Positions 1 to 64,000 of a DNA stretch of 64,000 nt are shown piece by piece. This stretch comes from Demequina sp. NBRC 110056 (GTDB lineage Bacteria; Actinomycetota; Actinomycetes; Actinomycetales; Demequinaceae). The notes below the pieces were generated by a model that saw only the letters and a list, made by a program, of their open reading frames with translations, was not told where the DNA came from and made no database searches. The stretch covers positions 186,001-250,000 of the forward strand of contig NZ_BBRM01000005.1 in NCBI RefSeq assembly GCF_002090155.1. Direction: 5' to 3'. The position numbers and the translations under genes are program-made. The first letter of the stretch is position 1, and each line of letters begins with the position of its first letter.

Positions 1-682
1 GGCGCGTCCCCGCGACGAGCTCCTTGATGTCGATGTTGCCGCCGTGGGGACCCGGCGGCACGGAGTGGGCGCGCTCGTCGGTGGCGGTCGCGACGCCCAT
101 GATCCCGAGGAACGGGGCGAGGTGGAATCCCACCGAGGCCGGGCCGCCCTCGCGCGTGGGGAGCCATCCGCGCCAAGCTCCTTCCGCGTCGCGGCCGATG
201 CCGCAGAACACGCTGACGTTGTCGGGACCGGCGGGCATCTCCCCCGGCAGCGCTCCCCTGCCGTGCCGGTTCGAGATCACGCCGTACGGGACGCGTGGGG
301 TCAGGTCGAGCACGTCGACGGCGAGCAGGTCGCCCGGTCGCGCGCCGGTCACGGCGATCGGGCCGGTGACCACGTGCGGACCATCGGACTCAGGGTCTCG
401 CGCCCCCGCGGAGGCGAGCTCCGCGGCCTCGGTGAGCACCGCATCGGCGCTCACCCCGTGCCCCGAGAAGAACGCGACAGGGTCGCTGCCCTGGTCCGGC
501 AGGATGCCCTCGTGCGAGAGCGTGTCCACCACGACCGAGGTGCCGGACGCGACGGTCAGGACGGGCGCATCGGCGCTGCAGGGAAGCCTGCCCCACAGCA
601 CGGTGCGGTCCTCGACGGGAAGGTAGTCGACGCCCTCCGGGACGCGCTCGCCGCGACGCAGGATCCCGCCGTACTCGCCCAT
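1..682 (-). CDS. Acetamidase/formamidase family protein (C-terminus outside window)
   Basis: Members of this family hydrolyse short amides such as formamide or acetamide to ammonia and the acid in the cytoplasm. The reading frame is open from the ATG at 682 to the window edge, giving 227 codons; the family is usually about 300 residues or more, so the C-terminal part is missing. Family hallmarks visible are a GDLLAVDVLDLTPR stretch, an NRHGRGALPGE stretch, and near the window edge VPPGPHGGNIDIKEL, the conserved metal-site region. A GGGAGG ribosome site lies about 9 bases before the ATG. It is divergent from the DUF1275 gene, with 89 bases between starts. The family is clear; the exact amide substrate is not. 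Confidence 0.85.
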   Translation of the reverse strand, partial: MGEYGGILRRGERVPEGVDYLPVEDRTVLWGRLPCSADAPVLTVASGTSVVVDTLSHEGILPDQGSDPVAFFSGHGVSADAVLTEAAELASAGARDPESDGPHVVTGPIAVTGARPGDLLAVDVLDLTPRVPYGVISNRHGRGALPGEMPAGPDNVSVFCGIGRDAEGAWRGWLPTREGGPASVGFHLAPFLGIMGVATATDERAHSVPPGPHGGNIDIKELVAGTR

Positions 683-771
683 GCAGCCTCGACCTCCCTG
701 GTGTGTGCCCTACTCTGAGTCGAGACTACCGGCGGACCCCGCCGTCGGAGCCGAGGCCGCCAGGAGGACGC

Positions 772-1473
772 GTGCGCGAGCGACTGCGACGGGACGTAGG
801 CCGTACCCATCTGGGCCTGATGCTCGCCCTGACGTTCTCGACCGGCGTCATCGACGCCGTCGGCTACCTCGGTCTCGACCGCGTCTTCACGGGCAACATG
901 ACCGGCAACGTCGTGATCCTCGGCATGGGACTCACGGGCGTCGACGGGCTGCCGGTGCTGGGGCCCATCCTCGCGCTCGTCGGCTTCATGGCCGGCGCCG
1001 CCGTCGGGGGCCGCACCCTGCGGACCTTCGACGCGGGCTGGTCCCACAAGACGACCGTGCTGTTCTCGGTGGTCGCGGCCGTGCTGATCGCGTCGGCCAT
1101 CATCGCCCTGTTCGAGACCGAGCCGCCGCACCCGCTCGCGCTGGCGATCACCACGGCGCTGGGAGCCGCGATGGGCCTGCAGGCCGCCGTCGCCCGCCAC
1201 ATCGCGGTCAAGGACGTCACGACCGTGGTGGTCACCTCCACGATCACGGGCCTCGCGGCGGACTCCGCCGCGGGCGGCGAGGGCCTCAACTTCTGGCGTC
1301 GCCGCATGGGCGCGATCCTGCTCATCGGCGCGGGAGCCTGCGCGGGAGCGCTGCTGCTGCAGGTGCACATCGCCGCCGGGATGCTGCTGAGCGCGGCGAT
1401 CACCGTGGCGGTGACGATCGTGGGCCACCACTCGCGGCCCCAACCTGACCTCGTCGAGGCGACCGGGCTGTAG
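772..1473 (+). CDS. DUF1275 (YoaK-type) membrane protein
   Basis: A 233-residue integral membrane protein of the DUF1275 family, whose function is unknown. The N-terminal segment TFSTGVIDAVGYL followed by GNMTGNVVILGMGL is the family signature, and about six hydrophobic segments are visible. I chose the GTG at 772 because AGGAGG lies 4-5 bases upstream and the family motif begins soon after; the frame stays open further upstream to 703 without a ribosome site. It has no obvious functional link to its neighbours. Confidence 0.85.
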   Translation: MRERLRRDVGRTHLGLMLALTFSTGVIDAVGYLGLDRVFTGNMTGNVVILGMGLTGVDGLPVLGPILALVGFMAGAAVGGRTLRTFDAGWSHKTTVLFSVVAAVLIASAIIALFETEPPHPLALAITTALGAAMGLQAAVARHIAVKDVTTVVVTSTITGLAADSAAGGEGLNFWRRRMGAILLIGAGACAGALLLQVHIAAGMLLSAAITVAVTIVGHHSRPQPDLVEATGL

Positions 1474-1498
1474 GGTCGCGCCGCGCCGCTCGCTCGCG

Positions 1499-4438
1499 TC
1501 AGAGCGCTCCCAACGCGTCGCGCAGCCGGGCGACGACGTCGGAGAGCTCGCCGGGCCACGCCACCTGCTCGCCTCGCGGCCTCGGGGCCGCGCCCTCGAG
1601 GTGGGACGCGCGGAACGCCCATCGATGCGTCGACGGGAGGCGCCCTGCCACGGCGGCCAGCTCGCGCGTCTGGCTCTCGTCCGCTGCCAGCCACGCCGCC
1701 ACCTCCGCGACGCCGCGCATCGGGACCCACCAGCCCAGGCCGTCGGCGATCCCGAGCGCCTCGAGCGCGAAGGAGCGGGCGCGGTCGCGGTCGCCGTCGG
1801 CCGCCGCGACCCTCGCGGCGAGCACGAGTGCGAGGCCCAGCCGTAGCGTCCGTCCGGCGTCGCGCCATGCCGCGACGACGGGGTCGATGGCGGCGTGGGC
1901 GCCGCTCACGTCTCCGCGCGCGGCACGGACCACCACCTCCACGGACCGGGCTCGCGCGACGAGCTCCGCGAGTCCGGCCGCCTCGCCCAGCGCCGCGGAC
2001 TCCTGCGAGTGCGCCTGCGCCTGCGCGAGCCGTGCCTCGCTGGCCGCCGCCCCGCGGGCGTCGGCGGGCGGTCGGCCCCCGATGGCCAGAGCGGCGAGCG
2101 ACTCCGCGAGGGCGGCCTGCAAGGCGGCGACGACGATCAGGTCCGTGGGGTCCGCCGACTCCCGGGCTCGCCTGCCCGCCGCAGCGAGGGCTCGGCGGCC
2201 ACGAGCGACCGCACGCGAGGGCCGTCCGGCCTCGGTGTCCGTGGCCATCCACCAGTAGTCGCACCACCACGCTCCCGCGAGCCGTTCGGTGCGCTCGTAG
2301 TGCTCGCGCACGCGAGAGAGCAGCGCCGTGGCCTTCCCGTCGTCGCGGTCGAGCCCCGCGAGAGCGCCCGCGGTGAGCAGCGCCTGCGCCTCCAGGTCGC
2401 TCTCCGGCTCCCTGTCGCCGACGATCTCGACCGCCCACTGGCTCCACCGTCGTTGCAAGCGCATCCGGCCGGCTGAGATCACGTCCCACGCGGGCCCTGC
2501 GGCGAGCGCGAGAACCGTCGCCGCGTCCCCGCGCGCGTGGGCGGACTCCCCTGCCGCCTCGGCGTCCAGCAGGACAGGGACGAGCGCGTCGCGGCACCGT
2601 GCCGGATCCGCGAACGCGAGGCGACCGGCGGCGCGCACGCGGTCGATCACCCAAGCGGCGTGGCGCGCGGCGACCTCACCGCTCGCGTCGGGTCCCCCGG
2701 CGAAGGCGCGCATCGTCGTCGACAGCCGGAAGCGATCGGGCGCGACCCGCTCGACCAGCGACGCGTCGACGAGGTCGGCGAGCGTCGCGGCCATCGCCCC
2801 TGCGCCACCGGCCCGCGGCGCGGCCACCGCAGCTGCATCCTCGACACCGAACGTCGCCGCGAACGCGGCGAGGCTCTCGAGGTCGTCGCGCACGGGCGCG
2901 GGCAGCAGCGCGTGGCTCCACTCGAGCGCGGCGCGCAGGCTGCGGTGCTGAGGCTCGACGTCAGCACGTCCCGTGGTGAGGATGTCGAAGCGAGACTCGA
3001 GCCCCCGCTCGACCACGTCGACCCCGAGGGCGGAGGCCCGCGCGGCCGCGAGGGTGATCGCCAGGGGGTTGCCGTCGAGAAGCGCACAGACCCGGCGCGC
3101 GCGCTCCCGCTCGGCGTCGTCGAGCTCCGCGGCGCCGAGGTGCCGCTCGAAGAGGGCGACGGCGTCCGGCACCGACCCCACGGACGCATCGCGGTCGAGC
3201 GGCCCGACCTGCACCGCGAGCTCTCCAGCCAGTCGCAACCTCGAACGACAGGTGACGATGACGGCGAGCATCGGGGCCCTCTCCGCGAGGAGCGCGCAGA
3301 TGCGAACCGCCGCGTCCAGGTGCAGGTCGCAGCCGTCGAGCACGAGCAGGTCGACGCCCACGAGGGCATCGACGATGCCGTCGGCCGACGAGCGATCCAC
3401 CTGGTCCTGCCCGCCGAGCGCGCGCAGCACGGAGGTCTCGAGGCTTGGGCCCGGCGCTGAGCCCGAGACCCGCACCCATCTCACACGACTCAGGGCCGCC
3501 TCCGCTCGTGCCGCGGCGAGGGCGACTCGCGTCTTGCCGACGCCGGCCGCGCCGACGACGGTGATGCGTGCCCCCGGAACCACCGCCGCGCGCACCGCGG
3601 CCACCTCGCGCGCCCGGCCGATGAGGCGATCCTGCTCGCGTGGCGGCGGCGCCGGACGGGACGCCTGCGCCGGCCTCAGGACTCTCAGCAGCGCCTCGCC
3701 GAGCGCCTCACCGGGGTCGACGCCGAGGTCGTCCGCGAGCGCGCGCCGGGTCGCGGCGTGCACGCGGAGCGCGTCCGCGGTGCGGTCGGTCCGGCGGTAG
3801 GCGTCGACGAGCGCGCACGCGACGCGCTCGTCGCACGGGTCGGAGGCATGCAGGGCCTCAAGCTCAAGGACGACGGTGCTCGCGTCGCCGTGAGCTGCCG
3901 TCGACGTCAGCCGCCGCAGTCGCGTCTCGGCGTGCGCGACCTCGAGGCGACGCACCACGGCCGCCGCGAACTCCCGGTCGATCCCTGTGAGCGGGTCGCC
4001 GCCCCACAATCCGAGCGCGCCGGCGAGCGCGCCGTCGAGCGCATCGTCGCCCTCACCGCCGTCGGCGCGACAGGCGAGCGTCGCGGCCGCCTCGAAGGCG
4101 AGCACGTCGATCGCTTCCGGCGGCAGGTCGAGGACGTAGCCCGATGGCGTGGAGCGGAGCACGCTCCACCCAGCATCGACGCCCGGCTCGAGGATCCGGC
4201 GCAGCCGCGAGATGTGCATCTGCGCGACCTTGGCGTAGCGAGCGGGACGCGTGGCCGGCCACAGCGCGGCGTGGATCGCGTCGACCGAGGTGACGCGGCC
4301 GGGAGTCACCGCCAGCAGCGCGAGCACCAGTCGCTGGCCCGGTGACGTCACGGGCTCCGCGAGGTCCCCGCGCACCACGGCCACGTCGCCGAACAGGCGC
4401 ACGGCGACGTCGCGCGCGCCGCCTTCCCGACCGTCCAC
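1499..4438 (-). CDS. AfsR-like BTAD transcriptional regulator with NTPase domain (copy 1)
   Basis: A 979-residue SARP/AfsR-type regulator. Visible order: an OmpR-like winged helix (about residues 10-105, with VAQMHISRLRRILEP as the recognition region), a bacterial transcriptional activator (BTAD) domain (about 110-255), an STAND-type NTPase with Walker A GAAGVGKTR near 292-300 and Walker B LLVLDGCDLHLD, then an alanine-rich helical, TPR-like C-terminus. Proteins of this build bind direct repeats at target promoters and switch on nucleotide or ligand binding. I chose GTG 4438 because GGAGGGG precedes it; the open frame continues to 4588 without a better site. It lies directly downstream of a paralogue of the same architecture (4598-7726), 159 bases away. 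Targets are unknown. Confidence 0.85.
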   Translation of the reverse strand: MDGREGGARDVAVRLFGDVAVVRGDLAEPVTSPGQRLVLALLAVTPGRVTSVDAIHAALWPATRPARYAKVAQMHISRLRRILEPGVDAGWSVLRSTPSGYVLDLPPEAIDVLAFEAAATLACRADGGEGDDALDGALAGALGLWGGDPLTGIDREFAAAVVRRLEVAHAETRLRRLTSTAAHGDASTVVLELEALHASDPCDERVACALVDAYRRTDRTADALRVHAATRRALADDLGVDPGEALGEALLRVLRPAQASRPAPPPREQDRLIGRAREVAAVRAAVVPGARITVVGAAGVGKTRVALAAARAEAALSRVRWVRVSGSAPGPSLETSVLRALGGQDQVDRSSADGIVDALVGVDLLVLDGCDLHLDAAVRICALLAERAPMLAVIVTCRSRLRLAGELAVQVGPLDRDASVGSVPDAVALFERHLGAAELDDAERERARRVCALLDGNPLAITLAAARASALGVDVVERGLESRFDILTTGRADVEPQHRSLRAALEWSHALLPAPVRDDLESLAAFAATFGVEDAAAVAAPRAGGAGAMAATLADLVDASLVERVAPDRFRLSTTMRAFAGGPDASGEVAARHAAWVIDRVRAAGRLAFADPARCRDALVPVLLDAEAAGESAHARGDAATVLALAAGPAWDVISAGRMRLQRRWSQWAVEIVGDREPESDLEAQALLTAGALAGLDRDDGKATALLSRVREHYERTERLAGAWWCDYWWMATDTEAGRPSRAVARGRRALAAAGRRARESADPTDLIVVAALQAALAESLAALAIGGRPPADARGAAASEARLAQAQAHSQESAALGEAAGLAELVARARSVEVVVRAARGDVSGAHAAIDPVVAAWRDAGRTLRLGLALVLAARVAAADGDRDRARSFALEALGIADGLGWWVPMRGVAEVAAWLAADESQTRELAAVAGRLPSTHRWAFRASHLEGAAPRPRGEQVAWPGELSDVVARLRDALGAL

Positions 4439-4597
4439 GTGCCGACCCCTCCGCCGCCCGTGCCCGGGGAGGATCCTCGAGGACCTCCACCCTGGGTCGT
4501 TCTCAGGGTACGCCCGCACATCGTCGCGCGGAAGGTCGAAGCGTCCCTGGTACGGGCAGGCACGTGACGCGGAGCGAACCCCGGGCACCTGGCTACG

Positions 4598-7500
4598 CTA
4601 GCTCCACGCGTCGGCGGCGCTCGCTCCTCGCCCTCCGGCAGCGATGTCCGCCGGCATGCCCACGTCCGTCGCGAGTTGGGCAGCGGCGGCGAACGTCAGC
4701 AGCGCGCCGCGACCGCGAGCGGCGTCCGCCTCCCCGGGGCCGAGCGCCGCGGCGGTGCGTGCCGCCACGCCGTCGATGGCACACGGGAAGCGCCAGCGAT
4801 GCGTCGGTGGCACGGTCGGCAGCGCCCCGATGAGGGCCTGCGCGGAGGCCGGGTCGCGCTCGCCGTCCGTGACGAGGAGCACCTCGATGGCGGACCCGAG
4901 CGCGCCCTTCCAGCCGAGCGCGCTGCAGGCGGCGATGCCTTCGAGCGCGTGCGCCCGGGCGACGTCAGGACGCTCTGCGGCGAGCGCGATGCGGGCGGTC
5001 ACCACCACCCCAAGCGCGAGCCGCGCGCCTCGGCCGATGGCGCGCCAGCGCCGGAGTTGACGCTCGCACGCGTCGTGCCCTCCCGCGACGTCTCCGCCGA
5101 GCGCGACGAGCACGGCCTCGGTTGTCTCCGCGCGCGCGAGCAGCTCCTCGAGCCCGTGCTCGGCGGCGATGCGCGCGGCGTCGCGCTCGGCCGCGATCGC
5201 AGCCGCCTCCACGGCCGGCCAGGGAGCCCCGCCGTCGACGTGGGAGGCGATGAGCACCTCGCCGAGCATCGTCTGGAGGCCCGCCCGGGTCGCGGGTCCG
5301 CCGGCCTCGGTGGACAGCGCTACCTGGAGCCTCGACACGGCCGCGTCGTGCTCGCCCGCGTCGGCGAGCGCCCCCGCGGACCAGTAGTCGCACATCAGCG
5401 CGCCGTCGGCGTCGCCGGCCGCCTCGAAAGGCCCGCGTGCCTGATCGAGCGCGTCGAGCGCATCGGCCACACGGTGATCCATGCCGGCGAATGCCCCCGC
5501 CATGATGAGCGCGCGTGACTTCGTGACGCTGGGCGGCGACGTGGCCGCGCGAGCGAGGGCCTCGTCGAGCCAGCCTGCCTGCAGCGCGTACCGCCCGGCG
5601 TTGATCGGCGCCCAGCCGGCCCCACCGGCGACGCGCAGCAGGGTCGTGACGTCTCCCGCAGCCCGGGCGCAGTCGAAAGCCGCCTGGGAGTCGAGCACCC
5701 GCCCGGTCAGCTCGCGGTACCAGCGCGCAGTGTCACGGTCGTGGTTGGCGCCGATGCGCTCGATGACGCCGCAGATCCACGCCGTGTGGCGCTCCTCGAC
5801 GGCGGGGGCGCTGTCCGCGAGCGACTCGCGCGCGAAGTCCCTCACGGTCTCGAGGAGCCGGTACCACCCGTCGCCCTCGTGCTCGAGGACCGAGTGGTCG
5901 ACGAGGTCGCCCAGCGTGGCCGCGATGCTGGCGTCGGTGAGCGGCGCGCCCGCGCACACCTCCTGAGCATCGGCCACCCTGAACGCTCCCGCGAAGACGG
6001 CGACGCGCTCGAGGAGAGCACGTTGCGGTGCGGTCAGCAGCGAGAAGCTCCAGGCAGTCGTCGCCCGGAGGGTTCGGTGGCGCGGGTCCTCGTCGCGGCT
6101 CGGGGCGGCGAGCAGGTCGAAGCGCGCGGACAAGCCGTCATCGATGTCGTCCAGGCTCAGCGACCCCGCGCGGCCCGCCGCGAGCTCGAGCGCGAGCGGC
6201 ATGCCGTCCAATCGCGTGCAGATCCGTGCGATGGTCGCGGCGTCGGCGTCGCCCCACGCGAGCCACGGCGCAACCTGGCCCGCGCGCTCGACGAACAGCG
6301 CACCGGCGTCGCTCGCGATCACGGCGTCCCACGTGTGCTCGACGGGGACGCCCAGCGGCGGGATGCGCCACCGCTGCTCCCGCGCGACGCGCAGAGGCAA
6401 GCGACTGGTGACGAGGGTGCGCAGCTGCGGACAGCGGTCGAGCAGCGTCTCCACGAGCGTCGCGACGTCGCCCACGAGGTGCTCGCCGTTGTCGAGGACG
6501 AGCAGCGACTCCCTGTCGCCGAGCCGCGCGACGAGCGCCTCGAGCTCCGAGCGGCTGATCTGGTCCATCCCGCCCATCGCGCGCAGGCAGTGCGCCGCGA
6601 GCGCTCCGCCGTCCGTGAACCCCTGTAGGGGCACCCAGCGCACGGGCATCTCACCGCTCATCGACCACGCGACACGGAGCGCGAGCCGCGTCTTGCCGGC
6701 GCCGCCGGCGCCCGTGACCACCACGAGGCGCTCGCGCTCGACAAGCGACCTGAGGTCCGCGGTCTCCCCCTCCCGTCCGACCAGGCGCGTGCGCTCCACG
6801 GGCAGCGCCGAGCCGTTTGGGCCACGCGCCGCTCCTTCGAGACCCGCGGATGGCAGCCGCGCCGAGCCATCTGCGCCGCCTCCGGCAGTCGCCGCTGGCG
6901 TCGCCTCCACCACGGACGTGACCTTGGAAGGTGGGCCGTCGCGGTGCCCACCCTCGTCGCGCAGCATGTACTCCAGGAGCGCCGCGAGCGCCGCTCCCGG
7001 GTCGACACCGAGCTCGTCGGCGAGCTGCTCGCGCACGCGTGCATGCAACCGCAGGGCCGCAGCACGCGCTCCCGTGTCCCAGAGCGCCTCGATCGCGAGC
7101 GCCGCCACCCTCTCGTCGCACAGGTCGCGTTCGCACCACGCAACGAGCTCGCCGACGAACTCGGCGCGCCGGTCCCGCGCGGCCTCCCCTGCGAAGGCCC
7201 GCAGCCGCAGCTCGTCGCGCACCACCTCGAGTCGTGCCACCTCGTCGCGCGCGAACGGCCGGTCGATGCCGGCGTACGGCTCCCTGTCCCACCGAGCGAG
7301 CACGTCGCGGGCGCGGCGCCACTGTGCTTCGTCGTCCACGGCTCCGAGAGCCGCCGCGTCCCGCTCGAAGGCATGCACGTCGATCGCGTCGACCGGCAGG
7401 TCGAGCACGTATCCCGTGCCCGTCGTGCGGAGCACGGCCCACGCGCCATCGTGGGCGCGCTCAGGCTCGAGCATGCGGCGCAGCTGAGAGACGTAGGTCT

Positions 7501-7726
7501 GGATCACCTTGGGCGCCGACGGCGGGCCGGCGTCGTCCCACAGCGCGTCGTGCAGCTCCTGCAGGCCCACCGTGGAGCCACGTCGGGCGACGAGCAGCGC
7601 GAGGAGCGCGCGACGCCCGCTCCCAGGAACACCCGTCGGCACGCCGTCGAGCACCACCGCGACCTCGCCGAAGACCCGCACTCCCGGTCCGGCGTGCGGG
7701 ACACCCGTTGACTGCGCGTTGACCAC
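4598..7726 (-). CDS. AfsR-like BTAD transcriptional regulator with NTPase domain (copy 2)
   Basis: A 1042-residue regulator with the same domain order as the gene at 1499-4438: winged helix (starting VRVFGEVAVVLDG), BTAD domain (through about residue 260), a linker, an NTPase with Walker A TGAGGAGKTR near 339-347 and Walker B LLVLDNGEHLV, and a long TPR-like C-terminal region. It starts at GTG 7726 behind a GGGGGAG ribosome site. It is transcribed away from two tiny ORFs beginning 53 bases away (7780-8028 and 8025-8192), the second encoding a signal-peptide-bearing peptide. A TPR-containing regulator beside a secreted-peptide gene suggests, but does not prove, peptide sensing. Both this gene and its neighbour look like products of a tandem duplication that has since diverged. 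Confidence 0.85.
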   Translation of the reverse strand: MVNAQSTGVPHAGPGVRVFGEVAVVLDGVPTGVPGSGRRALLALLVARRGSTVGLQELHDALWDDAGPPSAPKVIQTYVSQLRRMLEPERAHDGAWAVLRTTGTGYVLDLPVDAIDVHAFERDAAALGAVDDEAQWRRARDVLARWDREPYAGIDRPFARDEVARLEVVRDELRLRAFAGEAARDRRAEFVGELVAWCERDLCDERVAALAIEALWDTGARAAALRLHARVREQLADELGVDPGAALAALLEYMLRDEGGHRDGPPSKVTSVVEATPAATAGGGADGSARLPSAGLEGAARGPNGSALPVERTRLVGREGETADLRSLVERERLVVVTGAGGAGKTRLALRVAWSMSGEMPVRWVPLQGFTDGGALAAHCLRAMGGMDQISRSELEALVARLGDRESLLVLDNGEHLVGDVATLVETLLDRCPQLRTLVTSRLPLRVAREQRWRIPPLGVPVEHTWDAVIASDAGALFVERAGQVAPWLAWGDADAATIARICTRLDGMPLALELAAGRAGSLSLDDIDDGLSARFDLLAAPSRDEDPRHRTLRATTAWSFSLLTAPQRALLERVAVFAGAFRVADAQEVCAGAPLTDASIAATLGDLVDHSVLEHEGDGWYRLLETVRDFARESLADSAPAVEERHTAWICGVIERIGANHDRDTARWYRELTGRVLDSQAAFDCARAAGDVTTLLRVAGGAGWAPINAGRYALQAGWLDEALARAATSPPSVTKSRALIMAGAFAGMDHRVADALDALDQARGPFEAAGDADGALMCDYWSAGALADAGEHDAAVSRLQVALSTEAGGPATRAGLQTMLGEVLIASHVDGGAPWPAVEAAAIAAERDAARIAAEHGLEELLARAETTEAVLVALGGDVAGGHDACERQLRRWRAIGRGARLALGVVVTARIALAAERPDVARAHALEGIAACSALGWKGALGSAIEVLLVTDGERDPASAQALIGALPTVPPTHRWRFPCAIDGVAARTAAALGPGEADAARGRGALLTFAAAAQLATDVGMPADIAAGGRGASAADAWS

Positions 7727-7779
7727 CGGTCGACTCCCCCCGGAGACACTCCACGGGACCGAAGCAACCGGAGGCGACG

Positions 7780-8028
7780 ATGACCACCAGCGACCTCAAC
7801 CCGCCGCGTGGAACTGCCAGTGGCACCACTGTAGCCACGCACCGGGACGGCCGTCAGGGGCAGCGACCCGCCATCGGGGTCATCTGGAGGCTGATGCTGC
7901 CCCCGATCGTGCACAGCGGGACGGGCTTCGCCCGCCTTGCCGTCGCCAAGGTCGGCACGTCACCGCGGGCCCCAGCGCCCGCGTCGGCTCTGCCCAGGTC
8001 GACACCCCACCCTCAGGAGGAATCATGA
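7780..8028 (+). CDS. Small hypothetical ORF coupled to the next gene
   Basis: An 82-codon ORF of unrecognised function. In favour of it: an ATG preceded by GGAGG at 5 bases, mostly G or C at third codon positions (about 80 percent by my count), and an ATGA overlap with the following peptide gene (its TGA at 8026-8028 overlaps the ATG at 8025), the layout of translationally coupled genes. Against it: no domain, a proline- and serine-rich tail, and the possibility that it is only the leader region of the downstream gene. It faces away from the AfsR-like regulator ending its start at 7726. Confidence 0.4.
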   Translation: MTTSDLNPPRGTASGTTVATHRDGRQGQRPAIGVIWRLMLPPIVHSGTGFARLAVAKVGTSPRAPAPASALPRSTPHPQEES

Positions 8029-8192
8029 CTCTCTCGACCCGCACGCGCGCATGGCTCGCCCTCGCGCTCGCCGTCGTGGCCGCCGCCGGCGCGGCGACCG
8101 TCTCGGCTGCCCTTCCCGACGAGGGCCAGATCCTGGCGCCCGTCCACGACGTCCTGTCGCCCATCGGCGGGCACGTCGTCATCCCGCACTGA
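8025..8192 (+). CDS. 55-residue protein with signal peptide (possible secreted peptide)
   Basis: A very short gene with a strong AGGAGG site just before ATG 8025. The product has a basic N-terminus (RTR), one hydrophobic stretch at about residues 9-27 and a VSA-A type signal peptidase site at about residue 28, leaving a predicted mature peptide of about 27 residues that begins ALPDEGQ and ends in GGHVVIPH. A strong hairpin follows its stop (8196-8262), supporting a real transcription unit. It could be a secreted signalling peptide, a small membrane-anchored protein, or a stress peptide. I recognise no family. Confidence 0.55.
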   Translation: MTLSTRTRAWLALALAVVAAAGAATVSAALPDEGQILAPVHDVLSPIGGHVVIPH

Positions 8193-8195
8193 GCG

Positions 8196-8262
8196 GGTCG
8201 GGGGCGGCGCGCCCGGCTCGCGCCCGCGCAACGGCCCTCCGGCCGTGCGCGCCGCCCCGACC
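8196..8262 (+). terminator. Long GC-rich hairpin after the small peptide gene
   Basis: Arms at 8196-8212 and 8247-8262 pair over 16 bases with one bulged G (GGTCGGGG / CCCCGACC at the ends). A second perfect 6-base hairpin, ACGGCC/GGCCGT, sits inside it at 8231-8246. It begins 3 bases after the stop at 8192. There is no T-run, as is usual for actinobacterial terminators. Confidence 0.6.
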
Positions 8263-8346
8263 TCAGCTCCCACGCGCGTCCCGCGAGCCGCGGCCGCGCA
8301 AGCCCACGCCGCGCGCGCATGCGCCCGCTCCAGCATGATGGGTCGC

Positions 8347-8748
8347 ATGAGACGGCTCGGCGCGGCGCTCGCCGCCATGGCGCTGGTGACGGCTGGGTGC
8401 GCCAGCTCGTCGGAGGACGGCGGAGGCGAGGGTGGCGTGGACCCGGTGATCTGGTACGACTGGGACCCCAACGGGCCCGCGATGCTCGCGCTCATCTCCG
8501 GCACGCTCGTGCTCGACGATGGGTGCCTGACCATCGACGGTCAGCCCATCGCGTTGCCGCGCGACCTCGGCACGTGGGACGCGTCGACCGTGCAGCTCGT
8601 CTACGGCGATGTCACATACGCGCCGGGCGACGCCGTGTCCGCTGGCGGGGGCGGCGGCTCCATCACCGAGGAGATGACGGTGCCGGAAGGCTGCGGCCTG
8701 GCACCGGGCGACGGCGTGTTCTTCGTGCAAGATCGCTCGCTGGGCTGA
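8347..8748 (+). CDS. Small lipoprotein, paralogue of the gene at 12336
   Basis: A 133-residue predicted lipoprotein with signal peptide and lipobox LVTAGC (Cys 18), a Gly/Ser/Glu linker, and a globular part beginning about residue 40. It shares a clear pattern with the lipoprotein at 12336-12773: a YDWD motif, GTL-L-D-C, an LxxWDA motif, a two-residue-Tyr/Pro segment (TYAPG or PYAIG), AGGG, and a closing VFFVQD or VFLVQD. Function is unknown. I chose ATG 8347 because it gives a compact signal peptide; in-frame ATGs at 8335 and 8338 are possible. No ribosome site is evident. A weak CATGAT lies 7 bases before it, so a leaderless transcript is possible. Confidence 0.75.
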   Translation: MRRLGAALAAMALVTAGCASSSEDGGGEGGVDPVIWYDWDPNGPAMLALISGTLVLDDGCLTIDGQPIALPRDLGTWDASTVQLVYGDVTYAPGDAVSAGGGGGSITEEMTVPEGCGLAPGDGVFFVQDRSLG

Positions 8749-8777
8749 CGCCGCGACGTTCGAGGGCTGAGGACGGC

Positions 8778-8813
8778 GACGGCCGGGCGCTCCCGTGGGA
8801 GCGCCCGGCCGTC
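8778..8813. terminator. Bidirectional terminator hairpin
   Basis: A perfect 17-base stem (left arm 8778-8794, right arm 8797-8813) closed by GT sits between two convergent genes, the lipoprotein ending at 8748 and the SDR ending at 8830. Being symmetric, it can terminate both transcripts. Confidence 0.85.
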
Positions 8814-8829
8814 TCAGCTCTCGGGGCGG

Positions 8830-9966
8830 TCAGACCGCGGACCAGCCTCCGTCGGACGGAAGGATCACGCCGTTGACGTTGTGCCCGTCGTCGGACAGCA
8901 GGAACGTGATCGACGCCGCGAGCGACTCCGGCCCCACGGGCGTGGGAAGCACCGCCATGGCCTTCTGGATACGGGCCGCCGCCATGGGCGAGTCGAAGCT
9001 GGCCTCGATGCCCGTGATGACCGGGCCGGGTGCGACGGCGTTGATGCGCAGCCCCTGCGGGCCGTACATGAAGGCGCTCGACTTCGTGATGCCGACGACC
9101 GCGTGCTTGGACGCCGTGTACGCGAGACCCGCGGCCGAGCCGCGGATGCCCGCCTCCGACGTGATGTTGACGATCGCGCCGGCGTTGACGTCGAGCATCT
9201 TCGGGATCACCGCACGCGAGAGCTTGAACAGTCCCGTCGCGTTGACCGCCATGACGCGGTCCCAGATCTCGTCCGTGACCTCGTGCAGCGGGGTCATGTT
9301 GTCCATGATCCCGGCGATGTTGGCGAGCCCGTCGATGCGGTCGCCGGCGGCGGCGACCACGGCGTCCACGTCCTCCTGCTTCGTCACGTTGGCGACGACC
9401 TTCACGATGTCGCCGCCCGCGTGCTCACCGATGAACTCGTCGAGGCCGGTCTCGTTGATGTCGACCGCGACCACGCGTCCGCCCTCACGCACGATGCGCG
9501 AGGCGGTGGCCCGGCCGATGCCCGAGCCCGCTCCGGTGACGATGACGGTCTTGCCCGCGAAGCGGCCGTCGGTGACCTTCTCGACGAACTCAGGAAGCTC
9601 GATCTCGTCGTCCTCGGGCGCCGATGCGGCGGCGGGCGCAGCCGAGGCGTCACCTTCCGCGGCGGTCGAGGGGTCGTACGCCTCGGCCTTGGCGACCAGC
9701 TCGGCGATCTTCTCCTCGGTGAACTGACCCTTCGACATGGGGATGAGCCTCTTCATCGAGAAGTTCATCACGGGCTTGAGTCGCGACGGGTCTTGGCCCG
9801 CCTCGGCGAGCATCTGGCGCAGGACGGGTCCGCCCTGCGGGTGGGCGAGCCAGTCCTTCATCTTGGTGTCGCCGGACAAGCCGGTCGATCCGGGCCCTCC
9901 GGGCACGGCCGATGCGGTGGCCGCCTCGGTCGCGGGTGCTTCCTGGTCCTTCTTCTTGCCGAACAC
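8830..9966 (-). CDS. SDR-family oxidoreductase with N-terminal extension
   Basis: A 378-residue short-chain dehydrogenase/reductase. The Rossmann part starts near residue 135 with TGAGSGIG (NAD(P) site), followed by a conserved NIAG, the catalytic YTASK, and a PG turn (APGPVITG). Ahead of it is an extension of about 130 residues: a basic start (FGKKKDQ), a low-complexity Ala/Thr/Gly stretch, a helical segment around PVLRQMLAEAGQDPSRLK, and an acidic linker. Classical SDRs are about 250 residues, so the extension is unusual. I chose GTG 9966 because AAGGAGGAG precedes it; a longer frame running upstream to 10719 overlaps the flavoprotein gene and is not real coding. It is 17 bases downstream of the flavoprotein gene, in one operon. 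Substrate is unknown; a steroid-like or cyclic ketone is a guess from the partner gene. Confidence 0.85.
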   Translation of the reverse strand: MFGKKKDQEAPATEAATASAVPGGPGSTGLSGDTKMKDWLAHPQGGPVLRQMLAEAGQDPSRLKPVMNFSMKRLIPMSKGQFTEEKIAELVAKAEAYDPSTAAEGDASAAPAAASAPEDDEIELPEFVEKVTDGRFAGKTVIVTGAGSGIGRATASRIVREGGRVVAVDINETGLDEFIGEHAGGDIVKVVANVTKQEDVDAVVAAAGDRIDGLANIAGIMDNMTPLHEVTDEIWDRVMAVNATGLFKLSRAVIPKMLDVNAGAIVNITSEAGIRGSAAGLAYTASKHAVVGITKSSAFMYGPQGLRINAVAPGPVITGIEASFDSPMAAARIQKAMAVLPTPVGPESLAASITFLLSDDGHNVNGVILPSDGGWSAV

Positions 9967-9983
9967 GGTCGTGTCTCCTCCTT

Positions 9984-11672
9984 CTAGGCGGCCGCGACGG
10001 CCGCATCCTTCTGCACTCGAGTCGCGGCGTGCTTGCCCGCGAGGTAGCCGAACACCAGCGCGGGTCCGAGCGTGGCGCCCGCTCCAGGGTAGGTGCGCCC
10101 GGCCACGGCCGCCGAGCAGTTGCCCGCGGCATACAGACCCTCGATGACCTGACCGTCGGTGTCGAGCACACGCGCGTTCTCGTCGGTGAGCAGGCCGCCC
10201 TTGGTGCCGAGGTCGCCCAGCACGATCTTCATCGCGGTGAAGGGCCCCTTGGCGATCTCGCCCAAGTTGGGGTTGGGCTTCACGCCGGGGTCCCCGTAGT
10301 AGTTGTCGTACGCGTCGTGACCGCGGTCGAAGTCCTCGTCCTTGCCCGAGCGGGCGAAGCCGTTGAACCGCTGGATGGTCGCCTTGAAGGCGTCCTGATC
10401 GACTCCGATCTTCTCCGCCAGCTCCTTGAGCGTGTCCGCCTGGACGGCGACGCCCTCCGCAAGCAGAGCCTTCTTGCCCGCGAGGAACGCGTTGTTGAGG
10501 TACTTCCGCCCGAACCGCGCGTCGAGGATCATCCACGAGTGATTGGTGCGCTCGAGGCCATGCTCGAGCATCGCGTGGCCGAAGTCGACATAGGACGTCG
10601 ACTCGTCGACGTAGCGGTTGCCCTCCTGGTCGACGATGATCGAATGCGGCATCGAGCGCTCCGACACGATGAACGTCGTGGGCGTCTTCGAGGTAGGAGC
10701 CACGGAGGGGCCCCACCACGCGTCGTCCATGAGGGCGACGTCGGCGCCGTGACGCCGGCCGATCTCGATGACGCTGCCGGTGTTGTACGGGTTGCCGGAC
10801 GAGTACTCGACGTCAAGCCCCTGGTACTTCTCGCGCCACTCGAGGTTGTGGTCGAAGCCACCGGCACCCAGGTGGACGCCGTGGCGGATGCGGATGCGAC
10901 GCTCTCCGTGCGGGCCGTCCACGACCGCCCCGACGCAGACGCCGTCCTCGACGACGAGGTCCGTGAGGGGCGTGCTGAGCCGGACCTCGGTGCCCTGCTC
11001 CTCCTTGGCGATCCACATGAGGCGCGCAGACAGCGAGGCTCCCAACCCGGTGAGGCGCCGGCCGCTGACAGCGCCGCCGAGCGCGCGGAACACGAAGCGC
11101 GCACCGCCGACCATGCCGGACGGCGTCGACCATGCGCGCGCCAAGAGGTAGGTGTCACCAGCGAAGAGCGGGACACCCGGAGGCATGGAGTAGCGAGCGC
11201 TCTTGTAGAAGTCTCCGAACTTCTTGGCGTTGAACGGGGCGGGCTCGACCGTCCGGCCACCGGAGCGCGCGCCGGGGAGGTCCGGGTAGTAGTCGGGGTA
11301 CTTCTTGGCGGTCTTCCACACCATGCCGTGACCCTCGAGCCACGAGTGCACGACCGGTGCGGTGCGCACGAAGGCCTGGCGCCGCTCGAGCGACGAGGCG
11401 GGACCCACCTCCTCAGGAGTGCCGACGCACTGGTCGAGGTACGTGAGCACGTCTTGCTCGGAGTCGGGAACTCCGATCTCCTTCATTCCGGGGTGCGTTG
11501 GCAGCCAGCAGCCACCGCCGCTCATGCCGGTCGAGCCGCCCCACTTGTCGGAGCCCTCGACGACGAGCACGCTCAGCCCCTCATCCGCTCCAGCGATCGC
11601 GGCACTCATCGCCGCCGCTCCCGTGCCGACGACCAGAAGGTCGACTTCCTCGTCCCACTTCTGCTGTGCCAT
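9984..11672 (-). CDS. FAD-dependent oxidoreductase, 3-ketosteroid-delta1-dehydrogenase-like
   Basis: A 562-residue flavoprotein of the fumarate reductase/KstD family, which oxidises or desaturates cyclic ketones or reduces double bonds. The N-terminal FAD site reads LLVVGTGAAAMSAAIAG, followed by VVEGSDKWGGSTGMSGGG, and a second FAD-contact motif near the C-terminus includes GLYAAGNCSAAVAG and YPGAGATLGPALVFG. I chose ATG 11672 because GGGAGG lies 7 bases ahead; the frame opens 7 codons earlier. It is followed after 17 bases by the SDR gene and is divergent from a TetR gene with a palindromic operator between them, so substrate-induced expression is likely. The exact substrate cannot be told from sequence alone. 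Confidence 0.85.
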   Translation of the reverse strand: MAQQKWDEEVDLLVVGTGAAAMSAAIAGADEGLSVLVVEGSDKWGGSTGMSGGGCWLPTHPGMKEIGVPDSEQDVLTYLDQCVGTPEEVGPASSLERRQAFVRTAPVVHSWLEGHGMVWKTAKKYPDYYPDLPGARSGGRTVEPAPFNAKKFGDFYKSARYSMPPGVPLFAGDTYLLARAWSTPSGMVGGARFVFRALGGAVSGRRLTGLGASLSARLMWIAKEEQGTEVRLSTPLTDLVVEDGVCVGAVVDGPHGERRIRIRHGVHLGAGGFDHNLEWREKYQGLDVEYSSGNPYNTGSVIEIGRRHGADVALMDDAWWGPSVAPTSKTPTTFIVSERSMPHSIIVDQEGNRYVDESTSYVDFGHAMLEHGLERTNHSWMILDARFGRKYLNNAFLAGKKALLAEGVAVQADTLKELAEKIGVDQDAFKATIQRFNGFARSGKDEDFDRGHDAYDNYYGDPGVKPNPNLGEIAKGPFTAMKIVLGDLGTKGGLLTDENARVLDTDGQVIEGLYAAGNCSAAVAGRTYPGAGATLGPALVFGYLAGKHAATRVQKDAAVAAA

Positions 11673-11698
11673 CTGTGCGCCTCCCTGTTGCACTCGAT

Positions 11699-11718
11699 AC
11701 CGGACAACCTTGTCCGGT
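11699..11718. promoter_or_regulatory. Palindromic operator, probably bound by the adjacent TetR regulator
   Basis: Perfect 9-base arms around a 2-base centre: ACCGGACAA-CC-TTGTCCGGT. It lies 26 bases above the flavoprotein start and just above the TetR -10 element (11722-11727), in the only space shared by the two divergent genes. This is the usual location of an autoregulatory TetR operator. Confidence 0.75.
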
Positions 11719-11721
11719 CTC

Positions 11722-11727
11722 TAGTCT
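11722..11727 (+). promoter_or_regulatory. -10 element of leaderless TetR gene
   Basis: TAGTCT ends 6 bases before ATG 11734, the spacing expected when transcription starts at the A of the start codon. An ATG also begins directly at 11728, but it would lie upstream of the transcription start. Confidence 0.6.
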
Positions 11728-11733
11728 ATGACC

Positions 11734-12300
11734 ATGAGCACGCGCGCCAGGACCAACCGCGGGCCGAGCGCCGGACCCGAGAACCGGGCCGCCCTCATCG
11801 CGGCTGCGCGCACCGTCTTCGAGGAGCGCGGCATCGACGCCCCGCTGTCCGCCGTCGCCAAGCGCGCCGGAGTGGGCCAGGGAAGCCTCTACCGCCACTT
11901 CCCCGACCGGATCTCGCTCGCCGTCGCCGTGTTCGAGGAGAACCTCGCCGAGATCGAGGCCCTCGCCTCGCGCCCTGGATCCACCCTGCGAGACGTCGTC
12001 GATCTGGTGACCTACCAGGCGGAGGCCGCTGCCGCCTTCATCGAGACCATCGCGGTCGCACGCGCAGATGCGCGCGTCAGCCAGTTCGACGCTCGCCTCC
12101 GCGCAGTGTTGGCATCCAAGTGGACGGAGGCGGAGGCCTCCGGCGCGGTACGGCCCGGAACCACGGCTGACGACCTCATGCTCGCGGTCGGCATGGTCTC
12201 GGCGAGCATCAGCCACGCCCCTCGCGACCAGCGTCACGCGGTGGCCGAACGCGCGTGGGCGCTGCTCGGTCCGGGGCTCGGGCGCATCGACGCCGGCTGA
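11734..12300 (+). CDS. TetR-family transcriptional regulator
   Basis: A 188-residue TetR repressor. The helix-turn-helix is at about residues 15-60: an LIAAARTVFEERG helix, LSAVAKRAGVGQGSLYRHFP, the family signature with the Tyr-Arg-His-Phe end of the recognition helix. The C-terminal two-thirds form the ligand-binding and dimer part. It is divergent from the flavoprotein/SDR operon and a 20-base palindrome lies between them, so it most likely represses that operon and itself until a small-molecule substrate binds. I chose ATG 11734 for its 6-base spacing from a TAGTCT -10 box; no ribosome site is present. Confidence 0.88.
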   Translation: MSTRARTNRGPSAGPENRAALIAAARTVFEERGIDAPLSAVAKRAGVGQGSLYRHFPDRISLAVAVFEENLAEIEALASRPGSTLRDVVDLVTYQAEAAAAFIETIAVARADARVSQFDARLRAVLASKWTEAEASGAVRPGTTADDLMLAVGMVSASISHAPRDQRHAVAERAWALLGPGLGRIDAG

Positions 12301-12323
12301 CTGCGCGGCGCCTCGCCCTCACC

Positions 12324-12329
12324 TATCGT
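12324..12329 (+). promoter_or_regulatory. -10 element of leaderless lipoprotein gene
   Basis: TATCGT followed by 6 bases and then ATG 12336; there is no purine-rich ribosome site in between. Confidence 0.55.
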
Positions 12330-12335
12330 GGGGTC

Positions 12336-12773
12336 ATGGATCTCCGAGCCTCCACCGGCCGCGCCGTGGTCGCGCTGCTGGGAGCCGCGGGCCTCGCTCT
12401 CGCGGGGTGCACCTCGCAGACCGGCGACCTCGAGAGCGTCGACAGCCCGCTGGCACGCTACGACTGGGACGCGACCAGCGGCATGTCGGCCCTGCTTGAG
12501 GGCACTCTGACGCTTCACGACCAGTGCATCTACGTCGCGAGCGACACGGGCGAGGTCGTGGCCGCGTTCCCCCGCTCGCTCACGCGCTGGGACGCCGACG
12601 CACAGACGCTCTTCTTCGACGAGACCCCCTACGCGATCGGCTCGCCCATCGCCGCGGGCGGCGGCTTCATCCAGCCCTCGGACGACATCGAAGGGCTGTC
12701 GATCCCGACGGCGTGCGACCTCGGCGAGTACGGCGAAGTCTTCCTCGTCCAGGACACGGACCTCGCGCCGTAG
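12336..12773 (+). CDS. Small lipoprotein, paralogue of the gene at 8347
   Basis: A 145-residue predicted lipoprotein: hydrophobic signal peptide and lipobox LALAGC with Cys 25, followed by a globular domain with a YDWD motif, GTLTLHDQC, LTRWDADAQ, PYAIGSPIAAGGG, a Cys near the end and VFLVQDTD. The order and spacing of these motifs match the lipoprotein at 8347-8748, so the two are diverged copies, one on each side of the TetR/flavoprotein/SDR block. Two conserved cysteines beyond the lipid Cys could form a disulfide. No known family was recognised. The start is set by the leaderless -10 box at 12324-12329. It converges with mnmA. Confidence 0.75.
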   Translation: MDLRASTGRAVVALLGAAGLALAGCTSQTGDLESVDSPLARYDWDATSGMSALLEGTLTLHDQCIYVASDTGEVVAAFPRSLTRWDADAQTLFFDETPYAIGSPIAAGGGFIQPSDDIEGLSIPTACDLGEYGEVFLVQDTDLAP

Positions 12774-12805
12774 GCGCGACGAGACGGCCAGCGCCACAGG
12801 CGCGG

Positions 12806-13891
12806 CTAGAGGGCGCGAGAGGCGATCGTCGCCTGCCCCAGCACCCGGGTGCCGTCGTAGACCACGAGCGACTGGCCGGCCGCGACCCCACGCATCGGCT
12901 CGTCGAGCACGACGGTGAGGCGCGCATCGGCCCTCACCACGGTGCCCTGCACCGGGGTGCCGTGGGCGCGCACCTGCGCCTCGCAGCGCACGGGAGCGTC
13001 GGCCGAGACGTCGGGCGCGAGCCAGACGACGTCCTCGCCAGTGAGGGTCGAGACGGACAGCAGGGTCTCGGGGCCGACGGTGACGATGTTGCGGGCGGTG
13101 TCGACGCCGGTGACGTAGCGCGGGGCGCCGTCCGCGGCGGGACGGCCGATCCCGAGGCCGCGCCGCTGACCCACGGTGTACGCATAGGCGCCCTGGTGCT
13201 CGCCCACGACGGCGCCCGACTCGTCGACGATCTCGCCGGTGCGCTCACCGAGCGAGCGCTGCAGGAAGCCCTTGGTGTCACCATCCGCGACGAAGCAGAT
13301 GTCGTACGAGTCCGGCTTGTTGGACACTCCGAGCCCGCGGGCGGCGGCCTCGGCACGCACGTGCGACTTCGATGGCGCGGTGCCGAGCGGGAACATGGAC
13401 CGCGCGAGCTTGTCCGGCCCCATCACGGCCAGGACGTACGACTGGTCCTTGTCGGAGTCGGCGGCACGGTGCAGCTCGCGCACGCCGTCCTCCCGGATCT
13501 CGATGCGGGCGTAGTGGCCCGTCACGACGGCGTCGAAGCCGAGCGCCTGCGCGCGCTCGAGCAACGTGTCGAACTTGATGTGCTCGTTGCAGCGCACGCA
13601 CGGGTTGGGCGTCCTGCCGGCGGCGTACTCGTCGAGGAAGTCCTTCACGACGGTGTCGTGGAACTCGTCGGACAGGTCCCAGACGTAGTACGGGATGCCG
13701 AGCTTGTCGGCGGCGCGGCGGGCGTCGTTGCTGTCCTCGATGGAGCAGCAGCCGCGCGAGCCGGAGCGGAACTCGTCGCGGTTGCGGCTGAGCGCCATGT
13801 GCACGCCCACGACATCGTGACCTGCCTCGAGGGCGCGCGCGGCCGCGACGGCGGAGTCGACTCCGCCGGACAGGGCTGCCAGGACGCGCAT
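12806..13891 (-). CDS. mnmA: tRNA-specific 2-thiouridylase MnmA
   Basis: MnmA activates U34 of Lys, Glu and Gln tRNAs with ATP and inserts sulfur passed on from a cysteine desulfurase. The 361-residue protein starts with the PP-loop [11 protein letters not shown] and holds the two catalytic cysteines in [12 protein letters not shown] and [11 protein letters not shown], with the family motif [15 protein letters not shown]-like region near the C-terminal half. Its length matches the family. The start at ATG 13891 has GAGAGGTGA just upstream. A cysteine desulfurase gene lies three genes upstream on the same strand, a common pairing that supplies the sulfur. Confidence 0.96.
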
Positions 13892-13986
13892 GTGTCACCT
13901 CTCGCTAGGACCCGACCATGGTACGCGGCGCTCGGCACTCGCCCGCCGAGGCCCGATGCGCGCGCTCGGCACGCGCGCCCGTGCGG

Positions 13987-14787
13987 CTAGGTCAGGAGTC
14001 GGCCGCGCAGCGCGGCGAGCGTCTCGGCGTCGCCGCCGTGCGCGAGGTACCAGCCCTCGACGCCGCCGTCGAAGGCGTCCCAGACGTCCAGGACGGTCTC
14101 GATCGCCGCGGCCGGGGCCTCGAGCACCTCGCGCGGGACCGAGGCGAGCGGCGTGTCGCCCACGTGCTTGGGCGCTCCGGCGAGCATGCGGCCGATGACG
14201 TCCGGCATGTGCCCCTGGGTGGCGTGGTAGTCGGCGACGATGAGGTCGCGGTCGACGCCCAGCAGGCTCAGGATGAGTGCCGCGGACACCCCGGTGCGGT
14301 CCTTGCCGGCCGAGCAGTGGAAGAGCACGGGGGCGTCTTCGCGCGCGACCTCGCGCACGACCTGGGTGAGGCCCGGCGCGGCTCCCGGGGCGATCATCAG
14401 CGCGTAGAGGTCCGCGAGCGAGCGGATCCGCGCCATCTCGGCGCCCGTGGGGTCGGCAGCGGCGAGGATGTCGATCTCCACCACCCGCACGCCCTCGCCC
14501 AACGGATGAGAGCCGTCCTTCTCCCCCGGCCCCCGCAGGTCCACGAGCGTCGCGGGCGGCCACGCGGCTACCGTCGTGGGGGCCGCATCGCCCGCGATGG
14601 GAGCGTCGGATCGATAGGCGATGCCCGACCTCACTCCGGGAGCGGCGTCGGCGAGGTCGCGCAGGTTGGCGAGGCGGTCGAGGGGCGGGCGCATGACCCG
14701 ATGCTTCCAGACGAACGGCGCCCACGCGAGGGCGTGGCGCACTCGCATCCACACGGCGGACGCGGTCGTGCGTGAAGCTCGCACCAT
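13987..14787 (-). CDS. Tyrosine/serine protein phosphatase (DSP/PtpB-like)
   Basis: A 266-residue phosphatase with the CX5R active-site loop HCSAGKDRTG near residues 155-164 and the preceding NLRDLADAAPGVRSGIAYRSD region typical of the bacterial PtpB/IphP-like group. It removes phosphate from phosphotyrosine, phosphoserine or possibly phosphoinositides. The first ATG (14787) lies 25 bases after the upstream gene and has GATCGT 6 bases ahead; an internal ATG at 14694, right before the conserved PLDRLANLRD stretch, is equally plausible, as the intervening part is not family-typical. It sits in the run from the cysteine desulfurase to mnmA, with no clear functional link. Confidence 0.85.
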   Translation of the reverse strand: MVRASRTTASAVWMRVRHALAWAPFVWKHRVMRPPLDRLANLRDLADAAPGVRSGIAYRSDAPIAGDAAPTTVAAWPPATLVDLRGPGEKDGSHPLGEGVRVVEIDILAAADPTGAEMARIRSLADLYALMIAPGAAPGLTQVVREVAREDAPVLFHCSAGKDRTGVSAALILSLLGVDRDLIVADYHATQGHMPDVIGRMLAGAPKHVGDTPLASVPREVLEAPAAAIETVLDVWDAFDGGVEGWYLAHGGDAETLAALRGRLLT

Positions 14788-14812
14788 GGCTACACGATCC
14801 GGAGGATGCGGT

Positions 14813-15409
14813 TCACGCGACGCGGGTCACGCCGGAGTCGAGGACCTCGAGGATCCCGCTGGGCTCGACCATCGCGTCCACGGTCATGCGGGCGGCCGCG
14901 TCCACGTGCAGGGCCTGGCCCGCCTTCGGCGGCTCCTCGCTCCACGTGCCCGGCCCGTAGAACCTGCCGTAGCGCAGCACGAGACCGTCCGCGTCCAGGA
15001 CGGCGTGCTCGAGGTACTCGAGGGGTCGACGCGCCGGGCCAGGAGTCGCGAACGCGACCGATTGGGCGAGGACGCGGGCGCCCGCGGCACTCGCCGCTGC
15101 GATCAGGCTGTCCGTGCCGAGCGTCCGCACGCGCCCGAGCGCGCGCACCTTGAACAGCAGTCCCGCCTGCCGGTCGGGCAGGTCGGTCACCTGATGCATC
15201 ACGAGATCCGGCCCCGCGGCCATGATCGCGTCTCGGGTCGCCGTCGGGTCGAGGATGTCCACCGCGACGCCCATGGCGCCCGCCGCCTCGATGGCGGCGA
15301 CGTTCGAAGGCGTCCGTGTCAGCCCGACGACGTCGTGCCCGTCCGCGAGCAGCAGGGGCACGAGCCTTGCACCGATGACGCCCGTCGCGCCTGCGAGGAC
15401 GATGCGCAT
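14813..15409 (-). CDS. Short NAD(P)-binding epimerase/dehydratase-like protein
   Basis: A 198-residue protein with an N-terminal Rossmann fold: MRIVLAGATGVIGARLVP is the glycine-rich cofactor site of NAD-dependent epimerases. The usual active-site YxxxK is not clear; the second half holds LRYGRFYGPGTW, which matches the substrate-binding end of the family. At 198 residues it is shorter than the usual 280-330, missing part of the middle and the tail, so it may be a trimmed member or one with a changed role. It starts 4 bases after the cysteine desulfurase stop and is surely co-transcribed with it. Confidence 0.75.
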   Translation of the reverse strand: MRIVLAGATGVIGARLVPLLLADGHDVVGLTRTPSNVAAIEAAGAMGVAVDILDPTATRDAIMAAGPDLVMHQVTDLPDRQAGLLFKVRALGRVRTLGTDSLIAAASAAGARVLAQSVAFATPGPARRPLEYLEHAVLDADGLVLRYGRFYGPGTWSEEPPKAGQALHVDAAARMTVDAMVEPSGILEVLDSGVTRVA

Positions 15410-15413
15410 CGGC

Positions 15414-16610
15414 TCAGCCGAAGACCGCGGAGTCGAAGGTGCCTGCCACCATGCGCGCGCGTTGCACGGCCTCCGGAAGCACCGCGACGAGAGCGTCGAG
15501 ATCGTCCTGGGTCGTGGTGTGGCCTAGGGAGAAGCGCATGGTCGACGCCGCGTCGCGCTCGCTGCGCCCCATCGCGATGAGCACGTGACTCGCCTGAGCG
15601 ACGCCGGCGGAGCATGCGGACCCGTTCGACGCCTCGACGCCGTGAGAGTCGAGCACGAACATCATCGCCTCCGCGGCGCAGCCGGGGAAGACGAAGTGCA
15701 CGTTGCCCGGCAGCCGGGACGGGCCGGGCTCGGGCCCCGACAGCCGTGCGTCGGGGATCGCGTGGCGGATCCGGTCGATGAGCTGGCGCTGCAGCGCTCC
15801 GAGCCGCTCGGCCTCGGCGTCGAGGGTCGCGACCGCCTCCTCGGCGGCGACGGAGGCGGCGTGGAAGCCCGCGGCGTTGAGGGTGCCCGAGCGCACCTTG
15901 CGCTCCTGTCCCCCGCCGTGGGTGAGCGGCGTGATGCGCAGGTCGCGCCTCGCGACCAGCGCTCCCACGCCCACGGGGCCGCCGAACTTGTGAGCACTGA
16001 CGGCCATGGTCGCCAGCCCTGATCCCTTGAAGTCGACCGGGACGTGACCGACCGCCTGAACCGCGTCGGCGTGCACGGGGATGTCGTGCTCGGTCGCGAT
16101 GTTGACGATGTCGCGCAGCGGCTGGATCGCCCCGACCTCGTTGTTCGCCCACATGACGGAGATGAGCGCGATCTGGTCGAAGTTCGCCGCCACCTCCGCG
16201 CGTAGAGCGTCGAGGTCGACGAGCCCCTCCTCGTCCACGGGCAGCACGACCGCCGTCGCGCCGTGCTCCGCCTCGAGCCAGTGCGCCGGATCCAGGCCCG
16301 CGTGGTGCTCGATCGCGGTGGTGACGATGCGCGTGCGCCGAGGGTCCGCCTTGTGCCGCGCCCAGAACAAGCCCTTGAGCGCGATGTTGTCCGCCTCGGT
16401 GCCGCCCGACGTCCAGATCACCTCGGTCGGGTGGGCGCCGAGCGCCCGTGCCATCCGCTCGCGGGCGTCCTCGACCACGGACCGCGCCAGCCGGCCCGAC
16501 TTGTGCAGCGCAGACGGGTTGCCGACCCTCGCGAGCTCCTCGACGTACGCCATGCGCGCGCTGTCCAGCATCGGCGTCGTCGCGGCGTGGTCGAGGTAGT
16601 GCGTGGCCAT
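15414..16610 (-). CDS. Cysteine desulfurase (NifS/IscS family)
   Basis: A PLP enzyme that takes sulfur from cysteine as an enzyme persulfide and hands it to Fe-S clusters or tRNA thiolation. At 398 residues it has family length. It shows the N-terminal YLDHAATTP motif, the PLP lysine in VSAHKFGGPVGVG and the catalytic cysteine in SNGSACSAGV. It leads a four-gene same-strand run ending in mnmA, which supports a role as sulfur donor for tRNA 2-thiouridine. ATG 16610 is 6 bases from a TAGACT -10 box and has no ribosome site, so its mRNA is probably leaderless. Confidence 0.93.
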   Translation of the reverse strand: MATHYLDHAATTPMLDSARMAYVEELARVGNPSALHKSGRLARSVVEDARERMARALGAHPTEVIWTSGGTEADNIALKGLFWARHKADPRRTRIVTTAIEHHAGLDPAHWLEAEHGATAVVLPVDEEGLVDLDALRAEVAANFDQIALISVMWANNEVGAIQPLRDIVNIATEHDIPVHADAVQAVGHVPVDFKGSGLATMAVSAHKFGGPVGVGALVARRDLRITPLTHGGGQERKVRSGTLNAAGFHAASVAAEEAVATLDAEAERLGALQRQLIDRIRHAIPDARLSGPEPGPSRLPGNVHFVFPGCAAEAMMFVLDSHGVEASNGSACSAGVAQASHVLIAMGRSERDAASTMRFSLGHTTTQDDLDALVAVLPEAVQRARMVAGTFDSAVFG

Positions 16611-16616
16611 GAGGTC

Positions 16617-16622
16617 AGTCTA
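16617..16622 (-). promoter_or_regulatory. -10 element of leaderless cysteine desulfurase gene
   Basis: TAGACT (reverse strand) ends 6 bases before ATG 16610. The matching -35 position would fall in the GTGGGCCCAC repeat at 16643-16652, so a factor on that repeat could control this promoter. Confidence 0.6.
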
Positions 16623-16633
16623 GGGACCCCTCC

Positions 16634-16693
16634 AACGCGAACGTGGGCCCACCTTCATCGTCGCGCTGAGCGAGCGAGGGAAGGTGGGCCCAC
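16634..16693. repeat. GTGGGCCCAC double-palindrome element, copy 1
   Basis: Two perfect 10-base palindromes GTGGGCCCAC at 16643-16652 and 16684-16693, 41 bases apart. The 29 bases at 16634-16662 match the reverse complement of 45329-45357 at 28 positions. It lies between the nuclease gene end (16725) and the cysteine desulfurase promoter. Confidence 0.75.
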
Positions 16694-16724
16694 GGTCATC
16701 GGACGTGACGGGGCAGTTCCGCTG

Positions 16725-19718
16725 CTACGACACCGTGCACGCAGCGCCGTCGAGGGTGAACTGGTCGACATCGCCGGCACCCTCGGCGGTCGAGCCGAGG
16801 AAGCCGAACGTGAGGGAGCGCCCGGGCTGGATGGTCGCGTTCCACGGCATGTTGCTGACGGTGACCGTGGATCCGGCCTGGGACGCCTGGCCGCTCCACA
16901 ACTGCGTGATCTCCTCGTCGCCCGCGAACTCCCACGCCAGCTCCCAGCCGTTGATCGGCTCATCGGAGGTGTTGGTGATCCACACCTGGGAGATGAAGCC
17001 ACCGGGCCACTGCCCGTTCACGGTGTACTCGACCTCGCAGATCGGCTGAGGCGTGAACAGGTCCAGGCCCACGAGCACGGGGTCGTGGTCCGAGGTCCGG
17101 TACATGTCCGGCGAATAGAGGTAGTCGAGCTGGGCGACCGACTTGTAGTCGATGTTGTAGTCCAGCACGGACACCTCGTCGGCGTTGATGTGCAGGTGCG
17201 CGGAGTCTGTGACCTGCTCGGCGAGCGATGCGGACGCGAAGACGTAGTCCAGCGATCCCCACTGCCCGTCGAACACGTACGAGTAGTCCTCCGCGAGGTC
17301 GACGTAGCCGGCGTCGCGCAGGACGTCGATCGGGTCCTCCTGCGCGTACGAGTTGAGGTCGCCGATGATCATCACATCGTCGTCCTCGACGCCGGTCGGG
17401 TACGTGCCGACCCAGTCGACGAGCGCCTCGGCGCCGAGCGTGCGGGTGGCGTTCCAGCAGCTCGCGCCGTCGCCCTGGTCGCTTTCCGGGCCCGTCGAGG
17501 CGCACGATCCCTTCGACTTCCAGTGGTTGACGACCACCGTGAAGGTCTCGCCTGTGCCGGCCTCCTCGAAGGTCTGGGCGATCGACGGCCGGTTGCGCTC
17601 GTCGTCGAAGCGCTCGTCGACGCTCGAGTCGAGGATCGCGATGTCACCAGCCTCGGTCACCGCGGCGGAGTCGTAGAGCATCCCCACCCGGATCACGTCG
17701 GTGCCGACGACGCCCGTGTCGACGAAGGTCCACGTGTCCGTGCCCTCGGCGGCGTTGAGCTCCTCGGCGAGGCGCGCGAGCGGCTCGACGCCGGGGGTGT
17801 TCTCCATCTCCATGATGCCGATCACGTCGGCGTCGAGCTCGAGCAGCGCGTCGACGAGCTTGTCGGTCTGGCGCGTCACCTCGATGTCGACGGGGAGACC
17901 CTGGTCCTCGAACGGCGCGTCCGCGCCGCGGCAGTCCTGCTCGAACCCGACCGGGCCGCACACGTCGTCGGTGTACTGGATCGACAGGAAGTAGTTGAGG
18001 ACGTTGAAGCTCGCGACCTTGAGGTCGCCTCCGACCCCGGGGGCCGATGCGGGACGAGGGTTGTTCGACACGAACTCACCCGGGTGCGTCTCCGGGCTCG
18101 TGGGCCGCACGCGCCACATGTTCGAGTCGCTGTAGTAGCCGTCATACGTCCACGTCAGGACGCCGGTCATCCCGGTGATCGAGTCGCCGCCGCGCAGCGG
18201 GTTGTCCGCCGTGAGGGGCTCCGTCCCGCCGCCGTAGACGATCGGGTCGGGGTTCTGGGCGTACGTCGCGTCGTCGAGCTGGATGCGCGCGAGGTCGTTC
18301 GCGGCCTGCAGCGCGTTCGCCTCCGCCCCCGGCTCCACGACCGCGGTGGGCTGGTCGAGCTTCCCGTCGACCGACAGCGAGATCTCGCCGAAGCGGCCGA
18401 GCTCGTAGAACTCGGTGACGAACAGCTCCTGCGGGAACGTCACGAGCATGCTCTCGTAGCGCTCGAGGTCCGACTGGCTGGACAGCGGCAGCTCGACCTC
18501 CGCCGGCGTGACGGACTCTCCGGTCGCTATGACCTCGAGCGAGGCGGGGTAGCCGAGCTGCGTCTGGCCGAAGCGCTCCGCGACCTCTGCGGTCACCACG
18601 ACGCGATCTCCCAGCGACACGGAGTCGTTCGAGCCGTTGAAGACGAAGATGCCGTCGGAGGTCGCCGGGTCGCCGTCGGTCTCGCCATCCGGGGACTGGA
18701 TCGCGAAGCCGCGCAGGGCGGGCGCCGGGCCCTCGTAGTCGCCGACCACGATGCCCTCAACCGTCACGGTCCGAGAGACGTACTCAGACTCAGCGCCCGC
18801 TCCTTGGATCACGCCGATGGGCTCGGCGATCTCTTCGAACACGGAGAACGTGGAGACCACGTCGGCGGCCATCGTGTCAGGGGTCGCGTCGACGTCCGTG
18901 ACGGCCGATGCGGTCACGGTCACCGTGCACTCCTCGCCCTCGGCGAGGGGTGCGGCCGGGGTCAGGGTGTAGGAGGCCGGACCTCCCGCGAGCGCAGCGT
19001 CGACCGCGCCCGTCTCGGAGCACTCGAGGGTGATCGCGCCCTCGCCGAGATCGACGTCCTCCGAGAAGGTGACGGTGACCGCCGCATCGGCGCTCACGTC
19101 CACCGCGCCGTCGGCGGGCGCGATCGAGGACACGGTGGGCGCGACGTCGACCACGGGCCCGCCGTCGCACGAAGCCTCGTGGGACCCGAGACCGTCGTGC
19201 ACCATGTCTCCCGCATCGGTCCACTCGGAGGCGTCGTACGTCGTCACGCCGGAGCACACGTCCGCGTTGCGGCGCAGCGACACGTCGACACCGAAGTTCA
19301 CGCCGGCGCCCGGCTCGCCGAGGACGTCGATGCGCGAGCCGTCGTGCAGCAGCACCAACGCGTCGTTGCCGTTGAAGCTCGTCACCCCGCTGGTGATGTC
19401 GGACACGTCGGTGATCGCGTCGTTCGCCTGCGAGTTTCCGATGACGAAGACGTCGCCGTCGGCCAGCTCGCCCGAGAGGGTGACGGTGCTGTTCGGCGTG
19501 GTGTTCGCGTTCGAATAGAGCTGGACGCTGTACGCGGACAGATCGACCGTTGCGCCCGTCCCGTTGTAGATCTCGAGAGCCTTGTTGTTGCCCGTACCGC
19601 CCTCCACGTACTCGGAGAAGAACAGGTCGGTGGGGGTCTCGGCGGCGACCGGCAACGCTGAAGCCGCGGTCACCCCCAAGGCAAGAGCTACGGCGGAGGC
19701 GGTGACGCGACGATGCAT
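16725..19718 (-). CDS. Secreted ExeM/NucH-type nuclease with C-terminal cellulose-binding module
   Basis: A 997-residue exported nuclease. Domains in order: signal peptide (AXA-type end near residue 26), a lamin-tail domain (about 28-150; FSEYVEGGTGNNKALEIYNG), an Ig-like domain (about 170-270), an OB-fold nuclease domain (about 280-390), an endonuclease/exonuclease/phosphatase domain (about 550-890) with catalytic motifs ASFNVLNYF, MEMENTPG, NHWKSKGS, GDLNSYAQEDP and TSDHDPVLVGL, and a CBM2-like module (about 893-997; NGQWPGGFISQVWI and conserved Trp residues). It would degrade extracellular DNA or RNA; CBM2 modules usually bind cellulose or chitin-like surfaces. The same module closes the GH53 galactanase at 27813-31226. 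CBM2 on such a nuclease is unusual. Confidence 0.9.
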   Translation of the reverse strand: MHRRVTASAVALALGVTAASALPVAAETPTDLFFSEYVEGGTGNNKALEIYNGTGATVDLSAYSVQLYSNANTTPNSTVTLSGELADGDVFVIGNSQANDAITDVSDITSGVTSFNGNDALVLLHDGSRIDVLGEPGAGVNFGVDVSLRRNADVCSGVTTYDASEWTDAGDMVHDGLGSHEASCDGGPVVDVAPTVSSIAPADGAVDVSADAAVTVTFSEDVDLGEGAITLECSETGAVDAALAGGPASYTLTPAAPLAEGEECTVTVTASAVTDVDATPDTMAADVVSTFSVFEEIAEPIGVIQGAGAESEYVSRTVTVEGIVVGDYEGPAPALRGFAIQSPDGETDGDPATSDGIFVFNGSNDSVSLGDRVVVTAEVAERFGQTQLGYPASLEVIATGESVTPAEVELPLSSQSDLERYESMLVTFPQELFVTEFYELGRFGEISLSVDGKLDQPTAVVEPGAEANALQAANDLARIQLDDATYAQNPDPIVYGGGTEPLTADNPLRGGDSITGMTGVLTWTYDGYYSDSNMWRVRPTSPETHPGEFVSNNPRPASAPGVGGDLKVASFNVLNYFLSIQYTDDVCGPVGFEQDCRGADAPFEDQGLPVDIEVTRQTDKLVDALLELDADVIGIMEMENTPGVEPLARLAEELNAAEGTDTWTFVDTGVVGTDVIRVGMLYDSAAVTEAGDIAILDSSVDERFDDERNRPSIAQTFEEAGTGETFTVVVNHWKSKGSCASTGPESDQGDGASCWNATRTLGAEALVDWVGTYPTGVEDDDVMIIGDLNSYAQEDPIDVLRDAGYVDLAEDYSYVFDGQWGSLDYVFASASLAEQVTDSAHLHINADEVSVLDYNIDYKSVAQLDYLYSPDMYRTSDHDPVLVGLDLFTPQPICEVEYTVNGQWPGGFISQVWITNTSDEPINGWELAWEFAGDEEITQLWSGQASQAGSTVTVSNMPWNATIQPGRSLTFGFLGSTAEGAGDVDQFTLDGAACTVS

Positions 19719-19892
19719 GGATTCTCCCTGGTTGTCCGGTTCATCACCACGCTATGGACTCTTGTCTGAGACCGCACTCCGGGCAGGAAAACTCTGGGTG
19801 AAACCTGTGTGACAGCGATGTTGCACGGGACCTGAGACCCCCGACGCAACGCTTCGACGGGTTACCGTGACGGCAGAGGCGAAGGAGGACCC

Positions 19893-20726
19893 ATGGCGAC
19901 CTGGTTCATCACCGGATGCTCGACCGGCATCGGGCGGGCGACGGCCGCGGCAGCCGCGAGCGCCGGGCATACCGTGATCGCGACGGCGCGCCGGCCCGAG
20001 ACGCTCGAGGACCTCGTCGCCGAGCACCCGCAGCGCGTCACCGCGCTCGCGCTGGACGTCACCGATCGCGCGCAGATCGCGTCAGCCGTGGAACTCGCGG
20101 AGAGGCTCACGGGCGGCGTCGACGTGGTCGTGAACAACGCGGGCGTGGGCTACTTCGCCACCATCGAGGACTCCGACCCCGGAGACGTTCGTTCGATGAT
20201 GGACGCGAACTTCTGGGGGGTCGCGGACGTCACGACGGCCTTCCTGCCCCACCTGCGCGAGCGCCGCGCCGGGCACATCATCACGGTGTCCTCGATCGCG
20301 GGCGTGCGGGGCTCGGCCGGGCTCGGCTACTACTGCGCCTCGAAGTGGGCGGCCTCCGGGTTCATGGAGGCGCTGTGCAAGGAGGTGGGCCACCTGGGGA
20401 TCCAGGTGACCACCGTCGAGCCGGGGCCAGTGCTGTCGCAGTGGATCCCCTCCGGCGGCAAGGTGCACGACATCCAGCCGGACTACGCCGAGGTGATGGA
20501 GCCGTACTGGGAGCGCATCGACGGGCTGCCGGGCAAGCAGCCGGGCGATCCCGATGCCCTCGCGCGCGCGATGCTCGAGGTCGCCGCCATGGAGCACCCG
20601 CCGCTGCACCTGCTCGCCGGACGCCACGCGATCACCCAGGGCCGAGCGAAGGCGGAGGCCCTGTCTGCGGAGATCGAGCAGTGGGAGGAGCTCGGGCTGT
20701 CGATCGACACCCGCGCCGCCTCGTAG
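19893..20726 (+). CDS. SDR-family oxidoreductase
   Basis: A 277-residue classical short-chain dehydrogenase with cofactor site TGCSTGIGRATA at the N-terminus, NNAGVGYF, and catalytic Ser...YYCASKWA. The opening ITGCSTGIG and ATARRPETLEDL point to the group annotated as retinol- or 3-oxoacyl-type SDRs of unknown substrate. A good AAGGAGG site lies 5 bases before ATG 19893. It converges with etfA, only 8 bases between stops. The 174 bases upstream to the nuclease start hold no further gene. Confidence 0.88.
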   Translation: MATWFITGCSTGIGRATAAAAASAGHTVIATARRPETLEDLVAEHPQRVTALALDVTDRAQIASAVELAERLTGGVDVVVNNAGVGYFATIEDSDPGDVRSMMDANFWGVADVTTAFLPHLRERRAGHIITVSSIAGVRGSAGLGYYCASKWAASGFMEALCKEVGHLGIQVTTVEPGPVLSQWIPSGGKVHDIQPDYAEVMEPYWERIDGLPGKQPGDPDALARAMLEVAAMEHPPLHLLAGRHAITQGRAKAEALSAEIEQWEELGLSIDTRAAS

Positions 20727-20734
20727 CAGCGGGG

Positions 20735-21685
20735 TCAGCCCGCGCGGCGCGCCTTGATGCGCTCGATCGCCTGCGGGATCACGTCGAACAGCGAGCCCAC
20801 GACGCCGAAGTCGCTGATCTCGAAGATCGGCGCGTCCGGGTCCATGTTGATGCACACGATCGTGCCCGAGGCCTGCATGCCGCCGCGATGGTGGACCGCG
20901 CCGGAGATGCCGCACGCGACGTAGAGCGCAGGCGTCACCGTCGTGCCGGTCTGTCCCACCATGTGCTCGTGGCTGATCCAACCCTCGTCGGTGGCGTCGC
21001 GAGACGCGCCGACGGCGCCGCCCAGCAGCTCGGCGAACTCGGCCACGAGCGTGTAGTCACCTCCGGTGCCGCGGCCTCCGGACACGACGACCGGCGCCTC
21101 GGACAGCGGCACGCCATCCTCCTGAGGGACGGGCTCGACGGAGACGATGCGCTCGCGCGCCTCGGGAAGCTCGACCGCCACCGCGACGACGGTCGCGGCG
21201 CCGGGCGCCTCGGCCGGCGAGGCCTGGGTGGTGTTGGGGCGCACGCCGACGATCGCACGCTCGGCGTCGATCCGCGTGCGGACGTTCCAGGTCGCGGCGA
21301 ACACGGTCTGGAAGGTCTCGACCTTGCCATCCACGAGCTCGGCGCCGGCCGCGTCGACCACCACTCCGGCTCCGGTGAGCACCGCGAGACGCGTGACGAT
21401 CTCCTTGGTGACGAACGTCGAGATCACGATGACGACCGAGGAGTCCTCGGTGGCCGTGGCGATGGCCGCGGCGGCCTTCGCAGGGTGACGAGCTTCGTCG
21501 CCGACCTCGGCGACCCGCACCTCAGCCGCGCCGTACTCCCCGAGCTGCGCGACCGCATCGGCGCTGGGAGCGTCGCCGAGCCAGACGGCGACGGGCGACC
21601 CGAGCCCACGGGCGAGCGTGAGCGCCTCGAGCGACGGGCGCGTGACGTCGCCGGAACGGTGGTCGATCAGAACGGCGACGCTCAT
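20735..21685 (-). CDS. etfA: Electron transfer flavoprotein alpha subunit
   Basis: EtfA binds the FAD of the EtfAB dimer, which collects electrons from acyl-CoA and other dehydrogenases and passes them to ETF-quinone oxidoreductase. The 316-residue protein has the C-terminal FAD domain with VGQTGTTVTPALYVACGISG and FEISDFGVVGSLFDVIP, both family signatures. Its ATG overlaps the etfB stop (ATGA), giving tight coupled translation. Confidence 0.95.
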   Translation of the reverse strand: MSVAVLIDHRSGDVTRPSLEALTLARGLGSPVAVWLGDAPSADAVAQLGEYGAAEVRVAEVGDEARHPAKAAAAIATATEDSSVVIVISTFVTKEIVTRLAVLTGAGVVVDAAGAELVDGKVETFQTVFAATWNVRTRIDAERAIVGVRPNTTQASPAEAPGAATVVAVAVELPEARERIVSVEPVPQEDGVPLSEAPVVVSGGRGTGGDYTLVAEFAELLGGAVGASRDATDEGWISHEHMVGQTGTTVTPALYVACGISGAVHHRGGMQASGTIVCINMDPDAPIFEISDFGVVGSLFDVIPQAIERIKARRAG

Positions 21686-22470
21686 GCGAGTCCCTTCTCG
21701 ATGAGGAAGTCCGCGAGCTGCGTGCCCGCGTCCCCGGTGTCGGTGACCGTGACGCGGTTCTCGCGCGGCGGCCGCTCGGAGGCGTCGACCACGGTCGTGC
21801 GGGAGGCCGATGCGCCCACCGCCGAGGCGTCGACGCCCAGGTCAGCGAGGGTCCACACAGGGATCTCGGCCTTGCGCGCGGCCATGATGAGCTTGAAGTT
21901 GGGGTAGCGAGGCTTGTTCGCCTCGTCCGTCACCGAGACGACCGCGGGCAGCGGCGCGGAGACGGTCTCGTGGGCATCGGGCAGGTGACGCTCGATGGTC
22001 GCCTCACCATCCCCGACGGTGAGCGCCGAGGCGAGCGTCAGCTGCGACCAGTCCAGCTCGGCCGCGAGCGCGGTCGGCAGCATCGACGTGAGCCCGTCGA
22101 GCGCTGCCATGCCGGTGATCACGAGGTCGACCTGCTGCTCCTCAGCCACCTTGCGGACCGCCGCGGCGATGACGGTGGCAGTGCCGAAGACATCGGAGCC
22201 AGCGATCGCCTCGTCGCTCACGTGGACGCCCTTGTGGGCTCCCAGCTGGAGCGCCTTGCGGACCGCGGCGACGGCGTCGGGCCCGCCGACGGTGAGGGCG
22301 ACGACCTCTCCCTCGCCAGCGGCCTCGACGATCTGCAGCGCCGCCTCGACGGCGTTCTCGTCGAGCTCGTTCATGGTGCCGTCGTCCGCGGTGCGGGTGA
22401 CGGTGCCGTCGGTGAACGAGCGCTGGGACTGGAGGTCAGGCGTGTGCTTGACGGTGACCAGGATGCGCAT
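21682..22470 (-). CDS. etfB: Electron transfer flavoprotein beta subunit
   Basis: EtfB (262 residues) binds AMP and partners with EtfA. It opens with MRILVTVKHTPD and contains NELDENAVEAALQI and the ETF beta signature region VTDEANKPRYPNFKLIMAAR near the C-terminus, which identifies it. ATG 22470 has TAGGCT 6 bases ahead and no ribosome site, so the etfBA transcript is probably leaderless. Confidence 0.95.
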   Translation of the reverse strand: MRILVTVKHTPDLQSQRSFTDGTVTRTADDGTMNELDENAVEAALQIVEAAGEGEVVALTVGGPDAVAAVRKALQLGAHKGVHVSDEAIAGSDVFGTATVIAAAVRKVAEEQQVDLVITGMAALDGLTSMLPTALAAELDWSQLTLASALTVGDGEATIERHLPDAHETVSAPLPAVVSVTDEANKPRYPNFKLIMAARKAEIPVWTLADLGVDASAVGASASRTTVVDASERPPRENRVTVTDTGDAGTQLADFLIEKGLA

Positions 22471-22476
22471 AGGCCC

Positions 22477-22482
22477 AGCCTA
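22477..22482 (-). promoter_or_regulatory. -10 element of leaderless etfBA transcript
   Basis: TAGGCT on the reverse strand, 6 bases before the etfB ATG. Confidence 0.6.
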
Positions 22483-22576
22483 GCGGTGGGAGGCCCTCCG
22501 CCGACCTCGCTCCCGCGCGCGGCATGTGCCATTGGTACGTTCGGTGCAGGTCCCCCCAGCTGAGAGGAAACGCCCC

Positions 22577-23974
22577 ATGAGCTCCGCACCGACGCCGCGC
22601 GATCGCGAGCCGCAGAACGTCGATCTCAACCCCATGTTCGCTCGCCCGGGCGAGCGCACCGAGATCCCGCTGTACGAGCTGCCCGACGGCGAGCTGCTCC
22701 CGGACGAGGCGTACCAGCTGGTGCACGACGAGGCGATGCTCGACGGCAACGCGCGGCTCAACCTCGCCACGTTCGTCACGACCTGGATGGACGAGCGTGC
22801 ACAGAAGCTCTACGCCGAGACCGTCGACAAGAACATGATCGACAAGGACGAGTACCCCAAGACCGCGGAGATCGAGGAGCGCTGCTGGCGCATCCTCGCG
22901 GACCTGTGGAACGCCCCCGACCCCGAGCGGGCGATCGGCACCTCGACGGTGGGCTCGTCCGAGGCCGCGATGCTCGCGGGCCTCGCCCTGCTCCGTCGGT
23001 GGCGCACAGCGCGGCGCGAGGCCGGGCTGCCCACCGATCGACCCAACCTCGTCATGAGCTCCGCTGTCCAGGTGTGCTGGGAGAAGTTCTGCAACTACTG
23101 GGACATCGAGATGCGGCTGGTGCCGGTGTCGGTGGAGCACCCCGTGCTCGACGGCGAGACGGTGCTCACCGCCGTCGACGACAGCACCATCGGGGTGGTC
23201 GCGATCATGGGCGTGACCTACACCGGCCTCTACGAGCCCGTCGAGGAGATCTGCGAGGCGCTGGACGGCCTCGCCGCAGACGGCGGGCCCGACGTGCCCG
23301 TCCACGTCGACGGCGCGTCGGGCGGCATGATCGCGCCGTTCGTCCAGCCTGATCTGGCGTGGGACTTCCGGCTCGAGCGGGTGGCGTCGATCAACACGTC
23401 CGGCCACAAGTACGGGCTCGTCTACCCCGGGCTCGGCTGGGCGGTGTGGCGCGATCGCGACGTGCTGCCGGAGGACATGATCTTCCGAGTCTCGTACCTC
23501 GGCGGGGACATGCCGACGCTGGCGCTCAACTTCTCGCGCCCCGGTGCCCAGGTGCTCCTGCAGTACTACCTGTTCATGCGGCTCGGACGTCAGGGGTACA
23601 CGGCGGTGCAGTCGGCGACCCGCGATGTCGCTCTGTATCTGTCCTCGCACATCGGCGCGATGGATCCGTTCGAGCTGGTCTCGGACGGCTCGGACATCCC
23701 GGTGTTCGCGTGGCGCCTCAAGGAGCCCACGCGCAACGGCTGGACGCTGTACAACCTGTCCGATCGCCTGCGCGGCAAGGGGTGGCTGATCCCCGCCTAC
23801 CCCATGCCCGAGGACCTCCAGGAGACGGTGGTGCAGCGCATCGTGGTGCGCAACGGGATGGGCTTCAACCTCGCGCGGGACCTCCTGAAGGACATCGAGG
23901 ACTGCGTCCGGTGGCTCGACCAGTTCGAGATGCCCCTTCCGGCGGAGCACGACGCGCCGGGGTTCACGCACTAG
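22577..23974 (+). CDS. gadB: Glutamate decarboxylase
   Basis: A PLP enzyme converting glutamate to GABA and CO2 while consuming a proton, often an acid-stress function. The 465-residue protein has HVDGASGG (the Asp that contacts the PLP ring nitrogen) and the PLP lysine in NTSGHKYGLVYPG near residue 277. Length and motifs match bacterial GadB. AGAGGAAA precedes ATG 22577; the frame is open 17 codons further up without support. No glutamate/GABA antiporter gene is beside it. Its last 4 bases overlap the end of the opposite-strand membrane gene. Confidence 0.94.
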   Translation: MSSAPTPRDREPQNVDLNPMFARPGERTEIPLYELPDGELLPDEAYQLVHDEAMLDGNARLNLATFVTTWMDERAQKLYAETVDKNMIDKDEYPKTAEIEERCWRILADLWNAPDPERAIGTSTVGSSEAAMLAGLALLRRWRTARREAGLPTDRPNLVMSSAVQVCWEKFCNYWDIEMRLVPVSVEHPVLDGETVLTAVDDSTIGVVAIMGVTYTGLYEPVEEICEALDGLAADGGPDVPVHVDGASGGMIAPFVQPDLAWDFRLERVASINTSGHKYGLVYPGLGWAVWRDRDVLPEDMIFRVSYLGGDMPTLALNFSRPGAQVLLQYYLFMRLGRQGYTAVQSATRDVALYLSSHIGAMDPFELVSDGSDIPVFAWRLKEPTRNGWTLYNLSDRLRGKGWLIPAYPMPEDLQETVVQRIVVRNGMGFNLARDLLKDIEDCVRWLDQFEMPLPAEHDAPGFTH

Positions 23975-24618
23975 GACCCCGAACGCGCGCCCTCGAGCGT
24001 CATCGCTGGCCTCGAGACGACCGCGGCCACGAAGAAGCACGCCGCGCCCACGATGGTGCCGGCGTTCACCCACCACAGGCTGAGCAGCTCATCGGTGCTC
24101 GGCACCACAAAGGCCCCCACGGCTGAGCCGGCGAACGCGACCGAGCCCGCCACGTTGAGCCACACGGCGCCCGGCGTGCGAGCGAAGACGTCCCACAGCT
24201 CGTGGCGGCGCCGCAGCGCGCCAAGAGCGAGGCCGGAAGAGACGAGGAACGCGAGGGAGCCCCAGGCGTCGGACGTCCACCCCGCACCGACCTCCGCGGG
24301 ATCCCGCATCGCCGCGACGAGCGCGACCGCGGTGCTCACGTTGAACAGGAGCGTTCCCCCGAGCTGCACCGCGGCGGACCACCAGTCGAGCACGTCGCCT
24401 CGCGAGGCCGCGTGGCGCGGCGGGCGCCGGCCGTCGAGGAGCAGCTGCAGCGTCGCCGCAGTGGTGAAGAACAGCGAGCCCACGAAGAAGGTGGCGTTGG
24501 CGGCGACCACGCCGACCGCATCGGCGTACCAGGGCCACGGGCCCAGGAAGAAGAACAGCGAGCCCACCGCGAAGCCCACCACCTCGCGCCGCATGCGCAG
24601 GAACTGCCGACTTCGCAT
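23971..24618 (-). CDS. YrhK-like integral membrane protein
   Basis: A 215-residue membrane protein with about six hydrophobic helices. The N-terminal LRMRREVVGFAVGSLFFFLG and NATFFVGSLFFTTAATLQLL match the YrhK domain, of unknown function. ATG 24618 sits 6 bases from a TACGCT -10 box with no ribosome site; the frame stays open upstream without support. It converges with gadB, with overlapping stop regions. Confidence 0.75.
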   Translation of the reverse strand: MRSRQFLRMRREVVGFAVGSLFFFLGPWPWYADAVGVVAANATFFVGSLFFTTAATLQLLLDGRRPPRHAASRGDVLDWWSAAVQLGGTLLFNVSTAVALVAAMRDPAEVGAGWTSDAWGSLAFLVSSGLALGALRRRHELWDVFARTPGAVWLNVAGSVAFAGSAVGAFVVPSTDELLSLWWVNAGTIVGAACFFVAAVVSRPAMTLEGARSGS

Positions 24619-24624
24619 GACGCC

Positions 24625-24630
24625 AGCGTA
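24625..24630 (-). promoter_or_regulatory. -10 element of leaderless YrhK-like gene
   Basis: TACGCT on the reverse strand, 6 bases before ATG 24618. Confidence 0.5.
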
Positions 24631-24687
24631 GGGGGAACTCCGCCGCCGGCTGAGGCGTTCATCCCGAGCCTCGACGGAAGGAAGCCC

Positions 24688-25320
24688 ATGACCGCTCTCG
24701 CCCTCGACCACCAGATCGACGCCTACGTCGCCGCCGGTCTCCCCACCCCCGCCGGGCTCCCCGAGCCCGAGTTCCGCGCGCTGTTCGAGCCCCTCCGCGA
24801 GAGCGCATCGGCCCTCCCCCAGGAGCACGCCGCCGACACGGGACTCGTGCCGTACCTCGCCGTCGTGTCCGATGCGCTCGTCGACCCGGCCTCACGGGTG
24901 ACCGGGATGCGGCTCCCGGGCTCGACCCGCGAGGGCATCCTCGACCGCAACCACGGGGACGAGGGCCTCGCACCCTACCGACCGACCCCCGAGCTGGAGG
25001 TGCCGGCGGCTCCCGTGTACCTGCTCGTCGGCATCGACCGCGGGGACGAGTTCCGCGACGTCGCGCCGCGCGACGCGCTTCCCGTCATCGCGGAGCGCTC
25101 CCGTACGCCCCTCACGATCGCCGAAGGCCTGTCGCTCATGGCGGTGTACCCCGAGCTCCTGGTCAAGAACCACTGCTTCATGCTCGCCGGCTCGTCGCGC
25201 GGCGACAAGCGCGTGCCGGCGATCTGGATCTCCCAGAAGGCCCCCAAGCTCGGATGGTGCTTCCAGGGCGTGCCCCACACGTGGCTCGGGGTCGCGTCGG
25301 CGTCGTCGCGCGTCGGCTGA
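24688..25320 (+). CDS. DUF5701 family protein
   Basis: A 210-residue soluble protein of a family found in actinobacteria with unknown function. It has an N-terminal helical part, then VYLLVGIDRGDEFRDV, SRTPLTIAEGLSLM and a C-terminal LAGSSRGDKRVPAIWISQKAPKLGWC, the most conserved segment. The ATG at 24688 has GGAAGGAAG ahead; a longer upstream frame lacks support. No neighbour suggests a role. Confidence 0.75.
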   Translation: MTALALDHQIDAYVAAGLPTPAGLPEPEFRALFEPLRESASALPQEHAADTGLVPYLAVVSDALVDPASRVTGMRLPGSTREGILDRNHGDEGLAPYRPTPELEVPAAPVYLLVGIDRGDEFRDVAPRDALPVIAERSRTPLTIAEGLSLMAVYPELLVKNHCFMLAGSSRGDKRVPAIWISQKAPKLGWCFQGVPHTWLGVASASSRVG

Positions 25321-25385
25321 CCGGGAGCGCACGGGAACGTTCGCCGCCGACACGCGGTTGACATGGCGCGGACACACGCGCGCGG

Positions 25386-25391
25386 CAAGAT
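25386..25391 (+). promoter_or_regulatory. Possible -10 element of glgX
   Basis: CAAGAT ends 6 bases before ATG 25398. A GGAG also lies in that gap, so this could be leaderless or a very short leader. A TTGACA at 25358-25363 is too far (22 bases) to pair well with it. Confidence 0.35.
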
Positions 25392-25397
25392 AGGAGC

Positions 25398-27530
25398 ATG
25401 TCCTTGGATGGCGTCACCCCTTCCCTCACGCCCCACCGTCTGGGCGTCCACCTCGTCGACGGCGGAGCGGTGGTCGGCGTGTACGCGGGCCACGCCACGG
25501 CCGTCGACCTGTGCCTGTTCGACGACGCCGACGTCGAGACGCGAGTGCCACTGTTCGGGCCCAAGGCCGGCGTGTGGCATGCGTTCGTCCCGGGCATCGG
25601 CGAGGGACAGCGCTACGGCTTCCGCGCCGCGGGGCCGTGGCAGCCCAAGAAGGGGCACCGCTACAATCCCGCGAAGCTCCTCATGGACCCCTACGCGCGA
25701 GGCATCGTCGGCGATGTGACGCCCATGAACGCCGAGGGCTCCAGCGCGCTGCTGTCCAACCGCGACGGCACCGACACGGCGCCCATGATGCCGCGGTCCG
25801 TGGTGACGGCGGAGCCCGGCGGCTCGTGGCAGACGCCCCACCCGCGCATCCCGTGGGAGGACACTGTCGTCTACGAGATGCACGTCAAGGGCTTCACGCA
25901 GCAGATGGAGGCCGTGCCCGCGGAGTTGCGCGGCACCTATGCGGGACTCGCGCACCCAGCGGCCATCGAGTACCTCACCTCGCTCGGCGTCACCACCGTC
26001 GAGCTGCTGCCCGTCCACGCGTTCGCGTCCGAGCCCCACCTCGACCACGGCGGCCTGTCGAACTACTGGGGCTACTCGACCATGGGCTTCTTCGCGCCGC
26101 ACGCCCCCTACGCGACCGAGGCCGCCCAGGCCAAGGGTGCGCAGGGCGTGCTCGACGAGTTCGTGGGCATGGTGGACCTGCTCCACCAGGCAGGCCTCGA
26201 GGTCATCCTCGACGTGGTCTACAACCACACCGCCGAGGCCGGCTGGGGTGACCGCGTGCTGAACTTCCGCGGCCTCGACAACCACTCGTACTACCGGCAC
26301 CAGCCGTCCAACCCGGGCCACTACGACGACAGCACGGGCACCGGCAACACCATGGACTTCGCCCACCCGCGGGTGGTGCAGCTCGCGCTCGACTCGCTGC
26401 GGTACTGGACCGAGGAGGTGGGCGTCGACGGCTTCCGCTTCGACCTCGCCGTCACCCTGGGCCGCACCGGCCACGGCTACTCGATCCGCCACCCGTTCCT
26501 CGTCGGGCTCACCATGGACCCGCTGCTGGGCGGAGTGAAGCTCATCGCGGAGCCGTGGGACGTCGGGCTCGGCGGCTGGCAGGTGGGCAACTTCCCCGCC
26601 CCCATGGCCGAGTGGAACGACCGGTTCCGCGACCGCATCCGCTCGTACTGGCTGACCGACACGGCCCGAGGCGGGCGCCACCACCCCACCGCGCCCGAGC
26701 TCGCGACGCGCCTGGCAGGATCGTCCGACCTCTTCGGGCACACGGAGCCGCCGCTCATGCGTGGTCCGATCGCATCGGTCAACTTCGTCACGGCGCACGA
26801 CGGCTTCACCGCGCACGACCTCACGGCGTACAACGGCAAGCACAACGAGGCCAACGGCGAGGACAACCGCGACGGCACGGACAACAACCGGTCGTGGAAC
26901 CACGGCTACGAGGGCGACACGGACGAGCCGGAGATCCTCGCGCTCCGGCGCCGCTCGATCCGCAACCTGCTGGGCACCACCCTGCTCGCCGCGGGCACCC
27001 CGATGCTGCTGTCCGGCGACGAGTACGGCAACAGCCAGGGCGGCAACAACAACGCGTACTGCCAGGACAACGAGATCGGCTGGGTGGACTGGTCGCAGGC
27101 CGAGTGGAAGGACCAGCTGCGGGCCACCGTCGCCCACCTGGTCCACATCCGTCGGGCGCACCGGGTGCTGCGCCCCGCCGAGTTCTACGACGGCCAGGAC
27201 CACAACCTCCACGACGGCAATCCGCGCGCCGACTCGGCGTGGTTCACGGCCTCGGGCGCCCCGGAGTCCGAGGACTGGTGGGAGGACCCCGGCACGCGCG
27301 TGGTGCAGTTCATGCGCTCGCTGGGCGACGAGGACGAGGCCGATGCTCTCGTGGTGATCAACGGCTCCCGCAACGAGGTCGAGATCTCGCTTCCCACGGA
27401 CGACGGCCCGCCTTGGCGGCTCGCGTGGGACTCGTCTTGGGAGACGCCCGAAGGGGTCGACGAAGAGATCCTGCGGCCCGGCGAGACCACCACCATCGAG
27501 CCGACCTCGATCCAGCTCTACCTGACCTGA
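25398..27530 (+). CDS. glgX: Glycogen debranching enzyme GlgX
   Basis: GlgX, a GH13 isoamylase-type enzyme, cuts alpha-1,6 branches in glycogen limit dextrin. The 710-residue protein carries an N-terminal CBM48-like domain, then the GH13 motifs DVVYNHTAEA, VDGFRFDLAVTLG (nucleophile Asp), LIAEPWDVG (acid/base Glu) and FVTAHDGFTAHD, with AGTPMLLSGDEYG before the C-terminal beta domain. Length is typical. It acts in the same alpha-glucan pool as glgE and glgB at 40841-45216 but is not in an operon with them. Confidence 0.95.
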   Translation: MSLDGVTPSLTPHRLGVHLVDGGAVVGVYAGHATAVDLCLFDDADVETRVPLFGPKAGVWHAFVPGIGEGQRYGFRAAGPWQPKKGHRYNPAKLLMDPYARGIVGDVTPMNAEGSSALLSNRDGTDTAPMMPRSVVTAEPGGSWQTPHPRIPWEDTVVYEMHVKGFTQQMEAVPAELRGTYAGLAHPAAIEYLTSLGVTTVELLPVHAFASEPHLDHGGLSNYWGYSTMGFFAPHAPYATEAAQAKGAQGVLDEFVGMVDLLHQAGLEVILDVVYNHTAEAGWGDRVLNFRGLDNHSYYRHQPSNPGHYDDSTGTGNTMDFAHPRVVQLALDSLRYWTEEVGVDGFRFDLAVTLGRTGHGYSIRHPFLVGLTMDPLLGGVKLIAEPWDVGLGGWQVGNFPAPMAEWNDRFRDRIRSYWLTDTARGGRHHPTAPELATRLAGSSDLFGHTEPPLMRGPIASVNFVTAHDGFTAHDLTAYNGKHNEANGEDNRDGTDNNRSWNHGYEGDTDEPEILALRRRSIRNLLGTTLLAAGTPMLLSGDEYGNSQGGNNNAYCQDNEIGWVDWSQAEWKDQLRATVAHLVHIRRAHRVLRPAEFYDGQDHNLHDGNPRADSAWFTASGAPESEDWWEDPGTRVVQFMRSLGDEDEADALVVINGSRNEVEISLPTDDGPPWRLAWDSSWETPEGVDEEILRPGETTTIEPTSIQLYLT

Positions 27531-27542
27531 GTCGCCCGAGCC

Positions 27543-27559
27543 GAGCGCGCATCGGCCCT
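27543..27559 (-). repeat. Intergenic GAGGGCCGATGCGC motif
   Basis: Reverse-strand copy of the dispersed 9-mer GCCGATGCG in its extended form GAGGGCCGATGCGCGC, directly after glgX. A forward copy lies at 27712-27729, so the pair is inverted around the repeat at 27566-27660. Confidence 0.6.
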
Positions 27560-27565
27560 CTCGCT

Positions 27566-27660
27566 GACAGTCTGAACCAACTCCGGGCGCGACGCGCCGT
27601 CGCGGCGCGCGTGAGGGCGCCCTCCTCGGCGAGTCGCCGTCGGTTCTGGTTCGAACTGTC
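27566..27660. repeat. GACAGT/ACTGTC inverted-repeat element, copy 1
   Basis: Arms at 27566-27579 and 27647-27660 pair at 12 of 14 positions (GACAGTCTGAACCA against GACAGTTCGAACCA), enclosing about 67 bases of GC-rich sequence with further self-pairing. The same outer arms, GACAGT-yn-GAAC, recur at 53815-53909, in both cases followed 50-60 bases later by GGAGGGCCGATGCG. Confidence 0.6.
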
Positions 27661-27711
27661 GGGGCCGCGTCGTGCCGCGGCGGTCCAGGTCGGGCCGCGA
27701 AGGTGGAGGGA

Positions 27712-27729
27712 GGGCCGATGCGCGGGCTG
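27712..27729 (+). repeat. Intergenic GAGGGCCGATGCGCGGGCTG motif
   Basis: Forward copy of the dispersed 9-mer with the same right flank (CGGGCTG) as copies at 42861 and 57034. Confidence 0.6.
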
Positions 27730-27762
27730 AGGCAGCGCACATCAGCCCTCCCCGTGGGGTAT

Positions 27763-27802
27763 CCGCGGCACGGCGCCTGCGCAAGAGAGCACCGTGCCGC
27801 GG
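27763..27802 (-). terminator. Terminator hairpin of the galactan operon
   Basis: A perfect 11-base stem, CCGCGGCACGG (27763-27773) with CCGTGCCGCGG (27792-27802), loop 18 bases, beginning 10 bases after the stop of the last gene of the operon. Confidence 0.65.
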
Positions 27803-27812
27803 ACGGCTGCGG

Positions 27813-30800
27813 TCAGTCAGCGAGCACGCAGGGCTGACCGTTCATCGTGAAGGCGTCGATCGGCAGCGCCCCGTCCGCCGTCGAGCCCAGGTAGCCGAAC
27901 GTGATGCGCTTGCCCGGCTTGATCTGCGCGTTCCATGCGAGGTTCTCGACCGTCACGTCGGCACCCTCCTGGGTGAGGTCTCCACTCCACAGCTGCGTGA
28001 TCTGCTCGTCACCGGCGAAGGTCCACGACAGCTCCCAGCCGTCGATCGCCTCGTCGGAGATGTTGGAGATCCACACCTGGGAGATGAAGCCTCCGGGCCA
28101 CTGGCCGTTGACGAAGGAGTCGATCTCGCAGATCGGCTCCGGGATCTCCTCGAGCGCCGCGATCGCGGCGTCGATGTCCGCGGCCGCGGCGTCGACCGAG
28201 CCCTGCGTCGAGAGCGACCCTGCGGCGACCACACGTCCCCGCTCGACGGAGAGGTCAAGGGCCGCGAGCGACTCCTCGGTGTACGGCGCGCGGTCCACGG
28301 CCTCGGCTCGCTGGATCGCGGCCTCGAGCCCGGCGAGATCGGCGTCGACGTCGTCGGCGGCCACGAGCGAGAACGCGTCGAGGAAGCCCCAGTCTCCGTC
28401 GTCCGCGCTGCCGCGCGCTCCGACCGTGATGGTCGCGGCCTCGTCGAGGTCAAGCTCGATCGTGGGTGCGTCCCACGTCTGCCAGCCCGTGAGCGCGAAG
28501 CGCTCCGTCCGCTCGACTCCGCCGACGCTCGCGACGAGGTCGATCACGGCGGGGTCGGATGAGTCGCTGCCGCCCATCGCCGCCCCGGTGAGGACGTAGG
28601 TGCCCGACGGCACCTCGACCTCCTGGAGCGCCGTAAACGAGTACGGCTGCGCCTGGACGTAGTAGTTCAGCGCGAAGTCGCCCTCGTCGCCGTCCGACCC
28701 GGGCGCGGCCGTCACCCAGTAGCTGCCGTCGTCCGTCGGCCACGGGCTTGCCTCGAGCGACCACGGCGCGACTGCGTCGACACCGTTCTCGAAGCCGCCG
28801 TTGTCGATCCAGTTGCGCTCGACGACGGTGATGCTCGCCGTCGCGGCCCACCCGTTCTCGGTGACTCCCGTCACGGTGTACGAGCCGGGCCCGGCGATGG
28901 CGTCGAGGACGTCGTTCCAGGCGACCGCCTCGGTCGTGGTCGAGTCGTCGTAGGCGACGACCGTGACCTCGCTGGGCAGCTCGATCGGGTCGCCGTCGAC
29001 GACCGTGAGCTCGACGGTCCGCACGGTGGGGTCGGGGATGGTTCCGTCGCCCTCCTCGAGGCCGTCGATGGCCGCGCGCAGCGCAGCCTCGGCAGCGTCG
29101 ACGGACGCCTGGCTCGGCGCCGACGCACCGAGGATGACCTCGGCACGGGTCATCGCGCGGTCGAATGCCAGCAGCGACACGGCGGTCCACCCGTCGCGAT
29201 CGACGGCGCTGCCCTCGGCGTGGATGGCCTCGAGAGCGGCCGTGTCGGCCTCGACCACCGGGACCACCTCGAGGAGCTCGAACTCGTCGATGGTGCCCCA
29301 AGCCTCGCTGGTGAGCGAGAAGGTCGCAGAGACGGTCACGGTCTGACCCTCGGCCACGGTCACGATGGGCGTGCGAGGGTTCTGCCACCCTTCGTACCCC
29401 GCGAGCGTGAACGGCGCGGACGCGCTCTCGATGCCGGAGGCAAGCGAGATCGAGGTCGACTCCCCTGCGACGGCCGCGCGCCCCTGCGCCTGCGCGGAGA
29501 GGCGGTAGTCACCGGCCGGGACCCCGCTGATCTCCTGCGAGATCGTGAACGAGAACGCATCACCCGCGCGGTACCAGTGGGTCGATCGGGAGCCGTCTCC
29601 GTACGGGTCGTCCGACGCGGAGATGGTGTAGCCCGTGCCCGTTCCGGTCCACGGAGCGACGCCGTCCTCGAAGCTGCCGTTGGCCACCCAGTTCTGGCCG
29701 GAGGTCGCGGAGTCGATGATGGTGACGGTGGCCTGCGCCTCAAGCCCGCTCTCGGTCGTGCCAGGGATCTCGTAGGTGCCGGCACCCACGATCCACGCGG
29801 GCTGCGCCTGCCACGTCACGGACTGCTGCTCCGTGGTGCCGTCGGTGTAGGACACGGCGACCGTGCTCGGAAGCGTCCAGGTCTCGCCGTCGACGACGGT
29901 GACCTGCGGCGAGCCGACGGCGTCGACGTCGCGCGGGCCCACCGTGCCGTAGCGCACGTAGTCCCATACCCGCAGCGACTCGAGCGGGTTGCCCTCGAAG
30001 TCGAACAGCGCCTGGTTGTCCCAGCCGGAGCCGCCGTAGTTGGCGGCCGCATCCGCGCTGTACTCCGCGGCGTGCGACGATGCCCAGCCCGAACCGAACT
30101 CCTCCCACAGGAGCTCGTTGGTCGCCAGCTCCTCGGGCGGGCCCACCGGCAGCCAGGCCGGCTCCCAGTAGAAGACGCCGAGCCCGGCGTCGCCGACGTT
30201 GGCCACGGCCTCGATCACGTCGCGCACCGCGAGCGCCTGGCCCTGGACCGAGGTGGAGTACTGGTCGTAGCTGGTGCGGATGTTGTTGGGGTAGCCGTCG
30301 CCGTCCTCGAGCGTGTACGCCCACGAGGTCTCCGCCACGATGACGTCCTTGCCGTAGACCCGAGCGACCTCGGCGAGCTGCTCGGTGAGGTAGTCGAGCT
30401 CGCCGTGCCAGTAGGCGTAGTACGACGACGCGAAGACGTCGTAGTCGATGACCTGGACACCGTCGGTCGCGGGGTCGGTGTCGTACGTCGCGAGGCTGTT
30501 CGCGAGCGACGTGTAGTTGCCGCGCTCGGGGTTGGTGAAGTGGATCGCGATCTTGACGTCGTCGCCAAGCGCGTCACGCACGCCCCGGGACGCCGCGTCG
30601 AACAGCTGACCCGAGTTGGGCCATGTGGTCTCGGCGAGCAGCAGGCCGGAGTTCTCGTTGCCGATCTGGACCATGCCGACGTCGACGCCAGCCTCATCCA
30701 TCATCGTCAGAGTGTCGACCGTGTACTCGTACATCGCGTCGGCACGCTCGGCGAGCGTCATGCCCTCCCACGCCTTGGGCAGCGGCTGCTGGCCGGGGTG

Positions 30801-31226
30801 TGCCCAGAAGTCGGCGTAGTGGAAGTCGACGAACACGCGCATGCCTGCCGCGGTGGAGCGCAGGCCGATCTCGGTCGCACGCTCGGCGTCGACGGTGCCG
30901 CCGCCGTAGCCGTTGCCTTCCGCGTCGTACGGGTCGTTCCACACGCGGATGCGCGAGTAGTTGACGCCGGCCTCAGCCATGACATCGAACACGTCAGCCT
31001 CTTCGCCGTCGAAGTCACGGAACGTGACGCCCGACTCCTCGAGCGACAGGATCGACGAGGCGTCGACCCCGTTCATGAAGTCCTCTGCCAGGCCGTCCAC
31101 CACGGGAACGGTGATGCCCGCCTCGACAGGCTCGTCCGCTGCAGCGGCGGACGTCGTGAGGCCCGCGCCGAGCGCGGCCATCGCCGAGGCGGCCGTGACC
31201 GCTCCCAGTCTCCGTCGAACCATCAT
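27813..31226 (-). CDS. Secreted GH53 endo-beta-1,4-galactanase with galactan- and cellulose-type binding modules
   Basis: A 1137-residue exported enzyme that cuts beta-1,4-galactan of pectin side chains. After the signal peptide (end near residue 30) comes the GH53 barrel (about 40-390) with the acid/base Glu in QIGNENSG and the nucleophile in VAETSWAY. Then an Ig-like (Big_4) domain, a beta-sandwich module resembling CBM61 (NWVANGSFEDG...), a FIVAR-like helical repeat, a second Big_4, a second such module (NWIDNGGFENG...), a second FIVAR, and a C-terminal CBM2 (NGQWPGGFISQVWIS). AAGGAG precedes ATG 31226. Last gene of the galactan operon; a lipoprotein GH53 lies upstream. Module names beyond GH53 and CBM2 are by resemblance. 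Confidence 0.92.
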   Translation of the reverse strand: MMVRRRLGAVTAASAMAALGAGLTTSAAAADEPVEAGITVPVVDGLAEDFMNGVDASSILSLEESGVTFRDFDGEEADVFDVMAEAGVNYSRIRVWNDPYDAEGNGYGGGTVDAERATEIGLRSTAAGMRVFVDFHYADFWAHPGQQPLPKAWEGMTLAERADAMYEYTVDTLTMMDEAGVDVGMVQIGNENSGLLLAETTWPNSGQLFDAASRGVRDALGDDVKIAIHFTNPERGNYTSLANSLATYDTDPATDGVQVIDYDVFASSYYAYWHGELDYLTEQLAEVARVYGKDVIVAETSWAYTLEDGDGYPNNIRTSYDQYSTSVQGQALAVRDVIEAVANVGDAGLGVFYWEPAWLPVGPPEELATNELLWEEFGSGWASSHAAEYSADAAANYGGSGWDNQALFDFEGNPLESLRVWDYVRYGTVGPRDVDAVGSPQVTVVDGETWTLPSTVAVSYTDGTTEQQSVTWQAQPAWIVGAGTYEIPGTTESGLEAQATVTIIDSATSGQNWVANGSFEDGVAPWTGTGTGYTISASDDPYGDGSRSTHWYRAGDAFSFTISQEISGVPAGDYRLSAQAQGRAAVAGESTSISLASGIESASAPFTLAGYEGWQNPRTPIVTVAEGQTVTVSATFSLTSEAWGTIDEFELLEVVPVVEADTAALEAIHAEGSAVDRDGWTAVSLLAFDRAMTRAEVILGASAPSQASVDAAEAALRAAIDGLEEGDGTIPDPTVRTVELTVVDGDPIELPSEVTVVAYDDSTTTEAVAWNDVLDAIAGPGSYTVTGVTENGWAATASITVVERNWIDNGGFENGVDAVAPWSLEASPWPTDDGSYWVTAAPGSDGDEGDFALNYYVQAQPYSFTALQEVEVPSGTYVLTGAAMGGSDSSDPAVIDLVASVGGVERTERFALTGWQTWDAPTIELDLDEAATITVGARGSADDGDWGFLDAFSLVAADDVDADLAGLEAAIQRAEAVDRAPYTEESLAALDLSVERGRVVAAGSLSTQGSVDAAAADIDAAIAALEEIPEPICEIDSFVNGQWPGGFISQVWISNISDEAIDGWELSWTFAGDEQITQLWSGDLTQEGADVTVENLAWNAQIKPGKRITFGYLGSTADGALPIDAFTMNGQPCVLAD

Positions 31227-31361
31227 GTGATGCTCCTTCTCGATCCTCGTTGATCTCTCGGCACGCCGCCGGGTGCGACGCCCCGTCCGCTCAGGTCCGC
31301 AACGGCCCCGAGCCCGCGTGCGCCATCTGCCCGGCACGCGAACGGGTGTCCCTCAGACGCC

Positions 31362-33308
31362 TCATGCGTCGCCCTCCGGGATGAGAGCGACGTCGTCGAT
31401 GAAGCCCCAGTCCTCGGCGCCCATGGCGCCCACGACGGAGACCGTCGCCTGGCCGTCCGAGCCCACCACCGCATCGGCGATGCTGCCCGTGAACCAGGCT
31501 TGCCAGCCGTTCAGCTCGAGCGGCGTCGACCACTCGCCCTCGGAGGTCGTCACGACCAGGGCGAGCTCGTAGCCGTCCCCGCCGAAGTCCTCTCCGTGCA
31601 CAGCGACCTGGGCCGTGTACGCGCCCGCATCGAGCCCGGTGGCGACCTGCGAGGCCGTCAGCGCATAGTCGGCGTCCGACCAGAAGTTGAGCACGCGCTC
31701 ACCGACGGCCGCCTGCGGGTTGTCCGAGACGACCGCGAAGGTGGCGGCATCGGAGTCGAGCGCCCACATCGACAGGTCATCGTCCTCGAACGAGCCGTTG
31801 ACCAGGTCGTTGAGCGGCCGCACGGTGACGAACGCGAGCACCGCGTCGCCATCGGCCGTCTCGCCGGGCACCTCGAACGTGCCGAGCTCGCCGTCCGGGA
31901 TCACCGTGGTGTCCCACGTCACGTCCACGGACTCCTCGGAGCCGTCGTTGTACCGCACGGCGACCTGCGTCGGCATGTCGAGCTCGGCTCCGGCCTGGGC
32001 GTCGACCTGCGGCGAGGCGATCTCGAGCACGGCCAGCGGCGCGTCAGCTCCCGTGCTCACGTAGGTGAACATCCACAGCGAGTCGAGCGGCGTGCCGTCG
32101 GCGGCGAAGAGCGCCTGGTTGTCCCAGCCCGAGCCGCCCCAGAACTGACCGGCGTCCTCGGGGTCATACTCCCCCGCGTAGCTGGTGGCCCAGCCGGAGC
32201 CGTCGCGCTCCCACAGCTGAGTGTTGGCGTCGACCGCATCGGCTGGCCCCACGGGCAGCCACGCGGGCTCCCAGTAGTAGACGCCGATGCCGGCGCCGTC
32301 CGGCACCTCGGTCACGGCCTGCACGACGTCGCGGAAGGCGAGCGCCTGGCCCTGCGCGCTCACCGGGTAGGCGGTCGCATCCCCGGGCTCGGCGATGACG
32401 TTCGCGGATCCGTCGAGGTCCTCGAGCGTGTATGCCCAGGACGTCTCCGCGACCATGACCTGCTTGTCGTAGGTCGTGGCGATCCCGGTCAGCACCGTCG
32501 TGAGGTTCTCGAGGGACCCGTGCCAGAACGGGTAGTACGAGCTCGCGAAGACGTCGTAGTCGACCTCATAGTTGTCGAGGATCTGGGCGTAGCGCTCGTA
32601 CTCCTCCGCGCGCTGCGGGTCTGTGAAGTGGACGGCCACGTAGGCGTCGGGAAGCACCTCCCGCACGGCCGATGCGCCCGCCGAGAAGATCGCGGCCATG
32701 GACGGCCACGCGGTCACGCCAGCGACGCCGTTGTTGGTCTCGTTGCCCACCTGCACGCCCACGACGTCGACGTTCGCGTCGGCGTAGGCGGTCAGCGTCT
32801 CGCGGGTGAAGTCGCCTGCCGCGGCGGCACGGTCCTCGTCGGAGAGCTCCTCCCAACCCTTGGGAGCCTGCTGCTTGGCAGGGTCGGCCCAGAAGTCCGA
32901 GTAGTGGAGGTCGACGAGGACCCCCATGCCGGCGTCCGTGGCTCGGCGCCCGATCTCGACCGCGCGCTCGGGGTCGACGGTGCCGCCGCCGTATCCCTCG
33001 CCCGCGGAGTCATAGGGGTCGTTCCACACCCGCACGCGCACGTCGGTGACGCCCGCACCGGCAAGGATCTCGAACAGGTCGCCCGGCTCCCCCGTCGCGT
33101 CGCGGAACACCACGCCCGAAGCCTCGAGCGACAGCACGGAGGAGACGTCCGCGCCCAGCTGGAAGTCCTCGTCGAGGCCGTCCACGGCCTCGACGACGAC
33201 AGCGGCGTCCTCCGGAACCGCGGGATCGCTCGAGCACGCGGCGATCGCGGACACTGTGACCGCTCCCAGCGCAACGAGCGCGAGATTCCGTCGACGTCGA
33301 CGCAGCAT
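31362..33308 (-). CDS. Lipoprotein GH53 endo-beta-1,4-galactanase
   Basis: A 648-residue GH53 with lipobox SAIAAC (Cys 25), so it would be held on the outer face of the membrane. Catalytic Glu in VQVGNETNNG and VAETSWAY match its secreted relative at 27813. After the barrel (about 40-400) there is an Ig-like domain and one beta-sandwich module (DLVNGSFEDDD...), but no FIVAR or CBM2. The likely division of labour is that the free enzyme opens polymeric galactan and the anchored one trims fragments beside the importer. It starts 12 bases after the second permease gene, in the same operon. Confidence 0.92.
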   Translation of the reverse strand: MLRRRRRNLALVALGAVTVSAIAACSSDPAVPEDAAVVVEAVDGLDEDFQLGADVSSVLSLEASGVVFRDATGEPGDLFEILAGAGVTDVRVRVWNDPYDSAGEGYGGGTVDPERAVEIGRRATDAGMGVLVDLHYSDFWADPAKQQAPKGWEELSDEDRAAAAGDFTRETLTAYADANVDVVGVQVGNETNNGVAGVTAWPSMAAIFSAGASAVREVLPDAYVAVHFTDPQRAEEYERYAQILDNYEVDYDVFASSYYPFWHGSLENLTTVLTGIATTYDKQVMVAETSWAYTLEDLDGSANVIAEPGDATAYPVSAQGQALAFRDVVQAVTEVPDGAGIGVYYWEPAWLPVGPADAVDANTQLWERDGSGWATSYAGEYDPEDAGQFWGGSGWDNQALFAADGTPLDSLWMFTYVSTGADAPLAVLEIASPQVDAQAGAELDMPTQVAVRYNDGSEESVDVTWDTTVIPDGELGTFEVPGETADGDAVLAFVTVRPLNDLVNGSFEDDDLSMWALDSDAATFAVVSDNPQAAVGERVLNFWSDADYALTASQVATGLDAGAYTAQVAVHGEDFGGDGYELALVVTTSEGEWSTPLELNGWQAWFTGSIADAVVGSDGQATVSVVGAMGAEDWGFIDDVALIPEGDA

Positions 33309-33320
33309 GCGAGGTGTCGC

Positions 33321-34214
33321 CTAGCCCTTCACGGAGCCGGCCGACAGGCCGCCCACGATGTACTTCTGCAGGGACAGGAACAGGATCAGCACTGGGATGG
33401 CCGCGATCACCGCTCCGGCGGCGAACAGGCCCCAGTTGGCGCTGAGCTGGTTGGACACCCACTGATACATGCCGACGGCAAGAGTCCACTGATCGTCCGA
33501 GACGAGCACGATCTTGGCGAGGATGAAGTCGCCGAACGCCGAGATGAAGGCGAGCAGACCCACCACCGCGAGGATGGGCGTCACGAGCGGCATGATGAGC
33601 CGCCAGTAGATCTGCGCGTGCGTCGCCCCGTCGATCTTGGCCGCCTCGTCGATCTCCGTGGGGATCGAGTTGAAGAAGCCGTACATGAGGAACGTGTTTG
33701 CTCCGAGCGCGCCGCCCAGGTACACGCAGATGAGCGCGAGCTTCGAGTTGATGCCGAGCGCTGGCGCGACGTTGCCGAGCGCCGTGAGCAGCAGGAACAC
33801 CGAGATGAACGCGACGGTCTGGGGGAACATCTGGATGATGAGCAGCGCCGTCAGGCCGGGCCGGCGGCCCTTGAAGCGGAAGCGGGAGAACGCGTACGCC
33901 GCGGCCGCACCCATGAGCACGGCGCCGAACGACGACGCGATGCCCACGATGAGGGTGTTGGCGACCCAGGTCCAGTACTTGGTGTCTCCCAGCGCCTCGT
34001 AGTTCGCCGTGGACAGGCTCGAGAACAGCGAGCCGGCGCTCGACAGGGTTCCGGTGTCCGACAGCGACGCCGAGAACACGTACACGAGCGGGAAGATCGA
34101 GTAGAAGATGATCACCGCGGCGACGGGATACTTCCAGCCGACCTCGCCCCACCAGCGGGTGCGGCGCGTGGGCGACTTGCGGACGGTGGTGCGCGTGGCA
34201 GTCTGCTCGGTCAT
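33321..34214 (-). CDS. ABC importer permease, MalG/GanQ type
   Basis: A 297-residue inner-membrane component of a carbohydrate ABC importer. Six hydrophobic helices are visible, with the ATPase-contact EAA loop in EAAKIDGATHAQIYWRLIMP. It follows the MalF-type permease by 2 bases (AGGAGA ahead of its ATG), so the two form one heterodimer. Between galactanases and a galactan-type GH42, it most likely imports galacto-oligosaccharides. No ATPase gene is present in the locus. Confidence 0.92.
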   Translation of the reverse strand: MTEQTATRTTVRKSPTRRTRWWGEVGWKYPVAAVIIFYSIFPLVYVFSASLSDTGTLSSAGSLFSSLSTANYEALGDTKYWTWVANTLIVGIASSFGAVLMGAAAAYAFSRFRFKGRRPGLTALLIIQMFPQTVAFISVFLLLTALGNVAPALGINSKLALICVYLGGALGANTFLMYGFFNSIPTEIDEAAKIDGATHAQIYWRLIMPLVTPILAVVGLLAFISAFGDFILAKIVLVSDDQWTLAVGMYQWVSNQLSANWGLFAAGAVIAAIPVLILFLSLQKYIVGGLSAGSVKG

Positions 34215-34216
34215 CG

Positions 34217-35836
34217 CTAGATCTCCTCCAGCTTCCGTGTCTGGCGGAACGCGATCGCGGAGATCACGCCGACCACGACGAAGACGACGATGGACAGTGC
34301 GGAGGCGAGGCCGTAGTCAGCCGTGCCGCCCGCGACGCCCGAGATGTTGTAGATCGCGGAGATGAGGATGTCCGTGGATCCGAGCCCACTGGTGCCTGGG
34401 AACGGTGGACCACCCTCGGTGAGCATGTAGATGATCGTGAAGTTGTTGAAGTTGAAGGCGAAGGACGCGATCGCGAGCGGCGCCGTCGAGACCATGAGCA
34501 TCGGCAGCGTGATCGAGCGGAACTGGCGCCAGCGCCCGGCGCCGTCGACCTTCGCCGCCTCCATGGTCTCCCCCGGCAGCGCCTGGAGGGCGCCCGTGCA
34601 GACCAGGAACCAGTACGGGTAGCTCAGCCAGAGGTTCACCCACAGCACCGCGAACTTCGCGAGCCACGGGTCGCCCAGCCAGTTGATGTCGGCGCCGAAG
34701 AAGAACCAGTCGTTGATGATGCCGAACTCGCGGTTGAACATGCCTCGCCACAGCAGGGCGGACATGAACGCCGGGAACGCGTACGGGAGGATGAAGAGCG
34801 TGCGCAGCGTCCTCCTGGCGCGGATGCGCGGGTCGTTGTAGATGATCGCGAACAGCAGACCCAGGCCGAAGCTCGTGAGCACGGTGAGGATCGCGAACGC
34901 GAAGGTCCACAGCGTGACCTTCAGCAGCGGGCCCGACAGCGTCGTGTCGGTCACCGCGCGGACGAAGTTGTCGAAGCCGACGGTCACGACCCAGCCGGTG
35001 GGCAGCTGCGAGCCGTCCTCGGCGACGAAGTTGCCCGTGTCGGACGCCTCGTAGACCACGCCGGTCTCGGTGTCGGTCAGCGTCTGCGCCTCGGGGTCCC
35101 ACTCGAGGGACGAGGTGTAGATGGCCGCGGTCGAGCCGTCGCGAGTGCGCAGGGAGCCGTCCTCGGCGTCGTCGGAGACGGGGACGCGGATGTCGATGAC
35201 GTCCTGCTGAAGGTCAGGGTCGCTGAAGAGCTGCGCGCGGCTGACGATCTCCCAGCCGGGCACCTCCGAAGGGGCGCCGTTCTCGCCGACGGCTCCTCCG
35301 TCGACGGGCTCGAGCGGGTCCTCGGCGGTGCCGACCTCGACGAAGCCCTCCTCGTCGACGATCGCGAAGCCGAGCTCGTCGCCGTTCTGCACGATCGCGA
35401 GCGGGTAGCTCGGCGAGTCCTCGACGCGGCGCTCGTCCTGGATCATGGCGGCATCGACCGCCTGCTCCATCGAGCCCGCGTGGCCCGTGCCGTAGTTGGT
35501 GAACGCCACGTAGCCCGTGTAGGCGAGGGTGAAGACCTGGAACACGGCCAGGAAGACCAGTCCGGGGTAGATGTACTTCAGCGGAAGCGTGCGCTTCATG
35601 AAGTACACGACGTCCGCGATGACCAGCAGCGCGGTCGACGCGGCGAGGATGCCCCACGCCTCGGCGTTGATCGCCGACAGGATGATGGACAGGCCCAGCG
35701 CGTTGACGAGGGCCATCAGCAGGAGCTTGGCGATGAAGCCCCAGCCCAGTCCGCGCCACGATCGCGCGTGCGACTCCGCTCGCTGCGACCCGGGCTGCTG
35801 CGGGTCCTGGCGCGGGGCGCCCGTCTCGACGGTCAT
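34217..35836 (-). CDS. ABC importer permease, MalF/GanP type
   Basis: A 539-residue permease with about eight helices and a large external insert between helices (about residues 115-290), as in MalF. The EAA loop reads EAAKVDGAGRWRQFRSITLP. I chose ATG 35836, preceded by AGGAGC; the frame is open earlier but with low-complexity, proline-rich codons. A stable hairpin lies in the 111-base gap between this gene and the binding-protein gene, likely setting a lower permease level than binding-protein level. Confidence 0.92.
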   Translation of the reverse strand: MTVETGAPRQDPQQPGSQRAESHARSWRGLGWGFIAKLLLMALVNALGLSIILSAINAEAWGILAASTALLVIADVVYFMKRTLPLKYIYPGLVFLAVFQVFTLAYTGYVAFTNYGTGHAGSMEQAVDAAMIQDERRVEDSPSYPLAIVQNGDELGFAIVDEEGFVEVGTAEDPLEPVDGGAVGENGAPSEVPGWEIVSRAQLFSDPDLQQDVIDIRVPVSDDAEDGSLRTRDGSTAAIYTSSLEWDPEAQTLTDTETGVVYEASDTGNFVAEDGSQLPTGWVVTVGFDNFVRAVTDTTLSGPLLKVTLWTFAFAILTVLTSFGLGLLFAIIYNDPRIRARRTLRTLFILPYAFPAFMSALLWRGMFNREFGIINDWFFFGADINWLGDPWLAKFAVLWVNLWLSYPYWFLVCTGALQALPGETMEAAKVDGAGRWRQFRSITLPMLMVSTAPLAIASFAFNFNNFTIIYMLTEGGPPFPGTSGLGSTDILISAIYNISGVAGGTADYGLASALSIVVFVVVGVISAIAFRQTRKLEEI

Positions 35837-35895
35837 CTGTGCTCCTGTTCGGCGGACACGGGGTTGAGGGGGGTGAAGCGAAGGGGTGAGGGGTG

Positions 35896-35931
35896 GGTCC
35901 GTGGGGGCGGGGTCTGCCGCCCCCACGGACC
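35896..35931 (-). terminator. Intercistronic hairpin between binding protein and permease genes
   Basis: A perfect stem of 15 bases (arms 35896-35910 and 35917-35931, GGTCCGTGGGGGCGG side to its complement) with loop GGTCTG, 17 bases after the binding-protein stop. Such hairpins commonly terminate part of the transcripts or stabilise the upstream mRNA. Confidence 0.7.
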
Positions 35932-35947
35932 TCCCTCAGGGGTGGCG

Positions 35948-37213
35948 TCAGCCGCCGATGCGGCCCTCGAGCTCGGTCACCATGGTGTTCCAGGTGCCGA
36001 CCGGGTCGTCGGTCGCGCCGGTGATGATCTGGATCTCAGCGGCGTTCCAGAGGTCCCACACGTCGCCCATCTCGGGGATCGACGGCATCGGGACGCCCTG
36101 CGAGGCGGACTCGACGAAGCCGGCCGTGATCGGGTCGGAGGAGAACTCCTCGGCCAGAGCCGACAGCGCGGGGAGGCGGGGGTCCGCCTCGTACAGGGTG
36201 CGCTGCGCGTCCTCGGTGGCCATGTAGTTCACGAGGAACTCGTTCGCGAGGAGGGTGTTCTCCGACTGCGAGGACAGGTAGAAGCCCTGCACGCCCACGA
36301 ACGGAGCGCCCGGCTCGCCGCCGGCCGACGGGAAGGCCGAGACCTTGAGGTTCATCTCGCCACCGTCGAAGAACGGCATCCAGGGGCCCTGGAGGATGAA
36401 GGGCGACTCACCGGTCGAGAACAGCTCGTTCGAGGTGTCGTAGTCGATCGTGTCGGAGAAGATCCCCGAGCCGGCCTGGCCGTTGTCGTACAGGAACTGC
36501 GCGAAGGCCTCGCCGGCCTCGCCGCCCATGCCGACCTCGGAGGTGTACGAGCCCGTGTCGTCCTGGACGAACACCGGCGCGCCGAAGGAGGTCTGCAGCG
36601 GGTAGGCGCTGTAGCCGTCACCGGCGGTGCCGTTGGTGAACAGGATGAAGGGGCGGTCCTCGAAGCCAGCGTCGTTCGACATCTGGATCATCTCGTCCCA
36701 CGTGGTGGGGGCGGTGTCGCCCACGAGGTCCACGTTCTGGATGAGGGCGATCGCCTCGGTCGAGTAGGGCAGGCCGTAGAGCTGACCGTCGTAGGTCATG
36801 GCGTCGACGGCGACCTGCTGGAAGTCAGCGGCCTTGTCGCCGAGGTCGAGGGTGTTCACGACACCGGCGGTGACGAGAGCGCCCAGCCAGTCGTGCGCGC
36901 CGACGGTGATGTCGGGGCCCTCGCCGGTCGGCACCTGCGCGATGAAGTCGTTGCGCAGGTCCTCGAAGTTCTTCTGGACGAGCTCGACGGTCGCGCCGGT
37001 GTCGGCCTCGAACTGCTCGGCCGCGGTCGCGAGGGCGCCCTCGCGCTCAGCGTCGGTCCAGACGGTCAGGGTGACGCCCTCGCCTGCGGGGGCCTCGGTG
37101 GTCTCCTCGGGGCTCGACGACGTCGTCGCTGCCGGCTCCGGGTCGCTGCTGCACGCTGCGAGGAGTGCGGCGGTCGCCACGAATGCGGCTCCCATGCCAA
37201 TCTGCTTGCGCAT
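35948..37213 (-). CDS. Extracellular solute-binding lipoprotein (galacto-oligosaccharide importer)
   Basis: A 421-residue family 1 binding protein with lipobox ALLAACSS (Cys 21), a Ser/Thr/Glu linker, and the MalE-type fold beginning VTLTVWTDAEREGALATAAE and YGLPYSTEAIALIQN. It captures oligosaccharides outside the membrane and delivers them to the MalF/MalG-type permeases that follow. I chose ATG 37213 behind GGAAGGAAGAG. It has its own likely promoter (-10 at 37291-37296) below the GH42 gene. Confidence 0.92.
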   Translation of the reverse strand: MRKQIGMGAAFVATAALLAACSSDPEPAATTSSSPEETTEAPAGEGVTLTVWTDAEREGALATAAEQFEADTGATVELVQKNFEDLRNDFIAQVPTGEGPDITVGAHDWLGALVTAGVVNTLDLGDKAADFQQVAVDAMTYDGQLYGLPYSTEAIALIQNVDLVGDTAPTTWDEMIQMSNDAGFEDRPFILFTNGTAGDGYSAYPLQTSFGAPVFVQDDTGSYTSEVGMGGEAGEAFAQFLYDNGQAGSGIFSDTIDYDTSNELFSTGESPFILQGPWMPFFDGGEMNLKVSAFPSAGGEPGAPFVGVQGFYLSSQSENTLLANEFLVNYMATEDAQRTLYEADPRLPALSALAEEFSSDPITAGFVESASQGVPMPSIPEMGDVWDLWNAAEIQIITGATDDPVGTWNTMVTELEGRIGG

Positions 37214-37290
37214 CTTCTCTTCCTTCCAGAGATGGGCCGCACCACGCCTCTCGAGGCGAGATCGCGTCGGTGCGACCGTGTGTTCCTTCC

Positions 37291-37296
37291 AGCCTA
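37291..37296 (-). promoter_or_regulatory. -10 element above the binding-protein gene
   Basis: TAGGCT on the reverse strand about 75 bases above the start codon, giving a leader that contains the GGAAGGAAG ribosome site. It would allow expression independent of the GH42 promoter. Confidence 0.45.
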
Positions 37297-37368
37297 GGTG
37301 GCGGGAAAGTCTTGTGTGGAGTTGTGATGAATTCGTTGCCTGCACGGCCTCAGCCGTTCGGGCGGCGA

Positions 37369-39393
37369 TCAGCTGCGGTCGCCTCCCTGCCGGGCGGAGG
37401 CGGTGCGAACGACGGCGACGTCGCCTCCCGCCAGCCCGAGCGTTCCGTCGATCGCGGCACCGGTCAGCAGATCGGTTCCCGTGATCTCCAGCTCCGCGTC
37501 ACCGTCGCCATGGTTGACGGCGATGACGAAGTCGTGTGCGTCCCCGCGGCGAGTGACCACCTCGAGGCCCTCGGCGTGCGCGACGGGGGCGATCCCCGCG
37601 TCGGCGTACACGCCGGTCATGACGGCCGACAGCTCGGCCGCGCTCAGGCGCGTGCCGACGTACCAGCCCGTGCCCGCACCGTGCTCGTGGCGGGTGATCG
37701 CCGGCAGGCCCGCGCCGGGTCCGTCGACGAACGTGCCGCGCACGTGAGCACCCGCGAGGGTGATCTGCTCGGCCCAGACGTCGGCGCCCAGCTGCTCGCC
37801 GTCGAGCTCGACGGACATGGTCCGTCCCTCGCGCAGCGGCAGGAACTCCTCGATCGTGAGACCGAGGGCGTCCTTGAGAGGGGCGCCGAAGCCACCCGCG
37901 TGGACGGCGTCGTTCTCATCCACGATCCCCGAGAAGCAGCCGACGAGCAGCGTGCCGCCACCCTCGACGTAGCGTCCGAGGTTCTCGCCCGCCGCGGCGG
38001 TGAGCAGGTAGGAGGTCGGCGCGACCACGAGACGGTAGCCCGACAGGTCGTCCTCGGGGTGCGCGAAGTCGACGGTGACGTTGTCGCGCCACAGCCGCTC
38101 GTAGTAGGCGCGCATCCGCTCACGGAACTGCAGGTCGTCCGAGGGGCGCCACTCGAGGTCGTGCGCCCACAGCGACTCCCAGTCGTAGAGGACCGCGACG
38201 TCGGCGACCACACGTGAGCCCTTGACCTCGGCCGCGTCCTTGAGATGTGCGCCCAGCTGGACGACCTCGCGGAACACGCGCGACTCGGTGCCGGCGTGAG
38301 GCACCATCGCGGAGTGGAACTTCTCGGCGCCTGAGCGAGAGGCGCGCCACTGGAAGAACATGATCGCGTCGGCGCCCCGGCCGAGGTGTGACAGCGCGTT
38401 GCGGCGCATCTCCCCCGGGCGCTTCGCGGTGTTGCGTCCCTGCCAGTTGACGGCGGACGTCGAGTGCTCGAGCAGCATCCAGGGGTTGCCGCGCGCGACC
38501 GAGCGGGTGAGGTCGGCGGACAGGGCCAGGCCGATGTGCGCGTCCTCGTCGGGAGACCACAGGTAGTGGTCGTCGGCGACGACGTCGACCTCCTGAGCCC
38601 ACTTCCACAGGTCGGTGTTCCACGACTGGTGGGCCATGAAGTTGGTGGTGATCGGCTGCGGGGCGTGCGCGCGGATCGCGTCGCGCTCGATGCGGAAGCA
38701 CTCGCGGAGCTGATCGTCGGTGAAGCGCTGCCAGTCGAGCTTCATCGCGGGGTTCACGATGGTGGGCGTCGCGGCCGGAGCGACGACGTGCTCCCAGTCG
38801 TCGTAGCGCTGACCCCAGAACGCGGTGCCCCAGGCGGAGTTGAGGCCGTCGAGGGTCTCGTAGCGGTTCTGCAGCCACCGCTGCCACGACGCGACGGCGC
38901 GCGGTCCGAAGTCCTCCGCGACGGGCACGCCGTACTCGTTGTGGACGTGCCACAGCACGACGGCCGGGTGCGAGGCGTAGCGCTTCGCGAGCTCGGTGGC
39001 CATGCGCTCGATCGCGCCGCGGTACTCGGTGGAGGCGTGCGAGGCCATGCCGCGCGAGCCGAATCCCATGACGGTGCCGTCCTTCAGCGTGACGCGCGAC
39101 TCCGGGTACTGGTGGAAGAACCAGGCGGGCGGCGAAACCGAGGGCGTGCCCAGGTCGGCGGCGATCCCGTTCGCGTGAAGGAGGTCGAGGAGGTCGTCGA
39201 GCCAGGCGAAGTCGTACAGCCCCTCCTTGGGCTCCAGCAGGGCCCACGAGAAGATCCCGACCGAGACGAGGTTGACCCCTGCCTCGCGCATGAGGCGCAC
39301 GTCCTCGTCCCAGACCTCGCGCGGCCACTGCTCGGGGTTGTAGTCCCCGCCATAGGCCAGACCGCTCAGCGCGGGAAAGGCATCTGCCGTCAT
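37369..39393 (-). CDS. GH42 beta-galactosidase
   Basis: A 674-residue cytoplasmic GH42 enzyme that releases galactose from imported galacto-oligosaccharides. It begins GLAYGGDYNPEQWP, a family hallmark. The acid/base Glu is in WHVHNEYG and the nucleophile is the Glu in WMLLEHSTSAVNW. The barrel, trimerisation domain and C-terminal beta domain fit the family length. No signal peptide. First gene of the galactan cluster, 281 bases from the divergent LacI start; its promoter overlaps a perfect palindrome (39453-39470). Confidence 0.95.
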   Translation of the reverse strand: MTADAFPALSGLAYGGDYNPEQWPREVWDEDVRLMREAGVNLVSVGIFSWALLEPKEGLYDFAWLDDLLDLLHANGIAADLGTPSVSPPAWFFHQYPESRVTLKDGTVMGFGSRGMASHASTEYRGAIERMATELAKRYASHPAVVLWHVHNEYGVPVAEDFGPRAVASWQRWLQNRYETLDGLNSAWGTAFWGQRYDDWEHVVAPAATPTIVNPAMKLDWQRFTDDQLRECFRIERDAIRAHAPQPITTNFMAHQSWNTDLWKWAQEVDVVADDHYLWSPDEDAHIGLALSADLTRSVARGNPWMLLEHSTSAVNWQGRNTAKRPGEMRRNALSHLGRGADAIMFFQWRASRSGAEKFHSAMVPHAGTESRVFREVVQLGAHLKDAAEVKGSRVVADVAVLYDWESLWAHDLEWRPSDDLQFRERMRAYYERLWRDNVTVDFAHPEDDLSGYRLVVAPTSYLLTAAAGENLGRYVEGGGTLLVGCFSGIVDENDAVHAGGFGAPLKDALGLTIEEFLPLREGRTMSVELDGEQLGADVWAEQITLAGAHVRGTFVDGPGAGLPAITRHEHGAGTGWYVGTRLSAAELSAVMTGVYADAGIAPVAHAEGLEVVTRRGDAHDFVIAVNHGDGDAELEITGTDLLTGAAIDGTLGLAGGDVAVVRTASARQGGDRS

Positions 39394-39452
39394 GACACTC
39401 CGTCGAGTCGGGCGGCGTGTGAGCCGCGGCTTCGGGTCACCGGGAGGTGGGG

Positions 39453-39470
39453 ACTGTGACCGGTCACAGT
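39453..39470. promoter_or_regulatory. LacI-type operator O1 over the galactan promoter
   Basis: The perfect 18-base palindrome ACTGTGACCGGTCACAGT with central CG, as LacI-family sites have. It overlaps the last bases of the GH42 -10 element and the expected transcription start, so binding would block initiation. Confidence 0.8.
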
Positions 39471-39498
39471 TTTACGTGATGGAAACATTCCGATGCAA
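39469..39498 (-). promoter_or_regulatory. Promoter of the galactan operon
   Basis: On the reverse strand, TTGCAT (39493-39498) and TAAAAC (39469-39474) are 18 bases apart, close to the sigma-70 consensus, 75 bases above the GH42 ATG. Confidence 0.65.
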
Positions 39499-39521
39499 AT
39501 CGAGCGGGCTCTTGTTACCAA

Positions 39522-39539
39522 ACTGTGACCGGTCTCCGT
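39522..39539. promoter_or_regulatory. Partial operator O2
   Basis: ACTGTGACCGGTC matches O1 in its left 13 bases, while the right end (TCCGT) is degenerate. Its centre is 69 bases from that of O1, a spacing that could allow looping. Confidence 0.5.
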
Positions 39540-39547
39540 TGTCCGAG

Positions 39548-39561
39548 TGGAAGCGCTTACA
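39548..39561. promoter_or_regulatory. Second LacI-type palindrome
   Basis: TGGAAGCGCTTACA, an AAGCGCTT core of the kind bound by LacI/CcpA-family proteins. It differs from O1, so it may be read by another LacI-type regulator, such as a global sugar regulator. Confidence 0.55.
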
Positions 39562-39661
39562 TAGTGGCTTCCCGTTGCAGAGTTGGCAAATCCCGCGCCG
39601 TTTCGTCACCGAATTGTTACCGCTTGCATCGCCGTTGAACGGGAGCGAGCGTGTCGAGGGC

Positions 39662-39667
39662 TAGGCT
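39662..39667 (+). promoter_or_regulatory. -10 element of leaderless lacI-type gene
   Basis: TAGGCT followed by 7 bases and GTG 39675; no ribosome site lies between. Confidence 0.6.
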
Positions 39668-39674
39668 CTGCTCC

Positions 39675-40685
39675 GTGACCATCGAAGGCACCCGCAAGCC
39701 CACGATCCGCGACGTCGCCGCAGCCGCCGGCGTGTCTCGCGGCACCGTGTCGCGCGTGATCAACGGTGGCCACTGGGTCTCCCCCACGGCGCGCGAGGCC
39801 GTCGAGCGAGCCATCGAGAGCACCGGCTACTACGCCAACCACCACGCCCGATCGCTCGCGACCGGGCGCACCGACTCGATCGCGTTCCTCCTCACCGAGC
39901 CCACCCAGCTGCTGTTCGACGACCCGACGTTCTCGATCCTCCTGCGCGGGGCCGCCGAGGCTGCAGCGAAGCGCCACAAGACCCTCGTGCTCCTACTAGC
40001 GGGCACGGCCGAGGAGCGCGCGAACGTCGCGCACTTCGTCGGGGCCCGCCACGTCGACGGCGTCCTGCTGATCTCCTCGCACGAGCGCGACCCCATGATC
40101 GAGGACTTGATCGCCGCCGGCGTCCCCACCGTGGCGTGCGGCCTCCCGCTCGGCCATCAGGACGACGTCGTCACCGTGTCCATCGACGAGATCGGCGCCG
40201 CGCGCGCCGCGGTGCGCCACCTGACCGAGACGGGACGCTCGCGAATCGCGATGATCTCCGGCCCGTCCGACACCCCCGGAGGCAAGTATCGCCTCGTCGG
40301 GTACCAGGAGGAGCTCGGCGACGCGTACGACACGGACCTCGTCGACGAGGGCGACTACTCAGCAGCCTCCGGCGCCGCCGCGATGGAGCGCATCCTCGAG
40401 CGCGAGCCTGACGTCGACGCCGTCTTCGCCGCCTCCGACCGCATGGCGGCCGGCGCGATCCAGACGCTGCGCCGCCGCGGCAAGGCCGTCCCGACGGACG
40501 TGGCTGTGGTCGGCTTCGACGACGCAGGGTTCGCGGAGCGCATCGATCCCCCGCTGACGACCATGCGCCAGCCCTTCGACGAGATCAGCGAGCAGATGGT
40601 GGAGCTGGTCACCCGGCTCGCCGCGGGCAAGGAGGCTGCCTCCAGCACCCTCCCCGCCACCCTGGTGCGGCGCGAGTCCACCTAG
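39675..40685 (+). CDS. LacI-family regulator of the galactan locus
   Basis: A 336-residue LacI repressor: N-terminal helix-turn-helix PTIRDVAAAAGVSRGTVSRV followed by the hinge helix (SLATGRTDSIAFLL), then a periplasmic-binding-protein-like sensor domain with the effector-pocket segment VAVVGFDDAGFAERIDPPLT. It is divergent from the GH42 gene, with O1, O2 and an AAGCGCTT palindrome between. It most likely represses the operon until a galactose-containing sugar binds. I chose GTG 39675 from the leaderless -10 spacing and because the family N-terminus begins there. Confidence 0.93.
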   Translation: MTIEGTRKPTIRDVAAAAGVSRGTVSRVINGGHWVSPTAREAVERAIESTGYYANHHARSLATGRTDSIAFLLTEPTQLLFDDPTFSILLRGAAEAAAKRHKTLVLLLAGTAEERANVAHFVGARHVDGVLLISSHERDPMIEDLIAAGVPTVACGLPLGHQDDVVTVSIDEIGAARAAVRHLTETGRSRIAMISGPSDTPGGKYRLVGYQEELGDAYDTDLVDEGDYSAASGAAAMERILEREPDVDAVFAASDRMAAGAIQTLRRRGKAVPTDVAVVGFDDAGFAERIDPPLTTMRQPFDEISEQMVELVTRLAAGKEAASSTLPATLVRREST

Positions 40686-40686
40686 C

Positions 40687-40800
40687 GAGCGCATCGGCCC
40701 TGCGGCGGTCGACTCCCCTGCGCCTCCCTCCGTTCGTGCGCGGCCGGACCCCGCTCGCCCGCTCGAAGGTCGGCTCGGCCTGCAGCGGCCGATGCGCGGG
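40687..40800. repeat. Inverted pair of GCCGATGCG motifs between lacI-type gene and glgE
   Basis: A reverse copy (CAGGGCCGATGCGC, about 40687-40701) and a forward copy (GCGGCCGATGCGCGGG, about 40786-40800) face each other about 90 bases apart. Paired copies could fold into a long hairpin and end lacI transcription. Confidence 0.55.
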
Positions 40801-40828
40801 TCGGGTGTGGCACGGCAGCGAATCCGGG

Positions 40829-40834
40829 TAGGTT
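40829..40834 (+). promoter_or_regulatory. -10 element of leaderless glgE
   Basis: TAGGTT followed by 6 bases and ATG 40841. Confidence 0.6.
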
Positions 40835-40840
40835 CGAGGC

Positions 40841-42841
40841 ATGGCGTTCCCAGGTGAGCTGTCCGTCGGTCGCATCCCCGTCGTGGGCGTAGGGCCATCG
40901 CTCGAGGAGGGTCGCTGGGCGGCCCGCGCGGTGGTGGGCGAGGCGGTCCCCATCTGGGCCACGATCTTCCGCGAGGGCCACGACGCGGAGGGCGCCACCG
41001 TGGTGGTGACGCGCCCCGACGGCAAGCACGACGTGCTCCCGATGCCCTGCAAGGACTGGGGCAACTCGCTCTACGAGGCCATCTACATCCCCAAGCTCGA
41101 AGGCCAGCACACGTTCCGCGTCGAGGCGTGGTCGGACCCCTACGGGACCTGGGCGCACGCCGCCGAGGTCAAGGTCAAGGCGGGCGTGGACGTCCAGCTC
41201 ATGCTCGACGAGGGGGTCACGGTACTGCGCCGCGCCGTCAAGGCGGTGCGACGCAAGGCGGCCCGCAAGGAACTGCTCGAGGACGCGATCGCCGCGCTGC
41301 AGGACACCGACCTCACCCCCGAAGCCCGTCTCGCCCCGGCGATCTCGACCGCGGTCCGCGACGAGCTCACCGAGCGTCCCCTGCGGGAGTGGGTGAGCCC
41401 GTCGCGCGAGTATCCGCTGCTCATCCAGCGCGAGAAGGCCCTGGTATCGGCGTGGTACGAGATCTTCCCACGGTCGGAGGGCGCGCGCTTCAACAAGCGC
41501 ACCGGCGAGTGGCGGCCCGGCACCTTCACCACCGCCTCCAAGCGTCTGCCCGAGATCGCCGCGATGGGCTTCGACGTCGTCTACCTCACGCCCATCCACC
41601 CCATCGGCCTCACCCACCGCAAGGGCCGCAACAACTCGCTGAAGGCCGAGGCGGGCGACCCCGGCAGCCCGTACGCGATCGGCGGCGCCGACGGCGGCCA
41701 CGACGCGATCCACCCCGAGCTCGGCACGCTCCGCCAGTTCAAGAACTTCGTGGGGCACGCACGCGACGAAGGCCTCGAGGTCGCGCTCGACATCGCGCTC
41801 CAGTGCTCCCCCGACCACCCGTGGGTGACCGAGCACCCCGAGTGGTTCACGCAGCGCGCGGACGGCACGATCGCGTACGCGGAGAATCCTCCCAAGAAGT
41901 ACCAGGACATCTACCCGCTCAACTTCGACAACGATCCCGAGGGCATCTACCAAGCCATCCGCGACATGCTGCAGGTGTGGATCGATGCCGGCGTGACGCT
42001 GTTCCGTGTCGACAACCCGCACACCAAGCCGCTCACCTTCTGGGAGCGGCTGCTCGCGGACGTGGCGCGCACGCACCCGGATGTGATCTTCCTCGCCGAG
42101 GCCTTCACGCGGCCCGCGATGATGCACACCCTCGCGCGCATCGGCTTCCACCAGTCGTACACATACTTCACGTGGCGCCAGAACGCCAAGGAGATGGCGG
42201 AGTACCTCGAGGAGCTCGCGGGCGAGTCCTCGTACTACATGCGCCCCAACTTCTGGCCCACCACGCACGACATCCTCACGCCCGACGTCCAGGCCGGCGG
42301 GGCTCCCCTGCACCAGGCGCGGGCGGTCATGGCGGCCACCGGGTCGCCCTCGTACGGGATCTACACCGGGTACGAGCTGGTCGAGAGCGTCCCGCGCCCC
42401 GGCGTCGAGGAGCACATCGACAACGAGAAGTACGAGTACAAGCAGCGCGACTGGACCCGCGCCGCCGAGCTCGGAGTCAAGGATGTGCTCGAGCGCCTCA
42501 ACGCCGCACGCGCTCGCCACGTGGCGCTGAGGCGCCTGCGAGGCCTGACGGTGCACCGGAGCTCGAACCCCAAGATCCTGTGCTTCTCCCGCCACGTGCC
42601 GGCCGAGGAGTCGCCGACGGGCCGCGCCGACACCGTGATCGTCGCGGTCAGCTTCGACCCCCACGTCGTGCACGACGCGATCATCACGCTCGACATGGAG
42701 GCGATCGGCCTGGCGGACGACGCCCGTCTGGTCGTCGACGACGCGCTCACGGACGCGACGTACACGTGGGGCAAGGAGTTCTACGTGCGCTTCGATCCCG
42801 CCGTGACCATGGCTCACGTGGCGGGCGTGCGGGCGCTGTGA
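40841..42841 (+). CDS. glgE: Alpha-1,4-glucan:maltose-1-phosphate maltosyltransferase GlgE
   Basis: GlgE (GH13_3) transfers maltosyl units from maltose-1-phosphate onto alpha-1,4-glucan in the cytoplasm. The 666-residue protein has the N-terminal helical and beta domains, then VYLTPIHPIGLTHRKGRNNS, NPPKKYQDIYPLNFD, the nucleophile Asp in LFRVDNPHTKP and the acid/base Glu in FLAEAFTRP, all diagnostic. It is followed after 206 bases by glgB, the enzyme that branches its product. The genes making maltose-1-phosphate (TreS/maltokinase or GlgM) are not in the window. Confidence 0.96.
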   Translation: MAFPGELSVGRIPVVGVGPSLEEGRWAARAVVGEAVPIWATIFREGHDAEGATVVVTRPDGKHDVLPMPCKDWGNSLYEAIYIPKLEGQHTFRVEAWSDPYGTWAHAAEVKVKAGVDVQLMLDEGVTVLRRAVKAVRRKAARKELLEDAIAALQDTDLTPEARLAPAISTAVRDELTERPLREWVSPSREYPLLIQREKALVSAWYEIFPRSEGARFNKRTGEWRPGTFTTASKRLPEIAAMGFDVVYLTPIHPIGLTHRKGRNNSLKAEAGDPGSPYAIGGADGGHDAIHPELGTLRQFKNFVGHARDEGLEVALDIALQCSPDHPWVTEHPEWFTQRADGTIAYAENPPKKYQDIYPLNFDNDPEGIYQAIRDMLQVWIDAGVTLFRVDNPHTKPLTFWERLLADVARTHPDVIFLAEAFTRPAMMHTLARIGFHQSYTYFTWRQNAKEMAEYLEELAGESSYYMRPNFWPTTHDILTPDVQAGGAPLHQARAVMAATGSPSYGIYTGYELVESVPRPGVEEHIDNEKYEYKQRDWTRAAELGVKDVLERLNAARARHVALRRLRGLTVHRSSNPKILCFSRHVPAEESPTGRADTVIVAVSFDPHVVHDAIITLDMEAIGLADDARLVVDDALTDATYTWGKEFYVRFDPAVTMAHVAGVRAL

Positions 42842-42860
42842 GGGGCCGCAGAGGAACCAG

Positions 42861-42886
42861 GAGCGCCGATGCGCGGGCTGGTTCCC
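42861..42886 (+). repeat. GCCGATGCGC-hairpin element after glgE
   Basis: GCGCCGATGCGCGGGCTGG then TTCCCGC. The segment matches 57036-57060 at all but one of 24 positions from GCCGATG onward, and its GCGGG/CCCGC ends pair as a small hairpin. Confidence 0.6.
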
Positions 42887-43047
42887 GCGTCCGTCCCGGA
42901 CACGCCGCTGAGCACCTCGGGACTCCCGGGTGGACTGTGACCGTGCACCGCACGCTAGGGTCGGAGAATACGACGTCCTATGGCGCGCTCGACCGATCGG
43001 ATTCGGCCGCGCACGCGCCATCCGGCCCGACAGGCAGGCGGTGAACG

Positions 43048-45216
43048 GTGGCACCCAGGGAGTTCGACGCGAGCGTCCTCGCGGACGTGGCGGCGGGAAC
43101 GCACCACGAGCCCCACGCGGTCCTCGGACCGCACGTCGAGGCCGGCGCGGTCACCGTCCGGGTCCTGCGGCCGATGGCCGCGGCCGTCAGCATCGAGACC
43201 CTCGAGGGGACCTTCGACGCCGAGCACGAGCACGCGGGCATCTGGCGCGCGATCGTTCCCGGCGACGAGGCGCCCGACTACCGCGTCCACGTCACCTACG
43301 AGGGCGACGCGCAGGTGCAGGACGACCCCTACCGCTTCCTTCCCTCGCTCGGCGAGCTCGACCTTCACCTGATCCGTGAGGGCCGCCACGAGAAGCTGTG
43401 GGAGGCGCTCGGCGCGAACGTGAGGCACTACCCGTCGGTGCTGGGCGACGTCACGGGCACCGCGTTCGCCGTCTGGGCGCCCAACGCCCGCGCGGTCCGC
43501 GTGGTCGGCGACTTCAACCACTGGCAGGGCGCCACGCACGCGATGCGGTCGCTGGGCTCGTCCGGCGTGTGGGAGCTGTTCGTTCCCGGGGTCGGCGATG
43601 GCTCCGCGTACAAGTTCGAGATCCTCGGCAAGGACGGCCACTGGAAGCAGAAGGCCGACCCGATGGCGCGCCGCACCGAGGTCCCGCCGCAGACGGCGTC
43701 GATCGTCACCGAGACCGCCTACGAGTGGCGCGACGGCGAGTGGATGACGCGCCGCGAGAGCGCCGAGCCGCACCGCTCCCCCATGTCCGTCTACGAGGTT
43801 CACCTGGGCTCGTGGAAGCAGGGCCTGTCCTACCGCGAGCTCGCGAAGGAGCTCGTCGCGTACGTGACCGAGCTGGGCTTCACCCACGTCGAGCTCATGC
43901 CCGTCATGGAGCACCCCTTCGGCGGTTCGTGGGGCTACCAGGTGACCTCGTACTACGCGCCTACCTCGCGCTTCGGCTCCCCCGACGACCTGCGGTACCT
44001 CATCGACGAGCTGCACCAGGCCGGCATCGGGGTCCTGCTCGACTGGGTGCCGGGCCACTTCCCCAAGGACGAGTGGGCGCTCGGACGCTTCGACGGCACG
44101 CCGCTGTACGAGCACCCGGACCCGCTGCGCGGCGAGCAGCCGGACTGGGGCACGTTCATCTTCGACTTCGGTCGCCGAGAGGTGCGCAACTTCCTGGTCG
44201 CCAACGCGGTCTACTGGCTCAAGGAGTTCCACGCTGACGGCCTGCGCGTCGACGCCGTCGCGTCGATGCTCTACCTCGACTATTCGCGTCAGGCGGGCCA
44301 GTGGCGCCCCAACATCCACGGCGGCCGCGAGAACCTCGACGCGATCGCGTTCCTCCAGGAGGCCAACGCCACGGCGTACCGCAACTGCCCCGGCATCGTC
44401 ATGGTCGCCGAGGAGTCGACCGCGTGGCCTGGAGTCACGGCTCCGACCAACGGCGGCGGGCTCGGCTTCGGGCTCAAGTGGAACATGGGCTGGATGAACG
44501 ACACCCTGCGCTACCTGGGCGAGGAGCCCGTCAACCGCTCCCACCACCACCACACGGTGACGTTCTCGCTGATGTACGCCTTCTCTGAGCAGTTCATCCT
44601 GCCCCTCAGCCACGACGAGGTGGTCCACGGCAAGGGCTCGCTGCTGAGCCGCATGCCGGGCGATCACTGGCAGCAGGTGGCCGGCGTCCGCGCGCTCCTC
44701 GCGTACCAGTGGACGCACCCCGGCAAGCAGCTGTTGTTCATGGGCGGCGAGATCGGCCAGGAGGCCGAGTGGTCCGAGGGTCGCTCGCTCGACTGGTGGC
44801 ACCTCGACGACTCGCTCCACGCGGGTCTCAAGGACATGGTCCGCGACCTGAACGCGCTGTACACGGCGACCCCCGCGCTGTGGGAGCGCGACGCGGACCC
44901 GCAGGGCTTCACCTGGATCGACGCCGAGGACTCGGCGCGCAACGTGCTGAGCTTCCTGCGCTGGGACAGCCAGGGCGAGGCCGTGGCTGTCGCCATCAAC
45001 TTCGCGGGCGTGCCCCACGAGGGCTACCGCCTCGCGCTTCCCTCGGGCGGCGCGTGGGACGAGGTGCTCAACACGGACGCGCACGCCTACGGCGGATCCG
45101 GCGTCGGCAACCTCGGCCAGGTCCAGGCGACCAAGCGCGCGGAGGGCCCGTGGGACTTCAGCGCTCAGGTGCGCCTTCCGCCGCTCGGCGCCGTGGTCTT
45201 CCGCCAGCACCGCTGA
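43048..45216 (+). CDS. glgB: 1,4-alpha-glucan branching enzyme GlgB
   Basis: GlgB makes alpha-1,6 branches in glycogen-like glucan. The 722-residue protein has an N-terminal extra domain and CBM48 (about 1-220), then GH13 motifs [26 protein letters not shown] (nucleophile Asp), [13 protein letters not shown] (acid/base Glu) and [12 protein letters not shown]. Length is that of actinobacterial GlgB. It starts at GTG 43048 with a weak AGGCGG site. It works with glgE directly upstream. A half-copy of the galactan operator core (ACTGTGACCG) lies at 42934-42943. Confidence 0.95.
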
Positions 45217-45235
45217 CACGGCTCGGCCGAGCCCA

Positions 45236-45250
45236 GCGCGCGCATCGGCC
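45236..45250 (-). repeat. GCCGATGCG motif after glgB
   Basis: Reverse-strand copy (GGCCGATGCGCGCGC) in the convergent space between glgB and the YbbN-like gene. Confidence 0.5.
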
Positions 45251-45290
45251 GTCCGTCAGCCGCACGCACGCGGTCAGCCACGCGTGAATC

Positions 45291-45357
45291 GATGAAGACG
45301 GGCCCACTTTCGTCGTCGACGGCGTGCTGACGATGAAGGTGGGCCCACTTTCGCGTT
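45291..45357. repeat. GTGGGCCCAC double-palindrome element, copy 2
   Basis: GGGCCCAC at 45300-45307 and GTGGGCCCAC at 45339-45348, each followed by TTTCG. The 45329-45357 part equals the reverse complement of 16634-16662 with one difference. It lies between convergent genes, 75 bases beyond the glgB stop. Confidence 0.75.
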
Positions 45358-45387
45358 CGCGAGCGGTAGCGCGCCGCGGACCGGTGG

Positions 45388-46317
45388 CTAGAAGAGCGCC
45401 GAGGCCAGCGACTGGCGCGCCTGCGCCACGCGCGGGTCTGCCGGGCCCACGACTTCGAAGAGCTCGACGAGGCGCGTGCGGATGCGCTCGCGGTCGTCGC
45501 CGAAGGTGCGCCGCACGAGGTCGATGAGCCGCCCGAAGGCGTCCTCGACCTGGCCGCCCATGATGTCCATGTCCGCGACGGCGAGCTGGGCGTCGACGTC
45601 GTCCGGGTTGTCCGCCGCGGCACGCCGCACCGCGTCGAGGTCGGCCAGTCGCGAGCGCTCCATGAGGCTCACCTGCGCGCGGCCGGCACGGGCATCGGCG
45701 TCCTTGGGGTTCTCGCGCAGCGCGCGGTCGTACGCGTCGATCGCCGCGGCGTAGTCCTCGCGCTCGATCGCGTCGTACGCCTCCTGGTGCAGCGGCGGCA
45801 GCGGCTCGGGCTCGGGCTCCCCCGCCGCATCCTGGGGCGCGGCGTCGACGCGGCCCGTCACGCCGTTCTGACGGGCGACCTCGAGCACCTGGTCCAGCAC
45901 GCCCGCGATCTGCTCGTCGTCGGCGTTGCCCTGGAACAGCGGCGCGGGGCGTGCGGCGATCAGCGCCATCACCGTCGGCACCGCGTTGACCTGGAACGCC
46001 TGCGCGATGCCGCCCTGGACGTCGATGTCGCACGTGCCGAGCAGGAACTGGCCGTCGTAGCGGGCGATGATCGTCCGCATCCTCTCGACGAGCTCCTTGG
46101 ACGCCGGAGAGGCGCTCGACAGGAACACGATGAGGATGGGCACCTGGGTCGACTGCTGCGCCAGCTCCTGCAGCGACTGCTCGGTCACCTGGACAGGTGC
46201 GGGCAGGGCCGATGCGGGTGCCGCCTCCGCGGCCTCGCTCGGCTGGGGCTGCCCGCCGAGGAGCTGGGAAAGGTCCACGGAGCCACGCAGGGGCGCCTCG
46301 GGGTTCTCGCTGGTCAT
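45388..46317 (-). CDS. YbbN/CnoX-like thioredoxin-TPR protein without CXXC
   Basis: A 309-residue cytoplasmic protein with a low-complexity start, a thioredoxin fold (about 45-150; VPILIVFLSSASPASKELVERM, GIAQAFQVNAVPTVMALIAARPAP) and a TPR-like helical C-terminus (about 175-309). This is the build of YbbN/CnoX co-chaperones that hand proteins to folding machines. The usual CXXC is replaced by a Ser-Ala-Ser-Pro stretch, so it cannot do disulfide exchange and probably works as a binding protein. Third gene of the operon starting at 48332, 6 bases after the lipoprotein gene. Confidence 0.85.
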   Translation of the reverse strand: MTSENPEAPLRGSVDLSQLLGGQPQPSEAAEAAPASALPAPVQVTEQSLQELAQQSTQVPILIVFLSSASPASKELVERMRTIIARYDGQFLLGTCDIDVQGGIAQAFQVNAVPTVMALIAARPAPLFQGNADDEQIAGVLDQVLEVARQNGVTGRVDAAPQDAAGEPEPEPLPPLHQEAYDAIEREDYAAAIDAYDRALRENPKDADARAGRAQVSLMERSRLADLDAVRRAAADNPDDVDAQLAVADMDIMGGQVEDAFGRLIDLVRRTFGDDRERIRTRLVELFEVVGPADPRVAQARQSLASALF

Positions 46318-46323
46318 GCTCGC

Positions 46324-47310
46324 CTAACTGTCGGAGACCTTGATCAGGTTGTGCTCGGCCGCGACCACGCCAGGGAGGGCGTCGCCGTCGGCGGCGGGCA
46401 CGTGGATGACGATGAAGTCGCGGTAGGTGTGGGTCACGGCATCGTCGAGCTCGCCGTCCAGGAGGGGCTCGTCCTCGTCCGCGATCGACACCGTGGCGCC
46501 CTCGACGGTGAACGACGAGGTGATCGACAGCGGCGCGAACACGAGCGCTCCTCCGTCGGCCGTCGCCATCGCGAAGGAGGCGTCCAAGTCCGGCTGGACC
46601 TTCTCGACGTAGTCGCCGTCCGCCTCGTTGGCCGCGTCGACGTACGTCTCCCGCGCGGCGAAGAGTCGCTCGCGGTAGGTGTCCGGCGCGAAGGCGTCGT
46701 TGAGGTCGGAACCCTCGCCGGCGAGCAGCAGCTCGACGTACTGCTCGATCGCCTCCTGAGCCGTGGGCGTGATCGAGGAGTCCTCGAGCCCGAGCTGCGC
46801 GGCTCCCGTGGACGGACCCGGCATCGCCGGCAGCGTCGCGCCGGGGATCATGTGCGCCCACTCGCGCAGCTGGTAGTCGTCGTCGATGCCCTCCTGCACC
46901 CACAGCATCACGATGGGGGTGTCGTCGTCGGAGGGCTGCACGGACACGGTCGCCATGGTGCGCGGCCAGGTGTCGGCGGCCGACACGTAGACGGCCTGCA
47001 TCTCGTCCGGCAGGACGGTGGGCGCGGGTCCGTCGTCGGCGTTCGCGAGCGTGTACTCGGCGCCGCGGATGGTGATGACGTCGCCACCCACGCGGTCCGT
47101 CATGAGGCCCGTGTCGCGCTCGTCGTCGGCCGCGCCGAGCTCCGCCATGGTCTCATCGATGATGCGCGAGCTCTGGGCATCGAGCAGCGAGCCCGAGGCC
47201 TCGAGCGGCGGCGCGGAGGTCACGGGTGCGGGGACGTCGGCGACGCAGCCCGCGAGGGCGAGCGCGGCGACGCCGGTGACGCCGGCGACGCGGAGGATCC
47301 GGTGGCTCAT
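46324..47310 (-). CDS. Predicted lipoprotein of unknown function
   Basis: A 328-residue exported protein with lipobox ALALAGC (Cys 22) and an Ala/Pro/Ser linker. The rest is a soluble, acidic domain with no family I recognise; it has several extended hydrophobic strands in the C-terminal half (ALVFAPLSITSSFTV, RDFIVIHVPAADG). Its ATG overlaps the stop of the upstream membrane-protein gene (ATGA), so the two are made together and probably act together at the cell surface. Confidence 0.75.
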   Translation of the reverse strand: MSHRILRVAGVTGVAALALAGCVADVPAPVTSAPPLEASGSLLDAQSSRIIDETMAELGAADDERDTGLMTDRVGGDVITIRGAEYTLANADDGPAPTVLPDEMQAVYVSAADTWPRTMATVSVQPSDDDTPIVMLWVQEGIDDDYQLREWAHMIPGATLPAMPGPSTGAAQLGLEDSSITPTAQEAIEQYVELLLAGEGSDLNDAFAPDTYRERLFAARETYVDAANEADGDYVEKVQPDLDASFAMATADGGALVFAPLSITSSFTVEGATVSIADEDEPLLDGELDDAVTHTYRDFIVIHVPAADGDALPGVVAAEHNLIKVSDS

Positions 47311-48332
47311 GAGCGCTCCTCCTCTCCGTCGGGTCCGGGGTGGTCGTCGGCATCGGCGTCCGTGTTCGCGGCGTCCTCCGTCGAGGACACCGACGACGCC
47401 GAGGGAGCCGAACTCGATGGAGCCGACGCAGCGGCCACGGAGGCAGCGGACGCGGCGGTCGCCGCGCGACGCGGCGAGGACTCGGCGCTCGGCGCGGGGG
47501 CGGAGTCCTCATCCTCGAGGGTGGCCTCGGGAAGGTGCTCACCGGCGGCGCGGCGCGCGCGCCGGCTGCCCGGAGTGGGCTCGTCGTCCTCGCCGACGCG
47601 CTGACGGTCGGCGATCCACTTCTCGCCCTTCGCCTGCGCGGGCCTGAGGTCGATGAAGCGCAGCACGAGCGCGATCACGCCAACGGCGGTGAGGAACGCG
47701 CCCCACCAGATGAGCGGCGTGATCCAGCCGTCCTGGACGTCGCGGGTGAGCGCAAGGTCCGCGGACGTCAGCGGCGTCCCGTCCTGGCTCACGACCACGA
47801 GCACCTCGCCGGCCGGAACCTCGGACGCGACGATCGAGAGCCGGCCCGAGCCTCGCCAGTCCTGGCGCCAGTGGTCCTGCGAGCCCTCGGCGAGCAGGTC
47901 GACCGGCTCCGCCTCCTCGGCGGACTCCCCCTCCGACGCGGAAGGAGACGGGGACGGCTCCGGCTCGCTGGGCGAGGCGGACGCCGACGGCGACACGGTC
48001 GGGCTGGGCGACGGCGCCGGCTCGGCGACGTCGGTCGACAGGGTCTCCCAGTCGGGCACGCCCGTCACATAGGTCGCGTCGTGCTCGGCCAGCCAGGCCT
48101 CAGCGTCCGCGGGACGCGCGGTGAGGCCGACGATGGCGCCGTCTCCGGAGAAGCCGATGCGGTTGTCGGCGGCGAAGGCGATCATCTCGGGCTCGTACAC
48201 CACCACGGCGGTGTCGACGCTCGCGGTCGGCGTCACGTCGCGGGGCGGGCGCTGAGCGTCGGCGATGAGGCCGGCGGCGAGCAGCAGCACGCCGATCACC
48301 CCTGCGACCAGCGCAGTCGTCCTTAGGCTCAC
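47307..48332 (-). CDS. Membrane protein of unknown function, Ser/Pro-rich and Ala/Ser-rich segments
   Basis: A 341-residue protein with an N-terminal helix (about 7-25), an external part (to about 205) holding a Pro-Ser repeat linker (about 105-135), a second helix (WWGAFLTAVGVIALVLRFI) and a cytoplasmic tail rich in Ala, Ser and acidic residues. The two helices put the N-terminal domain outside. It starts at GTG 48332 behind GGAGGAAAC. First gene of a three-gene operon with a lipoprotein and a YbbN/CnoX-like protein. No family recognised. Confidence 0.75.
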   Translation of the reverse strand: MSLRTTALVAGVIGVLLLAAGLIADAQRPPRDVTPTASVDTAVVVYEPEMIAFAADNRIGFSGDGAIVGLTARPADAEAWLAEHDATYVTGVPDWETLSTDVAEPAPSPSPTVSPSASASPSEPEPSPSPSASEGESAEEAEPVDLLAEGSQDHWRQDWRGSGRLSIVASEVPAGEVLVVVSQDGTPLTSADLALTRDVQDGWITPLIWWGAFLTAVGVIALVLRFIDLRPAQAKGEKWIADRQRVGEDDEPTPGSRRARRAAGEHLPEATLEDEDSAPAPSAESSPRRAATAASAASVAAASAPSSSAPSASSVSSTEDAANTDADADDHPGPDGEEERS

Positions 48333-48471
48333 GTTTCCTCCAGGTTTCCACCGTCCACTCTAGGAGATGACGGTCCAGGGCCGCACCAGGCGGCTTTGTC
48401 TGACCCTCGCGCGCGCATTACCCTGGTGGACGGATCGAGCGGCGTCCCGAGGTGCCGCCAAAGGAGACAGC

Positions 48472-51231
48472 ATGCCCGAAGAGACCCTCCCGTTTCCAGT
48501 AGCGATGCGGGGCTACGACCGCGAGGCGGTCGCCGCCCACGTCGCTCAGCTGGAGGACGCGCTGCGCGCGTCGAAGGCCGCGGCGCAGCGCGCCGAGGAG
48601 GAGTCCACGCAGGTGCGCGGCAAGCTCGACGAGGCGCAGAAGACCCTGCGCGAGGCCGAGCAGCCCACGTACAAGGGCCTGGGTGCCCGCGTCGAGCAGC
48701 TGCTGCGCTCCGCCGAGGAGCAGTCCTCCGACGTCGTCCAGCGCGCGAACACGCACGCCCAGGACACGGTGGCGCGCGCCAACGTGGCCGCCCAGCAGCT
48801 GCGTGCGCGCGCGGACAACGAGGTCGCCGAGATCCTCGCCCAGAGCCGCCGCGAGGCCGACGAGATCCGCACCGCTGCCGAGTCCGACGCGGGCAGCGCA
48901 CGCGAGTCGGCGCAGCGCCAGGCGACCGAGATCGTCGAGCGGGCGCGCCGCGACGCGCAGCGCGAGGCCGGAGCGATCGAGGCCTCGGCGACGGAGCTCC
49001 GCGCGAACGCCGAGCGCGAGGCGCACACGACCCGCGCGGTCGCCGAGCGCGAGACCACCGAGATGCGCGTGGCCGCCCAGCGCGAGGCGACCGAGCTGAC
49101 GGAGAAGGCGCGTGATGAGGCCGAGGCCGCCGTCGCCGCCGCTCGCGAGCAGGCCGAGCAGATCGGCGCAGAGGCGGACCAGGCGCTCGCCGCGGCCCGT
49201 GAGGAGGCCAAGGGCATCCTCGCGGAGGCGGGCGAGGCGCGCTCCGCCGCGGACGCCGAGGCGTCCGATGTGCGATCGACCGCCGAGGCGGACGCCGCCA
49301 ACCTCCGCAACGAGGCGCAGACGTTCCTGACCCAGGCGAACCGCGACGCCGAGGCGCTGCGCGCCGAGGCCGCGACCGAGGCCCGCGACGTGCGCGCGGC
49401 TGCCGAGCGCGAGGCGCAGGCCCTGCGCACCGAGACGGACGAGTACGACGAGCTCACCCGCGGCGACGCCGAGCAGTACGCCGCGGCCACCACCCGCGAG
49501 GCGGACGACTACGCCACCGCCGAGCGCTCCGCCGCCGACGAGTACCGCGCGTCCACCGAGGACGCCGGACGCGCGGCCGCGGCTGCGCTCGTCGCCGAGG
49601 CGGAGGCCGCTGCCGCAGCGCTGCGCGCGTCCGCCGACGCGTACGACCGCGACACGCGTGCCACCGCGGACTCCGAGACGTCCGAGCTGCGAGCGCAGAC
49701 GGATGACTACGACGCTTCCACCCGAGCAGCGGCCGACGACTACGCGGCGACGACGCGCGCCGAGGCCGACGACTACGCGGCGACCACCCGCGCCGCGGCG
49801 GACGAGTACGACACCGCCACGCGCACCGCGGCCGACGAGTACCACCGCGCGACCCGCGCCTCGGCCGACTCGTACGACCAGGCCACCCGTACGGGTGCGG
49901 ACGAGCACCTCGCCCGCATCCGCATGGAGGCGAACGAGCTCAACCGCACGGTCCGCGCCGAGGCCGACGAGATCGCCGCCTCGGTGCGCGCGGCCGCCGA
50001 CGACTACGACGCCACCACCCGCGCGGACGCCGACGCCCACGACGAGGCCACGCGCGCATCGGCCGCGTCCCACCTGGCGGAGGTGCAGGCGCAGGCCGCC
50101 GCGCACCTCGCCGAGGTCCAGGGTCAGGCGGACGACTACGACGCGACCACCCGCGCCGCGGCGGACGAGTACGACACCGCCACGCGCGCCGGAGCGGACG
50201 ACTACGACGCTCAGACCCGCAAGGCCGCCGAGGACCACGACGCCGCCGTGCGCGCCGAGGTGGGCGCCTTCGACGCTCAGACCCGCAAGGCCGCCGAGGA
50301 GTTCGCCGGCGCGACCCGCACCGCCGGCGAGAGCTACGCGCGTGGGGTGCGCAAGGACGCCGACGCGTACGACGCGAACACCCGCCGCGGTGCCGACGAG
50401 CACGCGGAGACCACCAAGCGGGAGGCCGACGACCACGCCGCCCGCGTGCGCCGCGAGGCCGAGGACTTCGACGCGCATCAGCGCAACGAGACGGCCGCCT
50501 ACGTCGAGACCACCCGACGCGAGGCCGACACCTACGCGACGCAGACCCGCGAGGGCGCGGACCGTGACGCCGCGCGCGCCGCACAGGCGGCCGAGGACGC
50601 CGCCGAGCAGCGGCTGTCCGACGCGCAGCAGGAGGCGAAGGCCATCCTCGCCGCCGCGCGCAAGGAGGCGGAGGCCGAGCGCACCGCCGCCCACGAGGAC
50701 GCCGAGGCGGCGACCGAGGAGGCCCGCCGCACCCGCGAGGACCTGCAGGTGGAGATCGCGCAGAAGCGCGAGGCCGCCGAGCAGGAGCTCAGCCAGCGCC
50801 ACGAGGAGGCCCAGGCCGAGTCCGCCGAGATGGTCGCCGACGCCCGCAAGCGCGCCGACGAGGCGGAGGAGCGGCTGTCCGCCGCCCTCGAGCGCGCGGA
50901 GACCGTGCGCCGGGAGGCGGAGACGCATTCGCAGACGCTGCTGTCCAACGCCCGCAACAACGCGGACGAGATCGTCACCGGCGCGCGCGAGCACGCCGAG
51001 TCGATCATCTCGGAGGCCGTGTCCGACGCCGAGCGCGAGCGCACCAACGCCGCGCGCGAGGTCGAGGACCTGCACCAGCAGCGCGAGTCGATCACGGGCT
51101 ACCTGGACGACCTGCGCGGTCTGCTCGGCACCGACCCGGTCGCCGGCCTGCAGCGCGCAGCCGGCATGGCGCCGGCGTCGCCCGCCTCGGCGCAGTCCGC
51201 GCCGTCGGCGGAGCCCGCAGAGAAGCGCTGA
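48472..51231 (+). CDS. Giant coiled-coil protein with DivIVA-like N-terminus and 11-residue repeats (Scy-like)
   Basis: A 919-residue, almost wholly helical protein. The first 35 residues (FPVAMRGYDREAVAAHVAQLEDAL) resemble the membrane-curvature-sensing DivIVA domain. Residues about 320-700 are built of 11-residue units of the form AD(D/E)Y-x-x-x-T-R-A-x, for instance ADDYAATTRAE then ADDYAATTRAA, giving long right-leaning coiled coil. The C-terminus (ITGYLDDLRGLLGTDPVAGL) is a short non-repeat cap. Actinobacterial Scy/FilP proteins of similar design organise polar growth; a matching role here is inferred. AAAGGAGA precedes ATG 48472. A small gene starts 28 bases after its stop. Confidence 0.85.
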   Translation: MPEETLPFPVAMRGYDREAVAAHVAQLEDALRASKAAAQRAEEESTQVRGKLDEAQKTLREAEQPTYKGLGARVEQLLRSAEEQSSDVVQRANTHAQDTVARANVAAQQLRARADNEVAEILAQSRREADEIRTAAESDAGSARESAQRQATEIVERARRDAQREAGAIEASATELRANAEREAHTTRAVAERETTEMRVAAQREATELTEKARDEAEAAVAAAREQAEQIGAEADQALAAAREEAKGILAEAGEARSAADAEASDVRSTAEADAANLRNEAQTFLTQANRDAEALRAEAATEARDVRAAAEREAQALRTETDEYDELTRGDAEQYAAATTREADDYATAERSAADEYRASTEDAGRAAAAALVAEAEAAAAALRASADAYDRDTRATADSETSELRAQTDDYDASTRAAADDYAATTRAEADDYAATTRAAADEYDTATRTAADEYHRATRASADSYDQATRTGADEHLARIRMEANELNRTVRAEADEIAASVRAAADDYDATTRADADAHDEATRASAASHLAEVQAQAAAHLAEVQGQADDYDATTRAAADEYDTATRAGADDYDAQTRKAAEDHDAAVRAEVGAFDAQTRKAAEEFAGATRTAGESYARGVRKDADAYDANTRRGADEHAETTKREADDHAARVRREAEDFDAHQRNETAAYVETTRREADTYATQTREGADRDAARAAQAAEDAAEQRLSDAQQEAKAILAAARKEAEAERTAAHEDAEAATEEARRTREDLQVEIAQKREAAEQELSQRHEEAQAESAEMVADARKRADEAEERLSAALERAETVRREAETHSQTLLSNARNNADEIVTGAREHAESIISEAVSDAERERTNAAREVEDLHQQRESITGYLDDLRGLLGTDPVAGLQRAAGMAPASPASAQSAPSAEPAEKR

Positions 51232-51259
51232 CCGCCTCCTTCGCGAGCACCACGGCACC

Positions 51260-51679
51260 ATGACCACCGACGAGCCCGAGGTCTCCCCTCACCTGCGTCG
51301 CGCGAACGCCCTGGAGCGTCAGCGCCAGGCGGAGAGCCGTCAGGCCGCGGAGCTGGTGCGCCAGTTCGCGGCCGATGCGGTCGCGGCGGGCATCGAGCCC
51401 GTGCGCTTCACGGCCCGGCCGTACGGCGGCGGGTCGCGCTACCGGACCGGCGTCGAGGGCTGGTACCTCAAGCGGGACCAGTCCGTCGGGGTGGGCACGG
51501 ACGGGCACTTCTACGTGATGTCGGTCGCGCCGAGCCTCATGGCCCGCGTCACGGGGGCGCACCTCGAGCCAGCCGAGCCGCCGCTCGAGCTCGGCAAGGG
51601 AGGCCGCGACGGCGAGTCGATGCCCATGGCCGAGGCGCTCGCGAAGCGGCTCGCGGGCGGCAACGCCTGGGGACGCTAG
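51260..51679 (+). CDS. Conserved hypothetical protein
   Basis: A 139-residue soluble protein: a charged N-terminal helix (LRRANALERQRQAESRQAAE), then a beta-rich part with RFTARPYGGGSRYRTGVEGWY and TDGHFYVMSV. I do not recognise the family. It follows the coiled-coil gene by 28 bases in the same direction and may be a partner. There is no clear ribosome site ahead of ATG 51260. Confidence 0.65.
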   Translation: MTTDEPEVSPHLRRANALERQRQAESRQAAELVRQFAADAVAAGIEPVRFTARPYGGGSRYRTGVEGWYLKRDQSVGVGTDGHFYVMSVAPSLMARVTGAHLEPAEPPLELGKGGRDGESMPMAEALAKRLAGGNAWGR

Positions 51680-51739
51680 CGAGCAACTCCGGCCCCGATC
51701 AGGCTCGCGCGAGACTCGCCTCGGCCGTGGCCGGCTCTG

Positions 51740-51803
51740 TCGCGACCAGGTCCGTTCGCGACCAGGTCCGTGCGCGACCAGGTCCGTGCGCGACCGGCTC
51801 GAT
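51740..51803. repeat. 16-base tandem repeat
   Basis: Three near-identical units (T/G)CGCGACCAGGTCCGT at 51740-51755, 51756-51771 and 51772-51787, and a decayed fourth (GCGCGACCGGCTCGAT) to 51803, with a further CACGACCGGCTAG trace. It lies in the 205-base gap between convergent genes ending at 51679 and 51885. Confidence 0.8.
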
Positions 51804-51884
51804 CACGACCGGCTAGCTCAAGGTTGGGCCTCTTGCGGCCGGTGCTGTCGCGGCCGCCGCGGTGCGCGACCGCCCGAACCGCGC

Positions 51885-52688
51885 TCAGTCGAGCAGCGGC
51901 AGCAGCGCCCGCGCGACCTCGACGGGCGCCTCGACGGCCGCCAGGTGGCCGACGCCGGCGAGCACCACGGCCTCGACGCCCGCCGCCTCGGCCATCGCGG
52001 CGCCGTCCTCGCGGCGCAGGATCGAGTCCTGGTCGCCGATGACCACCACGACCGGTGCGTCGACGCCGCGGAGCACCTCGGTGCGGTCCGGCCGGGCAGC
52101 CATCGCCCGCTGGCCCCAGGCGACGCCGTCCCCTCCCTGGCGCGCGACGTTCGCGGTCGCCCACTCGACCAGCTCCTCGCGCGCGGCGCCCTGGGTGCCG
52201 ATGAGGCCCTCGGCGGTCGCGCGCGGGTCGGGCAGTCCGTCCGCGTGCTCGACGGAGTCGGCGAGCGTCAGCCGCTTGTCGCGCGCCGCATCGTCGTCCG
52301 CCGTCGCCTTGGTGCACACCAGGCCGAGCCCGGCGACCGCATCGGGCCACCGTTCCGCGACCGCGAGCGCCACGTAGCCGCCCATCGAGCACCCGATCCA
52401 GACGGCCGCGTCCGCTCCGGTGGCCTCCCGCATCGCGAGCACCGCGGCGTCGGCGATGAGCTCGAGGCCGGGCTCCTCGTCGGTGAGCGGCATCTCGCCG
52501 ATGCCCGGCATGTCGAAGGTGATGACGTCGCCCTCGACCTGGTCGCCCCAGGCGGCGATGAGCGGCTCCCACTGGGCGCGGTCGGCAGGGAACGCGTTGA
52601 GCAGCACCACGGGCGTCGCGGTGGGCTCGGGGACGGCGGGGTCGGCGTCGGAGGGTTCGGTCTCGGCGGACACGTCGGTCTGGCTCAC
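51885..52688 (-). CDS. Alpha/beta hydrolase
   Basis: A 267-residue alpha/beta hydrolase with the nucleophile elbow IGCSMGGYVAL (Ser) and the catalytic His near the C-terminus (GVGHLAAVEAP); the acid is likely Asp in VVIGDQDSIL. The segment VVLLNAFPADRAQW begins the fold, after an acidic 25-residue start. I chose GTG 52688 because AGGGAG precedes it; a longer frame runs 16 codons upstream. It probably acts on small esters or amides. Tandem with another hydrolase gene, 51 bases away. Confidence 0.82.
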   Translation of the reverse strand: MSQTDVSAETEPSDADPAVPEPTATPVVLLNAFPADRAQWEPLIAAWGDQVEGDVITFDMPGIGEMPLTDEEPGLELIADAAVLAMREATGADAAVWIGCSMGGYVALAVAERWPDAVAGLGLVCTKATADDDAARDKRLTLADSVEHADGLPDPRATAEGLIGTQGAAREELVEWATANVARQGGDGVAWGQRAMAARPDRTEVLRGVDAPVVVVIGDQDSILRREDGAAMAEAAGVEAVVLAGVGHLAAVEAPVEVARALLPLLD

Positions 52689-52739
52689 GGTGACTCCCTG
52701 CTGAGGGGGGGCGGGCTGTCCCACCCATTGCACCACGTC

Positions 52740-53474
52740 CTAGTCGACGATGTCGGCAGGCACCTCGGTGGGCAGCGGAGCGCTGTCCGGCGCCACCCGC
52801 TCCACGATCGCGTCCAGCACGATCCGCACGTACGGCTCCCCCACCCATAGGTGCTTGGCGCCCTCGACCGGGATCAGCTCGAGCTGCGTCAGCGGCGCGA
52901 AGCGCTCCCGCGCCTCGTCGGGCTTCAGGAAGTCGTCGTGCTCGGGCACGAGCGCCGTCACCGGCTTGCCCGTCGCCGCCCAGGCCTCCAGGTCGGACGG
53001 CTGCGCGCGGTGCAGCGGGGGCGACAGCAGGATCGCTCCCTCGACGTCGAGCTCGCTGCCGTGCATGAGCGCGAGCTCGGTGCCGAAGCTCCACCCCACC
53101 AGCCACCGGTGAGGGAGCCCACGGGCGACGGCGAACTCCACGGCCGCGCGCGCATCGGCCCTCTCCCCCACACCCTCCTCGAACTGGCCCTCCGAGGTGC
53201 CCCGAGGCGAGGTGGTGCCGCGGGTGTTGAAGCGGATCACCGCGACGTTGGCGAGGTGCGGCAGGCGCCACGCGGCCTTGCGGAACACGTGCGAGTCCAT
53301 GAAGCCGCCGTGGGTCGGCAGCGGGTGGAGCGTGATGAGCGTGGCCGTCACCTCCCCCGAGGCCGGCAGGGCGAGCTCCCCCACGAGCTCGAGGCCATCC
53401 TCGGTGGTCAGCACGATGTCCTCGCGGACGGCGGGCAGCACCGTCATCGAGCGGATCTCGGTCATCTCAGCCAC
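52740..53474 (-). CDS. Alpha/beta hydrolase (dienelactone-hydrolase-like)
   Basis: A 244-residue serine hydrolase: LITLHPLPTHGGFMDSHV (oxyanion region), FNTRGTTSP, nucleophile in VGWSFGTELAL, Asp in VPEHDDFLKP and His in GAKHLWVG. This is the CocE/alpha-beta hydrolase type often called YfhR- or dienelactone-hydrolase-like. It starts at GTG 53474 behind GGGAGG, overlapping the end of the small gene upstream by 8 bases. Substrate unknown. Confidence 0.82.
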   Translation of the reverse strand: MAEMTEIRSMTVLPAVREDIVLTTEDGLELVGELALPASGEVTATLITLHPLPTHGGFMDSHVFRKAAWRLPHLANVAVIRFNTRGTTSPRGTSEGQFEEGVGERADARAAVEFAVARGLPHRWLVGWSFGTELALMHGSELDVEGAILLSPPLHRAQPSDLEAWAATGKPVTALVPEHDDFLKPDEARERFAPLTQLELIPVEGAKHLWVGEPYVRIVLDAIVERVAPDSAPLPTEVPADIVD

Positions 53475-53778
53475 GGGTCCTCCCGAACGTGGTCCAGCAG
53501 TTCGTATGCCAGTGGCGGCGCTGGGCCGCGGCGGCCTCCGCGCCGAACAGGCCGTCGGCGGGCCACGCCACGAGGTGCTGGGTCGCGCCGTCGATGTCCT
53601 GGCCGCAGCCCGGGCACACGTAGGTCTTCTCCGAGGGCCGCGGCGTCACCACGATGTGCTCCTCGCCGCCGGGGCCCATCTCGCGCCGCCCGCCCGTCGC
53701 GTTCGCGAGGCGGTCGACGTCCAGCTCCTGATGCGGCTGCCCGTACGGCCGCTTCGAGGACCGGCGCTTGGAGGGCAT
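53467..53778 (-). CDS. Small zinc-ribbon-like protein
   Basis: A 103-residue protein with a basic start (MPSKRRSSKRPYG) and a probable metal site built from CPGCG (about residue 56) and HWHTNC (about 90). Actinobacterial relatives exist under misleading 'ATP/GTP-binding' names; I see no nucleotide motif. ATG 53778 sits 7 bases below a TAAACT -10 box and has no ribosome site. It is translationally linked to the hydrolase that follows. Confidence 0.75.
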   Translation of the reverse strand: MPSKRRSSKRPYGQPHQELDVDRLANATGGRREMGPGGEEHIVVTPRPSEKTYVCPGCGQDIDGATQHLVAWPADGLFGAEAAAAQRRHWHTNCWTTFGRTRG

Positions 53779-53785
53779 GGGAGCC

Positions 53786-53791
53786 AGTTTA
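53786..53791 (-). promoter_or_regulatory. -10 element of leaderless small zinc-ribbon gene
   Basis: TAAACT on the reverse strand followed by 7 bases and ATG 53778. Confidence 0.55.
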
Positions 53792-53814
53792 CGGGCGGCT
53801 TCCGCTCCCCTCCC

Positions 53815-53909
53815 GACAGTTCCGAACATCTGCGGCGACGACACCCCGACTGCGGCCCGTTTCGAGCCGTTCTCGGCCGCGTGTCGCTGCCGCGACGTTC
53901 GGGACTGTC
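53815..53909. repeat. GACAGT/ACTGTC inverted-repeat element, copy 2
   Basis: Arms 53815-53827 and 53897-53909 pair at 12 of 13 positions (GACAGTTCCGAAC against GACAGTCCCGAAC) around about 69 bases. A GGAGGGCCGATGCG follows about 36 bases later (53944-53957). It resembles copy 1 (27566-27660) in arms, spacing and this trailing motif. It lies between the GH1 gene end and the small zinc-ribbon gene start. Confidence 0.6.
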
Positions 53910-53979
53910 GGCGCGGAAGGGTCAGAGTGGACGTCAGACTTCGGAGGGCCGATGCGCTCGCCGGCCTCCCCGCCCGCGC

Positions 53980-55446
53980 TCAGAAGGTGCGGGGCGGCGT
54001 GGCGGCGAGGGCGTCGGCTTCCTCGGCCGGCACCAGCTCGCGACGACGCACGACCTCGCGGTAGTAGTACGCCGAGTCCTTCCAGCGGCGCTCGAGCGTG
54101 TCGTAGTCGACCCGCACGATGCCGAAGCGCTTGGCGTAGCCCTGCGCCCACTCGAAGTTGTCCATGAGCGACCACGCCATGTAGCCGCGCACGTCGGCGC
54201 CCTCGGCGATCGCCTTGAGGACCGCGTCGAGGTGTCCGTGCAGGTAGTCGATGCGGTCGGCGTCGCGCACGCGGCCGTCCTCGTCCACGACGTCGTCCCA
54301 CGCGGAGCCGTTCTCGGTGACGTACAGCGGCTTGCCGGTCTCTCGGTGGGTCTTGAGGATGTGCGCGTGGAACGCCGAGGGGTCGACGTTCCAGCCCATC
54401 GCCGTCACCTTGCCGGTGGGCGGCATGAACTCGATCTCCTCGTCGCCGGGCCAGCAGGTGTTCGCGCCGGCCTTGTGACCGTCCGCGAGGGTCGCGAGCT
54501 CCGAGACCTCGACGCCCTTGTTCGGGTTGTGGCGCACCACGTGCGAGGCGTAGTAGTTGATGCCGAACCAGTCGACGGCGCCGTGCATCTCCTCGAGGTC
54601 GCCGTCGTGGACGAACGACCAGTCGGTGATGTGCGCCGTGTTCGGCTTCAGGACCTCCGGGTAGGTGCCGAGCGTGAACGGCTGGTGGAACATCGTGTTC
54701 GCGAGCGCGTCGATGTGCGCGGCGGCGGCGCGGTCGCCCTCGCTCGACGGGTCCCACGGCCGCGGCACGTGGCAGTTGTTGACCATGCCCACCTGGGCGT
54801 TCGGCGCCACGGCCTTGATGGCCTTGTACGCGCGGGCGTGGGCGAGGTTGAGGTGGTGGGCGGCGGTGAGCGCCTCGGCGTCGTCCGCGTGGCCGGGGGC
54901 GTGCGCGCCCGCGCCGTAGCCCACGAACGAGCTCACCCACGGCTCGTTGAAGGTGGTCCACATGTCGACGTCGGCGCCGAACTCCTGCGCCATGCGGGTC
55001 GCGTAGACCACGAAAGCGTCGACCGTGTCGCGGCTGAGCCAGCCGCCCTCGTCGTCGAGCTCCTGGGGCAGGTCCCAGTGGTAGAGGGTGATGAGGGGCT
55101 TGATGCCCTCGGCGAGGAGGCGGTCGACGAGGCCGCGGTAGAAGGCAATGCCCTCAGCGTTGAACTCTCCGGTGCCGCCCGGCTGCACGCGCGGCCACGC
55201 GATCGAGAAGCGGTAGGCCTCGAGGCCCAGCTCGACCATCATGTCGACGTCCTCGGACCAGCGGTGGAAGTGGTCGCACGCGACGTCGCCGTTGTCGCCG
55301 CCGACCACCTTGCCCGGCGTCGCGCAGAAGGTGTCCCAGATGGACGGGCCGCGCCCGCCCTCCTTCGCGCCGCCCTCGATCTGGTAGGAGGCGGTCGCGG
55401 CACCGAGCAGGAAGCCGTCGGGGAAGCGTGCAGGCGTCGTCGTCAT
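53980..55446 (-). CDS. GH1 beta-glucosidase
   Basis: A 488-residue cytoplasmic GH1 enzyme cutting terminal beta-glucosides such as cellobiose. The family start FPDGFLLGAATASYQIEGG is present, with the acid/base Glu in WTTFNEPWVS and the nucleophile Glu in LYVTENGSAW. ATG 55446 is placed 7 bases below a TACCCT -10 box with no ribosome site; an upstream open frame of 10 codons is not needed. No transporter or regulator gene is next to it. Confidence 0.94.
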   Translation of the reverse strand: MTTTPARFPDGFLLGAATASYQIEGGAKEGGRGPSIWDTFCATPGKVVGGDNGDVACDHFHRWSEDVDMMVELGLEAYRFSIAWPRVQPGGTGEFNAEGIAFYRGLVDRLLAEGIKPLITLYHWDLPQELDDEGGWLSRDTVDAFVVYATRMAQEFGADVDMWTTFNEPWVSSFVGYGAGAHAPGHADDAEALTAAHHLNLAHARAYKAIKAVAPNAQVGMVNNCHVPRPWDPSSEGDRAAAAHIDALANTMFHQPFTLGTYPEVLKPNTAHITDWSFVHDGDLEEMHGAVDWFGINYYASHVVRHNPNKGVEVSELATLADGHKAGANTCWPGDEEIEFMPPTGKVTAMGWNVDPSAFHAHILKTHRETGKPLYVTENGSAWDDVVDEDGRVRDADRIDYLHGHLDAVLKAIAEGADVRGYMAWSLMDNFEWAQGYAKRFGIVRVDYDTLERRWKDSAYYYREVVRRRELVPAEEADALAATPPRTF

Positions 55447-55453
55447 GCGCACC

Positions 55454-55459
55454 AGGGTA
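55454..55459 (-). promoter_or_regulatory. -10 element of leaderless GH1 gene
   Basis: TACCCT on the reverse strand followed by 7 bases and ATG 55446. Confidence 0.55.
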
Positions 55460-55547
55460 TCCGAACGTTTCGACATTTTCTACCAGTCGGTCAGTCGACC
55501 TCCTGGGCTGTAGCGCCGATGCGCGCGCCGGGCCGCGCTCGGCCCGC

Positions 55548-56123
55548 TCACATCCGCTCGAAGTCGTCCTTGTCGTGCTTGCCCTCGACGAACACGAGCG
55601 CGTCCGGCAGCGGCTCGCGCTCGAGCCAGCGGTGCCACTGGATGGACGGGGCGAGCGCCCACCGCCCCAGCGCCGCACCGGCCGCACCGAGCAACGGGGC
55701 CGTGAGCATCACCGTGCCGAACGAGCTGACGTTCCACACGTCCGCTGTGCCCTCGACGCCGAGCCTCACCAGCGTGAGGATGCCGGCCAGGAGCGCGGTG
55801 AGAGCCACCGCTCCCGCGAGCGCCCACGTCAGGAAGTGGCGCAGGCGGGACTGGCTGAACCGCAGCAGGTGCAGCAGCGCGACGGAGCCGGCCGCCCACC
55901 CGCACGCGTAGACCACGATCAGCACGGGCGCGACGGTGTAGCCGCCGGCTCCGAGCGACCCCATCGCCTCGTCGAGCGGCTGGACCACGAAGTACAGGAT
56001 GACGAACGGCACGAGGCTCGCGAGCCCCGCCTTCACGTGGCCCCAGTACGGCGCGTACAGGTGCGCGCCGTCCTCGTGACGGCTCAGCGGCTGGCGCACC
56101 CTCTTCGGGGCCTTGCGGGTCAT
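55548..56123 (-). CDS. Integral membrane protein of unknown function
   Basis: A 191-residue protein with four hydrophobic helices (LVPFVILYFVVQPLD, VLIVVYACGWAAGSVALLHLL, WALAGAVALTALLAGILTLV, GTVMLTAPLLGAAGAALGRW), a basic start (MTRKAPKRVRQ) and a charged tail. No family recognised. ATG 56123 is 7 bases from its -10 box; it is divergent from an esterase gene with only 37 bases between start codons. Confidence 0.72.
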   Translation of the reverse strand: MTRKAPKRVRQPLSRHEDGAHLYAPYWGHVKAGLASLVPFVILYFVVQPLDEAMGSLGAGGYTVAPVLIVVYACGWAAGSVALLHLLRFSQSRLRHFLTWALAGAVALTALLAGILTLVRLGVEGTADVWNVSSFGTVMLTAPLLGAAGAALGRWALAPSIQWHRWLEREPLPDALVFVEGKHDKDDFERM

Positions 56124-56130
56124 GGCGACC

Positions 56131-56153
56131 AGGGTAACCCCGCCCCCTAGGCT
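56131..56153. promoter_or_regulatory. Two divergent leaderless promoters in 37 bases
   Basis: TACCCT (reverse, 56131-56136) 7 bases before ATG 56123 and TAGGCT (forward, 56148-56153) 7 bases before ATG 56161. The -10 boxes are 11 bases apart, so each -35 region must lie inside the opposite gene's start. Confidence 0.6.
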
Positions 56154-56160
56154 GTCCCGC

Positions 56161-56931
56161 ATGGCGCTCATCACCGTCCGATGGTTCTCCGACGTGCTCG
56201 GCCTGTCGACCACGACCACCGTGATCCTTCCCCAGGCCGCGTATGAGGCGGGAGTCGAGGGCGCATCGGCCATCCCCGACCGCCTGCCGACGCTGTACCT
56301 CCTCCACGGGCTGTCACAGGACGACGCGAGCTGGACCCGCCACACGTCGCTCGAGCGCTACGTCGCCGGCATGCCGCTCGCCGTGGTCATGCCCGCGGTG
56401 CACCGCTCGTACTACGCGAACCAGGCGGACGGGTTCCGGTACTTCGAGCATCTTGCCGAGGAGCTGCCCGCCGTCATGCGCGGCTTCTTCCCGCTGTCGG
56501 ACCGCCGCGAGGACACGTTCGTCGCCGGGCTCTCGATGGGCGGCTACGGCGCCATGAAGCTCGCGCTGCGCAGGCCCGAGCGCTTCGCCGCCGCCGCGAG
56601 CATGTCCGGCGGGCTGGACGTGACAGCGCGCCCCAACTCCTACCCCGAGGAGTGGCGGCGCACCTTCGGCTCGCCGGAGATCGCCCGCGAGGCATCGGAG
56701 GACGTCATCGACCTCGTGCGACGCGCCGACCCCGGCGCTCTCCCCCGCCTGTGGGCATGGTGCGGGACCGAGGACTTCCTGCTCGAGGAGAGCCGCACCT
56801 TCCGCGACACGTGCGCCTCCTCCGGGGTGGCGCTCGAGTACTCGGAGTCGGCGGGCGCGCACGACTGGCCCGCGTGGGACGAGCAGATCCCCCGCGTCCT
56901 CGAGTGGCTACCCCTGACCCAGCCGGGCTGA
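56161..56931 (+). CDS. Esterase D-type acyl esterase
   Basis: A 256-residue serine esterase of the tributyrin esterase/S-formylglutathione hydrolase-like family. It has LYLLHGLSQDDASW (oxyanion site), the nucleophile in VAGLSMGGYGAMKLAL, and the His in AGAHDWPAWD; Asp in WCGTEDFLLEE completes the triad. No signal peptide. The family removes acetyl or other short acyl groups, some from sugars or xylan fragments. ATG 56161 follows a TAGGCT box by 7 bases. Confidence 0.87.
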   Translation: MALITVRWFSDVLGLSTTTTVILPQAAYEAGVEGASAIPDRLPTLYLLHGLSQDDASWTRHTSLERYVAGMPLAVVMPAVHRSYYANQADGFRYFEHLAEELPAVMRGFFPLSDRREDTFVAGLSMGGYGAMKLALRRPERFAAAASMSGGLDVTARPNSYPEEWRRTFGSPEIAREASEDVIDLVRRADPGALPRLWAWCGTEDFLLEESRTFRDTCASSGVALEYSESAGAHDWPAWDEQIPRVLEWLPLTQPG

Positions 56932-56961
56932 CGCACCCCACCCGGCGCGTGCATCGTCCCC

Positions 56962-56985
56962 ACTGACGCTCAGCCGGGCGTCAGT
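56962..56985. terminator. Hairpin between esterase and nucS ends
   Basis: ACTGACGC (56962-56969) and GCGTCAGT (56978-56985) pair perfectly over 8 bases, loop TCAGCCGG, between two convergent genes. Confidence 0.55.
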
Positions 56986-57033
56986 CGTGGCGGTACCCGC
57001 GCACCAGGGCTGCATGTGCGACGACGGCCGCGG

Positions 57034-57060
57034 AGGGCCGATGCGCGGGCTGGCTCCCGC
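57034..57060 (+). repeat. GCCGATGCGC-hairpin element next to nucS
   Basis: GAGGGCCGATGCGCGGGCTGG then CTCCCGC, ending at the nucS stop codon. It is a near-identical copy of the element at 42861-42886. Confidence 0.6.
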
Positions 57061-57755
57061 TAGAACAGGCGGGTGGTGGGGTCGTCGGCCCCGCGCATGG
57101 CGTCGTAGTCGAGGATGAGGCAGCGGATGCCCCGATCCTGTGCCAGGACGCGCGCCTGCGGCTTGATCTCCTGCGCCGCGAACACGCCCTCGACCGGGCT
57201 GAGCAGCGGGTCGCGGTTCATGAGCTCGAGGTAGCGCGTGAGCTGCTCGACGCCGTCGATCTCGCCGCGGCGCTTGATCTCCACCGCGACCGAGCCGCCC
57301 GTGGGCGACTTCGCGAGGATGTCGACCGGGCCGATCGCCGTCATGTACTCGCGACGCACCAGCGTGTGGCCGTCGCCGAGCAGGACGATCTGATCCGCGA
57401 GCAGCTCCTGCAGGTGCGCCTCGACGCCGTCCTTGATGAGACCCGGGTCGACGCCGAGCTCGTGCTCGGTGTCCGCCAGGACCTCGTGCACCTCGATCTC
57501 GAGGCGGTCGTCCGTCTTGTCGTGCTGGACCGTCCACACCTGCGTCACGCCGGACTCGGCCTGCTCAGGGGTCGGCTCGACCTCGCGGGTGGTGCACGGC
57601 GGGCTCATCCAGTTGAGCGGCTTGTACGAGCCGCCGTCGGAGTGCAGCAGCACCGAGCCATCGGCCTTGACCATGATGGCCCGGGTCGCAAGAGGCAGAT
57701 GCGCGCTGAGCCGCCCGGAGTACCGGGCGGCGCAGCGCGCGATCACGACGCGCAT
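57060..57755 (-). CDS. nucS: Mismatch endonuclease NucS
   Basis: NucS (EndoMS) cuts both strands at base mismatches and replaces MutSL mismatch repair in actinobacteria. The 231-residue protein has the N-terminal DNA-binding beta domain ([16 protein letters not shown]) and the C-terminal nuclease domain with [12 protein letters not shown] and [13 protein letters not shown], the active-site Asp and Glu-x-Lys. It ends in DDPTTRLF, a short clamp-binding-like tail. It begins 6 bases below atpC, so it is the last gene of the ATP synthase transcript. Confidence 0.95.
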
Positions 57756-57761
57756 CGGCGG

Positions 57762-58028
57762 TCAGTCCTCGTGGGGCTCCGCCGGCGTGCAGCCGATGGT
57801 GATGACGTTGTGGTCGAACGACAGGAATCCCTGCTCGATCGCGAACTCGTGGGTCTCGGCCTCGCTGCGCACGCGCACCGTGCCCTCCTTGAGGAGCGCC
57901 AGCACGGGCTCGTGGTTGGCGAGCAGACCGATCTCCCCCTCCACGGAGGGGGCGATCACGCGATCCGCCGTCCCGGACCACAGGGTGCGGTCCTGGGCGA
58001 CGACGTCGACGGTCAGGGGGCCGGCCAT
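57762..58028 (-). CDS. atpC: ATP synthase epsilon subunit, short form
   Basis: The epsilon subunit of F1 couples gamma rotation to catalysis. This one has 88 residues and comprises only the N-terminal beta-sandwich (VDVVAQDRTLWSGTADRV, GEIGLLANHEPVLALL); the C-terminal two-helix domain that inhibits ATP hydrolysis in longer versions (about 130 residues) is absent. It starts 2 bases after atpD and is followed by nucS after 6. Confidence 0.93.
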   Translation of the reverse strand: MAGPLTVDVVAQDRTLWSGTADRVIAPSVEGEIGLLANHEPVLALLKEGTVRVRSEAETHEFAIEQGFLSFDHNVITIGCTPAEPHED

Positions 58029-58030
58029 GA

Positions 58031-60450
<2,420 letters not shown>

Positions 60451-60456
60451 GCGTCC

Positions 60457-62091
<1,635 letters not shown>

Positions 62092-62139
62092 GTCTCTTCT
62101 CTCCTGTCACTTCCGCGTAGGCGCGGGTGTTGGTCTTCG

Positions 62140-62952
62140 CTAGCCGACGAGTCGTCGTCGTGCCTCGTCGAGCCGGCCGAGGACGGTGCCGTCCACCACC
62201 TCTGACCCGACCTGAACTCGGATGCCGCCCAGGACCTCGGGGTCCACGGCGACGTTGATCTGCATGTCGCGGCCGTACGCGTCCTTCAGGATGCCCGCGA
62301 GGCGCTGGCGCTGGGCGGCGCTCAGCTCGACCGCGGCGGTCACGTTCGCGACGGAGCGTCCGCGGCGATCCGCGGCGAGCTCCAGCAGCGTGTTGATCGC
62401 GGGGATGAGCCGGCGACCGCGCGGCATCCCGACCACGCGCGTCAGCAGCGCGTAGGTGGTGGGGTGCAGCTTGCCGCCGAGCGTCGCCTCGAGCAGGCCG
62501 AGGCGCTGCTCCTTGGACGCCGAGCGGTTGCTCATCGCGACCAGCAGGTCGCGCTCGGCCGAGAGGATCCGCTCGACGCGGAACAGCTCCTCCTCGACCG
62601 ACTCGAGCGTGCCGGCGTTCTCCGCGTGGGCGAAGAGGGCGAGCTCGCCCGCGTCGTCGATCGACTCCGCGAGGTCCGCCTCGTCCGACCAGCGAGCCGC
62701 GGAGAACGCGGCCACCGCGTCGACCGTGCGCGGGTCGAGCGAGCCGAACAGCTGCTTCACCAGCGAGGCCTTGTCCGTCCCCGGTCGCGCCGGATCCGTC
62801 AGGGCTCGCCGCAGCGATCCCGACGAGTCCAGGGCGTCGACCACAGCGAACAGCTGCTCGGCGATCACGATGCCGTCCTTGCCCGCCGCCGTGGCGACCG
62901 GGTCGAACTCACGCATCGCGGCATCGCGCGATGCCTGGCTGGTTCCGCGCAT
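62140..62952 (-). CDS. atpH: ATP synthase delta subunit
   Basis: The peripheral-stalk cap of F1, 270 residues; actinobacterial versions are this long while E. coli's is 177. The conserved C-terminal motif reads AVDPEVLGGIRVQVGSEVVDGT. It starts 5 bases after atpF. Confidence 0.95.
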   Translation of the reverse strand: MRGTSQASRDAAMREFDPVATAAGKDGIVIAEQLFAVVDALDSSGSLRRALTDPARPGTDKASLVKQLFGSLDPRTVDAVAAFSAARWSDEADLAESIDDAGELALFAHAENAGTLESVEEELFRVERILSAERDLLVAMSNRSASKEQRLGLLEATLGGKLHPTTYALLTRVVGMPRGRRLIPAINTLLELAADRRGRSVANVTAAVELSAAQRQRLAGILKDAYGRDMQINVAVDPEVLGGIRVQVGSEVVDGTVLGRLDEARRRLVG

Positions 62953-62957
62953 CGGCT

Positions 62958-64000
<1,043 letters not shown>

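Follow-up and report, generated by a model that had tools for sequence, protein, structure and literature searches.

A FilP-family protein with an unusually long 11-residue-repeat rod in Demequina, and its conserved small neighbour gene

Introduction

Which family does a giant coiled-coil protein built of 11-residue repeats belong to in the actinobacterium Demequina sp. NBRC 110056, and does the small gene that follows it have anything to do with it? We addressed this question in a window of 64,000 nucleotides (contig NZ_BBRM01000005.1, positions 186,001 to 250,000), which is the whole stretch of DNA analysed here. An earlier note on this DNA had described the protein as Scy-like, with a DivIVA-like head, had found such a protein noteworthy in a non-filamentous member of the Micrococcales, and had proposed the following 139-residue gene as its partner. 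Our analysis places the Demequina protein in the known FilP family, of which it is a member with an unusually long 11-residue-repeat rod.

Results

The filP homologue (48472-51231, + strand) encodes 919 amino acids that sequence, profile and periodicity analyses divide into a DivIVA-like head, a second FilP motif, a long hendecad rod and a conserved tail. It starts with ATG, with AAAGGAGA a few bases 5' of this codon. It is a real gene, to judge by its codon-position GC (0.80/0.54/0.95) and by its conservation: with the head as query, it was found in 46 of the 47 Demequinaceae genomes. The gene is single-copy in nearly all of these genomes, and full-length matches within the family are 62-91% identical; the closest named locus is that of Demequina sp. 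NBRC 110053 (head 92% identical), and about 25 of the best-matching loci are from Demequina or Demequinaceae. A search for a sigma-70-like promoter or a terminator found neither. Upstream of the filP block lie glgE and then glgB (40841-45216, +), and the genes divergent from filP (45388-48332, -) encode a TPR/thioredoxin-like protein, an SCO2278-like lipoprotein and a 341-aa protein without a name. The lipoprotein family is found near filP in nine of the compared loci, the window included. Farther downstream, 58031-59560 (-) and its neighbours are ATP synthase alpha/beta-type subunit genes, of the V/A type by their Pfam C-terminal domain.

The head (residues about 7-64; 48490-48663, +) consists of the FPVAMRGYDREAV motif and a first short coiled coil, and was recognised by alignment, PF05103, a GpsB profile match and periodicity. 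Residues F8, R13, G14, Y15 and V20 are invariant in an alignment of 17 diverse homologues, and residues 21-64 have a hydrophobic period of 3.48, that of a short heptad coiled coil. The GYDxxEVD motif of the DivIVA-like superfamily is present and reads GYDREAVA, the residue after the motif's V being A in Demequina, where most of the other homologues have D or E. PF05103 matched the excised head at E = 4.9e-5, under its gathering cut-off, and TIGR03544 matched the protein at E = 8.9e-4, just under cut-off. A profile of the 17 homologues matched the solved GpsB structure 4ug3 in the PDB at E = 1e-5, aligned on the RGY motif, which bears out the DivIVA-like head proposed earlier; weaker matches of the same profile were Wag31 6lfa (E = 0.14) and DivIVA 2wuj (E = 0.16). 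The monomer AlphaFold model of the head has long helices and low pTM (0.38), with a helix break at residues 64-66, and a Foldseek search with this model returned no neighbouring chain; the low pTM and the Foldseek outcome speak against a FilP-type filament protein. The second helix starts with PTYKGLGARVEQLLRSAEEQ (residues about 65-89; 48664-48738, +), the other hallmark motif of FilP, recognised by alignment, FilP match and AlphaFold and near-invariant in an alignment with 16 homologues.

Three loci of the same genome match TIGR03544: the filP homologue, a distinct DivIVA/Wag31 gene that exceeds the Pfam cut-off (G000 C2:741884-742048; L001, L175) and a gene for a 194-aa PolyDIV-type protein with three DivIVA-like domains (G000 C2:854.6-855.0 kb; L176), which sits between rlmN-like and dxr-like genes, both named by eye. 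DivIVA/Wag31, PolyDIV-like and FilP-type genes together form the expected set (PMC9858780). DivIVA/Wag31 and GpsB share with the Demequina protein the RGYD-x3-V motif and, after it, a short coiled coil of heptads, but DivIVA is a separate gene here, and the Demequina FilP has a far longer rod and the second FilP motif. PolyDIV belongs to the same DivIVA-like superfamily (PMC9858780), but has several head domains per chain and, in this genome, its own 194-aa gene.

To tell FilP from Scy, we compared the protein with both, using four genomes of a single genus (f35 g110) in which the two genes are adjacent; the genus was taken as Streptomyces from this gene pair and is called Streptomyces-type here. 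The head matches Streptomyces-type FilP from end to end (35-38% identity, E 4e-12 to 5e-11), the second motif does so with 50% identity over 34 residues (E = 6e-9), and the tail matches FilP residues 228-284 (E 1e-6 to 1.5e-5). Against Scy, the head gave a fragment match with E 1.6e-4 at best, the tail matched at about 3e-4 at non-corresponding rod positions, and PTYKGLGARVEQLLRSAEEQ had no significant match in the Scy proteins of the four genomes. The distal part of the rod and the tail (residues about 750-890; 50719-51141, +) are conserved, end in QRESITGYLDDLRGLLGTDPVAG, were recognised by colinearity and the FilP match, and are colinear in Demequinaceae, Flavimobilis and other order relatives; a conserved C-terminal segment is thus present, by a standard drawn from the homologues compared here and not from publications. 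Scy starts immediately before RGYD (PMC9858780), whereas 12 residues precede RGYD in the Demequina protein and align to FilP. The end-to-end match of the head to FilP, the FilP match of the tail, the weak Scy fragments and these 12 residues identify a FilP-family protein. More than 80 residues are in coiled coil, as judged by periodicity, and there is no other known functional domain, with only sub-threshold helical Pfam matches; signal and membrane segments were judged absent by composition.

The centre of the rod is an array of 35 contiguous hendecads (residues 321-705; 49432-50586, +), read by autocorrelation and in blocks, with A at core position a, Y/H/F at d, D/A at e and T/V at h, and a consensus of about A-[DE]-[DE]-Y-D-A-x-T-R-A-x over 35 unbroken blocks. 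Identity autocorrelation over residues 321-700 peaks at lags 11, 22, 33, 44 and 55 only (z = 12.9-15.9 vs shuffles), so that this coiled-coil periodicity analysis agrees with the earlier note, which had seen a giant 11-residue-repeat protein in this frame with hendecads of the AD(D/E)Y-x-x-x-TR type at about 320-700. Of the 31 aromatic and His residues in the array, 29 occupy a single column of the 11, position d, against a maximum of 13 in 20,000 shuffles. The flanking residues 65-320 and 700-890 have a weaker 11/18-residue periodicity, with lags of 11, 18, 22, 29 and 40 that correspond to a mixture of heptads and hendecads like that of FilP and Scy. An aromatic core is not universal, since the hendecads of one lineage of Demequina (L069) are based on Leu, and the hendecad period is therefore better conserved than the core residue. 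Because a core of Ala, Tyr, Asp and Thr is weakly hydrophobic, the stability of a two-stranded coiled coil is uncertain. Recent minisatellite expansion was rejected as the origin of the array, as its 33-bp DNA repeats are just 71-82% alike. For the FilP-Scy class, coiled coils of hendecads and of 51-residue repeats, including hendecads in FilP and Scy rods, were reportedly described by Walshaw in 2010; the Demequina array differs in being unbroken and aromatic at position d.

FilP measures 311-317 aa in the Streptomyces-type genomes, 364-725 aa in the other sampled order relatives, 513 aa in the sole other genus of Demequinaceae that was read and 788-1182 aa in Demequina. Both ends of the window protein are colinear with the 513-aa relative, which has no such array, and an insertion lies at roughly residues 238-696 of the Demequina protein; Demequina orthologues carry this inserted arm of about 460 residues. 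Most differences in rod length among these orthologues are of 11, 22 or 33 residues, or else of 4, 7, 15, 18 or 29. In an all-pairs comparison, whose counts are of non-independent events, 554 of 1212 interior rod indels were multiples of 11 and a further 453 were of 11n+4 or 11n+7, and the same steps are visible when the window protein is set against each orthologue. Such steps are near-whole helical turns and keep the coiled-coil register, a sign that selection maintains an uninterrupted coiled coil while constraining its length only loosely. With a coiled-coil rise of 0.1485 nm per residue, the 385-residue array would measure about 57 nm. Whole FilP rods measure 37 nm and form filaments that repeat every 60 nm (PMC6599971), so a much longer filament repeat is predicted for Demequina.

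The small gene (139 aa; 51260-51679, +) is the one named in the earlier note; it begins 28 bp after the filP homologue and was characterised as an open reading frame and by conservation, alignment and AlphaFold. Its codon-position GC is of coding type (0.76/0.55/0.94), and it belongs to a conserved family without a name that has 14 invariant columns among 22 members, including GWY, FY, G-x-G and DG. AlphaFold predicts with confidence (pLDDT 92.8, pTM 0.82) a long N-terminal helix (10-42), then a small beta domain and, at the C terminus, a further helix. Searches of Pfam, NCBIfam and PHROGs gave no credible match, the family profile gave chance matches only against PDB sequences, and the model had no credible match by Foldseek/VIA among PDB and viral models; the VIA rows cover the N-terminal helix only, so that the beta domain was barely probed by VIA. 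One genome of another family (G186, f17) has two copies (C1:1773252-1773605 and C1:320357-320710). Just 3' of the small gene in the window, at 51740-51800, there are short GC-rich direct repeats (about cgcgaccaggtccgt).

Discussion

Taken together, it is highly probable that the gene is the Demequina orthologue of FilP, or its closest paralogue, and that it encodes a filament protein of head, rod and tail. It has in common with FilP (SCO5396 family; Bagchi 2008, PMC2680258) the two N-terminal hallmark motifs, a segmented coiled-coil rod, a conserved tail, single copy and an actinobacterial host, and that family has as its hallmark a pair of motifs bordering the first two coiled coils (PMC2680258). 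The Demequina protein differs from FilP in its length and in about 460 extra residues that include 35 mostly aromatic hendecads, and its gene is followed by the small gene, whereas the FilP gene adjoins scy. The family features, the hendecads, the insertion, the step-wise change of length and the conserved gene pair are established at the level of sequence.

Counting copies downstream on the same strand and within 6 kb in the order sample, we found the small gene adjoining filP in 72 of 78 genomes with both, spread over five family groups: Demequinaceae (23/23), f13 (23/23), f9, which includes Flavimobilis (16/22), f3 (9/9) and f12 (1/1). Some f3 and f13 genomes have at least one gene in between. 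It is possible that the small gene and FilP are functionally unconnected and that the adjacency is inherited synteny, a reading to which we give slightly less than an even chance. The surrounding block of lipoprotein and hydrolases is partly kept as well, four families have the small gene unlinked from filP (f14, f15, f18 and f20; 0/16), and in a profile test 8 of 8 f11 genomes had it without a detectable FilP head. However, in the five linked groups it follows filP in the same orientation, and the two genes often overlap or have almost no gap between them, and the unlinked copies had no other common neighbourhood beyond close relatives. Adjacency is thus conserved and dependence is not. The earlier proposal of a partner stands insofar as the gene is a conserved neighbour of filP; the small gene is also present where filP is not detected, and on the basis of gene adjacency the chances that the small protein is a FilP partner appear roughly even.

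A second alternative concerns the rod, whose hendecads could form an amphipathic membrane- or lipid-binding helix in the manner of the 11-mers of apolipoproteins or synucleins, and not a coiled coil. An 11/3 periodicity fits such helices, and the Pfam Apolipoprotein model matches at E = 5.9e-11, but scores 42.9 bits where the cut-off is 90, for which reason an apolipoprotein-type assignment was rejected. In addition, the array has a net charge of -44 over 385 residues and a weakly hydrophobic face, charged residues occupy 1 of 70 core positions a and h, and the framework around the array is that of FilP, with relatives that are coiled coils. We consider lipid binding of this kind unlikely and prefer a coiled-coil rod.

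Finally, that the gene is an orthologue of Scy, a giant hendecad growth-pole organiser recruiting DivIVA, FilP and ParA, is very improbable and was rejected on the head and tail comparison, since Scy, although similarly giant, acidic and hendecad-rich (1244-1293 aa in Streptomyces-type genomes; lag-11 identity 0.25-0.27) and matched by the rod over repeats in one genome (blastp E = 3e-7), begins at RGY without the preceding segment, lacks the PSYxGLG motif and the aromatic array, coexists with FilP next door and is placed in Streptomycetales only (PMC9858780). Scy exceeds 1000 residues that are almost all hendecads, compared with 919 aa and a long hendecad rod here and with 788-1182 aa among the Demequina orthologues. 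The scy gene adjoins filP (PMC4255298), whereas this genome has one FilP-type head, a second FilP-like gene was not found in it, and the neighbours belong to other families. The general FilP/Scy design seen by the earlier note holds, with FilP motifs and tail, and its choice of Scy does not; the likeness to Scy is correct for length only and not by descent.

For this FilP-family protein, homology suggests how a filament might be built. The head, together with the first heptads, would probably form parallel dimers, and it would either dock on polar DivIVA/Wag31 or link to other heads end to end. The hendecad coiled coil would act as a long, stiff rod, lengthened in Demequina through the insertion of about 460 residues, and the conserved tail could join rods into filaments, by tail-to-tail and head-to-head contacts as for FilP (PMC6599971). 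The filament may also touch polar DivIVA and help to maintain cell shape (PMC11571769, PMC2680258, PMC4255298). In Streptomyces, FilP is found at tips and has DivIVA as an interaction partner (PMC11571769). The small gene is probably co-transcribed with filP, and its product may modify or use the filament. FilP-family proteins with differing rod layouts, including a Janibacter member, form filaments in vitro (PMC2680258), but none of those assayed has an aromatic hendecad arm as long as that of Demequina. A bolder and rather doubtful proposal combines both genes: the aromatic-core arm, expected to be slightly right-handed, would be evolutionarily tunable in length, and the small protein would be an undescribed partner of FilP filaments, joined to filP in an operon in several Micrococcales families and used elsewhere without FilP. 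A limited literature search found no report of the lengthened register-preserving arm or of the conserved neighbour gene, and no experiment on the protein in Demequina.

The occurrence of FilP in a non-filamentous genus is in itself expected, since the family is known from Janibacter, Tropheryma, bifidobacteria and others (PMC2680258, PMC4255298) and orthologues are reported to be widespread (PMC4255298). In summary, FilP, mostly studied in filamentous Streptomyces, is placed here in a simple non-filamentous genus. Beside filP, several Micrococcales families keep an uncharacterised gene whose product has a confident predicted fold with no PDB match found, a candidate partner. The natural series of FilP lengths, from 513 to 1182 aa within one family, could serve to test the effect of rod length.
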